From positions 1-41,694 of the IMG/VR virus record IMGVR_UViG_3300010430_000153: DNA of 41,694 bases; one strand, 5' to 3'. The position numbers and the translations under genes were made by a program. The DNA is from a virus. The notes beneath the pieces are model-generated. The model saw nothing but the letters and a program-made list of their open reading frames with translations. It made no database searches and was not told where the DNA came from. Below, one piece after another: positions 1 to 41,694 of the stretch (positions are counted from its first letter, which is position 1; each line of letters opens with the position of its first letter).

Positions 1-161
1 CAGACGTGCCGCGTGTCGGGGTGGTTGTTCTGGTGGGTGTAGATCGCGGCCTTCCAGTGGTTCAGGGCCAGAACGACCTCGACGTGGCCGCTCTCGATGG
101 CGCCCGTCGTCGTTCCGCCCGCACCGCAGTACAGGTCGATCGCTCTCAGCTTCCTCGCCAT
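1..161 (-). CDS. DNA cytosine-C5 methyltransferase, N-terminal fragment (runs off the window)
   Basis: This is the first 53 residues of an m5C DNA methyltransferase that methylates phage DNA in the cytoplasm, probably against host restriction. Residues 8-16 (IDLYCGAGG) are motif I, the S-adenosylmethionine loop. The start is the ATG at 159-161, preceded by GGGGAGACGACG, 40 bases after the helicase stop. The catalytic PCQ-type loop and later motifs lie beyond the window. A matching C-terminal part occurs at 41392-41694 on the same strand, so the two are probably one gene across a circular junction. The reading frames do not join directly, and the central motifs are in neither piece, so sequence is missing between the window ends. 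Confidence 0.85.
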   Translation of the reverse strand, partial: MARKLRAIDLYCGAGGTTTGAIESGHVEVVLALNHWKAAIYTHQNNHPDTRHV

Positions 162-201
162 CGTCGTCTCCCCGCGGCCCCGGACCCGGGACCGGCCCTC
201 C

Positions 202-1785
202 TCACGTACGGGCGGGTTCCGCCCCGTCCATCACTGCGAGGTTGTCCCGCACCTTCTGATTGTCGCACTTCTCGGCCAGCCAGCGCCGATAGCCGCCAGG
301 AAGATCCTTCAAGGGCTTCCCGCGGTGCTTCCCGAACGGCATCACGAAGTCGCCGCCCGTCCGGCGCGTCAGCGAGTCGATGACCGCCGCCGCCTGCCGC
401 TTGCTGTAAGTCGTCGCGTCGTTCGGGTTCACGCCGAGCTTCACGAGGTAGTTCACCTGCTTCTGCGTCGCCCCGCCCGGACTCGGTTGGTAGTCGCTGA
501 ATGCGTCGAAGTTTCGCGCGTCGAAGAGGTCGACGTCGTCCGCCGTGTACTCCGCGGCGTCGGCCCGGTGTCGGGTCCGCATTCGCCGCTCGGCCTCCTC
601 GCGCTTCCGCTCCTCGCGTTCCTGCCGGGCCTGCTTCGCCTTCTCGACGAGCTGCTCCATGTCGACCGGCTCGGCTGCTTCCCGTGCCTCGGCCTTCGCT
701 TCCTCGAGGTCCAGCGGATCGACGTCGTTGCCGGCGAGCACGTCCGCGACCGAGACGAGCTTGTGCCGGCCGCTGTTGCCGACGAAGTCGAGCACCAGGC
801 ACGCCGGCTTCCCGCTCGCTGCGATGGCCGCACGCCGCTCGTCTGGCGTCTCTGGACCGTCGACGACTCCGGGCAAGGGCCGGGTGCCGCGGCCGATCAT
901 CTGAGCGTAGAGCGACTCGCTCTTGGTCGGCCGGCAGACTCCGACGACAGTCGTGCCCGGTGCGTCGAAGCCCTCGGTGAAGACGAGGCAGCCGACGAGC
1001 ACCTGCGTTTCGCGTCGCTTGTACCGCTCGATGATCCGCTTCCGCTCGTCGCGATCGGTGTCCTCGATCACGCACTCGGCCGCGACACCCTCGTAGGCGT
1101 TGAACGCGGCGGTGAGTTGCCGGGCGTGCTCCTTTCCGGCCGCGAAGATGAGCGTCGGCTCACCCTTCGCCTCGTCGAGCGTCGGCTTGGCGATCTCGTG
1201 CAACGCCCGCTCGTCGCCGGCGAGCATCGCCGCCTCGAGGGCCCCGTCCGCAAGGTCGCCGCCGGCCTTGGTCGCCACCTCCGACAGGTCCAACCAATCG
1301 CAGGTGACGAACCGTTGGCGAATCGGGCAGAGCCAGCCCTCGTCTATCGCCGTCCGCAGGTCCATCTCGTAGGCGACCGACCCGAAGACGTTGTGCATCC
1401 CCACGCCGTCCGCCCGCTTCGGCGTCGCCGTGACGCCGAGCACGCGGAGGTCCGGGTTCCGGGCGAAGTGATTGATGATCCGCCGGTACGAATTCGCCGT
1501 GCCGTGGTGGGCCTCGTCGATGATGACGAGGCCGAAGTGATCGGGGTTGAACGTCTCCATCCGCCGGTACCGCCCGCGACCGTCGCACGCTTGGCAACCC
1601 TGCTTCCGGCACGCTCGGCACGACCGGTAGGCGTTGAGCGTCTGGACGGTGCTGACGACGACCTGCTCGCCGTGCTCTCGGAGGTTACCCATCTCGACGC
1701 CGGCGGTGAGCCCGGCCGTGCGAGCGTGTGCCGCGGCCTGCCAGATCAACTCTTCGCGATGGGCGAGGACGAGCATTCGCTTCAC
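202..1785 (-). CDS. SF2 DEAD/DEAH helicase, C-terminal part of a split helicase, with DUF3820-like tail
   Basis: This 527-residue product holds the rear part of an ATP-dependent superfamily 2 helicase: motif Ia (LAHREEL, about residues 7-13), motif II (IIDEAH, 88-93), motif III (TAT, 119-121) and motif VI (QMIGRGTRP). It has no Walker A loop; that lies in the separate 77-residue ORF at 2845-3078, on the far side of the DUF5131 gene. A four-cysteine cluster (C56, C59, C64, C67) interrupts the region before motif II. The C-terminus carries FGKHRGKPLKDLP, as in DUF3820 domains. The GTG start at 1783-1785 overlaps the DUF5131 stop (GTGA). A charged Glu/Arg-rich helix precedes the tail. A role in phage replication or recombination is inferred. 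Confidence 0.85.
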   Translation of the reverse strand: MKRMLVLAHREELIWQAAAHARTAGLTAGVEMGNLREHGEQVVVSTVQTLNAYRSCRACRKQGCQACDGRGRYRRMETFNPDHFGLVIIDEAHHGTANSYRRIINHFARNPDLRVLGVTATPKRADGVGMHNVFGSVAYEMDLRTAIDEGWLCPIRQRFVTCDWLDLSEVATKAGGDLADGALEAAMLAGDERALHEIAKPTLDEAKGEPTLIFAAGKEHARQLTAAFNAYEGVAAECVIEDTDRDERKRIIERYKRRETQVLVGCLVFTEGFDAPGTTVVGVCRPTKSESLYAQMIGRGTRPLPGVVDGPETPDERRAAIAASGKPACLVLDFVGNSGRHKLVSVADVLAGNDVDPLDLEEAKAEAREAAEPVDMEQLVEKAKQARQEREERKREEAERRMRTRHRADAAEYTADDVDLFDARNFDAFSDYQPSPGGATQKQVNYLVKLGVNPNDATTYSKRQAAAVIDSLTRRTGGDFVMPFGKHRGKPLKDLPGGYRRWLAEKCDNQKVRDNLAVMDGAEPART

Positions 1786-2852
1786 GATGCGGCCTCCCAC
1801 GGGAACTCGCGGACGCGGATGTCCTCGGGCCACTCGGCCGGCTCGCCACCCTTGGGGTCGGTGACTTCGACGTACTCGAACCCGTCTCCGCCGCAGTCGG
1901 TGCAGTCTTCACTGTCGCCGAATCCGATGCCGCCGCACGACGGGCACTCGCCGTCGACCGCCACGGCCCCCAACTGCTTGACGAAGCACGCGACCCCGGC
2001 CTCGCGGCACTGCCGGACGATGTCGCGGATCCACTCGACGTTGCAGGGTCGGGCACCGTGGCCGGACTCGCCGCCGACGATCACCCAGTCGATCCATGAT
2101 GTGTTTGCCCACCCCCGCTCGTTGTCCGCCTCGCCTTTCCAGCCGCAGAGCACGTCCCACTTCTCCGTCCCGATGTTCTGCAGGTCGATCGCCTCCACCA
2201 ACGGCTCCAGACTCAGCCCGAGCGTCGGCACGAGGTCGCGGCACGCGAGCAGGTCGTTGATCCCCGCCTCGAGGTCGGACTGCGTGGACGCGGAGTAGAT
2301 CAGGGCGACGTTCGAGCGGTGTCCCGGCTTCCCTTTACACGACGGGCAATGCTCAAGCATCTCGACGCGTCCGTTGCCGTTGCAACGTGGGCACGTCGGC
2401 CACATCCGCCGCACGTTCCCCGGCCGCTTCGTGAGCAGCAGCCACCGCAGGTTCGGCGTCTCGTCGATCAGGGCGAACAGGTCATCGCGAACGTCGTCCA
2501 TGTGGAGGTTTCGGCCAGCCCCGAGTTCCGTCCCGATCGCCAACTCGTTTCCCTTCGAGTCCCGCATCGGCCCCTGCCAGTCCTCGAACACGTCGGCGAG
2601 GCTCGCACAGAACACCGTTTCGACGACGCCGCGGCACTTCGCCCCCCGCTTGTTCCACTTCAAGGGCTCCCGCCACGTCGCCTCGGCAGCGACGACCCGC
2701 GTCCCGTTGTCGCCCCAGATCCCGAGCGTGCCGGGGTTCCGCTTGCTCAGGGCGTCCGCGTAGCAGTTCGTGCAGCCGGCCGCGACCTTCGTGCAGCCCC
2801 GCCACGGATTGAAGGTGTTGTCGGCCCACTGAACCTTCGTGTTCTCAGCCAT
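1782..2852 (-). CDS. DUF5131 / phage Gp37-Gp68 family protein (three-Cys motif)
   Basis: The product has 356 residues. Its N-terminus has the family signature around FNPWRGC, with C20, C27 and C30 followed by YA, a three-cysteine motif resembling radical-SAM iron-sulfur sites. The family is common in phages and islands, but its reaction is not established. Two CxxC-CxxC ribbons of the form CPRCNGNG and CPSCGGIG are inserted near residues 150-180 and 300-325. The usual TcmP-type partner was not seen nearby. The gene sits exactly between the two halves of the helicase: its ATG overlaps the end of the N-terminal half (RBS GGAGGG) and its TGA overlaps the GTG of the C-terminal half. Its length is a multiple of three. 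Confidence 0.85.
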   Translation of the reverse strand: MAENTKVQWADNTFNPWRGCTKVAAGCTNCYADALSKRNPGTLGIWGDNGTRVVAAEATWREPLKWNKRGAKCRGVVETVFCASLADVFEDWQGPMRDSKGNELAIGTELGAGRNLHMDDVRDDLFALIDETPNLRWLLLTKRPGNVRRMWPTCPRCNGNGRVEMLEHCPSCKGKPGHRSNVALIYSASTQSDLEAGINDLLACRDLVPTLGLSLEPLVEAIDLQNIGTEKWDVLCGWKGEADNERGWANTSWIDWVIVGGESGHGARPCNVEWIRDIVRQCREAGVACFVKQLGAVAVDGECPSCGGIGFGDSEDCTDCGGDGFEYVEVTDPKGGEPAEWPEDIRVREFPWEAAS

Positions 2853-3078
2853 TGTTTCCCTCCGCCCACCGCCGCATGACCTCGCTGAACACCACGCTCT
2901 TGCCCGTCCCGGTCGGCAGGCAGACGAGCGTCGACTGCACGCGGCCCCACTCGTCGAACACGCCGTCGACCGCCGCCGCCTGGTACGGTCGGAGCGTGAC
3001 GCCGGACTCGACGCGGGCCTCGATCTCGGCCTCTGCGTCCGCCTCGTCGCGGGCTGCCCAGTCGAAGAGCGACGTCAT
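2845..3078 (-). CDS. SF2 helicase, N-terminal part (Q motif and Walker A) of a split helicase
   Basis: This 77-residue ORF contains TLRPYQ (about residues 28-33), typical of the Q-like motif, and LPTGTGKS (54-61), the Walker A ATP-binding loop. It then stops, without a Walker B. The next helicase motifs resume at 1785 after the DUF5131 gene. Removing exactly the DUF5131 ORF (2852-1782) joins AEGN to KRMLVLAHREE in one frame and would give a helicase of about 601 residues. The ATG at 3076-3078 overlaps the upstream stop (ATGA). Whether the two pieces assemble into a working enzyme is unknown; both keep intact motifs and good starts. Confidence 0.8.
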   Translation of the reverse strand: MTSLFDWAARDEADAEAEIEARVESGVTLRPYQAAAVDGVFDEWGRVQSTLVCLPTGTGKSVVFSEVMRRWAEGNNG

Positions 3079-3311
3079 ACCGGCTGTTCCCTGTAGAACT
3101 CGAATTCACCGCACCACTCGTCGATGGAGACGGTCGGAAAAGCCGACTCCGTCTGCGGTTCATCCGCGTCTGTCGCCAATCTGGCACAGGCGAACAACAC
3201 CTCCCACGGGATAGGTCGCGGAGCGTGACGGCGGCACTGACCCTCTTCGTCTCGGATGGCATTGAAGAACCGACACGAACCACACACCATGACCTCTGTT
3301 TCTCGGGTCAC
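3075..3311 (-). CDS. small cysteine-rich protein (CxxCRFF...GxCRR...WCGEF family)
   Basis: The 78-residue product has CGSCRFF near the N-terminus, then GQCRRHAP, then a late DEWCGEF. This pattern is recognisable from a widespread family of small uncharacterised bacterial and phage proteins, probably metal-binding through four cysteines. The GTG at 3309-3311 overlaps the upstream stop (GTGA) and follows GGAGG; an internal ATG at 3288-3290 would give a shorter form. The stop overlaps the start of the helicase N-terminal ORF, so the genes are translationally coupled. No function is assigned. Confidence 0.75.
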   Translation of the reverse strand: MTRETEVMVCGSCRFFNAIRDEEGQCRRHAPRPIPWEVLFACARLATDADEPQTESAFPTVSIDEWCGEFEFYREQPV

Positions 3312-4174
3312 TTCGTCACCTCCAGCCAGTCGAGTTCGTCCTGCGAGAGTTGCCCCCGCTTCGAACGCGGGATGAAGCCCCACCCGTCGCATCGCGTGCA
3401 CGTCTGCGAGACCTTGCCGCGGCACGTCGGGCAGTCCGTGTGATACGCCGCCTGCGTCAGCAGCCCCTTGAGCGACTTGACCGCCTCCTCGATGAGCGAC
3501 AGCGGGATGAACTCCCCGCCCCGCTCGTTGTGCAGGTCGCCCGCCTTCTTCTTGAACTGGTCGAGCAGCGTCGCCGCCCCCTTGATGGGGCCGACGAGGG
3601 CGTGGGCCGAACGCAGGTTCTCGGGAACGGGCCGGTCGGCACCGTCGCGGACGATGGACGCCTCGCGCGACTGCTCCTCGAGGTCGTCCGTGTCGAAGGT
3701 GTCGGCGTACTGCTTCGGCGGATCTGGTTTCGGCTTGGCCTTGGCGACGTCCTTCGCCGTTGGACGCTTCCGGCCATCGGCCTTCGCCGCCTCCTTCGCC
3801 TTTTCGTACGTCTCCCGCTGCTCCTCGGGCTCCATCCCGGACAGTTCGCGAGTCACCCGCTCGGGGACGACATTCCCCTCCGTCACGTCCAAACCGTTAC
3901 CATTGGTAACGGTCTCGGCTGGCTTCTCGCCGGCCAGCGGGACGCCGCGCAGGTTGGCGAGCGTCTTCGCGTGCCCGATGATCTGCCGCGCCCGGCTGTC
4001 GCTGATGTCCCAGACTTCGCGGCAGTAGTCCGTGAAGGTCGCGTACCCATCCGCCCGGAACAGCTGCTCCGAGCGGATTCGGACGAAGCCGTCGTGAACG
4101 GCGACCGCACCGGACGAGATTTGATCCTCGCACTCGGCCAGCGCCGCGGCGTCCTTGTGTGCAATCTCAGCCAT
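3308..4174 (-). CDS. putative DNA-binding protein with C-terminal zinc ribbon
   Basis: The product has 288 residues. Residues about 30-80 (GYATFTDYCREVWDISDSRARQ and following) match a helix-turn-helix-like region often found in phage and plasmid proteins of the ParB/replication-regulator kind. The middle is a charged, lysine-rich linker. The C-terminal third has CPTCRGK and CTRCDGWG, a DnaJ-like zinc ribbon. It overlaps the upstream gene by 8 bases. A role in early regulation or replication is inferred from position; the exact family is not certain. Confidence 0.65.
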   Translation of the reverse strand: MAEIAHKDAAALAECEDQISSGAVAVHDGFVRIRSEQLFRADGYATFTDYCREVWDISDSRARQIIGHAKTLANLRGVPLAGEKPAETVTNGNGLDVTEGNVVPERVTRELSGMEPEEQRETYEKAKEAAKADGRKRPTAKDVAKAKPKPDPPKQYADTFDTDDLEEQSREASIVRDGADRPVPENLRSAHALVGPIKGAATLLDQFKKKAGDLHNERGGEFIPLSLIEEAVKSLKGLLTQAAYHTDCPTCRGKVSQTCTRCDGWGFIPRSKRGQLSQDELDWLEVTK

Positions 4175-4514
4175 CGCCGATCCCCAATTCCCTGAGCGTG
4201 TGCAACTGCTGATCCACCGTGCCGAGCATCGTCGGAATCCCGATCCGCCGTGCCGCCTTCATCCGACGTCGCCACTCCGCCTGGTCGTTCGTCCGATCAA
4301 CGAGAGCGTCGACCGCCTTCCCGCCCTTCTCCCACCGCACGTCGAGGCCGTCGAACCAGCGGGCGAGCCGCACGAGGTCTCGCTCGGCGACGATGCGACG
4401 GAGGTCCGGGTCCGTGAACGTGTCGGCGTTGATGGCGTCGTGCTCCCCGCCGGCGGCGAGCCACAGGGCAAGGCACATCGACTCTCGAATCCGCTCGGCT
4501 TCCCTGCTGTCCAC
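4167..4514 (-). CDS. hypothetical early protein
   Basis: A 115-residue, mostly helical, charged protein that I do not recognise. The GTG at 4512-4514 follows GGGGAG at good spacing and is the first in-frame start after the hairpin at 4542-4567. Its 3' end overlaps the DNA-binding gene by 8 bases, so it belongs to the early operon. It has no signal peptide, membrane segment or cysteine motif. Confidence 0.65.
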   Translation of the reverse strand: MDSREAERIRESMCLALWLAAGGEHDAINADTFTDPDLRRIVAERDLVRLARWFDGLDVRWEKGGKAVDALVDRTNDQAEWRRRMKAARRIGIPTMLGTVDQQLHTLRELGIGDG

Positions 4515-4541
4515 ACGGTCGGTCTCCCCTCAGTGAATGCC

Positions 4542-4567
4542 ACCCGGCCGCCAGATGGCGGCCGGGT
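4542..4567 (-). other. perfect 11-bp GC-rich stem-loop in the early operon
   Basis: The arms ACCCGGCCGCC and GGCGGCCGGGT pair perfectly around the loop AGAT. It lies in a 79-base gap between two early genes, just before the start of the 115-residue protein. Neither strand has a T-run after it, so it is not a canonical intrinsic terminator. It may attenuate transcription, protect or process the mRNA, or bind a protein. Confidence 0.6.
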
Positions 4568-4593
4568 CCGCCAAGCCCGGCCAGTCAGCGCGA

Positions 4594-5370
4594 TCAGGGC
4601 GTTCCCACAAGCACAAGTTGTGTGATCGACGAGCCGGCAATCCACGTCCGGACGGCCCCCATCGCCTCCAGCTTGGCCGCCTCGATCTGCCCCTCGTCGG
4701 GGCGAAGGTGCAGCGTCCGGTTGTCGAGGTCGACGTTCAGCGAGCAGGACACGGTGACCCGGAACTCCCCCAGCTCCTCGTCGAGACCGGGATACGGAGC
4801 GAACTCGACGTTGATCCGTTCGGGAATGCGATCAGCCGCGGTCACCCGCTGCTGCACCTCTCGCCCGAGCCGGGTCGCATCCGCCTGGACGCTTCCCGAG
4901 AGGTCGTCGGTCGTGGAGAACCGCAGTTCCGAGACGAGCTGGCGAACGCCGGTCGGGTCGAGGTCCGCGATCGGCTCGACCTGCTGCCGCAGCCAGGTCA
5001 CGAACGCCTTCTGGTTCTTCGGGCCGTCTCCGAGCAGCCGGAATGCCTCCGACGCGAGCAGGGGCAACGTCAGCCGTTCGAGACGGTGGTCGTCCGGCGT
5101 GTCGTCCAGCACGACGACGACCTTCTCGAAGGCGACCCACAGCGTGGACCGCGGCGTGCCGTACCGCTCGATCGCCGCCTCGAGCGAGTCGAGCGTGCCG
5201 AGCGTGTGTTTCCTCGCCGGCGGCAACCGGTCGATCGTTTCGACAATCCCGTCGGCCCTGCGGATGTAGGTCGTCCGCGGGTCGTTCGGATCGACTTGGA
5301 GCAACTCGACGGACTTCGCCTCGTCGACGATCCGACGGAACGTGTTGATGGCTTCGGAGAGCATGGTCAC
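4594..5370 (-). CDS. hypothetical early protein
   Basis: The product has 258 residues, is acidic and apparently soluble. A central stretch (LERLTLPLLASEAFRLL, then FVTWLR) weakly recalls DUF2303/YfdQ-type phage proteins, but this is not a firm match. The C-terminal half looks like a beta-rich domain (FRVTVSCSLNVDLDNRTLHL). The GTG at 5368-5370 overlaps the upstream stop (GTGA). It may act together with the upstream 117-residue protein, to which it is coupled. Function unknown. Confidence 0.65.
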   Translation of the reverse strand: MTMLSEAINTFRRIVDEAKSVELLQVDPNDPRTTYIRRADGIVETIDRLPPARKHTLGTLDSLEAAIERYGTPRSTLWVAFEKVVVVLDDTPDDHRLERLTLPLLASEAFRLLGDGPKNQKAFVTWLRQQVEPIADLDPTGVRQLVSELRFSTTDDLSGSVQADATRLGREVQQRVTAADRIPERINVEFAPYPGLDEELGEFRVTVSCSLNVDLDNRTLHLRPDEGQIEAAKLEAMGAVRTWIAGSSITQLVLVGTP

Positions 5371-5720
5371 TCGCTTTCAAAGGGCAGGTCACCCTGCCCG
5401 GGGGCAACCCGCGCGACGCGGGTCTCGGAGTCGAAGTGCAGCCGACCGTCGGCCGCGGGAGCGATCGTGTTCTCGACGCACTCCTTGTCGGGAATCGTGC
5501 TCTTCACTGAGGCCCGCACGACGACGTCCCCCAGTTCGCGGGGATCTTCCGCATCGGGCCGCGGCTCGAACTCGAAGTGGATCGCGACCTTCCTCTTCCG
5601 CTTGTCACGGGGCCGGTCGCGGAGGTCGTGCGAGAGGCGGTGCACCGCCTGGTCGAACAACACCTGCAGCGATCCGCCGTCGTACTCGGCAAGGTTTTCG
5701 AGCGAGAACTCGTTCAGCAT
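5367..5720 (-). CDS. hypothetical early protein
   Basis: A 117-residue soluble protein with a basic patch (RDRPRDKRKRK) in the middle, followed by a beta-rich half. It is not recognised. The ATG at 5718-5720 is preferred because GAGGAGAGG precedes it; a longer form from 5756 would lack a ribosome binding site and would encode a Pro-Thr repeat. It overlaps the next gene by 4 bases. Confidence 0.65.
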   Translation of the reverse strand: MLNEFSLENLAEYDGGSLQVLFDQAVHRLSHDLRDRPRDKRKRKVAIHFEFEPRPDAEDPRELGDVVVRASVKSTIPDKECVENTIAPAADGRLHFDSETRVARVAPGQGDLPFESE

Positions 5721-5732
5721 CCGCCTCTCCTC

Positions 5733-5750
5733 GGTTGTGGTTGTGGTTGT
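5733..5750. repeat. GGTTGT tandem repeat, three copies
   Basis: Three perfect copies of GGTTGT (ACAACC on the transcribed strand) lie in the short leader of the 117-residue gene, between the upstream stop at 5766 and the ribosome binding site. On the mRNA this is an unstructured CA-rich stretch that could act as a translational enhancer or slip during replication. Confidence 0.8.
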
Positions 5751-5765
5751 GGGCACTCGGCCCTG

Positions 5766-6026
5766 TCAGTTGTTCGCTTGCACGGCCCGCTGGTATTCCG
5801 CGGCGGCGTGCTTCGTGATCTCGGTCGGCGAGAGCACCTTGCACGTCACGTCGAGGTGCTCGAGCACGGCGAGCGCCGACCGGTGGGGCGTCGTCCCCGT
5901 GCCGTAGACCCACAGCGGCGTGTCCCCGTGGCCGGAGATGGCGATGCCCACGTTATCCGGGTCGACGACGTGGGCCGCGTACGCCTCCGCGAAGTTCTCG
6001 GTGACGGTCAGGTTGGGTTCGCTCAT
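5766..6026 (-). CDS. hypothetical early protein
   Basis: An 86-residue protein without recognisable motifs, predicted alpha/beta with a glycine-rich centre (ISGHGDTPLWVYGTG). Its ATG overlaps the upstream stop by 4 bases (ATGA). Function unknown. Confidence 0.6.
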   Translation of the reverse strand: MSEPNLTVTENFAEAYAAHVVDPDNVGIAISGHGDTPLWVYGTGTTPHRSALAVLEHLDVTCKVLSPTEITKHAAAEYQRAVQANN

Positions 6027-6208
6027 TCGCTCTCGGCTCCTACGGAAAAGAGGGTTCGTTGCACCTTGGGAAGCGGGCACGTCTCGGGCCGGTGGTGGGC
6101 GTGGAAGCCGAGCCATTCACCGCTGAGCCCGCACCGGAAGTCGCTGCCGGGCGGGTAGAAGTCCGTCCGCGGGGACTCGACGACGTTCTCGCAGGCCTCG
6201 CAGTTCAC
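6023..6208 (-). CDS. small cysteine-containing protein, possible zinc ribbon
   Basis: The 61-residue product starts with CEAC and has further cysteines in FRCGLSG and PETCPLPK, with histidines between (HAHHRPE). This spacing suits a small zinc-binding fold. The GTG at 6206-6208 overlaps the stop of the adenine methyltransferase (GTGA). No function is assigned. Confidence 0.6.
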   Translation of the reverse strand: MNCEACENVVESPRTDFYPPGSDFRCGLSGEWLGFHAHHRPETCPLPKVQRTLFSVGAESE

Positions 6209-6795
6209 AGCGTCACCAACTTTCCTTCGAGTGTCCCTGTCTCCGCTGCGTCGCTGAGTCGGTTTCGAGCCTTTGCCCCGTACCCGACGAGGACGATCGG
6301 CCCGCCGCTGTTGCCTTTCGCCCGTGTTCCGTCCGGGTGATGGAAGTGGGGTCGGCCGCGGAGGAAAAGCAGCGACGAGGCACACGGCCAGACGTGCTCG
6401 TGGAACCACCGCGTCTCGGTGCGGGCGAACACGCAGGCGATGCCGTAGCCGTGCTCGGCCATCGCGGCCATCCAGCGGGCGATGTCGGAGTAGGGCGGGT
6501 TCAGCCAGACGAAGCCGTCCCACAGCGACCAGTCACAACCATCGGGGACTGAGTAAACCATCTCGTTGTTGAGAGGCTTGTTCGTCAGCATCTGCTTCGC
6601 GGTCCGCCACGGCATGACCGGTTCGCAGCACGGATCGAGGTCGAATGGGCCGAGCGCTTCGATGATCTCGGGCGGCGTCAGCCACGCATCCGAGCCGCCG
6701 CGGTTGGCCTTCGAGTGCCCGCCAATCCCGGAGCCCTTGCCCGCGCCTTCGACGGGCTGGTTTCGGTTCGTGCTGCCGAACAGGGTGTCGCTCAC
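6205..6795 (-). CDS. phage DNA N-6-adenine methyltransferase (Dam family)
   Basis: The product has 196 residues. It carries DAWLTPPEIIEALG and FDLDPC near the N-terminus and the catalytic WLNPPY motif at about residues 97-102. This arrangement is typical of the short phage N-6-adenine methyltransferases, which transfer a methyl group from S-adenosylmethionine to adenine in DNA. The length fits the family. The GTG at 6793-6795 overlaps the upstream stop. With the cytosine methyltransferase it suggests that the phage modifies its own DNA against host restriction. The recognition site cannot be read from sequence. Confidence 0.88.
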   Translation of the reverse strand: MSDTLFGSTNRNQPVEGAGKGSGIGGHSKANRGGSDAWLTPPEIIEALGPFDLDPCCEPVMPWRTAKQMLTNKPLNNEMVYSVPDGCDWSLWDGFVWLNPPYSDIARWMAAMAEHGYGIACVFARTETRWFHEHVWPCASSLLFLRGRPHFHHPDGTRAKGNSGGPIVLVGYGAKARNRLSDAAETGTLEGKLVTL

Positions 6796-7085
6796 GCCGC
6801 ACCTCCGCACAGCTCGCGGGCCGTCCAGGTCGCGGCGATCGACAGCAACGACGTCCATTCGGCACCGCGGCTGCCGGTCCACCCGACACTGTGCCGGCCG
6901 TTCTCCTTGACGACCCACGAGAACTCCGACGCGGCGACGTCGTGGCCGAGTTCTCGCAGCTGCTTGACGGCGTGGGCCATGAACGCCCGCGGGTGAGTCG
7001 TGTGCAGGACGTGCGACGAGTGGGTGTGCTCGTGCATCCGCGTGATGCTGTCGCCGACCGGCTCGGGGATGGCGTACGGGTCCAT
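6792..7085 (-). CDS. hypothetical early protein
   Basis: A 97-residue, histidine-rich protein (MHEHTHSSHVLHTTHPRAF) with an alpha/beta C-terminal part. It is not recognised. It starts one base after the csrA stop and couples to the methyltransferase gene by a GTGA overlap. The histidines could bind metal, but no defined motif is visible. Confidence 0.6.
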   Translation of the reverse strand: MDPYAIPEPVGDSITRMHEHTHSSHVLHTTHPRAFMAHAVKQLRELGHDVAASEFSWVVKENGRHSVGWTGSRGAEWTSLLSIAATWTARELCGGAA

Positions 7086-7086
7086 G

Positions 7087-7287
7087 TCACACGCCCTCCG
7101 TCAGCAGTTCGTCGCGGACGATTTCGTACTCACGCGGGCACTCGATTCCGAGCCGCCCGATGGTCGACATCTCCACGCCGTTGCTCGTCCGTCGCACCGA
7201 CGGCTTGAGCAGCACCACGTGAATCTCGTCGCCGTTCGGGGCGGTGATCGTCACGCCCTCACCGCCTTTTCGTCCAAGCACGAGCAT
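7087..7287 (-). CDS. csrA: CsrA-family RNA-binding translational regulator
   Basis: The 66-residue product begins MLVLGRKGGEGVTI, the CsrA N-terminal strand, and ends RLGIECPREYEIVRDEL, which aligns with the conserved R-I-G-x-x-A-P...R-E-E segment of CsrA, including the RNA-contacting arginine (R58 here). The middle is about ten residues longer than Escherichia coli CsrA. CsrA dimers bind GGA-containing RNA, usually over ribosome binding sites. The ATG at 7285-7287 has GGAGGAAG upstream. In a phage it could redirect host or phage mRNA translation. A longer reading to 7362 is unlikely because it lacks the canonical MLVL start. Confidence 0.85.
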   Translation of the reverse strand: MLVLGRKGGEGVTITAPNGDEIHVVLLKPSVRRTSNGVEMSTIGRLGIECPREYEIVRDELLTEGV

Positions 7288-7408
7288 CCCTGCTTCCTCC
7301 GTAGGTTGAAGAACCGCTCCCGACCGCGAACTGCGGGCCTCCGAGGAGGGTGCCGCCGTCATGTCGCCCGCCTGCTCGGGTCCGTTCCGAGAGCCGGGAG
7401 CGGGTGAA

Positions 7409-8005
7409 TCAGGCCGCGTTGGCCTCCATCAGCCAGTCAGCGACCGGCGTCTTGTCCGCCTTCTCGTTGGCGATCCCGAGCACCTTCCGCTGCTTCGAGT
7501 CGTCCGCCGCTTCGATGTCCTCGAACGTCTTCCAAGCCCCGCCCGTGAGCCACGCGACGACGCGATTCGCGTCGGCCTTCGACTTGCAGCCCGAAGCGTG
7601 CAACAGGCTCTTCAGTTCCTCGGACGGTGCCGGCGTCGGCCTTGTGTTCTCGCCGCGTTGCTGCTGAGCGATTGCCCCCTCGACCTCGTTGGCGGATGCG
7701 AACTCCTCACCGGCGTATCCGAGTGCCGCGAGCGCCCGCCCGATGGCCGACGTCTCGCAGTTCTCCAGGGCCGACGTCCGGTTGATTGCCCCTTGCCCCC
7801 GGTCCTCTTCCGCGTGACCGGTCGCGAGCGTGCGACCGCTTTCGTCGGTGATGACCGCTCGGACGCAGACGACGTCGCCGCGGGACACGATCTCCGTCTC
7901 GACGCCGTAGGCCGGGTGCTCCGATCGGAACTCCTCGACGCGGAGTGCGACGGTCTTGTACTGCTTCCCGCGAATGTCGACGGTGCCGGTGGATTGCTTC
8001 GCCAT
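7409..8005 (-). CDS. putative ssDNA-annealing/binding recombination protein (Erf/Rad52-like phage type)
   Basis: The product has 198 residues. The N-terminal two thirds contain VDIRGKQYKTVALRVEEF, then a beta segment (VVCVRAVITDESGRTLATGHAEE), then INRTSALENCETSAIGRALA. That last motif is shared with phage proteins annotated as Erf-like annealing or ssDNA-binding proteins. The C-terminus has a short helical domain. It lies just downstream of a 3'-5' exonuclease, as in phage recombination modules. The annealing role is inferred from motif and context. The ATG overlaps the exonuclease stop by one base. Confidence 0.65.
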   Translation of the reverse strand: MAKQSTGTVDIRGKQYKTVALRVEEFRSEHPAYGVETEIVSRGDVVCVRAVITDESGRTLATGHAEEDRGQGAINRTSALENCETSAIGRALAALGYAGEEFASANEVEGAIAQQQRGENTRPTPAPSEELKSLLHASGCKSKADANRVVAWLTGGAWKTFEDIEAADDSKQRKVLGIANEKADKTPVADWLMEANAA

Positions 8006-8814
8006 CAGAATCCAGCCTCCAACCCTTCGGGGACCTCGAACGACTTCACGAACAGACCGTTCCAGCAGCGGTGCAGGTGCCGCACGCGATCGATGTCGAC
8101 CTCGACGTGCTCGACGACCGCGGCCGGGTCCGTCGCCCACACGTCCGCAACCTCCGAGCCGTCGATGTCGTCACGGAGCCCGAAGCCGTACTCGTGGGCC
8201 ACGTCCTCGCACCGACGCCAGCCGCGGGTGCCGAACCGTGCGAGCATCAGGTCGCACACGCCGAACGTCTCGTACGGCCTCCGGTCGAACTCCCGGGTCG
8301 GCTTGACGCCGAGGATGGCCGAGCGAGCGAGGATGAACGGGAGGTCGAAGCCGAGCACGTTCCAGCCGACGATCTTCACGTTGCCGTTGACCCGCTCCCA
8401 GAACTCCTCGAGCCCCGCCCGCTCTTCCGTCTCGCTCCACGTCTCCTCGTGGTCGCCGAAGCCGAACGCGACGATCCGGCCGTGCTCCGGGACGAGGCCG
8501 GCGGCCGTCGCCTTGTCTTCCTTCCCGAGCGACGCGATCCGCTTGGCGATCTTGCCGAGGACCGTCGACCGCGACGGGGAGCCCGTGACCTCGAAACGGC
8601 CCTGCTCGGCAACGTGGGCCTGAGTCAGCCAGTCGAGCGTGATGCGGGGGTTCCGCAGCAGCTCGTCGACCGCCTTGCCCGTCGTCTGCTGGATCGCGAG
8701 AGCCGGGCCGAGCGGGTCGCTCTCGAGGACGCCAACCGGCGGCGTCCTGTAGAGGTGGCTGCGGTGCTCGTCGGGAATCGTCTCGAGGTCGAGGTAGAGG
8801 ACGGATTGGCTCAC
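8005..8814 (-). CDS. 3'-5' exonuclease, DnaQ-like (RNase H fold)
   Basis: The product has 269 residues. ExoI is YLDLET at residues 7-12 (D9, E11). ExoII is the GWNVLGFDLPF segment near 148-158. An ExoIII-like region with D and H follows in the C-terminal part (DVWATDPAAVVEHVEVDIDRV). This is the DEDD exonuclease layout, which trims DNA in a two-metal reaction. No polymerase domain is attached, and no polymerase gene was found in the window. It is coupled to the putative annealing protein, so a role in recombination or replication is likely. The GTG overlaps the upstream stop (GTGA). Confidence 0.78.
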   Translation of the reverse strand: MSQSVLYLDLETIPDEHRSHLYRTPPVGVLESDPLGPALAIQQTTGKAVDELLRNPRITLDWLTQAHVAEQGRFEVTGSPSRSTVLGKIAKRIASLGKEDKATAAGLVPEHGRIVAFGFGDHEETWSETEERAGLEEFWERVNGNVKIVGWNVLGFDLPFILARSAILGVKPTREFDRRPYETFGVCDLMLARFGTRGWRRCEDVAHEYGFGLRDDIDGSEVADVWATDPAAVVEHVEVDIDRVRHLHRCWNGLFVKSFEVPEGLEAGF

Positions 8815-8984
8815 TTGCGTCCGCCCTTTGCGAGTTCGATGGGCGACGCCTGCACCATCGGCCCGCGACCATACCGATGCTGCATCTCGACGACCTTCAA
8901 CAGCTTCCCGCCAGCAGCCACGGCAGCATTTGCCGAGCGGGTGTCAATCCGCTCGTCGACGATGTCGGAGATAAGGTCGCTCAT
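8811..8984 (-). CDS. hypothetical early protein
   Basis: A 57-residue helical protein with a short Gly-Lys-rich middle (AAGGKLLK). It is not recognised. The ATG at 8982-8984 overlaps the upstream stop (ATGA) and its own stop overlaps the exonuclease start, so it is firmly part of the early operon. Confidence 0.6.
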   Translation of the reverse strand: MSDLISDIVDERIDTRSANAAVAAGGKLLKVVEMQHRYGRGPMVQASPIELAKGGRK

Positions 8985-9541
8985 GAAGTCTGCGAAGTCT
9001 TCGCTCGTCTTGATTCCTCGACCAGCGACCTCAGAGCAGCGGGGTTTCCCGTCTCGACGAACCGACGCACCTCCCGCAGTTGCCGCCTTGCCACATGAAT
9101 CGCTTCGGCGTCGCGTTGCTTTCTTTCGAGCCATTCCGCCAACTCCTCTACAAGTTCGAGGTCGCACACACCCATGATCGCCCGAATACAAGTCGAAGCG
9201 ATCTCGTCCTTTCCACCTTCGCTTCTCAGAGCCTTCTGCCACGCAGCGGCCATCGCCTCAGCCACTTTGCGGTCCTTTGTTCTGCAAGACTTCATCCCTA
9301 TGCGGCGGCACCCCTCTTTCGCGAGCATCTGCCAGAACGGGCTACGCTCCCTCCGTATCACGTAGACCCGGGCGTTTGGCTTCGACTGCCGTGCCAGCCG
9401 CAACGCATGCACTTTCCTTTCCACCTCGTCTCGGGTGCTCCCATAAATGGTCACCCTGCGGCCGGACTCAGAAACTCGCCCAACCCAGCGACCGTCGCGA
9501 CGCTGAAATATGGATCCGCTCCCGCGCCGACTGCGGCTCAC
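8981..9541 (-). CDS. AP2-like/integrase-arm-type DNA-binding domain protein, no catalytic domain
   Basis: The product has 186 residues. Its first 50 (RGSGSIFQRRDGRWVGRV, then RRVTIYGSTRDEVERK) resemble the three-stranded AP2-like arm-binding domain at the N-terminus of many phage integrases. The rest is helical and basic and has none of the R-H-R-Y catalytic residues. The phage integrase at 11490-12317 in turn lacks such an arm-binding domain. It may be an excisionase-like or accessory DNA-binding factor, or a truncated integrase relic. Base composition looks AT-richer than its neighbours. The GTG overlaps the upstream stop. Confidence 0.6.
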   Translation of the reverse strand: MSRSRRGSGSIFQRRDGRWVGRVSESGRRVTIYGSTRDEVERKVHALRLARQSKPNARVYVIRRERSPFWQMLAKEGCRRIGMKSCRTKDRKVAEAMAAAWQKALRSEGGKDEIASTCIRAIMGVCDLELVEELAEWLERKQRDAEAIHVARRQLREVRRFVETGNPAALRSLVEESRRAKTSQTS

Positions 9542-9798
9542 ATTCCCCTCCCAGTAAATGCTGCGTTCGGGCTCACTCCGACCGGCCATCGCGGCAACCG
9601 CAGGCCGGCGTCGAGTTCGTCCAGGCAGTCCGCGCACATCGTCCGTCGCGGGTCACGCTCGGCTCGCTTGCACCGGATGCAGAGCCAGCCGTCCTCGATG
9701 TCTTCGCCGCGGAGGGGACGTTCCGCGGCCGGCGTCCGGGTATCGCTTTCCGACGAGGAGCACAGTCCCCGGCTTGCCGTTGTTCGGGTCTCGGTCAT
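9538..9798 (-). CDS. small zinc-finger-like protein (CxxC...CxxC)
   Basis: The 86-residue product has WLCIRCKRAERDPRR followed by MCADCLDEL, two CxxC knuckles about 12 residues apart, consistent with one zinc site. The N-terminal third is Ser/Thr/Arg-rich and probably disordered. The ATG overlaps the upstream stop (ATGA). A role as a small transcription or host-takeover factor is possible but not shown. Confidence 0.6.
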   Translation of the reverse strand: MTETRTTASRGLCSSSESDTRTPAAERPLRGEDIEDGWLCIRCKRAERDPRRTMCADCLDELDAGLRLPRWPVGVSPNAAFTGRGM

Positions 9799-10127
9799 GG
9801 CTTCACGTACTCCCGAAAGCGGACGGTCTCGCTCTCCTCGTCGAAGTACGGCACCAGCGTCGCGGCCTTCGACTCCTGCGCGACGTGGTGCCAACGCGGG
9901 TCCGACCGGTCGATGAAGTCGAACCCGACCACGCGGACGTCGGCGAGGTGCTCGACTTCGCTGTCCGTCTCGGTCATGTACCGCAGCCGGGCGGCGATCT
10001 GGTCGAGGGCGTCGTCGAACTCGTTGAAGACGACGTAGTCGATCTGCTGCGCGAGGCCGTTGACTTGGAAGTCGTCGTCCTCGTCGAGGATCACCACGTA
10101 GTAGTCGCACTGCGGGAACTCGCTCAC
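9795..10127 (-). CDS. hypothetical acidic early protein
   Basis: A 110-residue, strongly acidic protein (ILDEDDDFQ, NEFDDALDQ) with an alpha/beta pattern. It is not recognised. The GTG at 10125-10127 overlaps the upstream stop (GTGA). Small acidic early proteins sometimes mimic DNA, but nothing beyond charge supports this here. Confidence 0.6.
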   Translation of the reverse strand: MSEFPQCDYYVVILDEDDDFQVNGLAQQIDYVVFNEFDDALDQIAARLRYMTETDSEVEHLADVRVVGFDFIDRSDPRWHHVAQESKAATLVPYFDEESETVRFREYVKP

Positions 10128-10321
10128 GATTCCGTCTCCCTGTCCATGAGTGCTGCACCGTCCCAGCCGACGAGCCGCCGGCACTCGACGACGAACTCGG
10201 TCACGCGAATGCACTCGCCGCTGAGCACGACCACCGGCACCCGCCGCTCCGACCGTGCGAGCAACGCGACGGACGCGGCGAGGGCGAGCGTGCAGAGGAA
10301 GTACGCGAGGAATGCGGTCAT
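10124..10321 (-). CDS. small membrane protein
   Basis: The 65-residue product starts with one hydrophobic segment (MTAFLAYFLCTLALAASVALLA), followed by a short soluble domain of about 40 residues. It is probably an inner-membrane protein with one transmembrane helix. Its ATG overlaps the HTH gene stop by one base. A role in exclusion or early host interaction is possible but not shown. Confidence 0.6.
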   Translation of the reverse strand: MTAFLAYFLCTLALAASVALLARSERRVPVVVLSGECIRVTEFVVECRRLVGWDGAALMDRETES

Positions 10322-10668
10322 CAGTACGTCTCCCCCTTGTCGAGCGGCCCCCAGTGCGAGCCGGGGATGACGGCTCGCGGGTTCTTGATGGATCGCCGTG
10401 ACTGCTCCTGCTCGGGAGTCCATCCCGCCCGAATCGCGAGCAGTTCGGCCTGCAACTCCTCCGGTGTCGGGTCCGCACCCTCGGTGAACTTGCCAGCCCC
10501 AAGGTCGACGGACCCGTCCTCCAACAACCGAGCCTCACCGTTCACAATGCGGCGGACGGTGTAGAGGCTCACGCCGTACTTCTCGGACAACGCCCCCACG
10601 CCACGCTCTCGCGAATGCGGCTCGTGCTCGTCGATGATGGCGGCGACGACTTCGGCGGGGACGTGCAT
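10321..10668 (-). CDS. HTH-type small regulator
   Basis: The product has 115 residues. Residues about 27-45 (ALSEKYGVSLYTVRRIVNG) form a helix-turn-helix in which the loop GVS precedes a recognition helix. The C-terminal half is extended and charged. The ATG at 10666-10668 has GGAGG at 7-base spacing; a GTG lies one codon upstream. As one of the first genes after the early promoter it may be a Cro-like or early regulator; this is an inference. Confidence 0.65.
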   Translation of the reverse strand: MHVPAEVVAAIIDEHEPHSRERGVGALSEKYGVSLYTVRRIVNGEARLLEDGSVDLGAGKFTEGADPTPEELQAELLAIRAGWTPEQEQSRRSIKNPRAVIPGSHWGPLDKGETY

Positions 10669-10808
10669 CACCGGACCTCCCTTGAGCCGCTACACGCGGC
10701 GACGATGCACGCCGAGACGAGCAGGGCGGCGAGCGTGATGGAGACGGGGTCGAGCGTCATCGCGACCGCAAGAAGGCGCAGCAACGACGGGGTGACGTCG
10801 ATGGGCAT
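10668..10808 (-). CDS. small hydrophobic protein, first gene after the early promoter
   Basis: A 46-residue ORF from the ATG at 10806-10808 with a hydrophobic stretch (ITLAALLVSACIVAACSG) containing a lipobox-like cysteine. The start is uncertain: an in-frame GTG at 10920-10922 would give 84 residues but lies only a few bases from the expected transcription start, and an ATG at 10758-10760 would give 30 residues. In the leader, TGCCCG and CGGGCA (10836-10853) form a 6-bp hairpin. The function is not known. Confidence 0.4.
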   Translation of the reverse strand: MPIDVTPSLLRLLAVAMTLDPVSITLAALLVSACIVAACSGSREVR

Positions 10809-10934
10809 GGGCGCTGTGCTTCCGTTCGTGCGCCGTGCCCGATAGAGCGGGCAGCAGACGCGACCTCCGATGTTCAAGCCGCACGTTGCAGCTACGCGGT
10901 TGGAATGAGTTTCAAGGCTCACCCAACGGCGGGC

Positions 10935-10963
10935 AGAGTACGTCCCCTATACGGGACTGTCAA
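10935..10963 (-). promoter_or_regulatory. early leftward promoter (pL-like), sigma70 type
   Basis: On the minus strand a perfect -35 box TTGACA (10958-10963) is followed after 17 bases by a weak -10 TACTCT (10935-10940). It points into the early operon. The operator-like palindrome 10942-10957 fills the spacer, so bound repressor would block RNA polymerase. Confidence 0.7.
10942..10957. promoter_or_regulatory. operator-like palindrome O1
   Basis: The 16-base site GTCCCCTATACGGGAC has inverted arms GTCCC/GGGAC. It matches 13 of 16 positions of the second site at 11211-11226 and lies between the -35 and -10 boxes of the early promoter, directly behind the repressor gene. Confidence 0.65.
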
Positions 10964-11193
10964 GCGCGAATCGGAAACTTTCCAGTCAGCAGGTCGGAAA
11001 GCTCCATTCCAAGGGCTTCGGCGAGCTTGTCGGCTCGGTCGAGCGTGATTCTCTCCTCGCCACCCAGCACGCGATAGAGGCTCGCGCGACCAACACCGGC
11101 GCTCTTCGCGAGTTCACCGATGGAGGTGCCGCGAAAGCGGATGGCTTCTCGGAGGTTGTCGACGAATGCGTCCACGGCGGATTCTCGTTGCAC
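10960..11193 (-). CDS. XRE-family phage repressor
   Basis: The 77-residue product is almost entirely one HTH_3 domain: a first helix (DAFVDNLREAIRFRG), the HTH (SIGELAKSAGVGRASLYRVLGGE), then DRADKLAEALGMELSDLL. It has no C-terminal cleavage or dimerisation domain as in lambda CI, so it is a small one-domain repressor. The GTG at 11191-11193 has GGAGG 7 bases upstream. It is flanked by two similar operator-like sites, one in its own promoter and one in the early promoter. It is the likely lysogeny regulator; a Cro-like role is the alternative. Confidence 0.8.
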   Translation of the reverse strand: MQRESAVDAFVDNLREAIRFRGTSIGELAKSAGVGRASLYRVLGGEERITLDRADKLAEALGMELSDLLTGKFPIRA

Positions 11194-11207
11194 GGGTCTG
11201 CCTCCGA

Positions 11208-11235
11208 AGTGTACCGTGTACGGGACGTGCTGCAA
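11208..11235 (-). promoter_or_regulatory. repressor promoter with overlapping operator O2
   Basis: A -35-like TTGCAG (11230-11235) and a -10-like TACACT (11208-11213) lie 16 bases apart, upstream of the repressor ribosome binding site. The operator-like sequence GTACCGTGTACGGGAC (11211-11226) overlaps the spacer and -10. This suggests that the repressor controls its own synthesis. Confidence 0.55.
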
Positions 11236-11311
11236 GATGGCAGACGCTTGAAACCCCGGAGGTCGCGTCAGCGACGGGGCACCGGTCCTCGCGGATACGG
11301 TCGTCTGCCAA

Positions 11312-11364
11312 TGCCCGAGGGGAGACTCGAACTCCCACCACGTTGCCGTGACTAGGTCCTGAAC
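11312..11364 (-). other. attP core: 3' half of tRNA-Leu(CAG)
   Basis: Read on the minus strand, these 53 bases are the end of a class II tRNA: anticodon loop TTCAGGA, 3' anticodon arm CCTAG, a variable arm (CACG-GCAA-CGTG), a T arm (GGGAG-TTCGAGT-CTCCC), 3' acceptor CTCGGGC and discriminator A. No 5' half is present: the bases before the anticodon loop do not pair with CCTAG. This is the usual layout of a phage attP that restores a host tRNA-Leu on integration. The integrase and repressor flank it, and phage genes lie on both sides, so the window is the unintegrated form. Confidence 0.85.
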
Positions 11365-11403
11365 TTTCTGCCCCTCGCATGAGGGGTTCCCGTGGTGGTT
11401 TTT
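11335..11403 (+). repeat. nested inverted repeats next to attP, T-run at the end
   Basis: The outer arms CCACCACG (11335-11342) and CGTGGTGG (11391-11398) are perfect and are followed on the plus strand by TTTTT. Inside lies CCCCTC-GCAT-GAGGGG (11371-11386). It could be an attP arm structure or a terminator. Apart from these repeats and the promoter of the repressor, I see no gene in 11194-11489. Confidence 0.5.
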
Positions 11404-11489
11404 GCCAGCAGTTCGGCTGACGCCACCCATCGACGAACGGACACACGTTGAGCAGGCACGACGCCCGATAACCGCGTCGGAGGTGTGCC

Positions 11490-12317
11490 GTGCGTAGCGT
11501 TTTCCGCCACTTTGCCGAAATCCGAATCGACGTCAGCATTCGCACGCTCGAGCAGTACGACATCGCCGTGAGTCAGTACGACGAGCACGCGGGCCGCGAC
11601 GCCTGCGACGCCGAGAGTCTGCGGGCGTTCCTTCGGGCGATTCGCGAGACGCGGTCAGCGAGGACCGCGAACAACAAGCGGCAGGCGTTGCTGACGCTGT
11701 GGCGGTTCGCCCACGAGGAGCGACTTGTCGACGTCGAGCCCCCGCGAATCACGAAGTTCCGCGAGGCGAAGCGGGAGCCGACAGCCTGGACGGTGCAGGA
11801 GGTCGGGCAGCTGCTCGCCGCGTGCCGTCGCGCCCGGACGGTCGGCGGGTCGTGGACGCCGCAGCACTGGCGAGCCCTCGTGCTCACCGCGTACGACACC
11901 AGCCTGAGAATCGGCTGCCTCTTGGCGGTCCCGCGTGACTGCCTCGAAGGGTCGGTCCTCTACGTGCCGGGCGAACTCCAGAAGCACCGCCGCGACAGCC
12001 GTCACCGCCTGCACTCGACGACGGTGGAGACGATTGCCACGCTGCCGGTCACGCACCGACTGTTCCACTGGCCGGTTCGCCGGCGAGCGTTGTGGGTCGA
12101 GTTCGGCGTGATACTCGACGACGCCGGTCTACCCCACGGACGGCGCGACAAGTTCCACCGGCTGCGTCGGACGAGCTACAGCTACGTTGCCGCCGCACTC
12201 GGCATCGACGCGGCGACCCGTCACGCAGGGCACGCGGGCGACCTGTCGGCGGTGTACCTCGACCGGCGACTCCTCGACGAGCCGGATCCGCTGGACGCGC
12301 TGCCGCGACCGGCGTGA
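11490..12317 (+). CDS. int: tyrosine recombinase (phage integrase)
   Basis: The product has 275 residues and is the main plus-strand gene. Residues 1-90 form a SAM-like core-binding domain; the rest is the catalytic domain. Likely catalytic residues are R140 (TSLRIG), K165, H223 and R226 (HRLRRT), H248 and the nucleophile Y256 (AVYLDR). It lacks an N-terminal arm-binding domain. The GTG at 11490-11492 has GGAGG 6 bases upstream. It would recombine the adjacent tRNA-Leu attP with the host attB. It is convergent with the end of the late operon. Confidence 0.88.
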   Translation: MRSVFRHFAEIRIDVSIRTLEQYDIAVSQYDEHAGRDACDAESLRAFLRAIRETRSARTANNKRQALLTLWRFAHEERLVDVEPPRITKFREAKREPTAWTVQEVGQLLAACRRARTVGGSWTPQHWRALVLTAYDTSLRIGCLLAVPRDCLEGSVLYVPGELQKHRRDSRHRLHSTTVETIATLPVTHRLFHWPVRRRALWVEFGVILDDAGLPHGRRDKFHRLRRTSYSYVAAALGIDAATRHAGHAGDLSAVYLDRRLLDEPDPLDALPRPA

Positions 12318-12550
12318 TTGGGTTCGGCGGGGCAGGGTGGTAGGATTGTTGGTGAAGCGTTGCTGTTCTCGAATATCTGGCCTCACGGCCGGGGTGCCGC
12401 CCTCACCGGTTGGATAGGTTCAGCGACGCCTTCGTTCCCTTCGGGGCTAGGGACCACGCTTGTCGTGAGTCCGAGAGTCGTCCTGCTTCGGCGGGGCGGC
12501 TCCTTTCGTGCGCCGCGGGCAGTTGTGGGACTTGCTTCGTTGGCTGACGG
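12318..12550. other. intergenic region between integrase and late operon end
   Basis: This 233-base stretch separates two convergent transcription units. I see short GC-rich inverted segments but no clear terminator with a T-run, no RNA gene and no supported ORF. A plus-strand frame open across it starts at TTG without a ribosome binding site and runs antisense into the next gene. Confidence 0.5.
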
Positions 12551-12907
12551 CTACCAGCACGGCGCAAACCGTCCGCCGCACTCCCTGAACTTCGCCTCGC
12601 GGTCGTACGGCGTCTCGGTGACGAGGTGGACCTTCGACCGGAGCACGTACACCTTGCCGGGTCCGCACCACCAGACGACGCGGTAGTGGCCGCCGTAGAC
12701 GTGGACGGCAGGGTAGCCGTCCTTGCGAACCTTGTACCCCCTGTTCACCCACTGCAGCCCGCCGTGCTCGCCTTGGACGACGTCGAGCGCCCACACCTGC
12801 GAGAACCGCACTTCCCCGGTCGGGTTGAGGACGGTGTTCGTCTCCAGCAGGTCGACGTCGATCTCGCGAACGTCGAGCGGGAGGAGGATCAGCAGCAGGG
12901 CGTGCAT
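12551..12907 (-). CDS. hypothetical protein, last gene of the late operon
   Basis: A 118-residue protein with a short hydrophobic N-terminus (MHALLLILLPL) and a beta-rich body with aromatic residues (HYRVVWWCGPG, KVYVL) and three cysteines. The N-terminus could be a weak signal peptide or membrane anchor. The start has GGAGG five bases upstream. It is not recognised; position suggests a late accessory or lysis-related function, without direct support. Confidence 0.6.
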   Translation of the reverse strand: MHALLLILLPLDVREIDVDLLETNTVLNPTGEVRFSQVWALDVVQGEHGGLQWVNRGYKVRKDGYPAVHVYGGHYRVVWWCGPGKVYVLRSKVHLVTETPYDREAKFRECGGRFAPCW

Positions 12908-12928
12908 GGTGTCCTCCGTGATGTACGC

Positions 12929-12967
12929 GCCCCGCCGGCTCCGGGGAACCGCTCCAAGACGCGGGGC
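12929..12967 (-). other. stem-loop before the last late gene
   Basis: GCCCCGC (12929-12935) and GCGGGGC (12961-12967) pair over a 25-base loop in the 87-base gap between two late genes. No T-run follows. It may punctuate the end of the structural operon or stabilise mRNA. Confidence 0.4.
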
Positions 12968-12994
12968 TGACCGCCTATGACGGCCTTGGTGGAT

Positions 12995-13360
12995 TCAGGC
13001 GTCGACGTGGAAGATCGCCGTGCCGCCCTTCTTCGCTCCTGTGCTCGTCGTCACCTTGACGTGGACGTGGTACTTCTGGCCTTCGGTTCCGCCGGCGATC
13101 GTCGCCTGCACGCCCTTGCCGATCGCGACCGTGGTACCGTCACGCAACGTGAACGTCGCCGCGTTGACCGCCTCGTCCGCGGCCGTGAGGCTCGAGGTGC
13201 CGTCCGTCGGGTTGACGAGTTCGATCGTGATCGCGTCGACGGTCGAGATCGTCTCGCCCGAGTCGAGCGCGGGGGAGAAGCTGAATCCGTACGTGTCCTC
13301 GTCGTAGGAGTGCTTCCGGAACTCCTCGTCGAAGAAGACACTGTCGTTCGACGTGGCCAT
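12995..13360 (-). CDS. phage structural protein, tail-fibre-associated (small beta domain)
   Basis: The product has 121 residues from the ATG at 13358-13360 (a GTG lies one codon earlier). It contains FSFSPALDSGETISTVDAITI, then a threonine-rich beta region ending GTEGQKYHVHVKVTTSTG and GTAIFHVDA. Small immunoglobulin-like proteins of this design are common next to phage tail-tip genes. It follows the repeat protein and fibre genes, with a one-base overlap to the former. Tail or virion decoration is likely; the exact role is unknown. Confidence 0.6.
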   Translation of the reverse strand: MATSNDSVFFDEEFRKHSYDEDTYGFSFSPALDSGETISTVDAITIELVNPTDGTSSLTAADEAVNAATFTLRDGTTVAIGKGVQATIAGGTEGQKYHVHVKVTTSTGAKKGGTAIFHVDA

Positions 13361-13782
13361 CACTCGTTCTCCGTCTGCGTGTTGACGATCCGCTTGCCGA
13401 CCGCGGCCTTGGTCTCTCGAGTCCCCGCCGCGGCCGTCACGACCCGGGTGCCGGCTTCCCCGGTCGTGACGCGAGTTCCGAGTTGCGAGTTCACGACCCG
13501 GGTGCCCAACTGCGCCGCCGGCGACACCTCGACGGCCGCGGACGCCTCGCTCTGTGCGGTCGTCTCCCTGGTACCGGCCGCACAGACGAGGATTCGCGAG
13601 CCGGCCGCACAGACGAGGACACGGTCGCCCACGGACGCGGCGAGGATCCGCGTGCCGACCGCGGCCGTGACGATCCGGCTGCGGAGCTGCGTCGCGGGCC
13701 CCACGGGCGGAAGTTGCCCGTCGCCCGGCGGGAAGTACCGGGGCGGGAAGTAGCGGGGGGCGAAGTACCGCGGGGCGAACAT
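13360..13782 (-). CDS. repeat protein with RYFxP N-terminus and nonapeptide GTRV repeats
   Basis: The 140-residue product starts with RYFAP/RYFPP repeats (four in residues 5-19). It continues with about nine copies of a roughly nine-residue unit of the form xAxGTRVVT (variants GTRILA, GDRVLV, GSRILV, GTRETT, GKRIVN), interrupted once by a Glu-containing segment. Such short periodic repeats suggest a fibrous beta structure. It lies between the long fibre gene and a small beta-domain gene and overlaps the fibre stop by one base, so a tail-tip or fibre role is likely. The family is not recognised. Confidence 0.6.
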   Translation of the reverse strand: MFAPRYFAPRYFPPRYFPPGDGQLPPVGPATQLRSRIVTAAVGTRILAASVGDRVLVCAAGSRILVCAAGTRETTAQSEASAAVEVSPAAQLGTRVVNSQLGTRVTTGEAGTRVVTAAAGTRETKAAVGKRIVNTQTENE

Positions 13783-16160
13783 CAGCCGGTCTCCGTCAGC
13801 ACGACCGCACTGCGATTCCCGTCGCTGTCTACCGTCGCCACGATCCGGTCGGTGGAGTCATCGGCGGCACGAATCGTGATGGTCGTCCCCGAGGCACCGC
13901 TGAGTTTCCCGGCGAGTGCGGCGAGGCAGAGTTTCAGCGTCTCCTCGACCGAGTAACCGTCGACGTCGCCCGCGGCGAGAATCGCGGCGGCAATCGCGGC
14001 GGCAGTCGGGTCGTTGAGGTTCGTGTTCGCGGTCAACGTCCTGGTCGCTGCCGCCCACACGTCGGCGGCACTCACGTCGTTCTGCCCGTCGACCGCGGAC
14101 TGCACGGCGTCGATGAGAGCCTTGAGTGCCCCGAGCCCGTCCGTCGCGTTGGAGAGGTCCGTCTGGATGCCGTCTACCACGGTGTCCACCGTCGTCAGCG
14201 CCGCAGCGGTTGCGAGCGAGGTCAGAGCCCCAGCGTCGGGCAGTGCGTCCGTGACCGCCTTGATTGCAGCAACCTCAGTGTCGACGTAGCCGGCGATCGC
14301 AGCGAGCGTGGCGGGGAGAGTCGTTCCCGTGTCTTCGAGCACCGAGTCGACGTTGGAATCGACAGTCGCGAGAGCGGACGAAGTCGCGTAACTCGCCGAG
14401 ACAATCGTTCGCGCCTCGAACTCGGAGACGGTGGGAATGTCGGCGAGTTGCGTGTCGAGGTTCGCCGATGCCAACCCGACCGCAGTGCGCACCCCCGCGG
14501 CGTCGAGCGTCGAGAACCCGGTCGCCGTCAACCACTCCGCATCTCCACGATCCCGGAGAGCCTCGAGGGAGTCGGCCGTCTCGTCGAACGTGCCGCTGCC
14601 GGCCCCGGTCGCCCGCAGTTCGGTGCGGGCCGTCGTGTCGCCGGTCTGCTTCCCGGCGAGCAGCCCGAGCCACTCGGCAAGCGATGTGATCCCGGCGAAG
14701 AGAGCTGCCGGGATCCGTCCGAGCAGCGTCGAGACGTTCGTGGCAACCGTGGCGAGAGCCGTCGCCGTCGCCGCGTTGTCGGTGCCCCGCATGTCGGAGT
14801 TCGTCGTCACGGTCCCGATCGTGACGCCGGACTGGTCCGCGTTGAGGTCGACGACCGTCGCCGTCGCCCACGCGCCTTGGTTCGTTTGCAGTTCGTTGGT
14901 GTCGGCAAGCGTGTCGGAGATCGCCTTGCCCATCGTGCCCGCAGTCGCGTGGCCGGAGAGTGCTTCGTCGAGAACGGCGTCCGCGATGGCTGCCGCCGTG
15001 GGGTCGTTCAGGTTCGTGTTCGCCGTGAGCGTCCGCGTGCCCGCAGCCCAGACGTCCGTTGCGGAGTGCGTCGATGGGGCGTAGTTGCCTTGAGCAGTCG
15101 CGAGAGTAACGCCGTCCGATCCGGTGATCGTGTCGAGGTCGGACTGTGCGGTGCCGATGGCCGCCTGCGTCGTCGCGTGCTGCGAGTCCTGCGCGGTGTC
15201 GAGTGCGTCGAGCGTGTTGAGCGTCCCGGAGAGACCGGCGACGTAGACGTTCGTTGCTCCGCCGAACGCCTTGCCGAACGTGCCGTCCGTCGTGTGTTCG
15301 TCCGCCAGTTCGTCCCACACCGCGTCCGCGATGGCGGCGGCGGTCAGTGAACCGCTCGGGCCTTGCTCCAAGGCGTTCGCCGTGAACCGGGAGACACCTC
15401 CATCGCTCTCGACGAGTTCGTTGAGCAGGGCGGTCGACGTGCCGGGCTGCGAGTCCGGGTCATAATCAACAGCAAGGAGGTGGTCGAGATGGATGTCGGT
15501 CAGTGCCGTGTCGACCGTCGCATTGATGGCGGCGATCAGTTCCGTAGTACCATAGATGATGTGGTTGGAACTGCCGTTGGAGTAAGACGCAAACCCTGCC
15601 CCAGCACCGTCGTTGGAAAAGTATGTTGCTGGTAGCGACCCGTTGTTGTTTACGTGGAACGCGATACCCGTCGAACTATTGTAGAAGTACACGGAATCGG
15701 CAGCAGTGTCGTTGTTGACGACCAGTCGACGCACCGTGAAGTCCACGTCTGCCACGTCACCGGTTCCCGTGAATACGGCCTCCACGTTGTCCGCGGCCGT
15801 TGCACTCCCGCTGATCCCCGCAACGTCGACTTCCGGCTTGCTCGTCGTGGCGTTGACGGTCACCGCCGTGTCGAGCCACTGATAGACCTGCACCAGCCCC
15901 GGCTCGCCCGCGATCCGCTGCGTCGTGTCGTCCGCCGACACGTACACCGCCCACGACCCCTTCTCGACGCCGCCGACCTTCACCGTGAGCAGGACGACCC
16001 CCGTGTTGGTCTCGTCGAGGATCGCGACGTACCAGCCGCCCCCGTTCGTCTCCTCGGTCGCCGATACGTCCGTGTCGATCGACGTGTCGTCCGCGGTCGA
16101 GAAGTCGACCGTGACCGTGCGGCCGGGCGGGGCCTGAAACTTGATCGGGGTGTTCGCCAC
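13782..16160 (-). CDS. tail fibre protein
   Basis: The 792-residue product is low in cysteine and rich in Ala, Thr, Asp and Asn. Two segments repeat with DVWAA-TRTLTANTNLN at about residues 370-400 and 695-725, with a third weaker related unit (AAAIADAVWDELADEHTTDGT). Coiled-coil-like stretches lie between them. The end (EETLKLCLAALAGKLSGAS, then TIRAADDSTDRIVATVD) is a C-terminal module common in phage fibres. The N-terminus (TPIKFQAPPGRTVTV) is beta-rich. Residues about 140-220 are encoded by visibly AT-richer DNA (15480-15740). GGAGG lies 5 bases before the GTG start. It probably binds the host surface. Confidence 0.75.
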   Translation of the reverse strand: MANTPIKFQAPPGRTVTVDFSTADDTSIDTDVSATEETNGGGWYVAILDETNTGVVLLTVKVGGVEKGSWAVYVSADDTTQRIAGEPGLVQVYQWLDTAVTVNATTSKPEVDVAGISGSATAADNVEAVFTGTGDVADVDFTVRRLVVNNDTAADSVYFYNSSTGIAFHVNNNGSLPATYFSNDGAGAGFASYSNGSSNHIIYGTTELIAAINATVDTALTDIHLDHLLAVDYDPDSQPGTSTALLNELVESDGGVSRFTANALEQGPSGSLTAAAIADAVWDELADEHTTDGTFGKAFGGATNVYVAGLSGTLNTLDALDTAQDSQHATTQAAIGTAQSDLDTITGSDGVTLATAQGNYAPSTHSATDVWAAGTRTLTANTNLNDPTAAAIADAVLDEALSGHATAGTMGKAISDTLADTNELQTNQGAWATATVVDLNADQSGVTIGTVTTNSDMRGTDNAATATALATVATNVSTLLGRIPAALFAGITSLAEWLGLLAGKQTGDTTARTELRATGAGSGTFDETADSLEALRDRGDAEWLTATGFSTLDAAGVRTAVGLASANLDTQLADIPTVSEFEARTIVSASYATSSALATVDSNVDSVLEDTGTTLPATLAAIAGYVDTEVAAIKAVTDALPDAGALTSLATAAALTTVDTVVDGIQTDLSNATDGLGALKALIDAVQSAVDGQNDVSAADVWAAATRTLTANTNLNDPTAAAIAAAILAAGDVDGYSVEETLKLCLAALAGKLSGASGTTITIRAADDSTDRIVATVDSDGNRSAVVLTETG

Positions 16161-16161
16161 G

Positions 16162-16554
16162 TCAGCCTCCAATCTCGGCGGCGAGAGTCCCGTCACCGAG
16201 CCACTCGTCGATCAGGTCGTGCGTCCGATCCCGCAGTACCGTCTCGGGGTCCACTCCGCCCGGAATCGGGGCAGCCCCGCTGATCGCCGCGAACTGCACG
16301 CGACGGAAGGCCGCGCGGGCAATCACACTCTCGACGGCGATCGAGTCGACGGCCGCGTGTGCGATTCTCGCCGCCCCCTCGGCCGCCGACTCCACCCACG
16401 CGAACCGGGCACGCTCGGCGAACGCGGACTGCCGCTCCTCGTCCGCCGCCCCCTCGGAGAACCGCACCTCGCATTCCGCCCCTTCGCCCGCAACGCCGAC
16501 GACAGGCAGCCCCAGTTCGAGGAGGTGCCGGTGGAACCGTTTCTGCGGGGTCAT
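16162..16554 (-). CDS. hypothetical tail-module protein
   Basis: A 130-residue, alanine- and glutamate-rich helical protein (FAERARFAWVESAAEGAARIAHAAVD). It is not recognised. The ATG overlaps the upstream stop (ATGA), and it sits directly before the fibre gene, so it may be a tail assembly or fibre chaperone; that is an inference from position only. Confidence 0.6.
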   Translation of the reverse strand: MTPQKRFHRHLLELGLPVVGVAGEGAECEVRFSEGAADEERQSAFAERARFAWVESAAEGAARIAHAAVDSIAVESVIARAAFRRVQFAAISGAAPIPGGVDPETVLRDRTHDLIDEWLGDGTLAAEIGG

Positions 16555-17618
16555 ACCAGCATCCCCCGGTGAAGGCCCGTGGCGCGACCACCAGCCGACG
16601 AGCCGTAGAACGTCGGCGTCCCAGCTGCCGCCTTCTCGATCCACGCGAAGAAGTGCCCGCCGATACCCGGATTGTCGTCGTAGAACGCCGGGAAGACGAC
16701 TCGCATTACGCCCGCGTTGTTGCCGCTGAACCCGCTCGCGAACAGGTTGGCGTCGCTCCCATCGGAGCGGTCGAGACCGATGGAAGCGACCGCTCCCTCG
16801 AACGCATCGTTGTCGACCATCGCGAGCATCGCCATCTGCACGGTGCGGTCGAGACCGATCACGAAGTCGACCCGGTTCGCGGAGGAGGCATTGGCGTACT
16901 GGAACGTCGTCCCCGAGTAGGTCCAACTCGACGTACTCTCTGCTGCAGTTCCCGGCTTCGACACCTGGTTGTAGGCATTCCACAGCAACCGCTCGGACGC
17001 CGTGTCGGCGAACTTCGCGGTGCCGGAATCGGAGACCGTGCGGAGCGTTCCGACGTACCGCCGCGTCGTCGTGCCGCTCTTGACCTTTCCGACCAGTGAG
17101 TCGGCGATGTCGGTCGTCCTCTCCTGGAGGAAGTTGACCTTGGGCGACGTGTAGCTCGCCGCCAGTGTTGCGACCGTGATCGAGGTGTCGGCCACGAAGG
17201 ACTCGACTATGCAGATCTCGGCATTGCTGCCGTCCGTCACCGAGACCAGATCACCCGCCGCAAGACTCCCGGTATCCGGGACGCTGATCGACACCGACGA
17301 CCCGCTCGAAGGGCTGTTGGTGGCCGTCGTCTGGAGCCAGCCCGTCAGTTCGAGGGTCAACGTGCCTGACGAGTCGTAGACGAACACGTCGTAGACCCGG
17401 AGCACGTCGAGGCTGCTGTTTGTGATCGAGACGCCCGAAGTGCCGAGTTCGTGAATCACCACGTCTCCGACACCGAGCAGGCCAATCTGCTGCCCCTCGT
17501 ACGGGAGGAGGTAGAGCGTCGTCGCGTTGTCCGTGTCCGCAAGGTTGACGGGGTCCGACGATGAGAGGGTCATCCTCGCGTTGAAGACGGATTGCGGCTC
17601 GTCGCCGTAGATCGGCAT
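16551..17618 (-). CDS. tail protein, probable tip or receptor-binding component
   Basis: The product has 355 residues. Its N-terminus (MTLSSSDPVNLADTDNATTLYLLPYEGQQIGL) matches a design common in phage tail fibres, in which a short DxxxATTLYxxPY segment is followed by beta-rich repeats. The C-terminal half begins RRYVGTLRTVSDSG and reads like a jelly-roll domain. No signal peptide or cysteine motif is seen. The ATG at 17616-17618 starts just after the upstream stop. It lies between small cysteine-rich genes and the fibre module. Confidence 0.65.
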   Translation of the reverse strand: MPIYGDEPQSVFNARMTLSSSDPVNLADTDNATTLYLLPYEGQQIGLLGVGDVVIHELGTSGVSITNSSLDVLRVYDVFVYDSSGTLTLELTGWLQTTATNSPSSGSSVSISVPDTGSLAAGDLVSVTDGSNAEICIVESFVADTSITVATLAASYTSPKVNFLQERTTDIADSLVGKVKSGTTTRRYVGTLRTVSDSGTAKFADTASERLLWNAYNQVSKPGTAAESTSSWTYSGTTFQYANASSANRVDFVIGLDRTVQMAMLAMVDNDAFEGAVASIGLDRSDGSDANLFASGFSGNNAGVMRVVFPAFYDDNPGIGGHFFAWIEKAAAGTPTFYGSSAGGRATGLHRGMLV

Positions 17619-17619
17619 G

Positions 17620-17985
17620 TCAGGATTCGCCTCCAGAAGTTGGGCCGAGGGGCAACCTCTTGTTGAGCGCCTCCCGCCGTTTGTTGCACCCACACGGCTT
17701 GCCGGGTCGGAGTTTCGCGTTCACGTAGTCGACCACCGCCTCGATGCCCGTCATCCGCGTGAAGGCCTGAACGACGTCGCCGAGCCCGCGAATCTTCCCG
17801 TCCGTCGCCTCACGAACCCGCCTCTGCTCGTCGAACACCTCGTAGAACCCGCACCGGCTCTTGCACTCACGCCACCGAACGGGGTGCATCTCCCGTTGGT
17901 GCTGTGGGCACCACGCCGGCTTGGTGCCGGGGTCTGGGCACGAGCACGGGGACTCGAAGGTGACGCAGTCTTGGGGGGCGGTCAT
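17620..17985 (-). CDS. cysteine-rich hypothetical protein
   Basis: A 121-residue protein with an N-terminal cluster (CSCPDPG, WCPQHQREMHP, RECKSRCG) and a C-terminal PCGCNKRREALN. The two clusters probably bind metal or form disulfides. The ATG overlaps the upstream stop (ATGA). The middle region (GLGDVVQAFTRMTGIEAVVDYV) is helical. The family is not recognised with confidence. Confidence 0.6.
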   Translation of the reverse strand: MTAPQDCVTFESPCSCPDPGTKPAWCPQHQREMHPVRWRECKSRCGFYEVFDEQRRVREATDGKIRGLGDVVQAFTRMTGIEAVVDYVNAKLRPGKPCGCNKRREALNKRLPLGPTSGGES

Positions 17986-18482
17986 GAGCAAACGATGTCA
18001 ACGAGGGTCACTGTTGAGGGCCAATTCTGGCAGCAGGCATTGTTTGTGTTCAGTGTGAAGGTGATAGGGCCTGGTCCGCACCGGTTCCCGTCTGATAGGT
18101 CGTATTCAACGCCTTTCGGTTGTGACCCCGCTCCAGAGCGTTCGAGATATAGGGTGTCGGACGAACCGTCGATCACCATCTCCCAGTCATTGTCGACGGT
18201 CGCGCCACCGCAATCGCCAAAATCACATCCGTTGAAGTTGGCCGCCCGAAACCCGCAGTTGGTTCCAGCTAACTCTACAATTTCGACGGTCCCATTCATC
18301 GCTGAACAGTTTGAGCATGTGTCATCTGCTACACCCGCAATAGTGAACTCCCAGCAACGGCACGTTCTACTGCTGGGGCATCCGCTGCAAGAGACGGTCC
18401 CCTGTTCTGCACACCCACAGCACGAGCACCCCGGAAAGAAGAACATGGGCACCAAGGCGAACAGGTACTCGAACCACTCCAC
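17982..18482 (-). CDS. cysteine-rich protein with hydrophobic N-terminus
   Basis: The 166-residue product starts with a hydrophobic segment (WFEYLFALVPMFFFPG) and then has 17 cysteines, beginning CSCCGC. The C-terminal part is beta-rich. The GTG at 18480-18482 is preferred because GGAG lies 8 bases upstream; a GTG at 18489-18491 is an alternative. The gene is AT-richer than its neighbours, which suggests recent acquisition. It could be exported or displayed on the virion with disulfides; a phage tail origin is inferred from position. Confidence 0.55.
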   Translation of the reverse strand: MEWFEYLFALVPMFFFPGCSCCGCAEQGTVSCSGCPSSRTCRCWEFTIAGVADDTCSNCSAMNGTVEIVELAGTNCGFRAANFNGCDFGDCGGATVDNDWEMVIDGSSDTLYLERSGAGSQPKGVEYDLSDGNRCGPGPITFTLNTNNACCQNWPSTVTLVDIVCS

Positions 18483-18484
18483 GA

Positions 18485-18823
18485 TCAGCACTCCGCTGCG
18501 TAGATTTCCCAACCATTCGACCGACGCTCGGCGAGCACCCACGCCCCGCTGGCGACGTCCGCGAACCGGCAGTACGCCTCCTCGGTCACGCCGGTTGCCG
18601 TCTCGCTCCCGAGCGTTTCGCCCGCCCAGAACTCGATGCCGCCGGTCGACCCCTGACTGATCGCCTCCGTCGTCTTGGCGAGTTTGCGGTCCGAGTGCCC
18701 CATCGCGGGCCGGCGGGCCGGCGGCAACTGGCTGCCTCCCACCTCCCCACGCTCGACACGCCGAACGCCGCGGACCAGCCGCCGGAACGTCTCACGAGTG
18801 GGGATGACGCCGTTCACGGTCAC
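18485..18823 (-). CDS. hypothetical tail-module protein
   Basis: A 112-residue protein with a basic N-terminal half (RRLVRGVRRVERG) and a beta-rich end (GIEFWAGETLGSETATG). It is not recognised. The GTG overlaps the upstream stop (GTGA). Position within the tail-tip genes suggests a minor structural or assembly role. Confidence 0.6.
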   Translation of the reverse strand: MTVNGVIPTRETFRRLVRGVRRVERGEVGGSQLPPARRPAMGHSDRKLAKTTEAISQGSTGGIEFWAGETLGSETATGVTEEAYCRFADVASGAWVLAERRSNGWEIYAAEC

Positions 18824-19452
18824 CCCTTCGTGTCACAGAGGAGCGTTGCCGCGTAGATCACCGGCGTGACCGCCGTCCCGGTCGCCGCGTCCGTGCACGT
18901 GATCGCGATTCGCACCTCGATCTCGTCGCCGGCGGAAAGGTTCGTCGGCGTCAGAGTGAAGTCGAAGTTGGCCTCGGAGAGCGAGTTGATGTTCTGGGCC
19001 GACGTCGTGCAGAGGTCGGCCCCGTCCACAGTCCCGTCGTCGTCGACGCGGTACGCCTCGAAGTCGAGCGTGCAGGACGTGTCGGCGACCGTCGTCTCCA
19101 TTCCGGACCGCAACCGAAACGTGACCGTCTCGCCGGCGACGTACTCGTGGGGCAGCGAGAGCCGGGCCTTCGCGTATCGCGTCGTCGCTCCGGCCGCCTT
19201 CAGGTCGCCCGCCTGGATCGTGACGACGTTGGTGCCGAACGTGCCGTCGACGAGGCCGAGGTCGTCGTTCGCCGGCGTGCCCGGCAGATTGGTCGCGAAT
19301 GCGTCGTGGACTCGCCAGACGTCGGGAGAGATCGCGAACGGGGACAGCGTCTCCTGCGAGACGTAGGCGCGGGGGATGGCGGTCGTCGTCTTGAGCACTC
19401 GCTCGTCGACGGTCTGGGCTTCGATCAGCGAGCCGGGAATTCGATCGGGCAT
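18820..19452 (-). CDS. hypothetical virion protein (beta-rich)
   Basis: The product has 210 residues and contains alternating strands with Thr, Ala and Asp, typical of phage virion proteins (YVAGETVTFRLRSG, SAGDEIEVRIAITCTD). It has three cysteines and no signal peptide. The gene lies directly downstream of the 360-residue tail protein. Probable tail or tail-tip component; the family is not recognised. Confidence 0.6.
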   Translation of the reverse strand: MPDRIPGSLIEAQTVDERVLKTTTAIPRAYVSQETLSPFAISPDVWRVHDAFATNLPGTPANDDLGLVDGTFGTNVVTIQAGDLKAAGATTRYAKARLSLPHEYVAGETVTFRLRSGMETTVADTSCTLDFEAYRVDDDGTVDGADLCTTSAQNINSLSEANFDFTLTPTNLSAGDEIEVRIAITCTDAATGTAVTPVIYAATLLCDTKG

Positions 19453-19462
19453 GGTTCCGCCT

Positions 19463-20545
19463 TCACTGGACGAGGGTGTTCAGGGCGGCGTAGTTCGCCG
19501 CCGCGTAGTCGACGAACTGGAGATAGACCGCGTTCGTGTCGGACGGGTTCACGAGCTCGCCGCCGCAGCCGTCCAGTAGCACGGGGTCAGTCGGACGAGT
19601 ACCGTCGTCGTTCTCGAGGAGAACGCGCTTCTCGGCCGACGCGGTTGCGAACGAGACCGTCCCGGAGCCGAGGCTGGTGGCCAGCGTCAACTGAGTGTCC
19701 GAGTCGACCGACGCGATCACGACGCACGACTTCGCCGTCACGGTTTCCCAGACGACGAGGATGTCTCCGGCCGCCACCCCGCTCGACGTGAAGTTCTCGC
19801 CCGCCTTCGTGAAAGTCGTCCCGGAGAGCGTTCCGCCCGTTCCCGTGTCGAACCGCTTCCGTCGGCGGTAGCCGCGATCCAGTTCGAAGCGAATCCACGA
19901 CTCGTAGTGGTAGTGCAGCTCGAAGTCGACTTGGACGAACGGAAAGTCGTTCTCCGTCGACTCGTCGCCGATCTCGAGCTCTCTCAGCAGCAGCGTGTAA
20001 GCCGGAAACGTCACGCCGCGGACGGTGAACGGGCCGGCGTTCATCGTGTTGTTGAGCGTCAGGATCCACGGCGGGAGGTCGGCCACCGACTTCGACACTC
20101 TCACGACGATGTCGGTGACATCCCGCAGCCGGGCCTCTGCGTCGAGCTGGTCGCCGGCGGAGTTGACGTAGGGGCGGCCGTCCGCGTCCCGCGTGGCGAC
20201 GATCTGGCGTGTGTTCGTCCTCCACCGGATGCGCGGCGTTCGCAGCGTCGGGTTGGCCTGCGTGAGCCGCTCGAGCGTCCGATCCTCGAGCGGGGCGTTG
20301 CTGTACTCGAGCGTCGCCAGCCATACGAGCTTGTGCGTGTGATCGAGCGTGGCACTCCGCAGCGTGAGTCCGGGGTCGGAGTCGTGCGACGCGAAGATGC
20401 TCGGGAGGGCCGTGAGAATGGTGGCCCGGTTGTCGAGCGGGGAGTCGACCGTGATCCGCCACACCTCACGGGCGGTGACGGGGTCGACGCCGCCCTCGGT
20501 TGATCCGCGACCGTCTCGGATGCGTTTCGCCTCGACGACGGCCAT
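19463..20545 (-). CDS. tail protein, probably distal tail or baseplate component
   Basis: The product has 360 residues. A beta-rich region with long strands (TLRSATLDHTHKLVWLATLEYSN) and a C-terminal beta-sandwich (GTGGTLSGTTFTKAGENFTSSG) suggest a structural role. Its place right after the tape measure is where distal tail proteins lie in siphophages. The ATG at 20543-20545 is preferred over one at 20573-20575 because GGGGG precedes it. Its 5' leader faces the start of a plus-strand gene only 30 bases away. Confidence 0.6.
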   Translation of the reverse strand: MAVVEAKRIRDGRGSTEGGVDPVTAREVWRITVDSPLDNRATILTALPSIFASHDSDPGLTLRSATLDHTHKLVWLATLEYSNAPLEDRTLERLTQANPTLRTPRIRWRTNTRQIVATRDADGRPYVNSAGDQLDAEARLRDVTDIVVRVSKSVADLPPWILTLNNTMNAGPFTVRGVTFPAYTLLLRELEIGDESTENDFPFVQVDFELHYHYESWIRFELDRGYRRRKRFDTGTGGTLSGTTFTKAGENFTSSGVAAGDILVVWETVTAKSCVVIASVDSDTQLTLATSLGSGTVSFATASAEKRVLLENDDGTRPTDPVLLDGCGGELVNPSDTNAVYLQFVDYAAANYAALNTLVQ

Positions 20546-20575
20546 ACTCAGACCCCCACCCAACGGAGCAAGCAA

Positions 20576-20890
20576 ATGCCGAACTTCGAATTCGATGTGT
20601 ACGACCCTGCAGCGGACACCACCCGACGCACGACCGTCACGGCCGCGTCGATCGAGGATGCGGAGTCACGAATCCGGGCGAAGGGTCTGGAGGTCGTCGG
20701 CCTCGTCGACGCCGAACGCCTGAAGACACCCAGGCAGCGAGTCGCGGAGGCGACGGCCGGCGGCCTGCTCCCGGACGAGCGGGAGTGGCTGCAGACGTGC
20801 GCGAACACGGGCCAGTTGATCAGTCGCCTGATCTTCGTGCAGCTCCTCCTGCCCATCGTCGGCTTCCTCGCTTGGTTGCTGTTCGGCTAG
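20576..20890 (+). CDS. plus-strand tail-anchored protein (moron candidate)
   Basis: The 104-residue product lies on the strand opposite to the whole late operon. The N-terminal 45 residues (FEFDVYDPAADTTRR, ASIEDAESRIRAKGLEVVG) resemble the small repeat domain found at the N-terminus of GspF-like proteins; this is a weak likeness. A polar middle leads to a C-terminal hydrophobic segment (FVQLLLPIVGFLAWLLFG), a tail anchor. GGAG lies 8 bases before the ATG. Its stop shares CTAG with the stop of the tape measure. Morons often carry their own promoter and serve lysogeny; no clear promoter box is visible in the 30-base gap. Confidence 0.7.
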   Translation: MPNFEFDVYDPAADTTRRTTVTAASIEDAESRIRAKGLEVVGLVDAERLKTPRQRVAEATAGGLLPDEREWLQTCANTGQLISRLIFVQLLLPIVGFLAWLLFG

Positions 20891-22215
20891 TCGTCGAACG
20901 TCCCTGACTCGACCGTGATCGGCTGCCGGCGCAGGAACTGGTCCATCTTCTGGACGAGCATCGCCGTGTTCTTCGCGGTCTGCTTCTCCTCGGTCTTCTT
21001 GTCCTCCGCTCCTCGCTGGGCCTTGGCGATCGCCCGGGCCGCCTCGGTCGTGCCGCGTGCCGCGGTGCCGATTCCGCCGCGTTCCTCGGCCTTCGCGGGC
21101 TTCTTCGTCGGGTTGAGACTTTCCATCAGGTCGCGGCGTTCCTTCTCGGCCGCCATCTCGGCCATGCCGACGAGGCGGTCCCGAGCCGCCCCCGCGAAAC
21201 CGCTCTCGATGGTCTTGATCCGCTCGGCCAGTCGGTCGCCGATGTCGAGCAACCCCGCAGCCTCCGGGTCGAGAACACGCTTGATCTCGCGTTCCGTGTT
21301 CCGCAGCATCTTCTGGCGTTGCCGGTCCTGCTCCCAAATCGCCGCCTGCTCCTGCATGGCCATCTTCGCCCGCTGGTCGGACTCCCGCTGCAGCGATGCA
21401 ATCCGGGTTCGATCGTTCTCGGCGATGGCTGCCGCGTTGAGTTGGCCGATCCGCTTCTCGGTCCGCGCGATCTTCTCAGCGAGGACGGCCCGCTCCTGCA
21501 GGACGTCGTTCAACGCGCCGACGGCTTCCGGGGTGTCGCGTTTTGCGGCGAAGTCGGCCGCATGGTCTTGAGCGACCTGCAGCCCGAAGTCCTCCTCGCG
21601 CATCGACGCCAGTTGGCCTCGCAGTTCGCTGATCCCGTTGAAGCGGATGTTTGCCTCAAACGAGCCGAGCTTGCGGAAATAGCTCAGGTTCCGCGTCGCC
21701 TCGAGAATCGCCGTGTTCGACTTGTCGACCATCCCGAAGAAGTTCTCGAGTTGCTTGACGACGCTCGGGAGCGCAGCGGCGGCGATACCGATCAGCATCC
21801 CCTGCCATCGGCCGGACTGGAACGCCACCGTCGAGACGTTGTTCGACACACCGCGGAGCCGGTTGCTCAACGGGCCGGTCGAGTTCGCGAAGTCGTCAAA
21901 GGCATAGCCGAGCTGCTGAATTGTCTGCGAGCCCCCCTTCGACACCTTGCCGTTCCGGTTCAGAGCCGCGGTGTGCCGATGCGTCGCCCGCGTCCCCGCG
22001 TCTTGCTCGGCCTTCAGCTTCCGCAACGCCTGCGCCATCACGAGCGCGTCGTTCGCCGCCTTCCGCTCGGCAGCACTCATCGCGAGGATCGCCGGGTTCG
22101 TCGCCGAGACCGTGGACCGCAGCGACGTGGACTCCCGCTTCGCGATCGCCACGCCGGACGTGAAGCCCTTCGTGTCCATGCGGAGGTTCGTGACGAGGTC
22201 GCCGATCGTGCTCAT
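20887..22215 (-). CDS. tail tape measure protein
   Basis: The 442-residue product starts with TIGDLVTNLRMDTKGF, the usual start of phage tape measures. It continues with helical, Ala/Gln/Lys-rich coiled coils and one hydrophobic stretch (GMLIGIAAAALPSVV, about residues 138-152). It follows the G/GT chaperone genes, as expected. At about 1.5 angstrom per residue it predicts a tail of roughly 65 nm, short for a siphophage. The ATG overlaps the T stop by one base. The C-terminus (KNTAMLVQKMDQFLRRQP) is also helical. Confidence 0.85.
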   Translation of the reverse strand: MSTIGDLVTNLRMDTKGFTSGVAIAKRESTSLRSTVSATNPAILAMSAAERKAANDALVMAQALRKLKAEQDAGTRATHRHTAALNRNGKVSKGGSQTIQQLGYAFDDFANSTGPLSNRLRGVSNNVSTVAFQSGRWQGMLIGIAAAALPSVVKQLENFFGMVDKSNTAILEATRNLSYFRKLGSFEANIRFNGISELRGQLASMREEDFGLQVAQDHAADFAAKRDTPEAVGALNDVLQERAVLAEKIARTEKRIGQLNAAAIAENDRTRIASLQRESDQRAKMAMQEQAAIWEQDRQRQKMLRNTEREIKRVLDPEAAGLLDIGDRLAERIKTIESGFAGAARDRLVGMAEMAAEKERRDLMESLNPTKKPAKAEERGGIGTAARGTTEAARAIAKAQRGAEDKKTEEKQTAKNTAMLVQKMDQFLRRQPITVESGTFDD

Positions 22216-22559
22216 CAGGCTCGGCCAAGGAATTGACGGAAGTTCGCCGCGGCGGCGTTCGGACTCAGGAATTCGGGTTCGGCTGTTTCGGGCGTGCTGC
22301 CGATCGGCTCGCCCGGCAGCAGTGTTTCGAGGGGGACTTCCTCACCCGTCTGGGCGGCGATCAGGAACTGACCAACCGTCGCGATCGTGCGGCAGATTCG
22401 CTCGGGCCAGAATCCCCCCTCCAGCAGTTCATACGCCTCCAGTTCGTCCCACTCGTCCAGCGTCAGTCCGTCGAGGAAGGCGTCGACGTCACCGAGTCGT
22501 CCGCAGGCTTCGGCGGCACGGATTCCGCGTCGACGACCGTGCCGCTTCCGGAGTTTCCC
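22215..22559 (-). CDS. T domain of tail assembly chaperone, made by -1 frameshift (GT fusion)
   Basis: This frame is open without its own good start and ends with VDAFLDGLTLDEWDELEAYELLEG, then a helical tail. Ribosomes that slip at the heptamer 22553-22559 would fuse 114 residues of the G frame to 112 residues of this frame (GT, about 226 residues). In lambda-like tails G and GT recruit tail tube protein onto the tape measure and leave the virion. The reading-frame relation (-1) and the structured signal support this over an independent gene. Confidence 0.85.
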   Translation of the reverse strand, partial: GKLRKRHGRRRGIRAAEACGRLGDVDAFLDGLTLDEWDELEAYELLEGGFWPERICRTIATVGQFLIAAQTGEEVPLETLLPGEPIGSTPETAEPEFLSPNAAAANFRQFLGRA

Positions 22560-22894
22560 ACCAGCTTCTCGATGTCCCGGGCCTTCATTCCGGTGTGCGA
22601 CAGGCAGGCATCGTAGAGCACCGCCGTGTCTGCCGAGTCGAGTTCGCGAAGGGCCTTGACGTCGCCCTGCTCGAGCAGGAGGTTCCCCTCCTCGTCGGCG
22701 AGGCACCGCACGACGAGCTGCCGCTCCGCGTCGCTGCGGACCTGGTCGTCGTTGAAGATCGCCGCCTGGTACTGCTCACGTTCGAGCTGAGTCAGCGAGC
22801 GGATCCGCACGCGGTGGCCGCTGATCGGGAGGGGAACCTCTCGAAAGCGGCGTTTCGCCGGCTGCAGCAGGGCTTCTCGGGTCGCAATAGTCAT
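22463..22894 (-). CDS. tail assembly chaperone (G-type)
   Basis: The product has 143 residues. It contains a beta N-terminus (REVPLPISGHRVRIRSLTQLERE), typical of tail assembly chaperones, and a disordered C-terminus rich in Pro, Ser and Asp. It lies between the tail tube module and the tape measure. The -1 slippery heptamer is at codons 112-114. In siphophages the unshifted and shifted products are both needed in a set ratio. The ATG start is clear. Confidence 0.8.
   Translation of the reverse strand: MTIATREALLQPAKRRFREVPLPISGHRVRIRSLTQLEREQYQAAIFNDDQVRSDAERQLVVRCLADEEGNLLLEQGDVKALRELDSADTAVLYDACLSHTGMKARDIEKLVGNSGSGTVVDAESVPPKPADDSVTSTPSSTD
22513..22559 (-). promoter_or_regulatory. programmed -1 ribosomal frameshift signal
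   Basis: On the minus strand the heptamer GGGAAAC lies in phase (G GGA AAC) at 22553-22559. After a 7-base spacer a perfect 9-bp stem GCGGCACGG/CCGTGCCGC (22537-22545 and 22513-22521) with a 15-base loop follows. Heptamer, spacer and stem fit the canonical signal. The lambda G/GT site uses the similar GGGAAAG. Confidence 0.9.
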
Positions 22895-22909
22895 GGGTGC
22901 TCCGTGGGG

Positions 22910-23287
22910 TCACTCGTCGACGACGATGATGCCGCCGTGGTTCTCGGACTTCGCATTCGGGCCGGGCTTGAACGAGCCGTCCGGGTTGTAGCCCGTAATC
23001 TCGCCCCGATCGAACTTCTCGAAGTCCTCCGGATGGATGCCGGCCCGGGTGCGGACGTGGGCGTGGAACGCTTCCGCCATACACTGCTCGAGCGGCTTGC
23101 CGCGCTTCGCGGCCCACTGGTCGCACCTCGCGAGGCACTCCTCGTCCGCCGGCTTCGCAATGCCCATCGCGACGAGTTTCCAAGCGTCGGGATGGTTGAC
23201 GGTCTCGCCGGCGGGACGCGGGAACTCGTGACGCTCGCCGTCCCGGATCTCGACACCGGTCGTGTCGACGATGGTGGTGGCCTTCAT
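22910..23287 (-). CDS. hypothetical tail-module protein
   Basis: A 125-residue protein with beta N-terminus (TTGVEIRDGERHEFPRPAG) and a charged helical middle. It lies between the tail tube and the chaperone G. It is not recognised. The last segment (GYNPDGSFKPGPNAKSENHGG) looks disordered. A minor tail role is inferred from position. Confidence 0.6.
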   Translation of the reverse strand: MKATTIVDTTGVEIRDGERHEFPRPAGETVNHPDAWKLVAMGIAKPADEECLARCDQWAAKRGKPLEQCMAEAFHAHVRTRAGIHPEDFEKFDRGEITGYNPDGSFKPGPNAKSENHGGIIVVDE

Positions 23288-23300
23288 GCTCGCTCCGTGG

Positions 23301-23717
23301 TCAGGTGGGGTAGGTGACGATGCCGTCGACCTTGATCGTGACGTTGGCCTTCAGGCCGTCCGCGAGGTCGACCGTCCCGCCGAGCGAGACGCCGGATCCA
23401 GTGAACGCCCACTCGGTCGTTCCCGAGTCGGCGAAGATGATCTTGTAGGAGTCGTCGGCGGGGGTCGTGAGCTTGTCCGTGAACTCCTGATGGCCGGCGA
23501 GAGCCGGGTCGAAGAACATCTCGAACGAGACCGACCCGCCCTCGGTCCGGCCGGTCAACTCGTACGGGATTCCGGCCCCGGAGTTGTCCAGGGTGTCCGC
23601 CTCGTACGTCTCGTTCTCCGCTTCCGGGAGTTCGATCGAGATGATCTGCGCGATGTCCGTCAGCGTCGACGCGATGTCCTGCTGCAGGACCGTGCCCTTG
23701 CATTTCACCTTGGCCAT
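23301..23717 (-). CDS. major tail tube protein
   Basis: The product has 138 residues: MAKVKCKGTVLQQDIASTL at the start, then ELPEAENETYEADTLDNSG and a beta-rich body ending VTIKVDGIVTYPT. This is the typical design of the siphophage tail tube monomer, which polymerises around the tape measure. It follows the tail completion protein and precedes the chaperone genes, the usual gene order. The ATG has an upstream GAGG-type site. Confidence 0.8.
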   Translation of the reverse strand: MAKVKCKGTVLQQDIASTLTDIAQIISIELPEAENETYEADTLDNSGAGIPYELTGRTEGGSVSFEMFFDPALAGHQEFTDKLTTPADDSYKIIFADSGTTEWAFTGSGVSLGGTVDLADGLKANVTIKVDGIVTYPT

Positions 23718-23727
23718 GGTTCGCTCC

Positions 23728-24165
23728 TCACGGGCGGTACTGAATCAGGAAATCGAGTGTCTCGACGTGGACAGAGTGCCCCTCGCCGGACGTCGCAGGT
23801 TCCACGCCTGACGTGCGGTCCTGGAACACGACGGCGAGAATCGTCTGGCTGCCGGCGGCTCCGCTGTAGTCGGCCAGGTAGGCGATCACGGCGGACGCGA
23901 GGGCCTTCGCCGCGCCCGGCGTTCGCGATTTGCAGTCGATGTCGATCTCGGCGACGTGCATCGCCCCGGCACCGGTGTAGTCGCCGCCCTCGAGGGTGTT
24001 GTTGTGCGAGTCGTCGAGGTTGGTGATCAGGACGTAGTCGAACGGCGATCCCTGCGGAGCGTCGTCGACGTAGACGCCCTTGAACTCGCCACCCTTCGTC
24101 TGGTCGACGAGCCCGGTGACCGTCGACTCGGCGAGCAGCAGCGTGCGGAGTCCTTCCTCGATCAT
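23728..24165 (-). CDS. tail completion / tail terminator protein
   Basis: The product has 145 residues. MIEEGLRTLLLAESTVTGLV is followed by a beta core (DYVLITNLDDS, HVAEIDIDCKSRT), which matches the layout of DUF3168-like tail terminator proteins. It lies between the HK97-gp10-like gene and the tail tube gene, where such proteins cap the tail. The ATG overlaps the upstream stop (ATGA). Confidence 0.7.
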   Translation of the reverse strand: MIEEGLRTLLLAESTVTGLVDQTKGGEFKGVYVDDAPQGSPFDYVLITNLDDSHNNTLEGGDYTGAGAMHVAEIDIDCKSRTPGAAKALASAVIAYLADYSGAAGSQTILAVVFQDRTSGVEPATSGEGHSVHVETLDFLIQYRP

Positions 24166-24656
24166 TTCGCGGCCCTCAGCTTCTCGAGGTCCTCGCGAAG
24201 CGACTGGACGACGGCCTTCTCCCGCTCGGCCCTGGTCGACTGCATGGCCGGCAGAATCAGCCCGCCCCACGTTTTCGGCATTGCCCCGGTCGGCGTGCCG
24301 TCGCTCTTGAGGCGGGCATCCGTGCCGAGAGCGCCCCAGTGGACGTTCTGCGACGAGATGCCGACGCCACCCTCGCTCGACCGTTTCGGCTGCTTCTTCC
24401 GCGTCCGTCGCTTGCCGACACCGAGTCCGATCTTCGTGGTGATCGACTTGTCGCCCTTGTCCGTCTTCGTCGAGTAGCCGACCGTCGCGCGGACCGACTT
24501 GTAGCGGGCCGGCACGGACGCCTTGATCGCCTTGACGACGATGCGGGCCTCCTTGTTCTTGGCCTTGCGGGTCTTCTGTCGCAGCTTCGGCCCGGTCAAC
24601 TCCTGCTCGAGCAGGGCGACCACCTCGCGAACGCCGGTGATCCGAATGCCGTCCAT
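24162..24656 (-). CDS. HK97 gp10-like neck/tail-component protein
   Basis: The product has 164 residues. MDGIRITGVREVVALLEQEL and the following KARKAKNKEA-type basic helix, then a beta region, are typical of the HK97 gp10 family found in the neck. A basic motif (GKRRTRKKQPKRSS) lies in the middle. The ATG at 24654-24656 overlaps the upstream stop by one base. It stands in the usual place between the head closure protein and the tail terminator. Confidence 0.75.
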   Translation of the reverse strand: MDGIRITGVREVVALLEQELTGPKLRQKTRKAKNKEARIVVKAIKASVPARYKSVRATVGYSTKTDKGDKSITTKIGLGVGKRRTRKKQPKRSSEGGVGISSQNVHWGALGTDARLKSDGTPTGAMPKTWGGLILPAMQSTRAEREKAVVQSLREDLEKLRAAK

Positions 24657-25027
24657 CAGTCCTTCCGCTTGCAGACGAGCCTGATCAGTTCGTGTCGCAT
24701 CCCTTCTTCCTGCACCTCGAACGCGGCGAGCACCTCGTACACGACATCGTCGAGACACACGCGGTTCTCGGCGGTGACCTGCTTCGTGTCGGAATCCCAC
24801 CGCACATCGAAGACGTGAGTCGTCTCGGCGTACAGTTCCCGGGCCCGCACGAACTCCCGGCCCGACTGCGTCCGCAGCATCGCCCACCGGCGACCTTCGC
24901 GGCCGTCGAACGGCAGCCAGTTCGCCGCAGAGGTGCGGTCGATCCGCCCCGACGAGTCGAGCGTGCTCGAGGTGTCGAGGCGTTCGATCTTGATGAGTCG
25001 ATCGAGTTGGCCGGCGGCCACGGACAT
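24656..25027 (-). CDS. head closure / head-tail adaptor protein
   Basis: The product has 123 residues. AGQLDRLIKIER near the start and a beta barrel pattern ending HELIRLVCKRKD match the SPP1 gp16-like head closure family. These proteins plug the portal channel and join head to tail. Its position after the connector and before gp10-like gene is standard. The ATG follows the upstream stop directly. Confidence 0.8.
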   Translation of the reverse strand: MSVAAGQLDRLIKIERLDTSSTLDSSGRIDRTSAANWLPFDGREGRRWAMLRTQSGREFVRARELYAETTHVFDVRWDSDTKQVTAENRVCLDDVVYEVLAAFEVQEEGMRHELIRLVCKRKD

Positions 25028-25030
25028 CGG

Positions 25031-25405
25031 TCACCCCACGATGAAGACGAGCGTCCCGGTCTTCGTGTTTCCGCCCTGTGCCACGACGACCTTCAGCCGT
25101 TCGTTGACGGCCCAGATGTAGTCGTTGACCGGCTCGGTTGCGTCGTACGTCTCGGCCCCGCCAGTGACGTCGTGCGTCGCCTGCCGGGGTTGCTTCTGGA
25201 CGGTGGACGTCCCCGCATTCGTCAACGTGAGGACGGCCTGCCCGGTGTCCTCCGTCGTGATCGTGATGTCGGCCCCGGTGTCGGCGTCGGCGTACTCGTA
25301 CCTCACGGAGAGGATGCGGCCGGTGACAACATCGTCGGTGTAGACGGTCGCCGCACCGCCAGCGGTCGTCGTGAATGCGGCACTCACCTTGCGGCAGAAA
25401 CTCAC
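25031..25405 (-). CDS. hypothetical virion protein (beta-rich)
   Basis: A 124-residue protein of alternating strands (ILSVRYEYADADTGADITITTEDTG, VVVAQGGNTKTGTLVFIVG), not recognised. The GTG overlaps the upstream stop (GTGA). It lies between a fibre-like small protein and the head closure protein, suggesting a head decoration or minor head role. Confidence 0.6.
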   Translation of the reverse strand: MSFCRKVSAAFTTTAGGAATVYTDDVVTGRILSVRYEYADADTGADITITTEDTGQAVLTLTNAGTSTVQKQPRQATHDVTGGAETYDATEPVNDYIWAVNERLKVVVAQGGNTKTGTLVFIVG

Positions 25406-25968
25406 GAGGATGCTCCACCGAGAACGACGAAGTTGATGACGAGGGTGTTGTCGCCCGCCGCGGATGCGTGCAGGTTCGTCACCGTGATGTCGAACTGGCC
25501 CGCCTGAATGTCCGTGACGGCCGCGATGAACGTCCCGGCTCCGTTGTTCGTCGCGACCACCGCGACCACGACCGACGTGGCTGCCACCTGCGAATTGGTC
25601 ACCGTGAACGTCGCTTCGCCGGCAGCGGCGACCGTCTGCGAGACGGTCGTGATCTGCCCAGAGTTGGTGTTGAGCGTCACGCCGGTCGTGATGTTCGTGG
25701 CCTGCGTTACCGTGCCGCCGTCGGCCATCGTCAGCGTGCCGTCGATCGACACGTCGTTCAGGCCGGTGACGTTCTTCGACGCATCGGCGGTGACCGCCTT
25801 GGATGCCGTGACCGTTCCCGCGGTCAGGCCGTCGAGCAGGGCGATCTCTGCGCCGGTGAGCGTGGTGCCGCTCTCGTCGGTGTAGAAGTTCGCCCCGTTG
25901 AGATGGAGGTCGCCATCCTGGTCGATGTAGACCGCGTTCTCGTGGTGGCCGGCTTCGGTCGTTGCCAT
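25402..25968 (-). CDS. head-fibre-like or decoration protein
   Basis: The product has 188 residues. GTTLTGAEIALLDGLTAGTVTASKAV is a motif frequent in phage structural proteins with a trimeric coiled-coil and beta shaft. The remainder is Thr/Val/Ala-rich beta. GAGGAG precedes the ATG. In the head region it may be a head fibre or decoration protein rather than a tail fibre; both remain possible. Confidence 0.65.
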   Translation of the reverse strand: MATTEAGHHENAVYIDQDGDLHLNGANFYTDESGTTLTGAEIALLDGLTAGTVTASKAVTADASKNVTGLNDVSIDGTLTMADGGTVTQATNITTGVTLNTNSGQITTVSQTVAAAGEATFTVTNSQVAATSVVVAVVATNNGAGTFIAAVTDIQAGQFDITVTNLHASAAGDNTLVINFVVLGGASS

Positions 25969-25978
25969 TGGGTTCTCC

Positions 25979-26548
25979 TCAGACGACGAGCGTCACGCGC
26001 TCGTCGAGGACTCGGTACGGTTCGAGAAGTGAAATCGCCGCGATCTCGTCCGCTTCGCGATTCCAGTACAGGCTCCCGACCTTCAGTTTGACGGCGTGCA
26101 CGAGGTCGGCGGGGATGGCCGATGCCGCCCCGTAGCCGGCGACGAACGTGACCGTCGCCGCGTTCACCTGGTCGGCGGTCGTCGGGAACGAGACTCCGTC
26201 GGCGAGCACGATTCGACCAGGCGTGGATGACGTGTCGACCTCGTAGTTCGACGACGCCCATGTCTGCGTGTTGCCGTCCGCGTCGACGTACTGGATCGAC
26301 GACACGGACTGCAGCGGTGGTCGCGGAACGTGGAGGGAACACCACCCGCGCCAGAAATCGTCGCGTTTCAGCGTGAACGTCTGCGTGATCAGGGCCCGCC
26401 GCGTCACCTGCTCCACCCACGTCCGGGCCGCCGCGACAAGCGTCCCGATGTAGGTGTCCTCGTCGGGCGTGTCGACACGGAGGTGAGCTTTCGCCTCCGA
26501 CGTCGACACGGGTTCCGACGCTGGAGCACTGGTGAGCGTGAGCCCCAT
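25979..26548 (-). CDS. head-tail connector protein (gp6-like)
   Basis: The product has 189 residues. STSEAKAHLRVDTPDEDTYIGTLVAAARTWVEQVT is the helical signature of the HK97 gp6 / phiE125 gp8 head-tail connector family, which forms a ring below the portal. The rest alternates strands and helices and ends with a helix. Position after the capsid genes fits. The ATG has the usual spacing. Confidence 0.85.
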   Translation of the reverse strand: MGLTLTSAPASEPVSTSEAKAHLRVDTPDEDTYIGTLVAAARTWVEQVTRRALITQTFTLKRDDFWRGWCSLHVPRPPLQSVSSIQYVDADGNTQTWASSNYEVDTSSTPGRIVLADGVSFPTTADQVNAATVTFVAGYGAASAIPADLVHAVKLKVGSLYWNREADEIAAISLLEPYRVLDERVTLVV

Positions 26549-26560
26549 CGACGCCTCCGA

Positions 26561-27019
26561 TCAGGACTCGGCCGGGCTGACGACGTGGGCCGGCGTGCCG
26601 GCTGCCGTGCTGTGAGCCGAGACCGGCAACTTCTTCTTGCCGTACAGCATCACCCACACGCTGCCGTACGCGATGTTGGCCGTCGTCGACGTCCGAACCG
26701 CCTGAAGGTATCGCTCCCGCGGGCGGTGAACCGACACCTCGAGGAACTTCTGGTTGAGGTCGTCGTTCGCGGCGCTCGTGGCCGTGTCGACCGCACCGGA
26801 GAGCGCCGCCATCCCGGAGTCGGCATCGGAGGTGTTCTGCTCGATCGTGAGGGCGGCAACGCCGGTGTCGACCGAATCGGTGATCATCGTGAAGAAGATC
26901 GCACCCTCGTAACCGGCCATGTCGATCCGGTCGGAGTTGTCGTCGATCGAGGAGCCCGCGGCGACCGGCGAGCCGATCTCGCGAAGCTCCACGTCCTTTC
27001 CGAGCTGCTGAGTCATCAT
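26561..27019 (-). CDS. hypothetical head protein, possible capsid decoration
   Basis: The 152-residue product alternates strands (GAIFFTMITDSVDTGVAALTIEQ) and includes a surface-like motif (HRPRERYLQAVRTS). It lies between the major capsid and the connector genes, the usual place of head stabilisation or decoration proteins. It is not recognised with certainty. GGGGAG precedes the ATG. Confidence 0.6.
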   Translation of the reverse strand: MMTQQLGKDVELREIGSPVAAGSSIDDNSDRIDMAGYEGAIFFTMITDSVDTGVAALTIEQNTSDADSGMAALSGAVDTATSAANDDLNQKFLEVSVHRPRERYLQAVRTSTTANIAYGSVWVMLYGKKKLPVSAHSTAAGTPAHVVSPAES

Positions 27020-27068
27020 CTGTTCGTTCTCCCCGTACTTCTGGGCTGGGTTCCGTGGCTGGCGATGG

Positions 27069-28433
27069 TCAGGCGAGCGTCACGCGGGCGAACGCTTCCT
27101 CGAGGACCGGCATCGCGTCGGTCTCCTTGCGGCCGATGAAGCCGACCTGGTTCGTCTCCGCGTACAGCTCGACGAGACGCTGCATCGACATCTGCAGCGA
27201 GTCGGCGATCCAGTAGTGGGAAAGGTCGCCGAGCAGGCCAACGTAGAGCCCGGTCGTGAACGTGTTCGGGGCGAACTCGCTCATCGACAGCGGCATGTTG
27301 AGCAGCCGGTCCGGCTGGCCCGCCTGCAGGCCGGGCTGCCAGAGGTACTGCCCCTCCCCGTCCTTCAGCTTCGCGATTTGCTTGATCGCGTCGCGGTGGA
27401 AGATCCACCTGGCCCGCATGTGGTACTGCCCCTTCAGGCTGTACTTCGCCTCGATGAGCCCGTCCGCCTTGATGGTGGTCGTGGTGTTGCCCGTCGAGAC
27501 GTCGCGGCTCGTCGAGATGCCGTCGTTGGAGGCCGTGAACAGCCCGAGCGGCTGCTGGTTGCCCGTGCCCGTCAGGAACGCCTTCTCCTCGGTGACGGCC
27601 ATCTTGTAGCCGAGCCGCTGGAGCACGAGGTCCTCGGGATTGAGGGCCGCGACGCGGAGCAGCTTGTTCGACACCTTGATCCGCTTGGCGAGCGGATGCG
27701 GTGCCAGTTCCCGCTTCCCGAACGCCATCGTCGAGTCCTCGGAGCCGGTCTGCAGCTCCGTGGTCCAGTCGAAGTCGGCCGGATCGGTGTCGAGGCTCGG
27801 GAACCCGACCGAGTCACCCGTCGCGAGCGGGAACACGGTCCCGAACTGCCGGATGAACAGCATGTCGTCGACGAACTTGATCAGCCGCGCGACGAACTGG
27901 GTCGGGACGAGGTAGCCCCCGTCCGTCTGCGAATCCGCCTGCAGCGCCCGCCGCTCCGTCTCGCCGAGATGGTGCGGAGACTTGGTCAGCAGCGATCGGA
28001 ACGCCTGCTCGTACTCCGGCTGCGCTCGCTCGTAGAGAGCGGCGAACGACGGCCGCGGGTCGTCCTTGCGGAACTCGACCGTCCGCCTCTCGCCGCCGAA
28101 GAGGTTGTCCCGCCACTCGATCTTGAACGGCTTCCCGTCGGAACGCGAGCCGTCGTTGCCCGGCTGGCGACGCTCCTCGCGACGATCGCCGCCGTCGAGG
28201 TTCGACCAGCGATCGAGCCGGCTGCGTCGCTCCTCGTCGCCGTTCTTCTTGTCGATCGCCTCCGAGTAGACGTCGATGTCGGCGGACATCTCGTCGAACT
28301 TGCGGGTCTCCTCGTCGGAGAGGTCCCGCTTCTCGGACTCGGCGGTGTCGATGAGCTTCCGGCTCTCGGCGATGAGGTCGGCCCGCTCCTCGTACAGCTC
28401 CTTGACGGTCATCCCGTCGGTCTTGATCGCCAT
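27069..28433 (-). CDS. major capsid protein (HK97 fold)
   Basis: The product has 454 residues. An N-terminal coiled-coil delta domain (about residues 10-70) is followed by a charged linker and then the HK97-fold core (TDGGYLVPTQFVARLI, DSVGFPSLD, ALNPEDLVLQRL, TEEKAFLTGTG). The delta region is probably removed by the adjacent prohead protease. The C-terminal end (QVGFIGRKETDAMPVLEEAFARV) is typical. The ATG at 28431-28433 ends a leader with two stem-loops. Confidence 0.9.
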   Translation of the reverse strand: MAIKTDGMTVKELYEERADLIAESRKLIDTAESEKRDLSDEETRKFDEMSADIDVYSEAIDKKNGDEERRSRLDRWSNLDGGDRREERRQPGNDGSRSDGKPFKIEWRDNLFGGERRTVEFRKDDPRPSFAALYERAQPEYEQAFRSLLTKSPHHLGETERRALQADSQTDGGYLVPTQFVARLIKFVDDMLFIRQFGTVFPLATGDSVGFPSLDTDPADFDWTTELQTGSEDSTMAFGKRELAPHPLAKRIKVSNKLLRVAALNPEDLVLQRLGYKMAVTEEKAFLTGTGNQQPLGLFTASNDGISTSRDVSTGNTTTTIKADGLIEAKYSLKGQYHMRARWIFHRDAIKQIAKLKDGEGQYLWQPGLQAGQPDRLLNMPLSMSEFAPNTFTTGLYVGLLGDLSHYWIADSLQMSMQRLVELYAETNQVGFIGRKETDAMPVLEEAFARVTLA

Positions 28434-28443
28434 CGTTCGTGCT

Positions 28444-28535
28444 CCGCTGTTGTGCCAGCGGGGCAACGCAAACGGGGCGCGGATTACCCGCCGGCGGTCA
28501 ATGAAGACTCACCAGCCAGCAGTCCGCGCCCCGTT
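28444..28535 (-). promoter_or_regulatory. structured leader of the major capsid gene
   Basis: In this 188-base gap a perfect 13-bp inverted repeat (28471-28483 with 28523-28535, AACGGGGCGCGGA) encloses a 39-base loop. Nearer the start codon a 6-bp hairpin CCGCTG/CAGCGG occurs at 28444-28461. A third hairpin (CTGCCG/CGGCAG, 28615-28634) overlaps the protease stop. None is followed by a T-run. A role in mRNA stability or attenuation of this highly expressed gene is inferred. Confidence 0.55.
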
Positions 28536-28621
28536 GAACGTGGGCGAAGTGCCTTCTACCGTTGGGGTCGTCGGCTGTGCGACGAATCGTCCCGCGGGTG
28601 ACCTCTGTGTTGTGCTGCCGA

Positions 28622-29251
28622 TTATCGCCGGCAGATTTGCTCCGTCAAGCCCAGTCGACGACGAGCGAGCTCGAGACGGGCGAAGTTCATCTTCCGCGAT
28701 GCGAGCGACCGCTTCGCCACCGAGACGTCCGTCCCCGCGAACGCCGGGAACGACACGGGGCCGACGTCGAACAGGTCGACGTCGAGGATCCGCCGAATCG
28801 TGCGGTGCTCCTCCTTGTCGTCCTCCCATTCCTCGCGAGTCACGCGGAAGGCGTAAGACGATCCCGTGATGTCTCCACGGCGGACGCTGACGAGAATGTC
28901 GCGGCCGACTTGGGTGTCCGGCACGTCGATGCGGTAGGCAAGCCCGGCGTCGTCCGTGGAGAGCGACAAAGTGCCAGCCGTTGACCTCCCCAAGATTCGG
29001 GAAGGGTCGTGGTCGACCAGTGCCCGAACGTCCTGCCCCTCCTTCAAGGCTCGGTCGAACGCTCCGGGCTCGACACGTTCGACGAAACTGCCGTCGCCGA
29101 AGATGTCGAACTCGGTCAACGGATCCTCGTCGCGGTAGTAGACCGCCGCGTGGCCGGAAAGCCGTTCCGGCTTGTCCTCGTCGTCCGCACGGTGCTCGAC
29201 CTGGGCAACGGCCGACGCGGCGAACCAGTCTCGTCGTTCGAGATCCATCAT
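28622..29251 (-). CDS. prohead protease (peptidase family U35)
   Basis: The product has 209 residues. It has SGHAAVYYRDE near the start, ALVDHDPSRILGR (H81), DITGSSYAF (Ser131/132) and DVGPVSFPAF, the layout of the HK97 prohead serine protease. It would cleave the capsid delta domain during head maturation. The ATG at 29249-29251 overlaps the portal stop. It lies between portal and capsid genes, as usual. Confidence 0.88.
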   Translation of the reverse strand: MMDLERRDWFAASAVAQVEHRADDEDKPERLSGHAAVYYRDEDPLTEFDIFGDGSFVERVEPGAFDRALKEGQDVRALVDHDPSRILGRSTAGTLSLSTDDAGLAYRIDVPDTQVGRDILVSVRRGDITGSSYAFRVTREEWEDDKEEHRTIRRILDVDLFDVGPVSFPAFAGTDVSVAKRSLASRKMNFARLELARRRLGLTEQICRR

Positions 29252-30882
29252 GCTGCCTCCAGAATGGCGTTGACGAGCGAGTCGGTACGCTCGGATTCCC
29301 AGTCCTCCGTCACCGCCTCGAAGCGGTTGACGATCTCCTCTCGACGACACTCCGTCGCTTCGACGAGCGCGGCCGAAGACTGCTCGACGTGCACTCGAAT
29401 CGCCGAGCGATGCTGCTCTCCGAGACGCTGCACCATCAGATCCTCGTGCTTCGCGTAGAACGACTCGCACCACTCGATGATGTTCGCCCCATTCTCGGCG
29501 GACCGCTTCGCCGCTCGCGTGGCGTTGTGCACTTCGCGACCGATCAGGCCCCGCACGGCTTCTTCGAGGAGGTGCCGGAGGAACGCTCGTGAGTCGTCTT
29601 CGCCTGGCTGCGGCGGATCGGATGGCGGGTCGGCCGGGCCGGTTGGAGGGTCGTCAACCGGCTGCGAGTTGCCCTCGATCGCCTTGTCGATCGTCGTCAT
29701 GTTGAGCGGCACGAAATGCTTCTCGCCCATGCCGTTGGGGAGCGGGTTCTTGTCCTCGAGAACGCGAACCTCGTCGATGTTCTCCCAGCCGTTCTGCAGG
29801 GCGATCGCGTGTGCCTCGTACCGCGTCTTGATGTCGCCTCGCAGGAGACCTTCGACGCTGTGCTTGACGAACAGCCTTCCCTGCTGCCGTTTCGAGATCA
29901 GAAGCCGGTTGTACTGCTGCTCGAACCGGACGAGCCAGGGGCGGATCGTGTGCTTCTCGAAGTCGAGCGACTGCTGCTCGATGTTCGAGAACGTCGCTCG
30001 CTCGAGGTCGCCGAGCATGTGCAGCGGGACGCGGTAGATGCGGGCGACTTCCTCCACTTGGAACTTCCGAGCCTCGATGAACTGCGCCTCGTTCAAAGGC
30101 ATCGTCATCATCTTCGGGTCGGCTCCGTTGTCGAGGATCAGCGGCCGGTGGGCTCGTCCCGCGCTGTGCTGCTCGATCGTTTCCCGCAAGTTCCTCTCTG
30201 CCACGTCGCCGAGCTGCTTCCCCGGCGGCATGACGACGATCATCGACGGTCGGGCAGCGTTGCCGTAGAACGCTGCCCCGAACCGCTCGGCAGCCAGTCC
30301 CATACCGACGGACTCGGCCATCAGCCGCACCGGGGACCAGCCAACCAGGCCGTCACCGCCGAGACCTCGGAGGTGTAGCACCTCGGATCGATCGAGTTCG
30401 GTCGTTCGCCCGTCCTGCAGCGTCCGCTCGTACAACAGTTCTCCGGACGGGGTCCGGAACGGGCGAATCTCCCAAGGCTGGACGTGGTCGAGCTGTGAGA
30501 CCTCTCCGCGGGCGTTGTAGTACGCCCGGGCGTAGCCGTTCCCCCACGTCAGCACGCGCTGAATCTGCGTTTCTCGAAGGTCGAACGGCGTCATCTCGTC
30601 GTTCGGGAAGCCGTTGTTGAGCAGATACGCGGCGGGGTGCTGCGTGACCTCCGCCCTTCCACCGCCCGGCAACCGTTCGTAGACCTTCAACGGTAGCGAG
30701 GCGATCGTCTCGGCGATGATGCGGACCGCCGCGAAACACGCCGCGAACCGCATCGCGGACTCCTCGTCGACGTGCACCTTGCTCGCAGTGTCCGATCCGC
30801 CACCGAAGATTCTCGCAATGGCGGGGTCGCGAGGGTTGGCCAGGTCGACGGACGCCCGCCGCTCGAGCAGTGTCGTAATCAT
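29248..30882 (-). CDS. portal protein (HK97 type)
   Basis: The product has 544 residues. Typical features are AACFAAVRIIAETIASLPLKVYER, RVLTWGNGYARAYY and RVPLHMLGD...FSNIEQQSLDF. The portal ring occupies one capsid vertex and is the channel for DNA. The C-terminal part is an acidic, coiled-coil extension (about residues 420-544). The ATG overlaps the upstream stop (ATGA). Length is a little larger than the usual 400-430 residues because of the extension. Confidence 0.9.
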   Translation of the reverse strand: MITTLLERRASVDLANPRDPAIARIFGGGSDTASKVHVDEESAMRFAACFAAVRIIAETIASLPLKVYERLPGGGRAEVTQHPAAYLLNNGFPNDEMTPFDLRETQIQRVLTWGNGYARAYYNARGEVSQLDHVQPWEIRPFRTPSGELLYERTLQDGRTTELDRSEVLHLRGLGGDGLVGWSPVRLMAESVGMGLAAERFGAAFYGNAARPSMIVVMPPGKQLGDVAERNLRETIEQHSAGRAHRPLILDNGADPKMMTMPLNEAQFIEARKFQVEEVARIYRVPLHMLGDLERATFSNIEQQSLDFEKHTIRPWLVRFEQQYNRLLISKRQQGRLFVKHSVEGLLRGDIKTRYEAHAIALQNGWENIDEVRVLEDKNPLPNGMGEKHFVPLNMTTIDKAIEGNSQPVDDPPTGPADPPSDPPQPGEDDSRAFLRHLLEEAVRGLIGREVHNATRAAKRSAENGANIIEWCESFYAKHEDLMVQRLGEQHRSAIRVHVEQSSAALVEATECRREEIVNRFEAVTEDWESERTDSLVNAILEAA

Positions 30883-31055
30883 CGAGTCGCCCCCCAGACG
30901 GAACCGGCCAGCATCAACCCGCCGACGACGATCAGCGACACCGCCGGAGAGACCCACCAGAGCCCAACGCCCATCGTCGAGAGCCCGAGAATGCCCGTGA
31001 CGTTCACCACGAGTTCCTTCCTCGAACAATCCTCGCTCGGTTGCTCTTCGCTCAC
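30879..31055 (-). CDS. small membrane protein between TerL and portal
   Basis: The 58-residue product has two hydrophobic stretches (VVNVTGILGLSTMGVGLWWV and AVSLIVVGGLMLAGSVWG), with a charged N-terminus. The GTG at 31053-31055 overlaps the TerL stop (GTGA) and its stop overlaps the portal start, so it is clearly a real gene. Small two-helix proteins at this place are often seen in phages; a holin-like role is possible but not shown. Confidence 0.65.
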   Translation of the reverse strand: MSEEQPSEDCSRKELVVNVTGILGLSTMGVGLWWVSPAVSLIVVGGLMLAGSVWGATR

Positions 31056-32854
31056 AGGATCCTCGCCAATGGCTTGTTCACGACCTGAACCCCTCCTCCG
31101 GCGAGCAGTCCCGCGAACGCCATGATCGCCGCCACAATGCCGTCGATCGTCTGCCGGCCGCCGGACTTCGGCTTCACCGGACGGATGTTTCCGTTCGGGT
31201 CCGGCTTCACCTGAACGTGGCCGGCCTGCCAAGTCAGGATCGGGTTGTTGTGCCGAATCTTCCCGGCGATCACCCGACGCTCGAACTCGGCGGTCGGCTC
31301 GGCGAAGTTCACGATCGTCTGCCGGAACTCCACGCGGGGGACGCCGGTGCCCTCCTCGATCACGGTCCCGTCGCGGCTGACGACACCCTGCTCGAGCGTC
31401 TGCGTCGTCTCCTCGGCGTGCCAAGGGTCGTACAGCAGGGACTGCACGTCGAACCGCTCGCAGTCCTCGCGGAAGACGCTGCGGACGAATCCGTAGTCGA
31501 TCACGTCGCCGGGGGTGAGGTGCAGGCCGCCCCGTTTCTGCCAATCGTCCCACCCGGGGAGGTCGCTGTAGAGCTTCGCACGAGTCGTCGGGAGGAAGAA
31601 CCGGGCGATCAGCCGCACGACTTCGGCATCATCGTCGTCACCAAAGGCGTAGACCAACGCCGAGAAGTCGCGGGTCTTCGAGAGGTCCAGAGCCGCGACG
31701 CATGGCTGCCCGGCCAGGTCGTCGTCGGTGACACTCGGGTCGTGCCCCTTCGCCCAGTCCGACGAGTTCAGCCACGGGTTCGAGCCGCTCTGCCAGACGT
31801 TCAACCGGTACTTCTTGAAGAGCGAGAAGGCGGACGTCGACGACTTCGATCGCTGGTAGTCGGCCAGGTACTCGGCCGGGTTGACCGTGTGCCCCATCGC
31901 CGGGTTCGCCATTCGCCCGTAGTTCAACGGGTCGGCCTCGATCTCGGCGTCGCTCACGTCCTGCGGGGCCGCGTAGATCGCCACGAAGAGCTGCTCGTCG
32001 ACGACCTGACCACGCTCGACGAGCAGGGCGTGGTCGAACCGTTCCTTGCCGTACGAGTCCGGGTTGTCGCCGGCGGTCGAGACCTCGATGTGCAGCGGCT
32101 CCGATCGCGAGATGCCGGCCCGGTCGACGCGGTTCGCGAGGTTGCGGTCGACGACGTGGAGTTCGTCGATCAGCACGGAGCCGTTCAGCCCCTCCTTAGA
32201 CTCCTGCGTCCGCTCGTTGGCCGACGACAGCGGCTGCAGGAACGAGAGCGATGGCCCGTGAGTGATCCGCATCAGATTGCGGTTGATCGTGCACTCGGCC
32301 GAGAGTTCGGGGGACTGCTCGACCATCTTCACCGCGTGCTGTCCGACGATGTCTCTGACTTGGTTGCCGTCCTTCGCCGCCGGGAACACCTTCTGCCCGG
32401 GCTCACCGTCCCCGCACAGCAGGTACAAGCCCGTGGCCGCGAGCGTCGGGCTCTTCTTGTTCTTCTTCGCGACGAACACGATCGCTTGGCGGAACCGGCG
32501 GACCTCTCGCTTCCAGAAGTCGTCGTCTCGCACCCAGCCGAAGAGACGCATCGCGAACTCGAACTGCCAGTCGAGGGCGTGCCCGGCGGCCGCGCACTCA
32601 GCGTGCGACGCAGCTCGATCACGCAGGGCCTCGAGGCCTGCGTTGAAGTCGGCCGGGATCGGCCACTCGGCGTCGCACTCGGCGCAGCCACGCAGCCGCA
32701 GCGGCTCGCCGGCGTGCTCGCCCTCGTACAGACGGCAGTGCCGTTCGATCCACCAGACCGTCCACAGGCCTCGATCGACGTCGAACCGGCAACCGTTCGC
32801 CGCCGCCGCCTCGTCGGACGGGTTGCGGATCCAAGACTTGGTGATCTCGTCCAT
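31052..32854 (-). CDS. terL: terminase large subunit
   Basis: The product has 600 residues. The ATPase domain has a Walker-A-like AKKNKKSPT (129-137) and Walker B SVLIDELHVV (226-235, D230-E231). The nuclease domain has ALDLSKTRDF and further acidic residues. It packages DNA into the prohead. An N-terminal part with several cysteines (GCAECDAEW) is a little unusual. It follows TerS by three bases. Confidence 0.92.
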   Translation of the reverse strand: MDEITKSWIRNPSDEAAAANGCRFDVDRGLWTVWWIERHCRLYEGEHAGEPLRLRGCAECDAEWPIPADFNAGLEALRDRAASHAECAAAGHALDWQFEFAMRLFGWVRDDDFWKREVRRFRQAIVFVAKKNKKSPTLAATGLYLLCGDGEPGQKVFPAAKDGNQVRDIVGQHAVKMVEQSPELSAECTINRNLMRITHGPSLSFLQPLSSANERTQESKEGLNGSVLIDELHVVDRNLANRVDRAGISRSEPLHIEVSTAGDNPDSYGKERFDHALLVERGQVVDEQLFVAIYAAPQDVSDAEIEADPLNYGRMANPAMGHTVNPAEYLADYQRSKSSTSAFSLFKKYRLNVWQSGSNPWLNSSDWAKGHDPSVTDDDLAGQPCVAALDLSKTRDFSALVYAFGDDDDAEVVRLIARFFLPTTRAKLYSDLPGWDDWQKRGGLHLTPGDVIDYGFVRSVFREDCERFDVQSLLYDPWHAEETTQTLEQGVVSRDGTVIEEGTGVPRVEFRQTIVNFAEPTAEFERRVIAGKIRHNNPILTWQAGHVQVKPDPNGNIRPVKPKSGGRQTIDGIVAAIMAFAGLLAGGGVQVVNKPLARIL

Positions 32855-32857
32855 CGG

Positions 32858-33301
32858 TCACCCCCGCTTCCGAGTGGCGACGCCAGACTTCTGCTTTGGC
32901 TCGACCTTCAGCCGGGCCCGGTCGCTCGGGGTGAGACCGAACCGTGAGGCAATCCCGTCGAACTCGCCCCAGGCAGTCTTCGTGGCGAGGAGCAACTGCC
33001 GGTAGTACGGGTTCGAGGCCGCCGTGCGGTCGCACTCCTTCGCGGCCTTCTTGTACCGCTTGAACCACTGGCACATCTCCGCCAACTCGACCGCGTCCCG
33101 CTCGGTCGCGACGCCCGACTCGACGAGACCCGGAACGATCGCGTCCCACAGCTTCTTCGCGTCGCCGGCCAACTCCTTCGGACGCTCGGGAGTGCCCGGG
33201 GAGGCGACGATCGCAGCAGGATCACCGTGGCGATCGCGGCGGTGCGTACCGTCCGCGATGTGCAGGATCGCCGGCTTCGGTTTCGGTCCCCGGGTTGCCA
33301 T
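32858..33301 (-). CDS. terS: terminase small subunit, P27 family
   Basis: The product has 147 residues. The N-terminal TRGPKPKPAILHIADGTHR is the P27-family start; a helical middle (LWDAIVPGLVESG, EMCQWFKRYKKA) follows, and the C-terminus is basic. It would bind the packaging site. The ATG at 33299-33301 is preferred to one at 33317-33319 because it starts the conserved motif. Confidence 0.85.
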   Translation of the reverse strand: MATRGPKPKPAILHIADGTHRRDRHGDPAAIVASPGTPERPKELAGDAKKLWDAIVPGLVESGVATERDAVELAEMCQWFKRYKKAAKECDRTAASNPYYRQLLLATKTAWGEFDGIASRFGLTPSDRARLKVEPKQKSGVATRKRG

Positions 33302-33403
33302 GATTCGCCAGTTACCCAACTTCAGAATGTGCCAGAAAATGCGCGCCGGTGCACGCGGTTGCCAGCCGGGGGCACCCTAGGGATTCCACCCCCCCCCCTC
33401 CCT

Positions 33404-33462
33404 CTGGTCGCCCATCGACCAACCGGCCTCTCCCCGCCGTCATGCTGGTCGCTCATCGACCA
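33404..33462. repeat. two near-identical palindromic repeats in the HNH-TerS gap (cos/packaging site candidate)
   Basis: CTGGTCGCCCATCGACCA (33404-33421) and CTGGTCGCTCATCGACCA (33445-33462) match at 17 of 18 positions. Each contains inverted arms TGGTCG and CGACCA. The second overlaps the end of the HNH gene. A C-rich tract lies just before the first (33387-33403). A gap between HNH and TerS often holds the packaging site. Confidence 0.6.
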
Positions 33463-33764
33463 CTCGCCGTCTTCCTGCTGTGGCACGTGTGGCACAGCGT
33501 CTCGCAGTTGTCCTCGTCGAAGAACAATGCCGGGTCTCCTCGGTGCGGTGTCTTGTGATCGACGTGGGCCTCCCTACCGTCGACCGCGTTCAGCGTCCCC
33601 TCTCGCAGGCACTCTTGGCAGAGGTGGCAGTCCCGCTCGAGCACGGCCGGCCTGATGCGGTCTCGCCAATCCCTGCTGTCGTACAGCCGTGAGCCGTCCG
33701 CCCGATCGCTGGGCTTCGGTGCGGGTCCCTTCCTCGCTCCGAATGTCGCCGGCTTGGTTGGCAT
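33453..33764 (-). CDS. HNH endonuclease
   Basis: The product has 103 residues. It has CHLCQEC, then AHVDHKTP (the first catalytic H/D), then NCETLCHTCHSRK, the HNH zinc-binding fold. HNH proteins beside terminases assist in packaging cleavage. The ATG at 33762-33764 overlaps the upstream stop by one base. The N-terminus is basic. Confidence 0.88.
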   Translation of the reverse strand: MPTKPATFGARKGPAPKPSDRADGSRLYDSRDWRDRIRPAVLERDCHLCQECLREGTLNAVDGREAHVDHKTPHRGDPALFFDEDNCETLCHTCHSRKTASGR

Positions 33765-34033
33765 CACACGTACCTCACCACTGGCTCGCTCTCTTCGACG
33801 TGGACGTGCTCGCACCCCTCCTGCCGCAGCCGCTCGATGATGGCGTCGACCGTCGAGCAACTTGCCTCGATCTCGATGACGACGCCCGGCTCGGTGAGTC
33901 CCCGCCAGATGCCGGTCGTGGCGTGCACCGTGGCTCCGTGGTTGCCGATGGTGCCGGCGACCAGATCGGCGATCGAGGCCTCTCTGGTCTCGTCCCATTC
34001 GGGGTGCGATGCTCGGAGCACGTAGGTCGTCAT
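33764..34033 (-). CDS. hypothetical protein downstream of the thioredoxin
   Basis: An 89-residue alpha/beta protein with a beta core (GVVIEIEASCSTVDAIIERLRQEG), not recognised. The ATG overlaps the thioredoxin stop (ATGA), and its stop overlaps the HNH start. No signal peptide. It could be part of the cassette above or of the terminase module. Confidence 0.6.
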   Translation of the reverse strand: MTTYVLRASHPEWDETREASIADLVAGTIGNHGATVHATTGIWRGLTEPGVVIEIEASCSTVDAIIERLRQEGCEHVHVEESEPVVRYV

Positions 34034-34671
34034 TTCCCCTCGCACCATCGGCGTGCGATCGAGTTGAATCCCGTCGTGCGGGACGTCGGGCGACCGTTCG
34101 CGTCGAGCTTCACGACGAACGGGATCGACCCGCCGCGGAACCCGTACGTCTTCTCGGCGGTCGCACGCTGGGTGGGGTCGTCCACGTCGAGGTAGACGTA
34201 CGGCGTGCCCGACTGCTCGGCGAGTCTCTTCGCCCCTTGGCAGGGTGGGCACCACGACGCCCCGATGATCGCGACGACCGGCTTCGGCTTCTCGGTCACC
34301 CCTTCGGTAACGTGCCGCTCGGTGTGGAGTTTGTCCATCTGCGATCGCGTGAGCCCCGCAGTCTGCGAGCGGGGGACGCCGTGGTCGCGAACGAGGTGCT
34401 CCCGGTACTCCGCGTCGCTCCCCTCGAATCGCCAGTCCTCCCCGGTGGTCTCGGCCGTCTCGGCCGCGGGATTGAGCTTCGCGAGTGCCTTCTCGAGTTC
34501 GGCGATCCGGGCTTCGAGCTTCGCGATCTCGTCCAGCCGGCACCGGCACTCGACGTAGGGGCCGCCCTTGCCGCAGCCGCAACCCTCGCGGACGGCCGGC
34601 GGCGGGTCGGTGAACACCCAACCGTCCGCGAGTGCGGGGGTGCAGCAGAGCAGGATCAAGATTGTTCGCAT
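34030..34671 (-). CDS. secreted thioredoxin-fold protein with CPPC active site
   Basis: The product has 213 residues. Residues 1-16 (MRTILILLCCTPALA) look like a signal peptide. A cysteine-rich segment (CGCGKGGPYVECRC) and a coiled coil (about 46-68) follow. The C-terminal thioredoxin domain has ASWCPPCQGAK (C141, C144) and cis-proline IP184. It would catalyse disulfide exchange outside the cytoplasm. It ends 4 bases before the next gene by ATGA overlap. It follows a papain-like peptidase and another thioredoxin-like secreted protein. Confidence 0.8.
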   Translation of the reverse strand: MRTILILLCCTPALADGWVFTDPPPAVREGCGCGKGGPYVECRCRLDEIAKLEARIAELEKALAKLNPAAETAETTGEDWRFEGSDAEYREHLVRDHGVPRSQTAGLTRSQMDKLHTERHVTEGVTEKPKPVVAIIGASWCPPCQGAKRLAEQSGTPYVYLDVDDPTQRATAEKTYGFRGGSIPFVVKLDANGRPTSRTTGFNSIARRWCEGK

Positions 34672-34680
34672 CGGTCTCTC

Positions 34681-35520
34681 CTATGCGGCCGTCGCCGGGA
34701 CGGCCTTGACGGTGTGGACCGCAACTCCCTCCTCGAAATACTTCTTGGAGCCGAACTGGCGACCGTAGCCACCGTCCCCCCACGACTCGCGCCATGAGTT
34801 CTCCAACTCGTTCCCGATCTCGCCGTTCCGTCCGATCACAGGGTCCGTGAGCATGACGGCGTGGCCCCAGTGCATTTGCCCGACGCAGACGGGGATGTCG
34901 CAGACCATGCAGCAGATCGCCTCCCACCACGCTTCCTCTTTGTCCTTCCGGGCGTCGAGGTCGACGAACTCGGTCGGGACGTAGAGCTTGCGGTCGGCCA
35001 GCACGCCGGGGGCGTCCATGCGGCCCCGGTCGCGGTCGTAGTCCGGCCAGTGTTCGGACGTCGCGACGCCGTTCTTCGCGGCCCATTCGAGCCACTTCGT
35101 CGGCCACCCGCCGCGGTTCGCGAAGTTCACGATCGGGGCACAGACGGACGCGGGCGAGAGCGAGACGAACGGCATCCCCATCGCGACGATCCGGGTCTCG
35201 ACGGCCGACGCGGCGCAGAACCCCCAGCAGAACCCGATTCCGTTCTGGTTCTTGATCTTCCGACCGCCGAGCTTGATCTTGTCCCGCAACCGGTTCCCCG
35301 TCCGCTCCCGCTCTTCGATCCGCTCCTTCACTTCCTTCTCGGTCAGGAGCGGGAGCGTGAACGGCTTCGCCCCCTCGAACCCGCAGAACGGGATCTCGTC
35401 GAAGTCGCGGGGCTCGTCGTAGCCCTTCGAGAATCCGTCCGCCGACAACAACCCATTCGGCGTCGAGTCGTCGAAGGTGGCCGCCTGCATCGCGGGAGAA
35501 GCGGGGGAGTGGTAGGTCAT
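34681..35520 (-). CDS. papain-like cysteine peptidase (C1 family)
   Basis: The product has 279 residues. Q92 and C98 occur in NQNGIGFCWGF, the family's active-site segment; H220 is in MHWGHAVM and N241 in LENSWRESWGDGGYG. All four papain catalytic residues are in order. Residues 1-90 may be a propeptide. No signal peptide is seen, so export would need another route, for instance a holin. In phages such enzymes are rare. The ATG overlaps the upstream stop (ATGA). Confidence 0.85.
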   Translation of the reverse strand: MTYHSPASPAMQAATFDDSTPNGLLSADGFSKGYDEPRDFDEIPFCGFEGAKPFTLPLLTEKEVKERIEERERTGNRLRDKIKLGGRKIKNQNGIGFCWGFCAASAVETRIVAMGMPFVSLSPASVCAPIVNFANRGGWPTKWLEWAAKNGVATSEHWPDYDRDRGRMDAPGVLADRKLYVPTEFVDLDARKDKEEAWWEAICCMVCDIPVCVGQMHWGHAVMLTDPVIGRNGEIGNELENSWRESWGDGGYGRQFGSKKYFEEGVAVHTVKAVPATAA

Positions 35521-36344
35521 CGCTTGAACCGTTCGAGGACTTCGATCATCCCGTCGACCGTGTCGGGGACGGGGCCGCTCCACCCGGCAACACCATTCGA
35601 GACGGCCATCCACGGCATCGTGTTCGCGGACGACTTCGCTTTCGCGAACCCCTCCTGCCAGAACTTGTGGACCCCCGAGACGTCCGTGTCTTTGTCGAAC
35701 ACGCGGAACGCTCGTCCGGTTCCATCCTTCGCCGCGTTCTCGGCGATCCACTTCCGGGTCCGGACCGACGTGTATGCGTCGAGTTGCCCGACCGGGATCG
35801 AATGCCGGTTCATGTCGTCTTCGAGGATCAGGACCGCGACCCCGTCGAACGGGAAGTCCGGGTTGGGTTTCGGGTCCGGCTTCGGATCGGGCTTCGGGTC
35901 CGGCTTGGGCTCGGGATCCGGCTTCGGGTCGATCTCGCCAACCGTGACGATGTGCCCCGCGATCGCGATCCCGGTCGAATCCGACACCGCGAGCGTGACC
36001 CGGTACACCCCCGGACATGACGACAGGATCAGTGTCCGGCCGTCCGCGGACGTCCACCAGAGAAGCGTGCTCGACGGCGGGGGCGGCGCGACATCGAACC
36101 CGGCGCGGCGCAGAACCGCGATCGCCTCCGCGTACTCTTCGGGCGTCTGGCGACGGCCCGGTACCTTCACGCCGGACGTGTCGACCGACCACGCGACGTG
36201 GTCGCCCTCCCCGGTTGCGTCCAGTTGGACCAACGGCCCGACCGGGGCTTCCCGCGGCCCCTCGATGATCGCGGACGGGTCGCCATAGGCCGTGGAGGCC
36301 ACGGACGCGACCATGAGGGCGAGCAGCAGGGGGAAACGAGTCAC
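35517..36344 (-). CDS. secreted protein with PKD-like and thioredoxin-like domains
   Basis: The product has 275 residues. Residues 1-21 are a signal peptide (FPLLLALMVASVASTAYG). A beta-sandwich-like segment follows (about 25-135), then a KPDP linker (139-163). The C-terminal 110 residues (VAVLILEDDMNRHSIP, MPWMAVSNG) resemble a thioredoxin fold with a cis-proline but without CxxC. It may bind rather than reduce a partner. The GTG overlaps the 33-residue gene (GTGA). Confidence 0.65.
   Translation of the reverse strand: MTRFPLLLALMVASVASTAYGDPSAIIEGPREAPVGPLVQLDATGEGDHVAWSVDTSGVKVPGRRQTPEEYAEAIAVLRRAGFDVAPPPPSSTLLWWTSADGRTLILSSCPGVYRVTLAVSDSTGIAIAGHIVTVGEIDPKPDPEPKPDPKPDPKPDPKPNPDFPFDGVAVLILEDDMNRHSIPVGQLDAYTSVRTRKWIAENAAKDGTGRAFRVFDKDTDVSGVHKFWQEGFAKAKSSANTMPWMAVSNGVAGWSGPVPDTVDGMIEVLERFKR
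35856..35930. repeat. tandem 12-base repeats encoding the KPDP linker
   Basis: Degenerate GGCTTCGGGTCC-type units repeat through the codons for residues 139-163 of the secreted protein and give a rigid Pro-rich linker. It is a coding repeat, not a CRISPR: there are no unique spacers. Confidence 0.8.
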
Positions 36345-36442
36345 TCGAACGCCTCTCGAATCAGGAACAGCAGCACCCACAACGCCCAAGCCGCGACTCC
36401 GACGAGGAGCCACGGCCAAGAGGGGCGGGGTTCGCGGTTCAC
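36341..36442 (-). CDS. 33-residue single-span membrane microprotein
   Basis: The GTG at 36440-36442 overlaps the stop of the 112-residue gene (GTGA), and the TGA at 36341-36343 overlaps the next GTG in the same way. The protein has a short polar start (NREPRPS), one hydrophobic helix (WPWLLVGVAAWALWVLLFLI) and a charged end (REAFE). Dual coupling and the membrane helix support a true gene. It could be a holin, antiholin or spanin-like factor; unproven. Confidence 0.65.
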   Translation of the reverse strand: MNREPRPSWPWLLVGVAAWALWVLLFLIREAFE

Positions 36443-36777
36443 GCGACCTTGCCGAGAAACCCGAGCATCTTCGCGAGTTGCAGGATCAGCAGGACCGTCT
36501 CGACGATCCCCTCCGGCTTGTCGCCGTCGGCCTGCAGGGCGCAGCGACTCTCGATCTCGGCCGCGAGTTCCTCCTTCGACGTGAACGCCGGGAGGTCGTC
36601 GATCCCGGCCCCGAACCCCTCGTCGAGCGAGTTGCCCGCATACCCCGCCACGTACGCGACGTCGATCAGGGACTCGGAGCGGGCTTCGGTCAGGACCGTC
36701 CCGTTCGTGGTGTTGCGGGCGAGATTCAGGCCGTGCGTGAACGCGAGGGCCTGCGTGAAGTGGGGGTCGTGTGCCAT
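36439..36777 (-). CDS. hypothetical protein in the lysis-like cassette
   Basis: A 112-residue soluble protein, alpha-rich (TQALAFTHGLNLARNT, DVAYVAGYAGNSLDEG), ending with an amphipathic or hydrophobic helix (VETVLLILQLAKMLGFLG). It is not recognised. The ATG lies four bases after the upstream stop. The C-terminal helix may contact the membrane. Confidence 0.6.
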   Translation of the reverse strand: MAHDPHFTQALAFTHGLNLARNTTNGTVLTEARSESLIDVAYVAGYAGNSLDEGFGAGIDDLPAFTSKEELAAEIESRCALQADGDKPEGIVETVLLILQLAKMLGFLGKVA

Positions 36778-36781
36778 TGCC

Positions 36782-37045
36782 TCAATCTCCGTGGTGTGAG
36801 GTGCGCTTGTGGATTTCGGCGAGCAGCGAAGATTGCTCCTCGAGGATGTGCGTCTGCCGCTCGAGGGCTTCCGTCTGCCGGACGTCGTTGGTCTTGAGCG
36901 TGTCGACCAGCCCGCAGTGGGCGTCAACGACGCGGTCGGCACGGGGAGACGCCCATAGGAGCACCTTGCGAATCGCCAGACCGACCAAGAGCAGCAACGC
37001 CCACGCTGGGCCTTGCGACGCGAGTTGTGTGACGAGTGATTCCAT
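36782..37045 (-). CDS. membrane-anchored coiled-coil protein, holin-like
   Basis: The 87-residue product has one N-terminal membrane segment (PAWALLLLVGLAIRKVLLW) followed by a coiled coil (DTLKTNDVRQTEALERQ, ILEEQSSLLAEIHK). It is the first gene after the terminator at 37058-37092, so it opens the late operon. Layout and place resemble phage holins or spanin-type proteins, but no family match is certain. Confidence 0.6.
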   Translation of the reverse strand: MESLVTQLASQGPAWALLLLVGLAIRKVLLWASPRADRVVDAHCGLVDTLKTNDVRQTEALERQTHILEEQSSLLAEIHKRTSHHGD

Positions 37046-37057
37046 CGGCCCGATACG

Positions 37058-37092
37058 AAAAAAGGCCGCGGACCCACACGGGGTTCGCGGCC
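37058..37092 (-). terminator. intrinsic terminator ending the early operon
   Basis: On the minus strand GGCCGCG and CGCGGCC (37086-37092 and 37064-37070) pair with an inner ACCC/GGGT extension and a short loop, directly followed by TTTTTT (37063-37058). It is the clearest intrinsic terminator in the window. It lies between the 51-residue gene and the first late gene, only 12 bases before the latter's start. Confidence 0.9.
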
Positions 37093-37133
37093 GGGATGCT
37101 TCGGCGATTGAGAGGCGGGCTCCGCCTCGTATG

Positions 37134-37289
37134 TCAGCCCTCAGTTTCGCACGCCGGTTGCCTTTGGTCAACGTCTTCCCGCGGGACGACCGTGAAGACG
37201 ACGCGCCCCGACTCGTCAACCGTGGACTCCAGTCGCTCGGTCTTGGGGTTCCACCTCAGCCGCTTGGGCCTCCGCTGCCCGTCGCTCAT
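37134..37289 (-). CDS. hypothetical basic protein, last early gene
   Basis: A 51-residue protein with a basic N-terminus (SDGQRRPKRLRWNPKTERL) and a short beta-rich second half (GRVVFTVVPREDV). It is not recognised. The ATG at 37287-37289 is preferred because GGAGG lies 7 bases upstream. The terminator follows at 37092. Confidence 0.6.
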   Translation of the reverse strand: MSDGQRRPKRLRWNPKTERLESTVDESGRVVFTVVPREDVDQRQPACETEG

Positions 37290-37341
37290 TCGCCTTCCTC
37301 CGTGATAGAACCCCGCCAACCGCACGCCTTCGGCGCGTTTC

Positions 37342-37533
37342 TCATCGCTTCGTGATAGCCGCCCGCAGCCGGTCCACCTCGTCCAGCAGTGCGAGCACGG
37401 TCGGCGGGTCGAACCGCTCAGAGAATCTCGACCACTCGTTGGCTGTCTTGTACTCGCACGATGAGTCCTCCCACCTGATTTCTGGCGCCTCCTTCACCGC
37501 CTCCGCGATTCGCCGTAGCTCCTTCGTGTCCAT
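37342..37533 (-). CDS. small phage protein (Ead/Ea22-like C-terminus)
   Basis: A 63-residue protein with DPPTVLALLDEVDRLRA at the end, a motif shared with Ead/Ea22-like phage proteins. The rest is charged. The ATG at 37531-37533 (or the GTG one codon upstream) overlaps the RusA stop. Function unknown. Confidence 0.55.
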   Translation of the reverse strand: MDTKELRRIAEAVKEAPEIRWEDSSCEYKTANEWSRFSERFDPPTVLALLDEVDRLRAAITKR

Positions 37534-37973
37534 CACGCTCCCTCCCCGTACTCGTCCACGGTCAACTCGACGTGCGGGGATTCGTCACCCGCCGCGTACC
37601 ACCGCTCCACAGTCGCTCGCACAATCTGCCCGTCGTCCCGCCACGCCACGCCGTTGAGCGCATCGCATACGCTTTTTCCGAGATTGTCCCAATCGTTGCG
37701 ACTCGACGTGTACGGCTCGCGTGGCATCGGGCGCGTCTTCCACACCAGACGACCAGGACGGGGCATCACGAACACCGCACGCAGCGTCAACGGCCCCTCG
37801 AGCGGTGCCCCGGTGTGGACCTCCCGCCATGCGTGTGCGACGGTCGCGCGGAATGCGTGGACGGGGTGATTGTTGTGCGGTCCCGCCATGCGTGCCTTGC
37901 CGTTGCCGCCCTGCACGGCGCGGGGTCGCGGTTGGGCGACCGGGACGGCGGGGATGTAGACGCCAATTCTCAC
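37533..37973 (-). CDS. rusA: RusA-family Holliday junction resolvase
   Basis: The product has 146 residues. RNDWDNLGKSVCDALNG (D94, D96, K100, D104) and WRDDGQIV (D113, D114) are the catalytic acidic residues and lysine of RusA. The enzyme cuts Holliday junctions from recombination or packaging branches. The GTG at 37971-37973 has GAGG upstream. It fits the exonuclease and annealing proteins of the early operon. Confidence 0.88.
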   Translation of the reverse strand: MRIGVYIPAVPVAQPRPRAVQGGNGKARMAGPHNNHPVHAFRATVAHAWREVHTGAPLEGPLTLRAVFVMPRPGRLVWKTRPMPREPYTSSRNDWDNLGKSVCDALNGVAWRDDGQIVRATVERWYAAGDESPHVELTVDEYGEGA

Positions 37974-37985
37974 GACGGCACCTCG

Positions 37986-38174
37986 TTAGTTGAGTCGCAC
38001 TTGCTCCGAGTCCGGGAGCATCAACCGATGCCGCTGCCCTCGCTGCCACTCGTTCTCCGCAATCATCCCTTCGACGTGCCCGACTGCGTGCCCGTGGTCG
38101 TAGCCCTTCGCGTACCCGACGAAGACGCCGAGCCCGTAGGCTGCCAACGCCGACGCAATCCAAATCGCTGCCAT
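37986..38174 (-). CDS. small membrane protein
   Basis: The 62-residue product has one N-terminal hydrophobic helix (MAAIWIASALAAYGLGVFVGYAKG) and a charged, His-containing C-terminus. The ATG at 38172-38174 has GAGGTGACG upstream. It is not recognised. Confidence 0.6.
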   Translation of the reverse strand: MAAIWIASALAAYGLGVFVGYAKGYDHGHAVGHVEGMIAENEWQRGQRHRLMLPDSEQVRLN

Positions 38175-38384
38175 CACGTCGTCACCTCCTCTCGTTGAGC
38201 CACCCACGCGGACGCGGCGGCGTAGATGGCGGTGGGGAACCCCGTATGCCGACTTTTCCTTCAATGCCACCGTTCGTCATCCATCCACGGAAGACGTTCC
38301 GTGGGACGCTATCGACTCACGCACTCGTCCTCCGCGCGCAACGCCCCCCACCCGCACCGCAGTTTCTAGGGCTGCAATCGCTCG
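38175..38384. other. intergenic region with perfect 8-bp hairpin
   Basis: CCACGGAA (38285-38292) and TTCCGTGG (38297-38304) pair around GACG. No T-run follows on either strand. On the minus strand, before the next gene, one frame reads TGFPTAIYAAASAWVAQRE without a start and ends in TGATG, which looks like the remnant of a gene. No complete gene is supported here. Confidence 0.45.
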
Positions 38385-38555
38385 TCAGATTTGGGCATTC
38401 AACGAGTCCTCACCCTCCGGGTAAGTGGGCCGCGCTGCCCCGTGAATGTGGCGGGTGCAGCGGTCTCCCCCGTGTTGTCGTGCACCCGTTTCGCCGCAGC
38501 GTCGGTAGGGGCACCAGTACCGTTCACCCAACGGAGGGCTATCAGCCGGGATCAC
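38385..38555 (-). CDS. putative small cysteine/histidine protein
   Basis: A 56-residue ORF from the GTG at 38553-38555, which overlaps the upstream stop (GTGA), as usual in this genome. It contains YWCPYRRCGETG and DRCTRHIHG, three cysteines and two histidines that could bind zinc. It is followed by the 210-base gap. No strong ribosome binding site lies at ideal spacing, so it is uncertain. Confidence 0.45.
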   Translation of the reverse strand: MIPADSPPLGERYWCPYRRCGETGARQHGGDRCTRHIHGAARPTYPEGEDSLNAQI

Positions 38556-38824
38556 GCATCCCGGGTCCACTCCTCCATACGTCGCTTGGCCTCGGTGAAC
38601 GACGCGGCTTGAGCCTTCCAGAACTTGTCGTTCGGATACTTGCCCAACTGCTGCGTGATCTCGTCCAGTTGGGCATCCAGCAAGGTGGCGTCGAGAACCA
38701 TCCCTCCCCCGCCATACCGCGCCGCCCCGTCGCTGAACCCGGCCGCATAGGCCGAGTATTCCTCGACAGAGTTGAAGGCCCGCACCTCCTCGAACTCACC
38801 CTCGCAGATGACGACCGCCATCAT
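38552..38824 (-). CDS. hypothetical early protein
   Basis: A 90-residue protein with a beta N-terminus (AVVICEGEFEEVRAF) and a helical, glutamine-rich middle (LDAQLDEITQQLGKYPNDKFW). It is not recognised. Upstream is AGAGTGACG-type spacing. Function unknown. Confidence 0.6.
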   Translation of the reverse strand: MMAVVICEGEFEEVRAFNSVEEYSAYAAGFSDGAARYGGGGMVLDATLLDAQLDEITQQLGKYPNDKFWKAQAASFTEAKRRMEEWTRDA

Positions 38825-38866
38825 CTCGTCACTCTCCCTCGTTGGTGTTGGTAGGACTCGCCGTAC

Positions 38867-39031
38867 TCAGTCCTCGATGTCCGTTTCGCCGAGCAGGATC
38901 CTCTGATCCGCGCCCCGCCTCCATCCCTCCATCCACCAGCGACGCAGCCGCCCTTCGCGCACGGGGCAGATCCTGATCGGGGAGCCGCCCCATCCGGCCT
39001 CGTATCCTCGCTGCTCGACGAACTCGTACAC
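38867..39031 (-). CDS. hypothetical small protein
   Basis: The 54-residue product starts at the GTG 39029-39031, which lies after AGGAGGAG within the end of the upstream gene. It is Trp/Arg-rich (RLRRWWMEGWRRGAD). A longer reading upstream would overlap the neighbouring gene by 86 bases, so it is not preferred. Function unknown. Confidence 0.55.
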   Translation of the reverse strand: MYEFVEQRGYEAGWGGSPIRICPVREGRLRRWWMEGWRRGADQRILLGETDIED

Positions 39032-39035
39032 GGTA

Positions 39036-39617
39036 CTACTCCTCCTGGCCTCGGATCGTGGCCCCGATCGCCGCTCGCAGAATCGCAGCGTTGAACGTCG
39101 GGTAATACGGGCCTCGAACACGCTCGCCCGTGGCGTTCTCCGAGACGAATAGCGACTGTCGCCAGATCGGGTCGGGCAGAGCGTCGGGCGGTCCGTCGCC
39201 TACGTCTGCGGCGAACCACCTCCAGCACTTCCCGTCGTGCAGGGGCCACTTGTCTCGCTCAGCCAACCACCGGAGCCCTTTGGCGACGGATCGAGGGCAG
39301 AGCCGGTGACCGCGTTGGCAGATGTACCGGTCGTCGAACGTGCGGCGATCCGGGGGGCACGGCTCAACGGCTGCGGCCCAGACCGCCACCAGCGACAGGG
39401 GCCACTCGAACACCTCGCACGCCCCCAACATGTCGTCGAGGCTGTCGGCTCGGACTACAGCAGCGAGCGAGACCGAACGCGAACTCAGCGACTCGCCGAT
39501 CAGGGCGGGCGTTGAGATCGTGACCGCCTCAGCACGATCTTCCAGCCAATCGGCAAAGACGCCGATTGGCTCGTCTCCGGCCACCACGGCGGCAATGTGC
39601 TGTTCGCGTTCGGACAC
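39036..39617 (-). CDS. hypothetical early protein
   Basis: The product has 193 residues. The N-terminal DEPIGVFADWLEDR weakly recalls a short motif in repeat-companion (TIGR02996-like) planctomycete proteins, but the rest is not recognised. There is a Cys-His pair region (YICQRGHRLCPRS) and a Trp-rich middle. The GTG has GAGGAG upstream. A regulatory or metal-binding role is possible, unproven. Confidence 0.55.
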   Translation of the reverse strand: MSEREQHIAAVVAGDEPIGVFADWLEDRAEAVTISTPALIGESLSSRSVSLAAVVRADSLDDMLGACEVFEWPLSLVAVWAAAVEPCPPDRRTFDDRYICQRGHRLCPRSVAKGLRWLAERDKWPLHDGKCWRWFAADVGDGPPDALPDPIWRQSLFVSENATGERVRGPYYPTFNAAILRAAIGATIRGQEE

Positions 39618-39625
39618 CGGTATGG

Positions 39626-39910
39626 TTACTCCTCACCTACGAAGGCTTCGAGCGGCAGGAACATCCCCTCTCGGACCCGGCCGTGCCCGCCACACTCTCG
39701 GCAACCCGCCCCCTCGCAGCCGGTGCACTCACGCGGCCATTCGGCGTAGCGGGTGACTGTGTCGACCGGGAAGACGAAGAGCCCGTAGTCGCCCGCTGGG
39801 CAGATATGGTACCGGCCCCGCCGGTCGAGGCGACGGCCGGCCACCTCGTCGGCCTCCTCGAACGTGGCGATCGTGATCTCGTCTCCGTCTCGTTTCGTGA
39901 CGGTGCCCAT
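39626..39910 (-). CDS. small protein with DnaJ-like CxxCxGxG ribbon
   Basis: The 94-residue product has a beta N-terminus (DEITIATFEEADEVAGRRL), then ECTGCEGAGCRECGGHGRV, two Cys pairs of the DnaJ zinc-ribbon type. The ATG at 39908-39910 has GAGGAG further upstream. The ribbon also occurs in the helicase, DUF5131 and 288-residue proteins, which is notable. Function unknown. Confidence 0.65.
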   Translation of the reverse strand: MGTVTKRDGDEITIATFEEADEVAGRRLDRRGRYHICPAGDYGLFVFPVDTVTRYAEWPRECTGCEGAGCRECGGHGRVREGMFLPLEAFVGEE

Positions 39911-39918
39911 GAGGACGT

Positions 39919-40197
39919 CTACTCCTCCGGACGGACTTCGAGCCAACTGTCGTCCTCGCAGTAGGCGGAGATTCGGAACTCTCGGCCGCGACGACGCAGC
40001 ATCTGACCAATCCTCACCGCGTTCTCCGTGTGGATGGGCCGGTCGAATCCCACGCTCCGGTTCGACTGGGTCGCGACCATCTGCCACTCGACTCCAAGCA
40101 CGAAGGCGGTCTCGCGGCTTACGTTGGCGAGTTGACCGTCGTCGACGCCGAACGGCTCCTGGCACTGGAATTCTGCGTCTTCGTTGTCGTCGCTCAC
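39919..40197 (-). CDS. hypothetical early protein
   Basis: A 92-residue protein, acidic at both ends, with a helical middle (NVSRETAFVLGVEWQMVA), not recognised. The GTG at 40195-40197 has GAGGAG 7 bases upstream. It follows one of the repeated leaders. Confidence 0.55.
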   Translation of the reverse strand: MSDDNEDAEFQCQEPFGVDDGQLANVSRETAFVLGVEWQMVATQSNRSVGFDRPIHTENAVRIGQMLRRRGREFRISAYCEDDSWLEVRPEE

Positions 40198-40235
40198 GCC
40201 ATCGCTCCTCGTGGGGTAGGGCCATCAATACCGGG
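40198..40235 (-). repeat. repeated early-gene leader, copy 4
   Basis: The intergenic DNA reads, on the minus strand, CCCGGTATTGATGGCCC then TACCCCACGAGGAG. It resembles the leaders at 40512-40548, 41044-41090 and 41355-41391. Confidence 0.7.
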
Positions 40236-40511
40236 TCAGTCGCCACACGTCGGCTTCGGTGGGGCCAGCGACAGCCGAAGCCCCAACTCGTTCAAGATCC
40301 GCACGAACGCCTCAACGCAGTTCGGCTCGGGGCCGTACCTCGCGTGTGCCCAGATCAGTTCGACGAGGAGCCGCTGATCGCGGATCAGGCCCTCGCGGAA
40401 GTAGGTCATGATCGTCTTCCACTCCCGCTCGTCGTCGCGGGCGTTCTTCGTCAACTCCCGGACGAATCCGCGGAACTCGTCCGATTGCGGTTGGTACGCT
40501 CCTTCTTCCAT
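40236..40511 (-). CDS. hypothetical early protein
   Basis: A 91-residue helical protein (FRGFVRELTKNARDDEREWK, LLVELIWAHARYGPEP), not recognised. The ATG at 40509-40511 follows the repeated leader and GGAG; longer readings run into the upstream gene in another frame. Function unknown. Confidence 0.6.
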   Translation of the reverse strand: MEEGAYQPQSDEFRGFVRELTKNARDDEREWKTIMTYFREGLIRDQRLLVELIWAHARYGPEPNCVEAFVRILNELGLRLSLAPPKPTCGD

Positions 40512-40548
40512 CGCTCTCGTCTCCGTGGGGTAGGACTCATCGTCCCGG
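40512..40548 (-). repeat. repeated early-gene leader, copy 3
   Basis: This 37-base gap reads CCGGGACGATGAGTCC then TACCCCACGGAG on the minus strand and matches the neighbouring leaders over the stop-proximal CCGGGA, the TGATG-like centre and the CCTACC-ACG-GAG end. Confidence 0.7.
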
Positions 40549-41043
40549 TCAGTCGTCGAGGTCCGCGGGCTCATCGAGCAGGTGCCCGAACTGCTCGTCG
40601 ACCGCTCGGAGTGCGTCACTCGTCGAGTGGTACACCCCATCTCGCGTCCACCGCCACATCGAGCCAGGCGTCTTGCAGGTGTATCGCCAACCCGCCATTT
40701 CGAGGATTCGCCGCGAAGTCGTCTCGAGCGTGTAGGCGTGATCGTGGTCGGCTTGCTCGATCTCCTGCCTCAACTGCCCGTATCGCTGCAAATCGAACTG
40801 CTCCGCAGCCGGGGCGTCCTTCGGCAGGTAGACGTAGCCGAATCCATCAGCGTCGACCGCCATCCGTCCGCACGCTTGGGCCTCGGCGATCCCGTGCTCG
40901 TCAAGGTCGTTCGAGGACACGATGCGGCCCCCGTCGTGCAGTCGACGCATCAACGTCGCAATCGCCTGCGTCGTTCGAGGGGATCGCTGCGAGTCCCGCT
41001 GGTCCTCGTTGAGTCCGCCGCCTTCGTGTCCTAACGTCGCCAT
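40549..41043 (-). CDS. hypothetical early protein
   Basis: A 164-residue, helical, charged protein (TTQAIATLMRRLHDGGRI, LQRYGQLRQEIEQADHDH), not recognised. A central tyrosine-rich beta part (GFGYVYLPKDAP) is visible. The ATG follows the repeated leader. It may be DNA- or RNA-related, but no motif shows this. Confidence 0.6.
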   Translation of the reverse strand: MATLGHEGGGLNEDQRDSQRSPRTTQAIATLMRRLHDGGRIVSSNDLDEHGIAEAQACGRMAVDADGFGYVYLPKDAPAAEQFDLQRYGQLRQEIEQADHDHAYTLETTSRRILEMAGWRYTCKTPGSMWRWTRDGVYHSTSDALRAVDEQFGHLLDEPADLDD

Positions 41044-41090
41044 CGTCTCTCCCTTTCGGTTGGTGCCCCGTGGGGCAGGATCATCGGTCC
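41044..41090 (-). repeat. repeated early-gene leader, copy 2
   Basis: The 47-base gap reads GGACCGATGATCCTGCC then CCACGGGGCACC on the minus strand. It shares the centre with the other copies and contains a perfect TGCCCC-AC-GGGGCA hairpin. It is 10 bases longer than copies 1 and 3. Confidence 0.6.
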
Positions 41091-41354
41091 TCAGTCCGCG
41101 TCGATGTGCGGCTGGATGTGCGACAGTGCGATGGCCCCGCAGTTTCGGCCCTCGTCGTCTCGCACGTACACAACGGGTGTGTGCCCCCCGAGCCGTTCGG
41201 CGGCAGAGTATGTCCGCCCCATTCGGCCCTCGCCCACCCGCTTGCCGGTCCAGAACCGAACAGTGGTGCCGACCGCGTAGTTCTCGTTCCAGTGCTTCAC
41301 CGCCTCCGACTTGACGATGTCGCGTTGGTCTTCGCTCAGCCCGAGATTGCTCAT
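41091..41354 (-). CDS. hypothetical early protein
   Basis: An 87-residue protein with a helical N-terminus (SEDQRDIVKSEAVKHWNENY) and a beta second half (GTTVRFWTGKRVGEG, TPVVYVRDDEG), not recognised. The ATG follows the repeated leader with GGAGAG. Function unknown. Confidence 0.6.
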   Translation of the reverse strand: MSNLGLSEDQRDIVKSEAVKHWNENYAVGTTVRFWTGKRVGEGRMGRTYSAAERLGGHTPVVYVRDDEGRNCGAIALSHIQPHIDAD

Positions 41355-41391
41355 CGCGTCTCTCCTCGTAGGTAGGACATCAAGTCCCGGG
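41355..41391 (-). repeat. repeated early-gene leader, copy 1
   Basis: The 37-base gap after the methyltransferase stop reads CCCGGGACTTGATGTCC then TACCTACGAGGAGAG on the minus strand. It is the first of four similar leaders before four consecutive small genes. Confidence 0.7.
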
Positions 41392-41694
41392 TCATGCCGC
41401 CTGGGCGATCGCCCGGCTGATCGCGGCCGCGACGTGCGGGACGACGCTGTTGCCGATCTGCTTCACTTGGTCTGCCTTCGTACCGAACAGGTCGTACGTG
41501 CTCGGGAAGCCTTGGGCAGCGAGCAGCTCGCTCACCTCGAGCATCCGGAATCCGACGTCGACGACGCCGTACCGCCACATCGTTCGCTGGAGCTTCTGCA
41601 CGGCCTTCGACGGCTTCGGTCCGCACCGCTCGAAGACGCGGAGCATCGCCCGGCCGCGGCCGCAGCGATGGGCCAGCTCGACGAGGGCGTGCCG
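41392..41694 (-). CDS. DNA cytosine-C5 methyltransferase, C-terminal fragment (runs off the window)
   Basis: The 100 residues that can be read end with DVGFRMLEVSELLAAQGFP, then QVKQIGNSVVPHVAAAISRAI, the late motifs (IX-X region) of m5C methyltransferases. The frame is open to the window edge and starts RHALVEL, as in the stretch after the target recognition domain of this family. It is on the same strand as the N-terminal piece at 1-161 and probably belongs to the same gene through circularity. Confidence 0.85.
   Translation of the reverse strand, partial: RHALVELAHRCGRGRAMLRVFERCGPKPSKAVQKLQRTMWRYGVVDVGFRMLEVSELLAAQGFPSTYDLFGTKADQVKQIGNSVVPHVAAAISRAIAQAA

Follow-up and report, generated by a model that had tools for sequence, protein, structure and literature searches.

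The window, which is the whole 41,694-nt stretch of the IMG/VR record IMGVR_UViG_3300010430_000153, carries a cassette on its minus strand (34030-37045), immediately upstream of the HNH-TerS-TerL genes. In the direction toward HNH-TerS-TerL, the cassette encodes a transmembrane (TM) and coiled-coil protein, a 112-aa protein, a 33-aa TM protein, a TrxA-like protein, a C1 peptidase and a CPPC thioredoxin (Table 1). An earlier note on this DNA had named five of these proteins, and all five were found at that place and on that strand; its list lacked the 112-aa gene (36777-36439), which separates the gene of the coiled-coil protein from that of the 33-aa peptide. The linkage by 4-base overlaps was also confirmed, at the TrxA-like/peptidase, 33-aa/TrxA-like, g52/33-aa and CPPC thioredoxin/g48 junctions. 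At the first of these, the peptidase start codon sits in the ATGA that ends the TrxA-like gene. The cassette had also been placed at the head of the late operon. Because RusA (37973-37533) and other minus-strand genes continue upstream, this holds only in the narrower meaning of a position that follows RusA, where the early block ends, and precedes HNH-TerS-TerL. A new transcription unit at this position would agree with a weak terminator-like stem at 37081-37063, although five such sites were found where 3.0 were expected.

Table 1. Genes of the cassette and its flank in the window
Feature	Position	Strand	Characteristics
87-aa protein, TM+coiled-coil	36782..37045	-	N-terminal TM helix at about residues 14-32, then charged coiled coil; holin-like layout
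g52, 112-aa acidic protein	36439..36777	-	hydrophobic C-terminus; no Pfam/PHROG match
33-aa single-TM microprotein	36341..36442	-	GTG start; 4-base overlap with each neighbour
TrxA-like	35517..36344	-	signal peptide/anchor, beta (PKD-like) region, (KPDP)n linker, C-terminal thioredoxin-like domain, cysteine-free
C1 (papain) peptidase, 279 aa	34681..35520	-	no signal peptide; Q92-C98-H220-N241; PF00112
TrxB	34030..34671	-	signal peptide, Cys-rich segment (CGCGKGG...CRC), coiled coil, CPPC thioredoxin domain
g48, 89-aa acidic protein (flank)	33764..34033	-	4-base overlap with TrxB; not conserved
HNH endonuclease (flank), upstream of terminase genes	33453..33770	-	PF01844 1e-8; phrog_144 1.5e-22
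Terminase small subunit (flank)	32858..33301	-	homologous to the ORF preceding TerL in L009, L002 and L003
Terminase large subunit TerL (flank)	31052..32854	-	terminase of the window

By profile, catalytic tetrad and predicted fold, the protein encoded at 34681..35520 is a C1 peptidase. One line of evidence is the Pfam scan, in which PF00112 was its sole match (E=1.6e-10; 41.9 bits against a cut-off of 20.7). Another is the tetrad, whose residues stand in papain order at the positions given in the earlier note, counted from the ATG in the ATGA. The tetrad is invariant in an alignment of ten homologues (the Gln is shifted by one column in three of them), and among 25 aligned, very divergent peptidases the Cys is kept in 24 and the His in 23. 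The last is the predicted structure, which matches cathepsins K/L, as found by the structural check that had been proposed (Foldseek probability 1.00, E 1.6e-7, TM-score (target) about 0.6; model of only modest confidence, pLDDT 57). No match to an I29-type inhibitory pro-domain was found in the window peptidase; this pro-domain is present in many, not all, C1 members. The L099 protein combines a signal peptide, a probable Trx-like region and a C1 domain (PF00112, 7.8e-16) in a single fusion, and since the signal peptide precedes the C1 domain, the L099 peptidase is placed outside the cytoplasm. The C1A proteins encoded in L056 and L102 are of another kind and were not counted with the cassette.

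The two proteins described earlier as secreted and thioredoxin-fold differ in their redox capacity. In TrxB, the CPPC thioredoxin stands: the protein matches the PHROG thioredoxin domain (phrog_22, 2.2e-10) and, at cut-off, PF00462, its CxxC lies inside the thioredoxin match, and its hydrophobic N-terminus includes a signal peptide. The C-terminus of the TrxA-like protein was modelled with AlphaFold2 as beta-alpha-beta-alpha-beta-beta-alpha (pLDDT about 64-94), and its best Foldseek matches were mainly thioredoxins, but weak (E about 0.05). However, no CxxC occurs in any of 24 homologous domains and the window's domain contains no cysteine; therefore, it is not a reductase. These results bear on the model of the earlier note, in which secreted thioredoxins reduce the disulfides of a protein wall and the protease then digests the wall. 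CxxC thioredoxins do follow the peptidase in the window, G199, G210, G332, G488 (partial gene call) and G485, and several exported cassette proteins end in Cys-rich C-terminal tails. Nevertheless, such a thioredoxin is absent from most loci (present in about 6 of 25), and the conserved partner domain is devoid of CxxC throughout; thus, reduction cannot be the core step. The premise that a disulfide-rich protein wall replaces peptidoglycan is also outdated, because planctomycetes have lysozyme-sensitive peptidoglycan sacculi (PMC4432640). We regard this exact model as very unlikely.

Because direct scans of viral and genome collections and phage records with the window's peptidase or TrxA-like protein gave no match, related phages were reached via TerL, and then via L003 and L041. 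The ORFs of L041 were read directly from its sequence, and a TrxA-like homologue was found there (E=4e-10). Besides the window, the cassette is carried by six IMG/VR contigs and about 16 of about 780 sampled Planctomycetota genomes, with 25 loci in total. Wherever the two genes are separate (24 of 24 loci), the TrxA-like gene immediately precedes the peptidase gene on the same strand; the remaining locus, L099, has the fusion described above, with its probable Trx-like region. This pair recurs in divergent phages with different terminases and portals. The same pair in the same order in 25 loci, prophages included, is confirmed as more than chance, and the search for this gene order in planctomycete prophages, suggested in the earlier note, was thus successful. 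A planctomycete host, as supposed there, agrees with the cassette-bearing Planctomycetota prophages and with the finding that the only TerL relatives in the GTDB collection were two Planctomycetota MAGs. Four TerL relatives (L002, L005, L007 and L048) have no recognisable cassette adjoining TerL. These observations support the cassette as a real, conserved phage module of Planctomycetota viruses.

Two locations of the pair are noteworthy: it is directly upstream of the terminase in the window, L003, G210, G332, G488, G532, G697 and G493, and in L044-L047 and L094 it has head genes on one side and tail genes on the other. The latter location suits a virion or assembly role, in which the protease would process a structural or tail protein to its mature form or aid entry, and the secreted Trx proteins would help virion proteins rich in disulfides to fold. 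This role seems improbable, considering that the window already encodes an S78 prohead protease (PF04586), that an exported partner would be senseless for cytoplasmic virion assembly, and that the L099 fusion bears a signal peptide.

Small TM or TM+coiled-coil genes adjoin the pair in most loci inspected. The 87-aa protein of the window and the TM+coiled-coil protein encoded in the G210 cassette share weak similarity (27% over 73 aa; E=4e-4 in a comparison with ten proteins), and L053, L054 and L044 have small proteins at a place similar to that of g52. A small TM protein of L003 resembles Phage_holin_2 below threshold, and no holin profile of Pfam or PHROGs was above threshold among the cassette TM proteins. 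By their layout, the TM and TM+coiled-coil proteins are holin-like and may be regarded as candidate holins. Kinship of the L094-L096 coiled-coil proteins with XhlA was also considered; Pfam gave no support for the one tested.

The statement that the window has no canonical endolysin was borne out. Neither PHROGs nor Pfam (among the matches listed, 25/32 families) revealed a peptidoglycan hydrolase or known endolysin family, and none was found among the 39 otherwise unassigned window proteins when all families were considered. The window is an almost complete genome, and since its ends split one methylase gene, little was probably missed. The cassette-bearing prophages G332/G210 and G199 likewise contain no recognisable peptidoglycan hydrolase, so that no wall hydrolase was recognised in the three scanned genomes. 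Another planctomycete prophage, G001, has neither the cassette nor a recognised endolysin among the proteins scanned; therefore, a missing known endolysin is weak evidence. With no other hydrolase recognised in the window, the C1 peptidase itself may be a peptidoglycan endopeptidase, that is, an endolysin of papain-fold origin (not CHAP, NlpC/P60 or C39) acting on stem peptides or cross-bridges. Endolysins are known among other enzymes of the papain fold (CHAP, NlpC/P60), and the peptidase, as in classical endolysins, has no signal peptide and has holin-like neighbours. In sequence and structure, it nevertheless matches cathepsins, which cut proteins, its Q-C-H-N set is complete, and it has no cell-wall binding domain, all of which makes this possibility distinctly unlikely.

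A role in host takeover, superinfection exclusion or lysogenic conversion should also be considered. Here, the late protease and its exported partner would remodel or protect the envelope of the infected cell, for instance through cleavage of a receptor or host effector, and the real lysis genes would be unrecognised ones. Proteins with a signal peptide or an anchor are well suited to remodelling the cell surface, the terminase-adjacent region carries accessory genes in other phages, the optional trypsin-like and CxxC Trx partners differ between phages, and G001 dispenses with both the cassette and a known endolysin. However, accessory genes mostly occur singly and with a patchy distribution, whereas the two-gene core and its TM partners are maintained here across divergent phages. 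Furthermore, a PADLOC search gave no match for the window cassette proteins or the tested C1 peptidases and only a weak RT-Protease_XI match for the trypsin domain of the G199 trypsin-Trx protein; identity as a defence system was rejected. We consider this role unlikely, although less so than the alternatives above.

Our best reading, in which we infer every functional step, is that the cassette is a module by which tailed phages infecting Planctomycetota achieve lysis or egress; we hold it tentatively, at slightly less than an even chance. The core is best explained as two genes, one for an exported, membrane-anchored TrxA-like protein whose Pro-rich linker would carry the redox-inactive domain into the periplasm, and the other for a signal-less papain-like endopeptidase. 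The genes would be expressed late, with the pair tightly coupled in translation in many loci. The small TM and TM+coiled-coil proteins would act as holins, through which the folded protease may pass the inner membrane in the fashion of an endolysin, and the Trx-like protein would bind or position it in the envelope. There, the protease may cleave envelope proteins, such as ties of the outer membrane or surface layer to the wall, leading to burst or virion leakage. The optional secreted CxxC thioredoxin and secreted trypsin-like protease would broaden the attack on disulfide-bonded proteins. The invariant pairing (24/24), the L099 export fusion, the Cys/His conservation, the terminase-adjacent place, the TM neighbours, the lack of a known endolysin and the contrast with an M15-bearing contig (G002:C142) speak for a lysis role. 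Several observations speak against it: the substrates of papain-family enzymes are proteins and not peptidoglycan, planctomycetes possess peptidoglycan (PMC4432640), and such a cell would not necessarily be lysed by a protease alone; the pair also occurs between head and tail genes (L044-L047, L094); a C92 amidase-like protein is encoded near the pair in L101; and an active papain in the cytoplasm would require restraint.

The conserved late pair, the holin-like neighbours and the lack of an ordinary wall-dissolving enzyme in the scanned cassette genomes together raise the possibility of a protease-based exit. That many Planctomycetota phages leave by such a module, with a redox-dead Trx-fold adaptor, a papain-like endopeptidase and holin-like release in place of a peptidoglycan hydrolase, is a broader proposal that we find somewhat unlikely. 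The literature search found no paper on a papain-thioredoxin cassette and no work on lysis enzymes of planctomycete phages. A cultured planctomycete phage of 21.9 kb is reported to show chronic release, and the word "peptidase" is absent from the text of its report (PMC10945688). Little seems to be known about phage lysis of planctomycetes, for which the cassette is a concrete, testable candidate. We know of no tailed phages in which a protease leads lysis or egress; if confirmed, the cassette would be the first such system, and a lysis role would point to envelope proteins holding planctomycete cells together. Even with a different role, the pair represents a module that is widespread in phages and of which we found no prior description.

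Comparison with known systems clarifies these relationships. The cassette peptidase resembles family C1 (papain, cathepsins K/L) in its above-cut-off Pfam match, Q-C-H-N tetrad and fold, and differs in that the stand-alone form has neither an I29 match nor a signal peptide, in its shorter N-terminal extension with a conserved helix, and in being phage-borne and paired with a Trx-like gene. With periplasmic thioredoxins and DsbE-TlpA-like proteins, TrxB shares a signal peptide, the CPPC motif and the thioredoxin match, and the TrxA-like protein appears to share export and a thioredoxin-like fold; unlike the DsbE-TlpA-like proteins, the latter has a long Pro-rich linker and no CxxC, so that disulfide exchange is impossible. 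The phage contig G002:C142, from a Pirellulaceae MAG, belongs to the same broad TerL family as the window and likewise has a TM+coiled-coil protein, beside which lies a Peptidase_M15_3 endolysin (PF08291); thus, a canonical peptidoglycan-directed enzyme occupies the place that the C1 cassette has in the window, and no C1 gene is present on the contig. The lambda lysis genes (holin S, endolysin R, spanins Rz/Rz1) sit directly upstream of the terminase. The present cassette is similar in having late genes at this place, small TM proteins, a soluble signal-less enzyme and an exported membrane-anchored partner with a Pro-rich stretch. The enzyme of this putative lysis cassette is a papain-like peptidase instead of a peptidoglycan hydrolase, with a Trx-fold protein instead of a spanin as the exported partner.

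The cassette lies on the minus strand of the window, between a RusA gene and the genes for an HNH endonuclease and the small and large terminase subunits (HNH-TerS-TerL); its layout, based on gene calls from a simple script and on ORF lists, is shown in the table. The papain-family peptidase passes the PF00112 cut-off in Pfam and matches, by sequence, solved ficins and cathepsin K. Two structure models were made, each of modest confidence: the AlphaFold2 model of this peptidase (pLDDT 57) matches cathepsin K/L structurally with a probability of 1.00.

Cassette genes and other located genes, from the right to the left window end; each cassette gene follows the one on the line above
Feature	Strand	Coordinates
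C-5 cytosine methylase, end of gene (right window end)	minus	41646-41392
RusA		37973-37533
87-aa TM+coiled-coil protein (first of cassette, RusA side)	minus	
112-aa acidic protein	minus	
33-aa TM peptide	minus	
TrxA-like: signal peptide, beta region, (KPDP)n linker, thioredoxin-like C-terminus	minus	
Papain-family peptidase	minus	
TrxB, signal-peptide CPPC thioredoxin	minus	
89-aa protein (HNH side)	minus	
HNH-TerS-TerL		33770-31052
C-5 cytosine methylase, start of gene (left window end)	minus	161-3

Related loci were reached through TerL relatives, which led to L003: at the same position as in the window, this contig carries TM proteins and a TrxA-like protein alongside a C1 peptidase (KIKNQ...C...GHA...NSWG); a lipoprotein-like coiled coil rich in Cys is also present. 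Locus L041 encodes TM, TrxA-like and C1 peptidase proteins, the latter two matching their window counterparts (peptidase, 31% identity over 231 aa, E=1e-34; TrxA-like domain, E=4e-10), together with a secreted trypsin-like protein, also found in G199 and L100. In L044-L047, the TrxA-like and peptidase genes (the core pair) and a TM+coiled-coil gene are placed between the head and tail genes. A profile from the seven peptidases gave 3 strong matches in 392 Planctomycetota genomes, and an enlarged profile gave 15 in 397 genomes of one order of Planctomycetota, these Planctomycetota-only samples sharing some genomes. L056 from the former search and L102 from the latter were rejected, as they resemble unrelated C1A proteins; contig G002:C1, picked as a control, holds a further C1 cassette (L108) that the profile had missed. 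Two features were noted by eye among the terminase relatives: a portal protein into which a C39-like peptidase domain is inserted (L009:2560-4839; CGAAATAAVCKYF ... GHYVVVVG), and a 996-aa TerL whose Walker A region is followed by an intein-like insertion of ~370 aa (L007:2936-5926).

A six-frame profile scan found exactly one TrxA-like ORF in 24 of 25 peptidase regions, and in all 24 it is the ORF directly upstream of the peptidase on the same strand; the profile was iterated, so its E-values are optimistic, and matches were chosen without using position. The remaining region (L099) encodes a single 432-aa protein with a signal peptide, a C1 domain (PF00112, 7.8e-16) and a region that is Trx-like by eye, on which the profile gave no confirmation. 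The catalytic Cys is kept in 24 and the His in 23 of the 25 aligned peptidases; the Gln/Asn gaps in this automatic alignment stem in part from shifts by one column or from badly aligned ends, and the ten best-aligned peptidases keep all four residues.

The earlier note proposed that thioredoxins reduce disulfides before the peptidase digests a proteinaceous envelope. For the conserved partner this reduction is excluded, since CxxC is missing from all 24 TrxA-like domains; more likely, the partner binds, positions or restrains the protease. As in TonB, the Pro-rich linker could let the Trx-like domain reach across the periplasm, and the signal-peptide fusion in L099 argues that the peptidase acts outside the cytoplasm. 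A lysis module would fit the terminase-adjacent position, the small TM genes, a soluble enzyme that has no export signal, a partner that is exported and anchored, and the absence of any recognised wall hydrolase. Planctomycete cells possess a sacculus of peptidoglycan that is sensitive to lysozyme (PMC4432640); in older work, a wall of SDS-resistant protein was described (PMC3422733).

Other partners vary. Downstream of the peptidase, the window, G199, G210, G332, G485 and G488 each have a CxxC thioredoxin; that of G199 is fused to a trypsin-like domain, and that of G488 lost its start in gene calling. A C-terminal C-x2-G-x-C tail, possibly an envelope-anchoring or disulfide motif, occurs in 8 of 670 pooled proteins, each a secreted cassette member (L094-L096, L098, L099, L100, L101 and L108 of G002), and two more were seen by eye (L045, L041). 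It was also found that a C92 (YaeF/YiiX) permuted papain-like protein adjoins the C1 cassette at L101:1188-1787 (PF05708, 4.7e-15), and that a 1543-aa signal-peptide protein lies just downstream of the G199 prophage cassette (L057:11739-16370).

The 41,694 bases of the window are the entire IMG/VR record. Parts of a methylase gene, both in minus orientation, stand at its opposite ends; the break thus probably falls inside one gene, with only a few hundred bases missing, and the genome is probably nearly complete and circular or permuted. An integrase match (phrog_1) suggests that the phage is temperate; other proteins identified with Pfam and PHROGs are portal, capsid, S78 prohead protease, RusA, helicase, methylases and others. 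The earlier observation that no canonical endolysin is recognisable in the window held up: no known endolysin appeared among the best 25 families listed for proteins outside the cassette (Pfam and PHROGs), or when PHROGs was run again on 39 unassigned proteins (all 14 families listed). The same was found for the G332/G210 prophage (all 16 Pfam families) and, among 25 of 30 Pfam families listed, for that of G199; their portals are lambda-type PF05136, a family other than the window's PF04860.

Two TerL relatives in Planctomycetota MAGs served as controls. A phage contig of a Pirellulaceae MAG, a 17-kb fragment, encodes a canonical Peptidase_M15_3 endolysin (G002:C142:590-955, L111) adjoining a TM+coiled-coil protein, and M15_3 is found in 0 of 12 cassette-bearing genomes or records. 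In the other MAG, G001, the scanned proteins include neither a C1 cassette nor a known endolysin. As MAG contigs may be misbinned, the control as a whole is suggestive only. The G001 prophage carries, a few genes upstream of TerL, a protein that is alpha/beta-hydrolase-like by eye (L106:2665-3300); it occupies the place of the window's C1 cassette and recalls the LysB esterases of mycobacteriophages.
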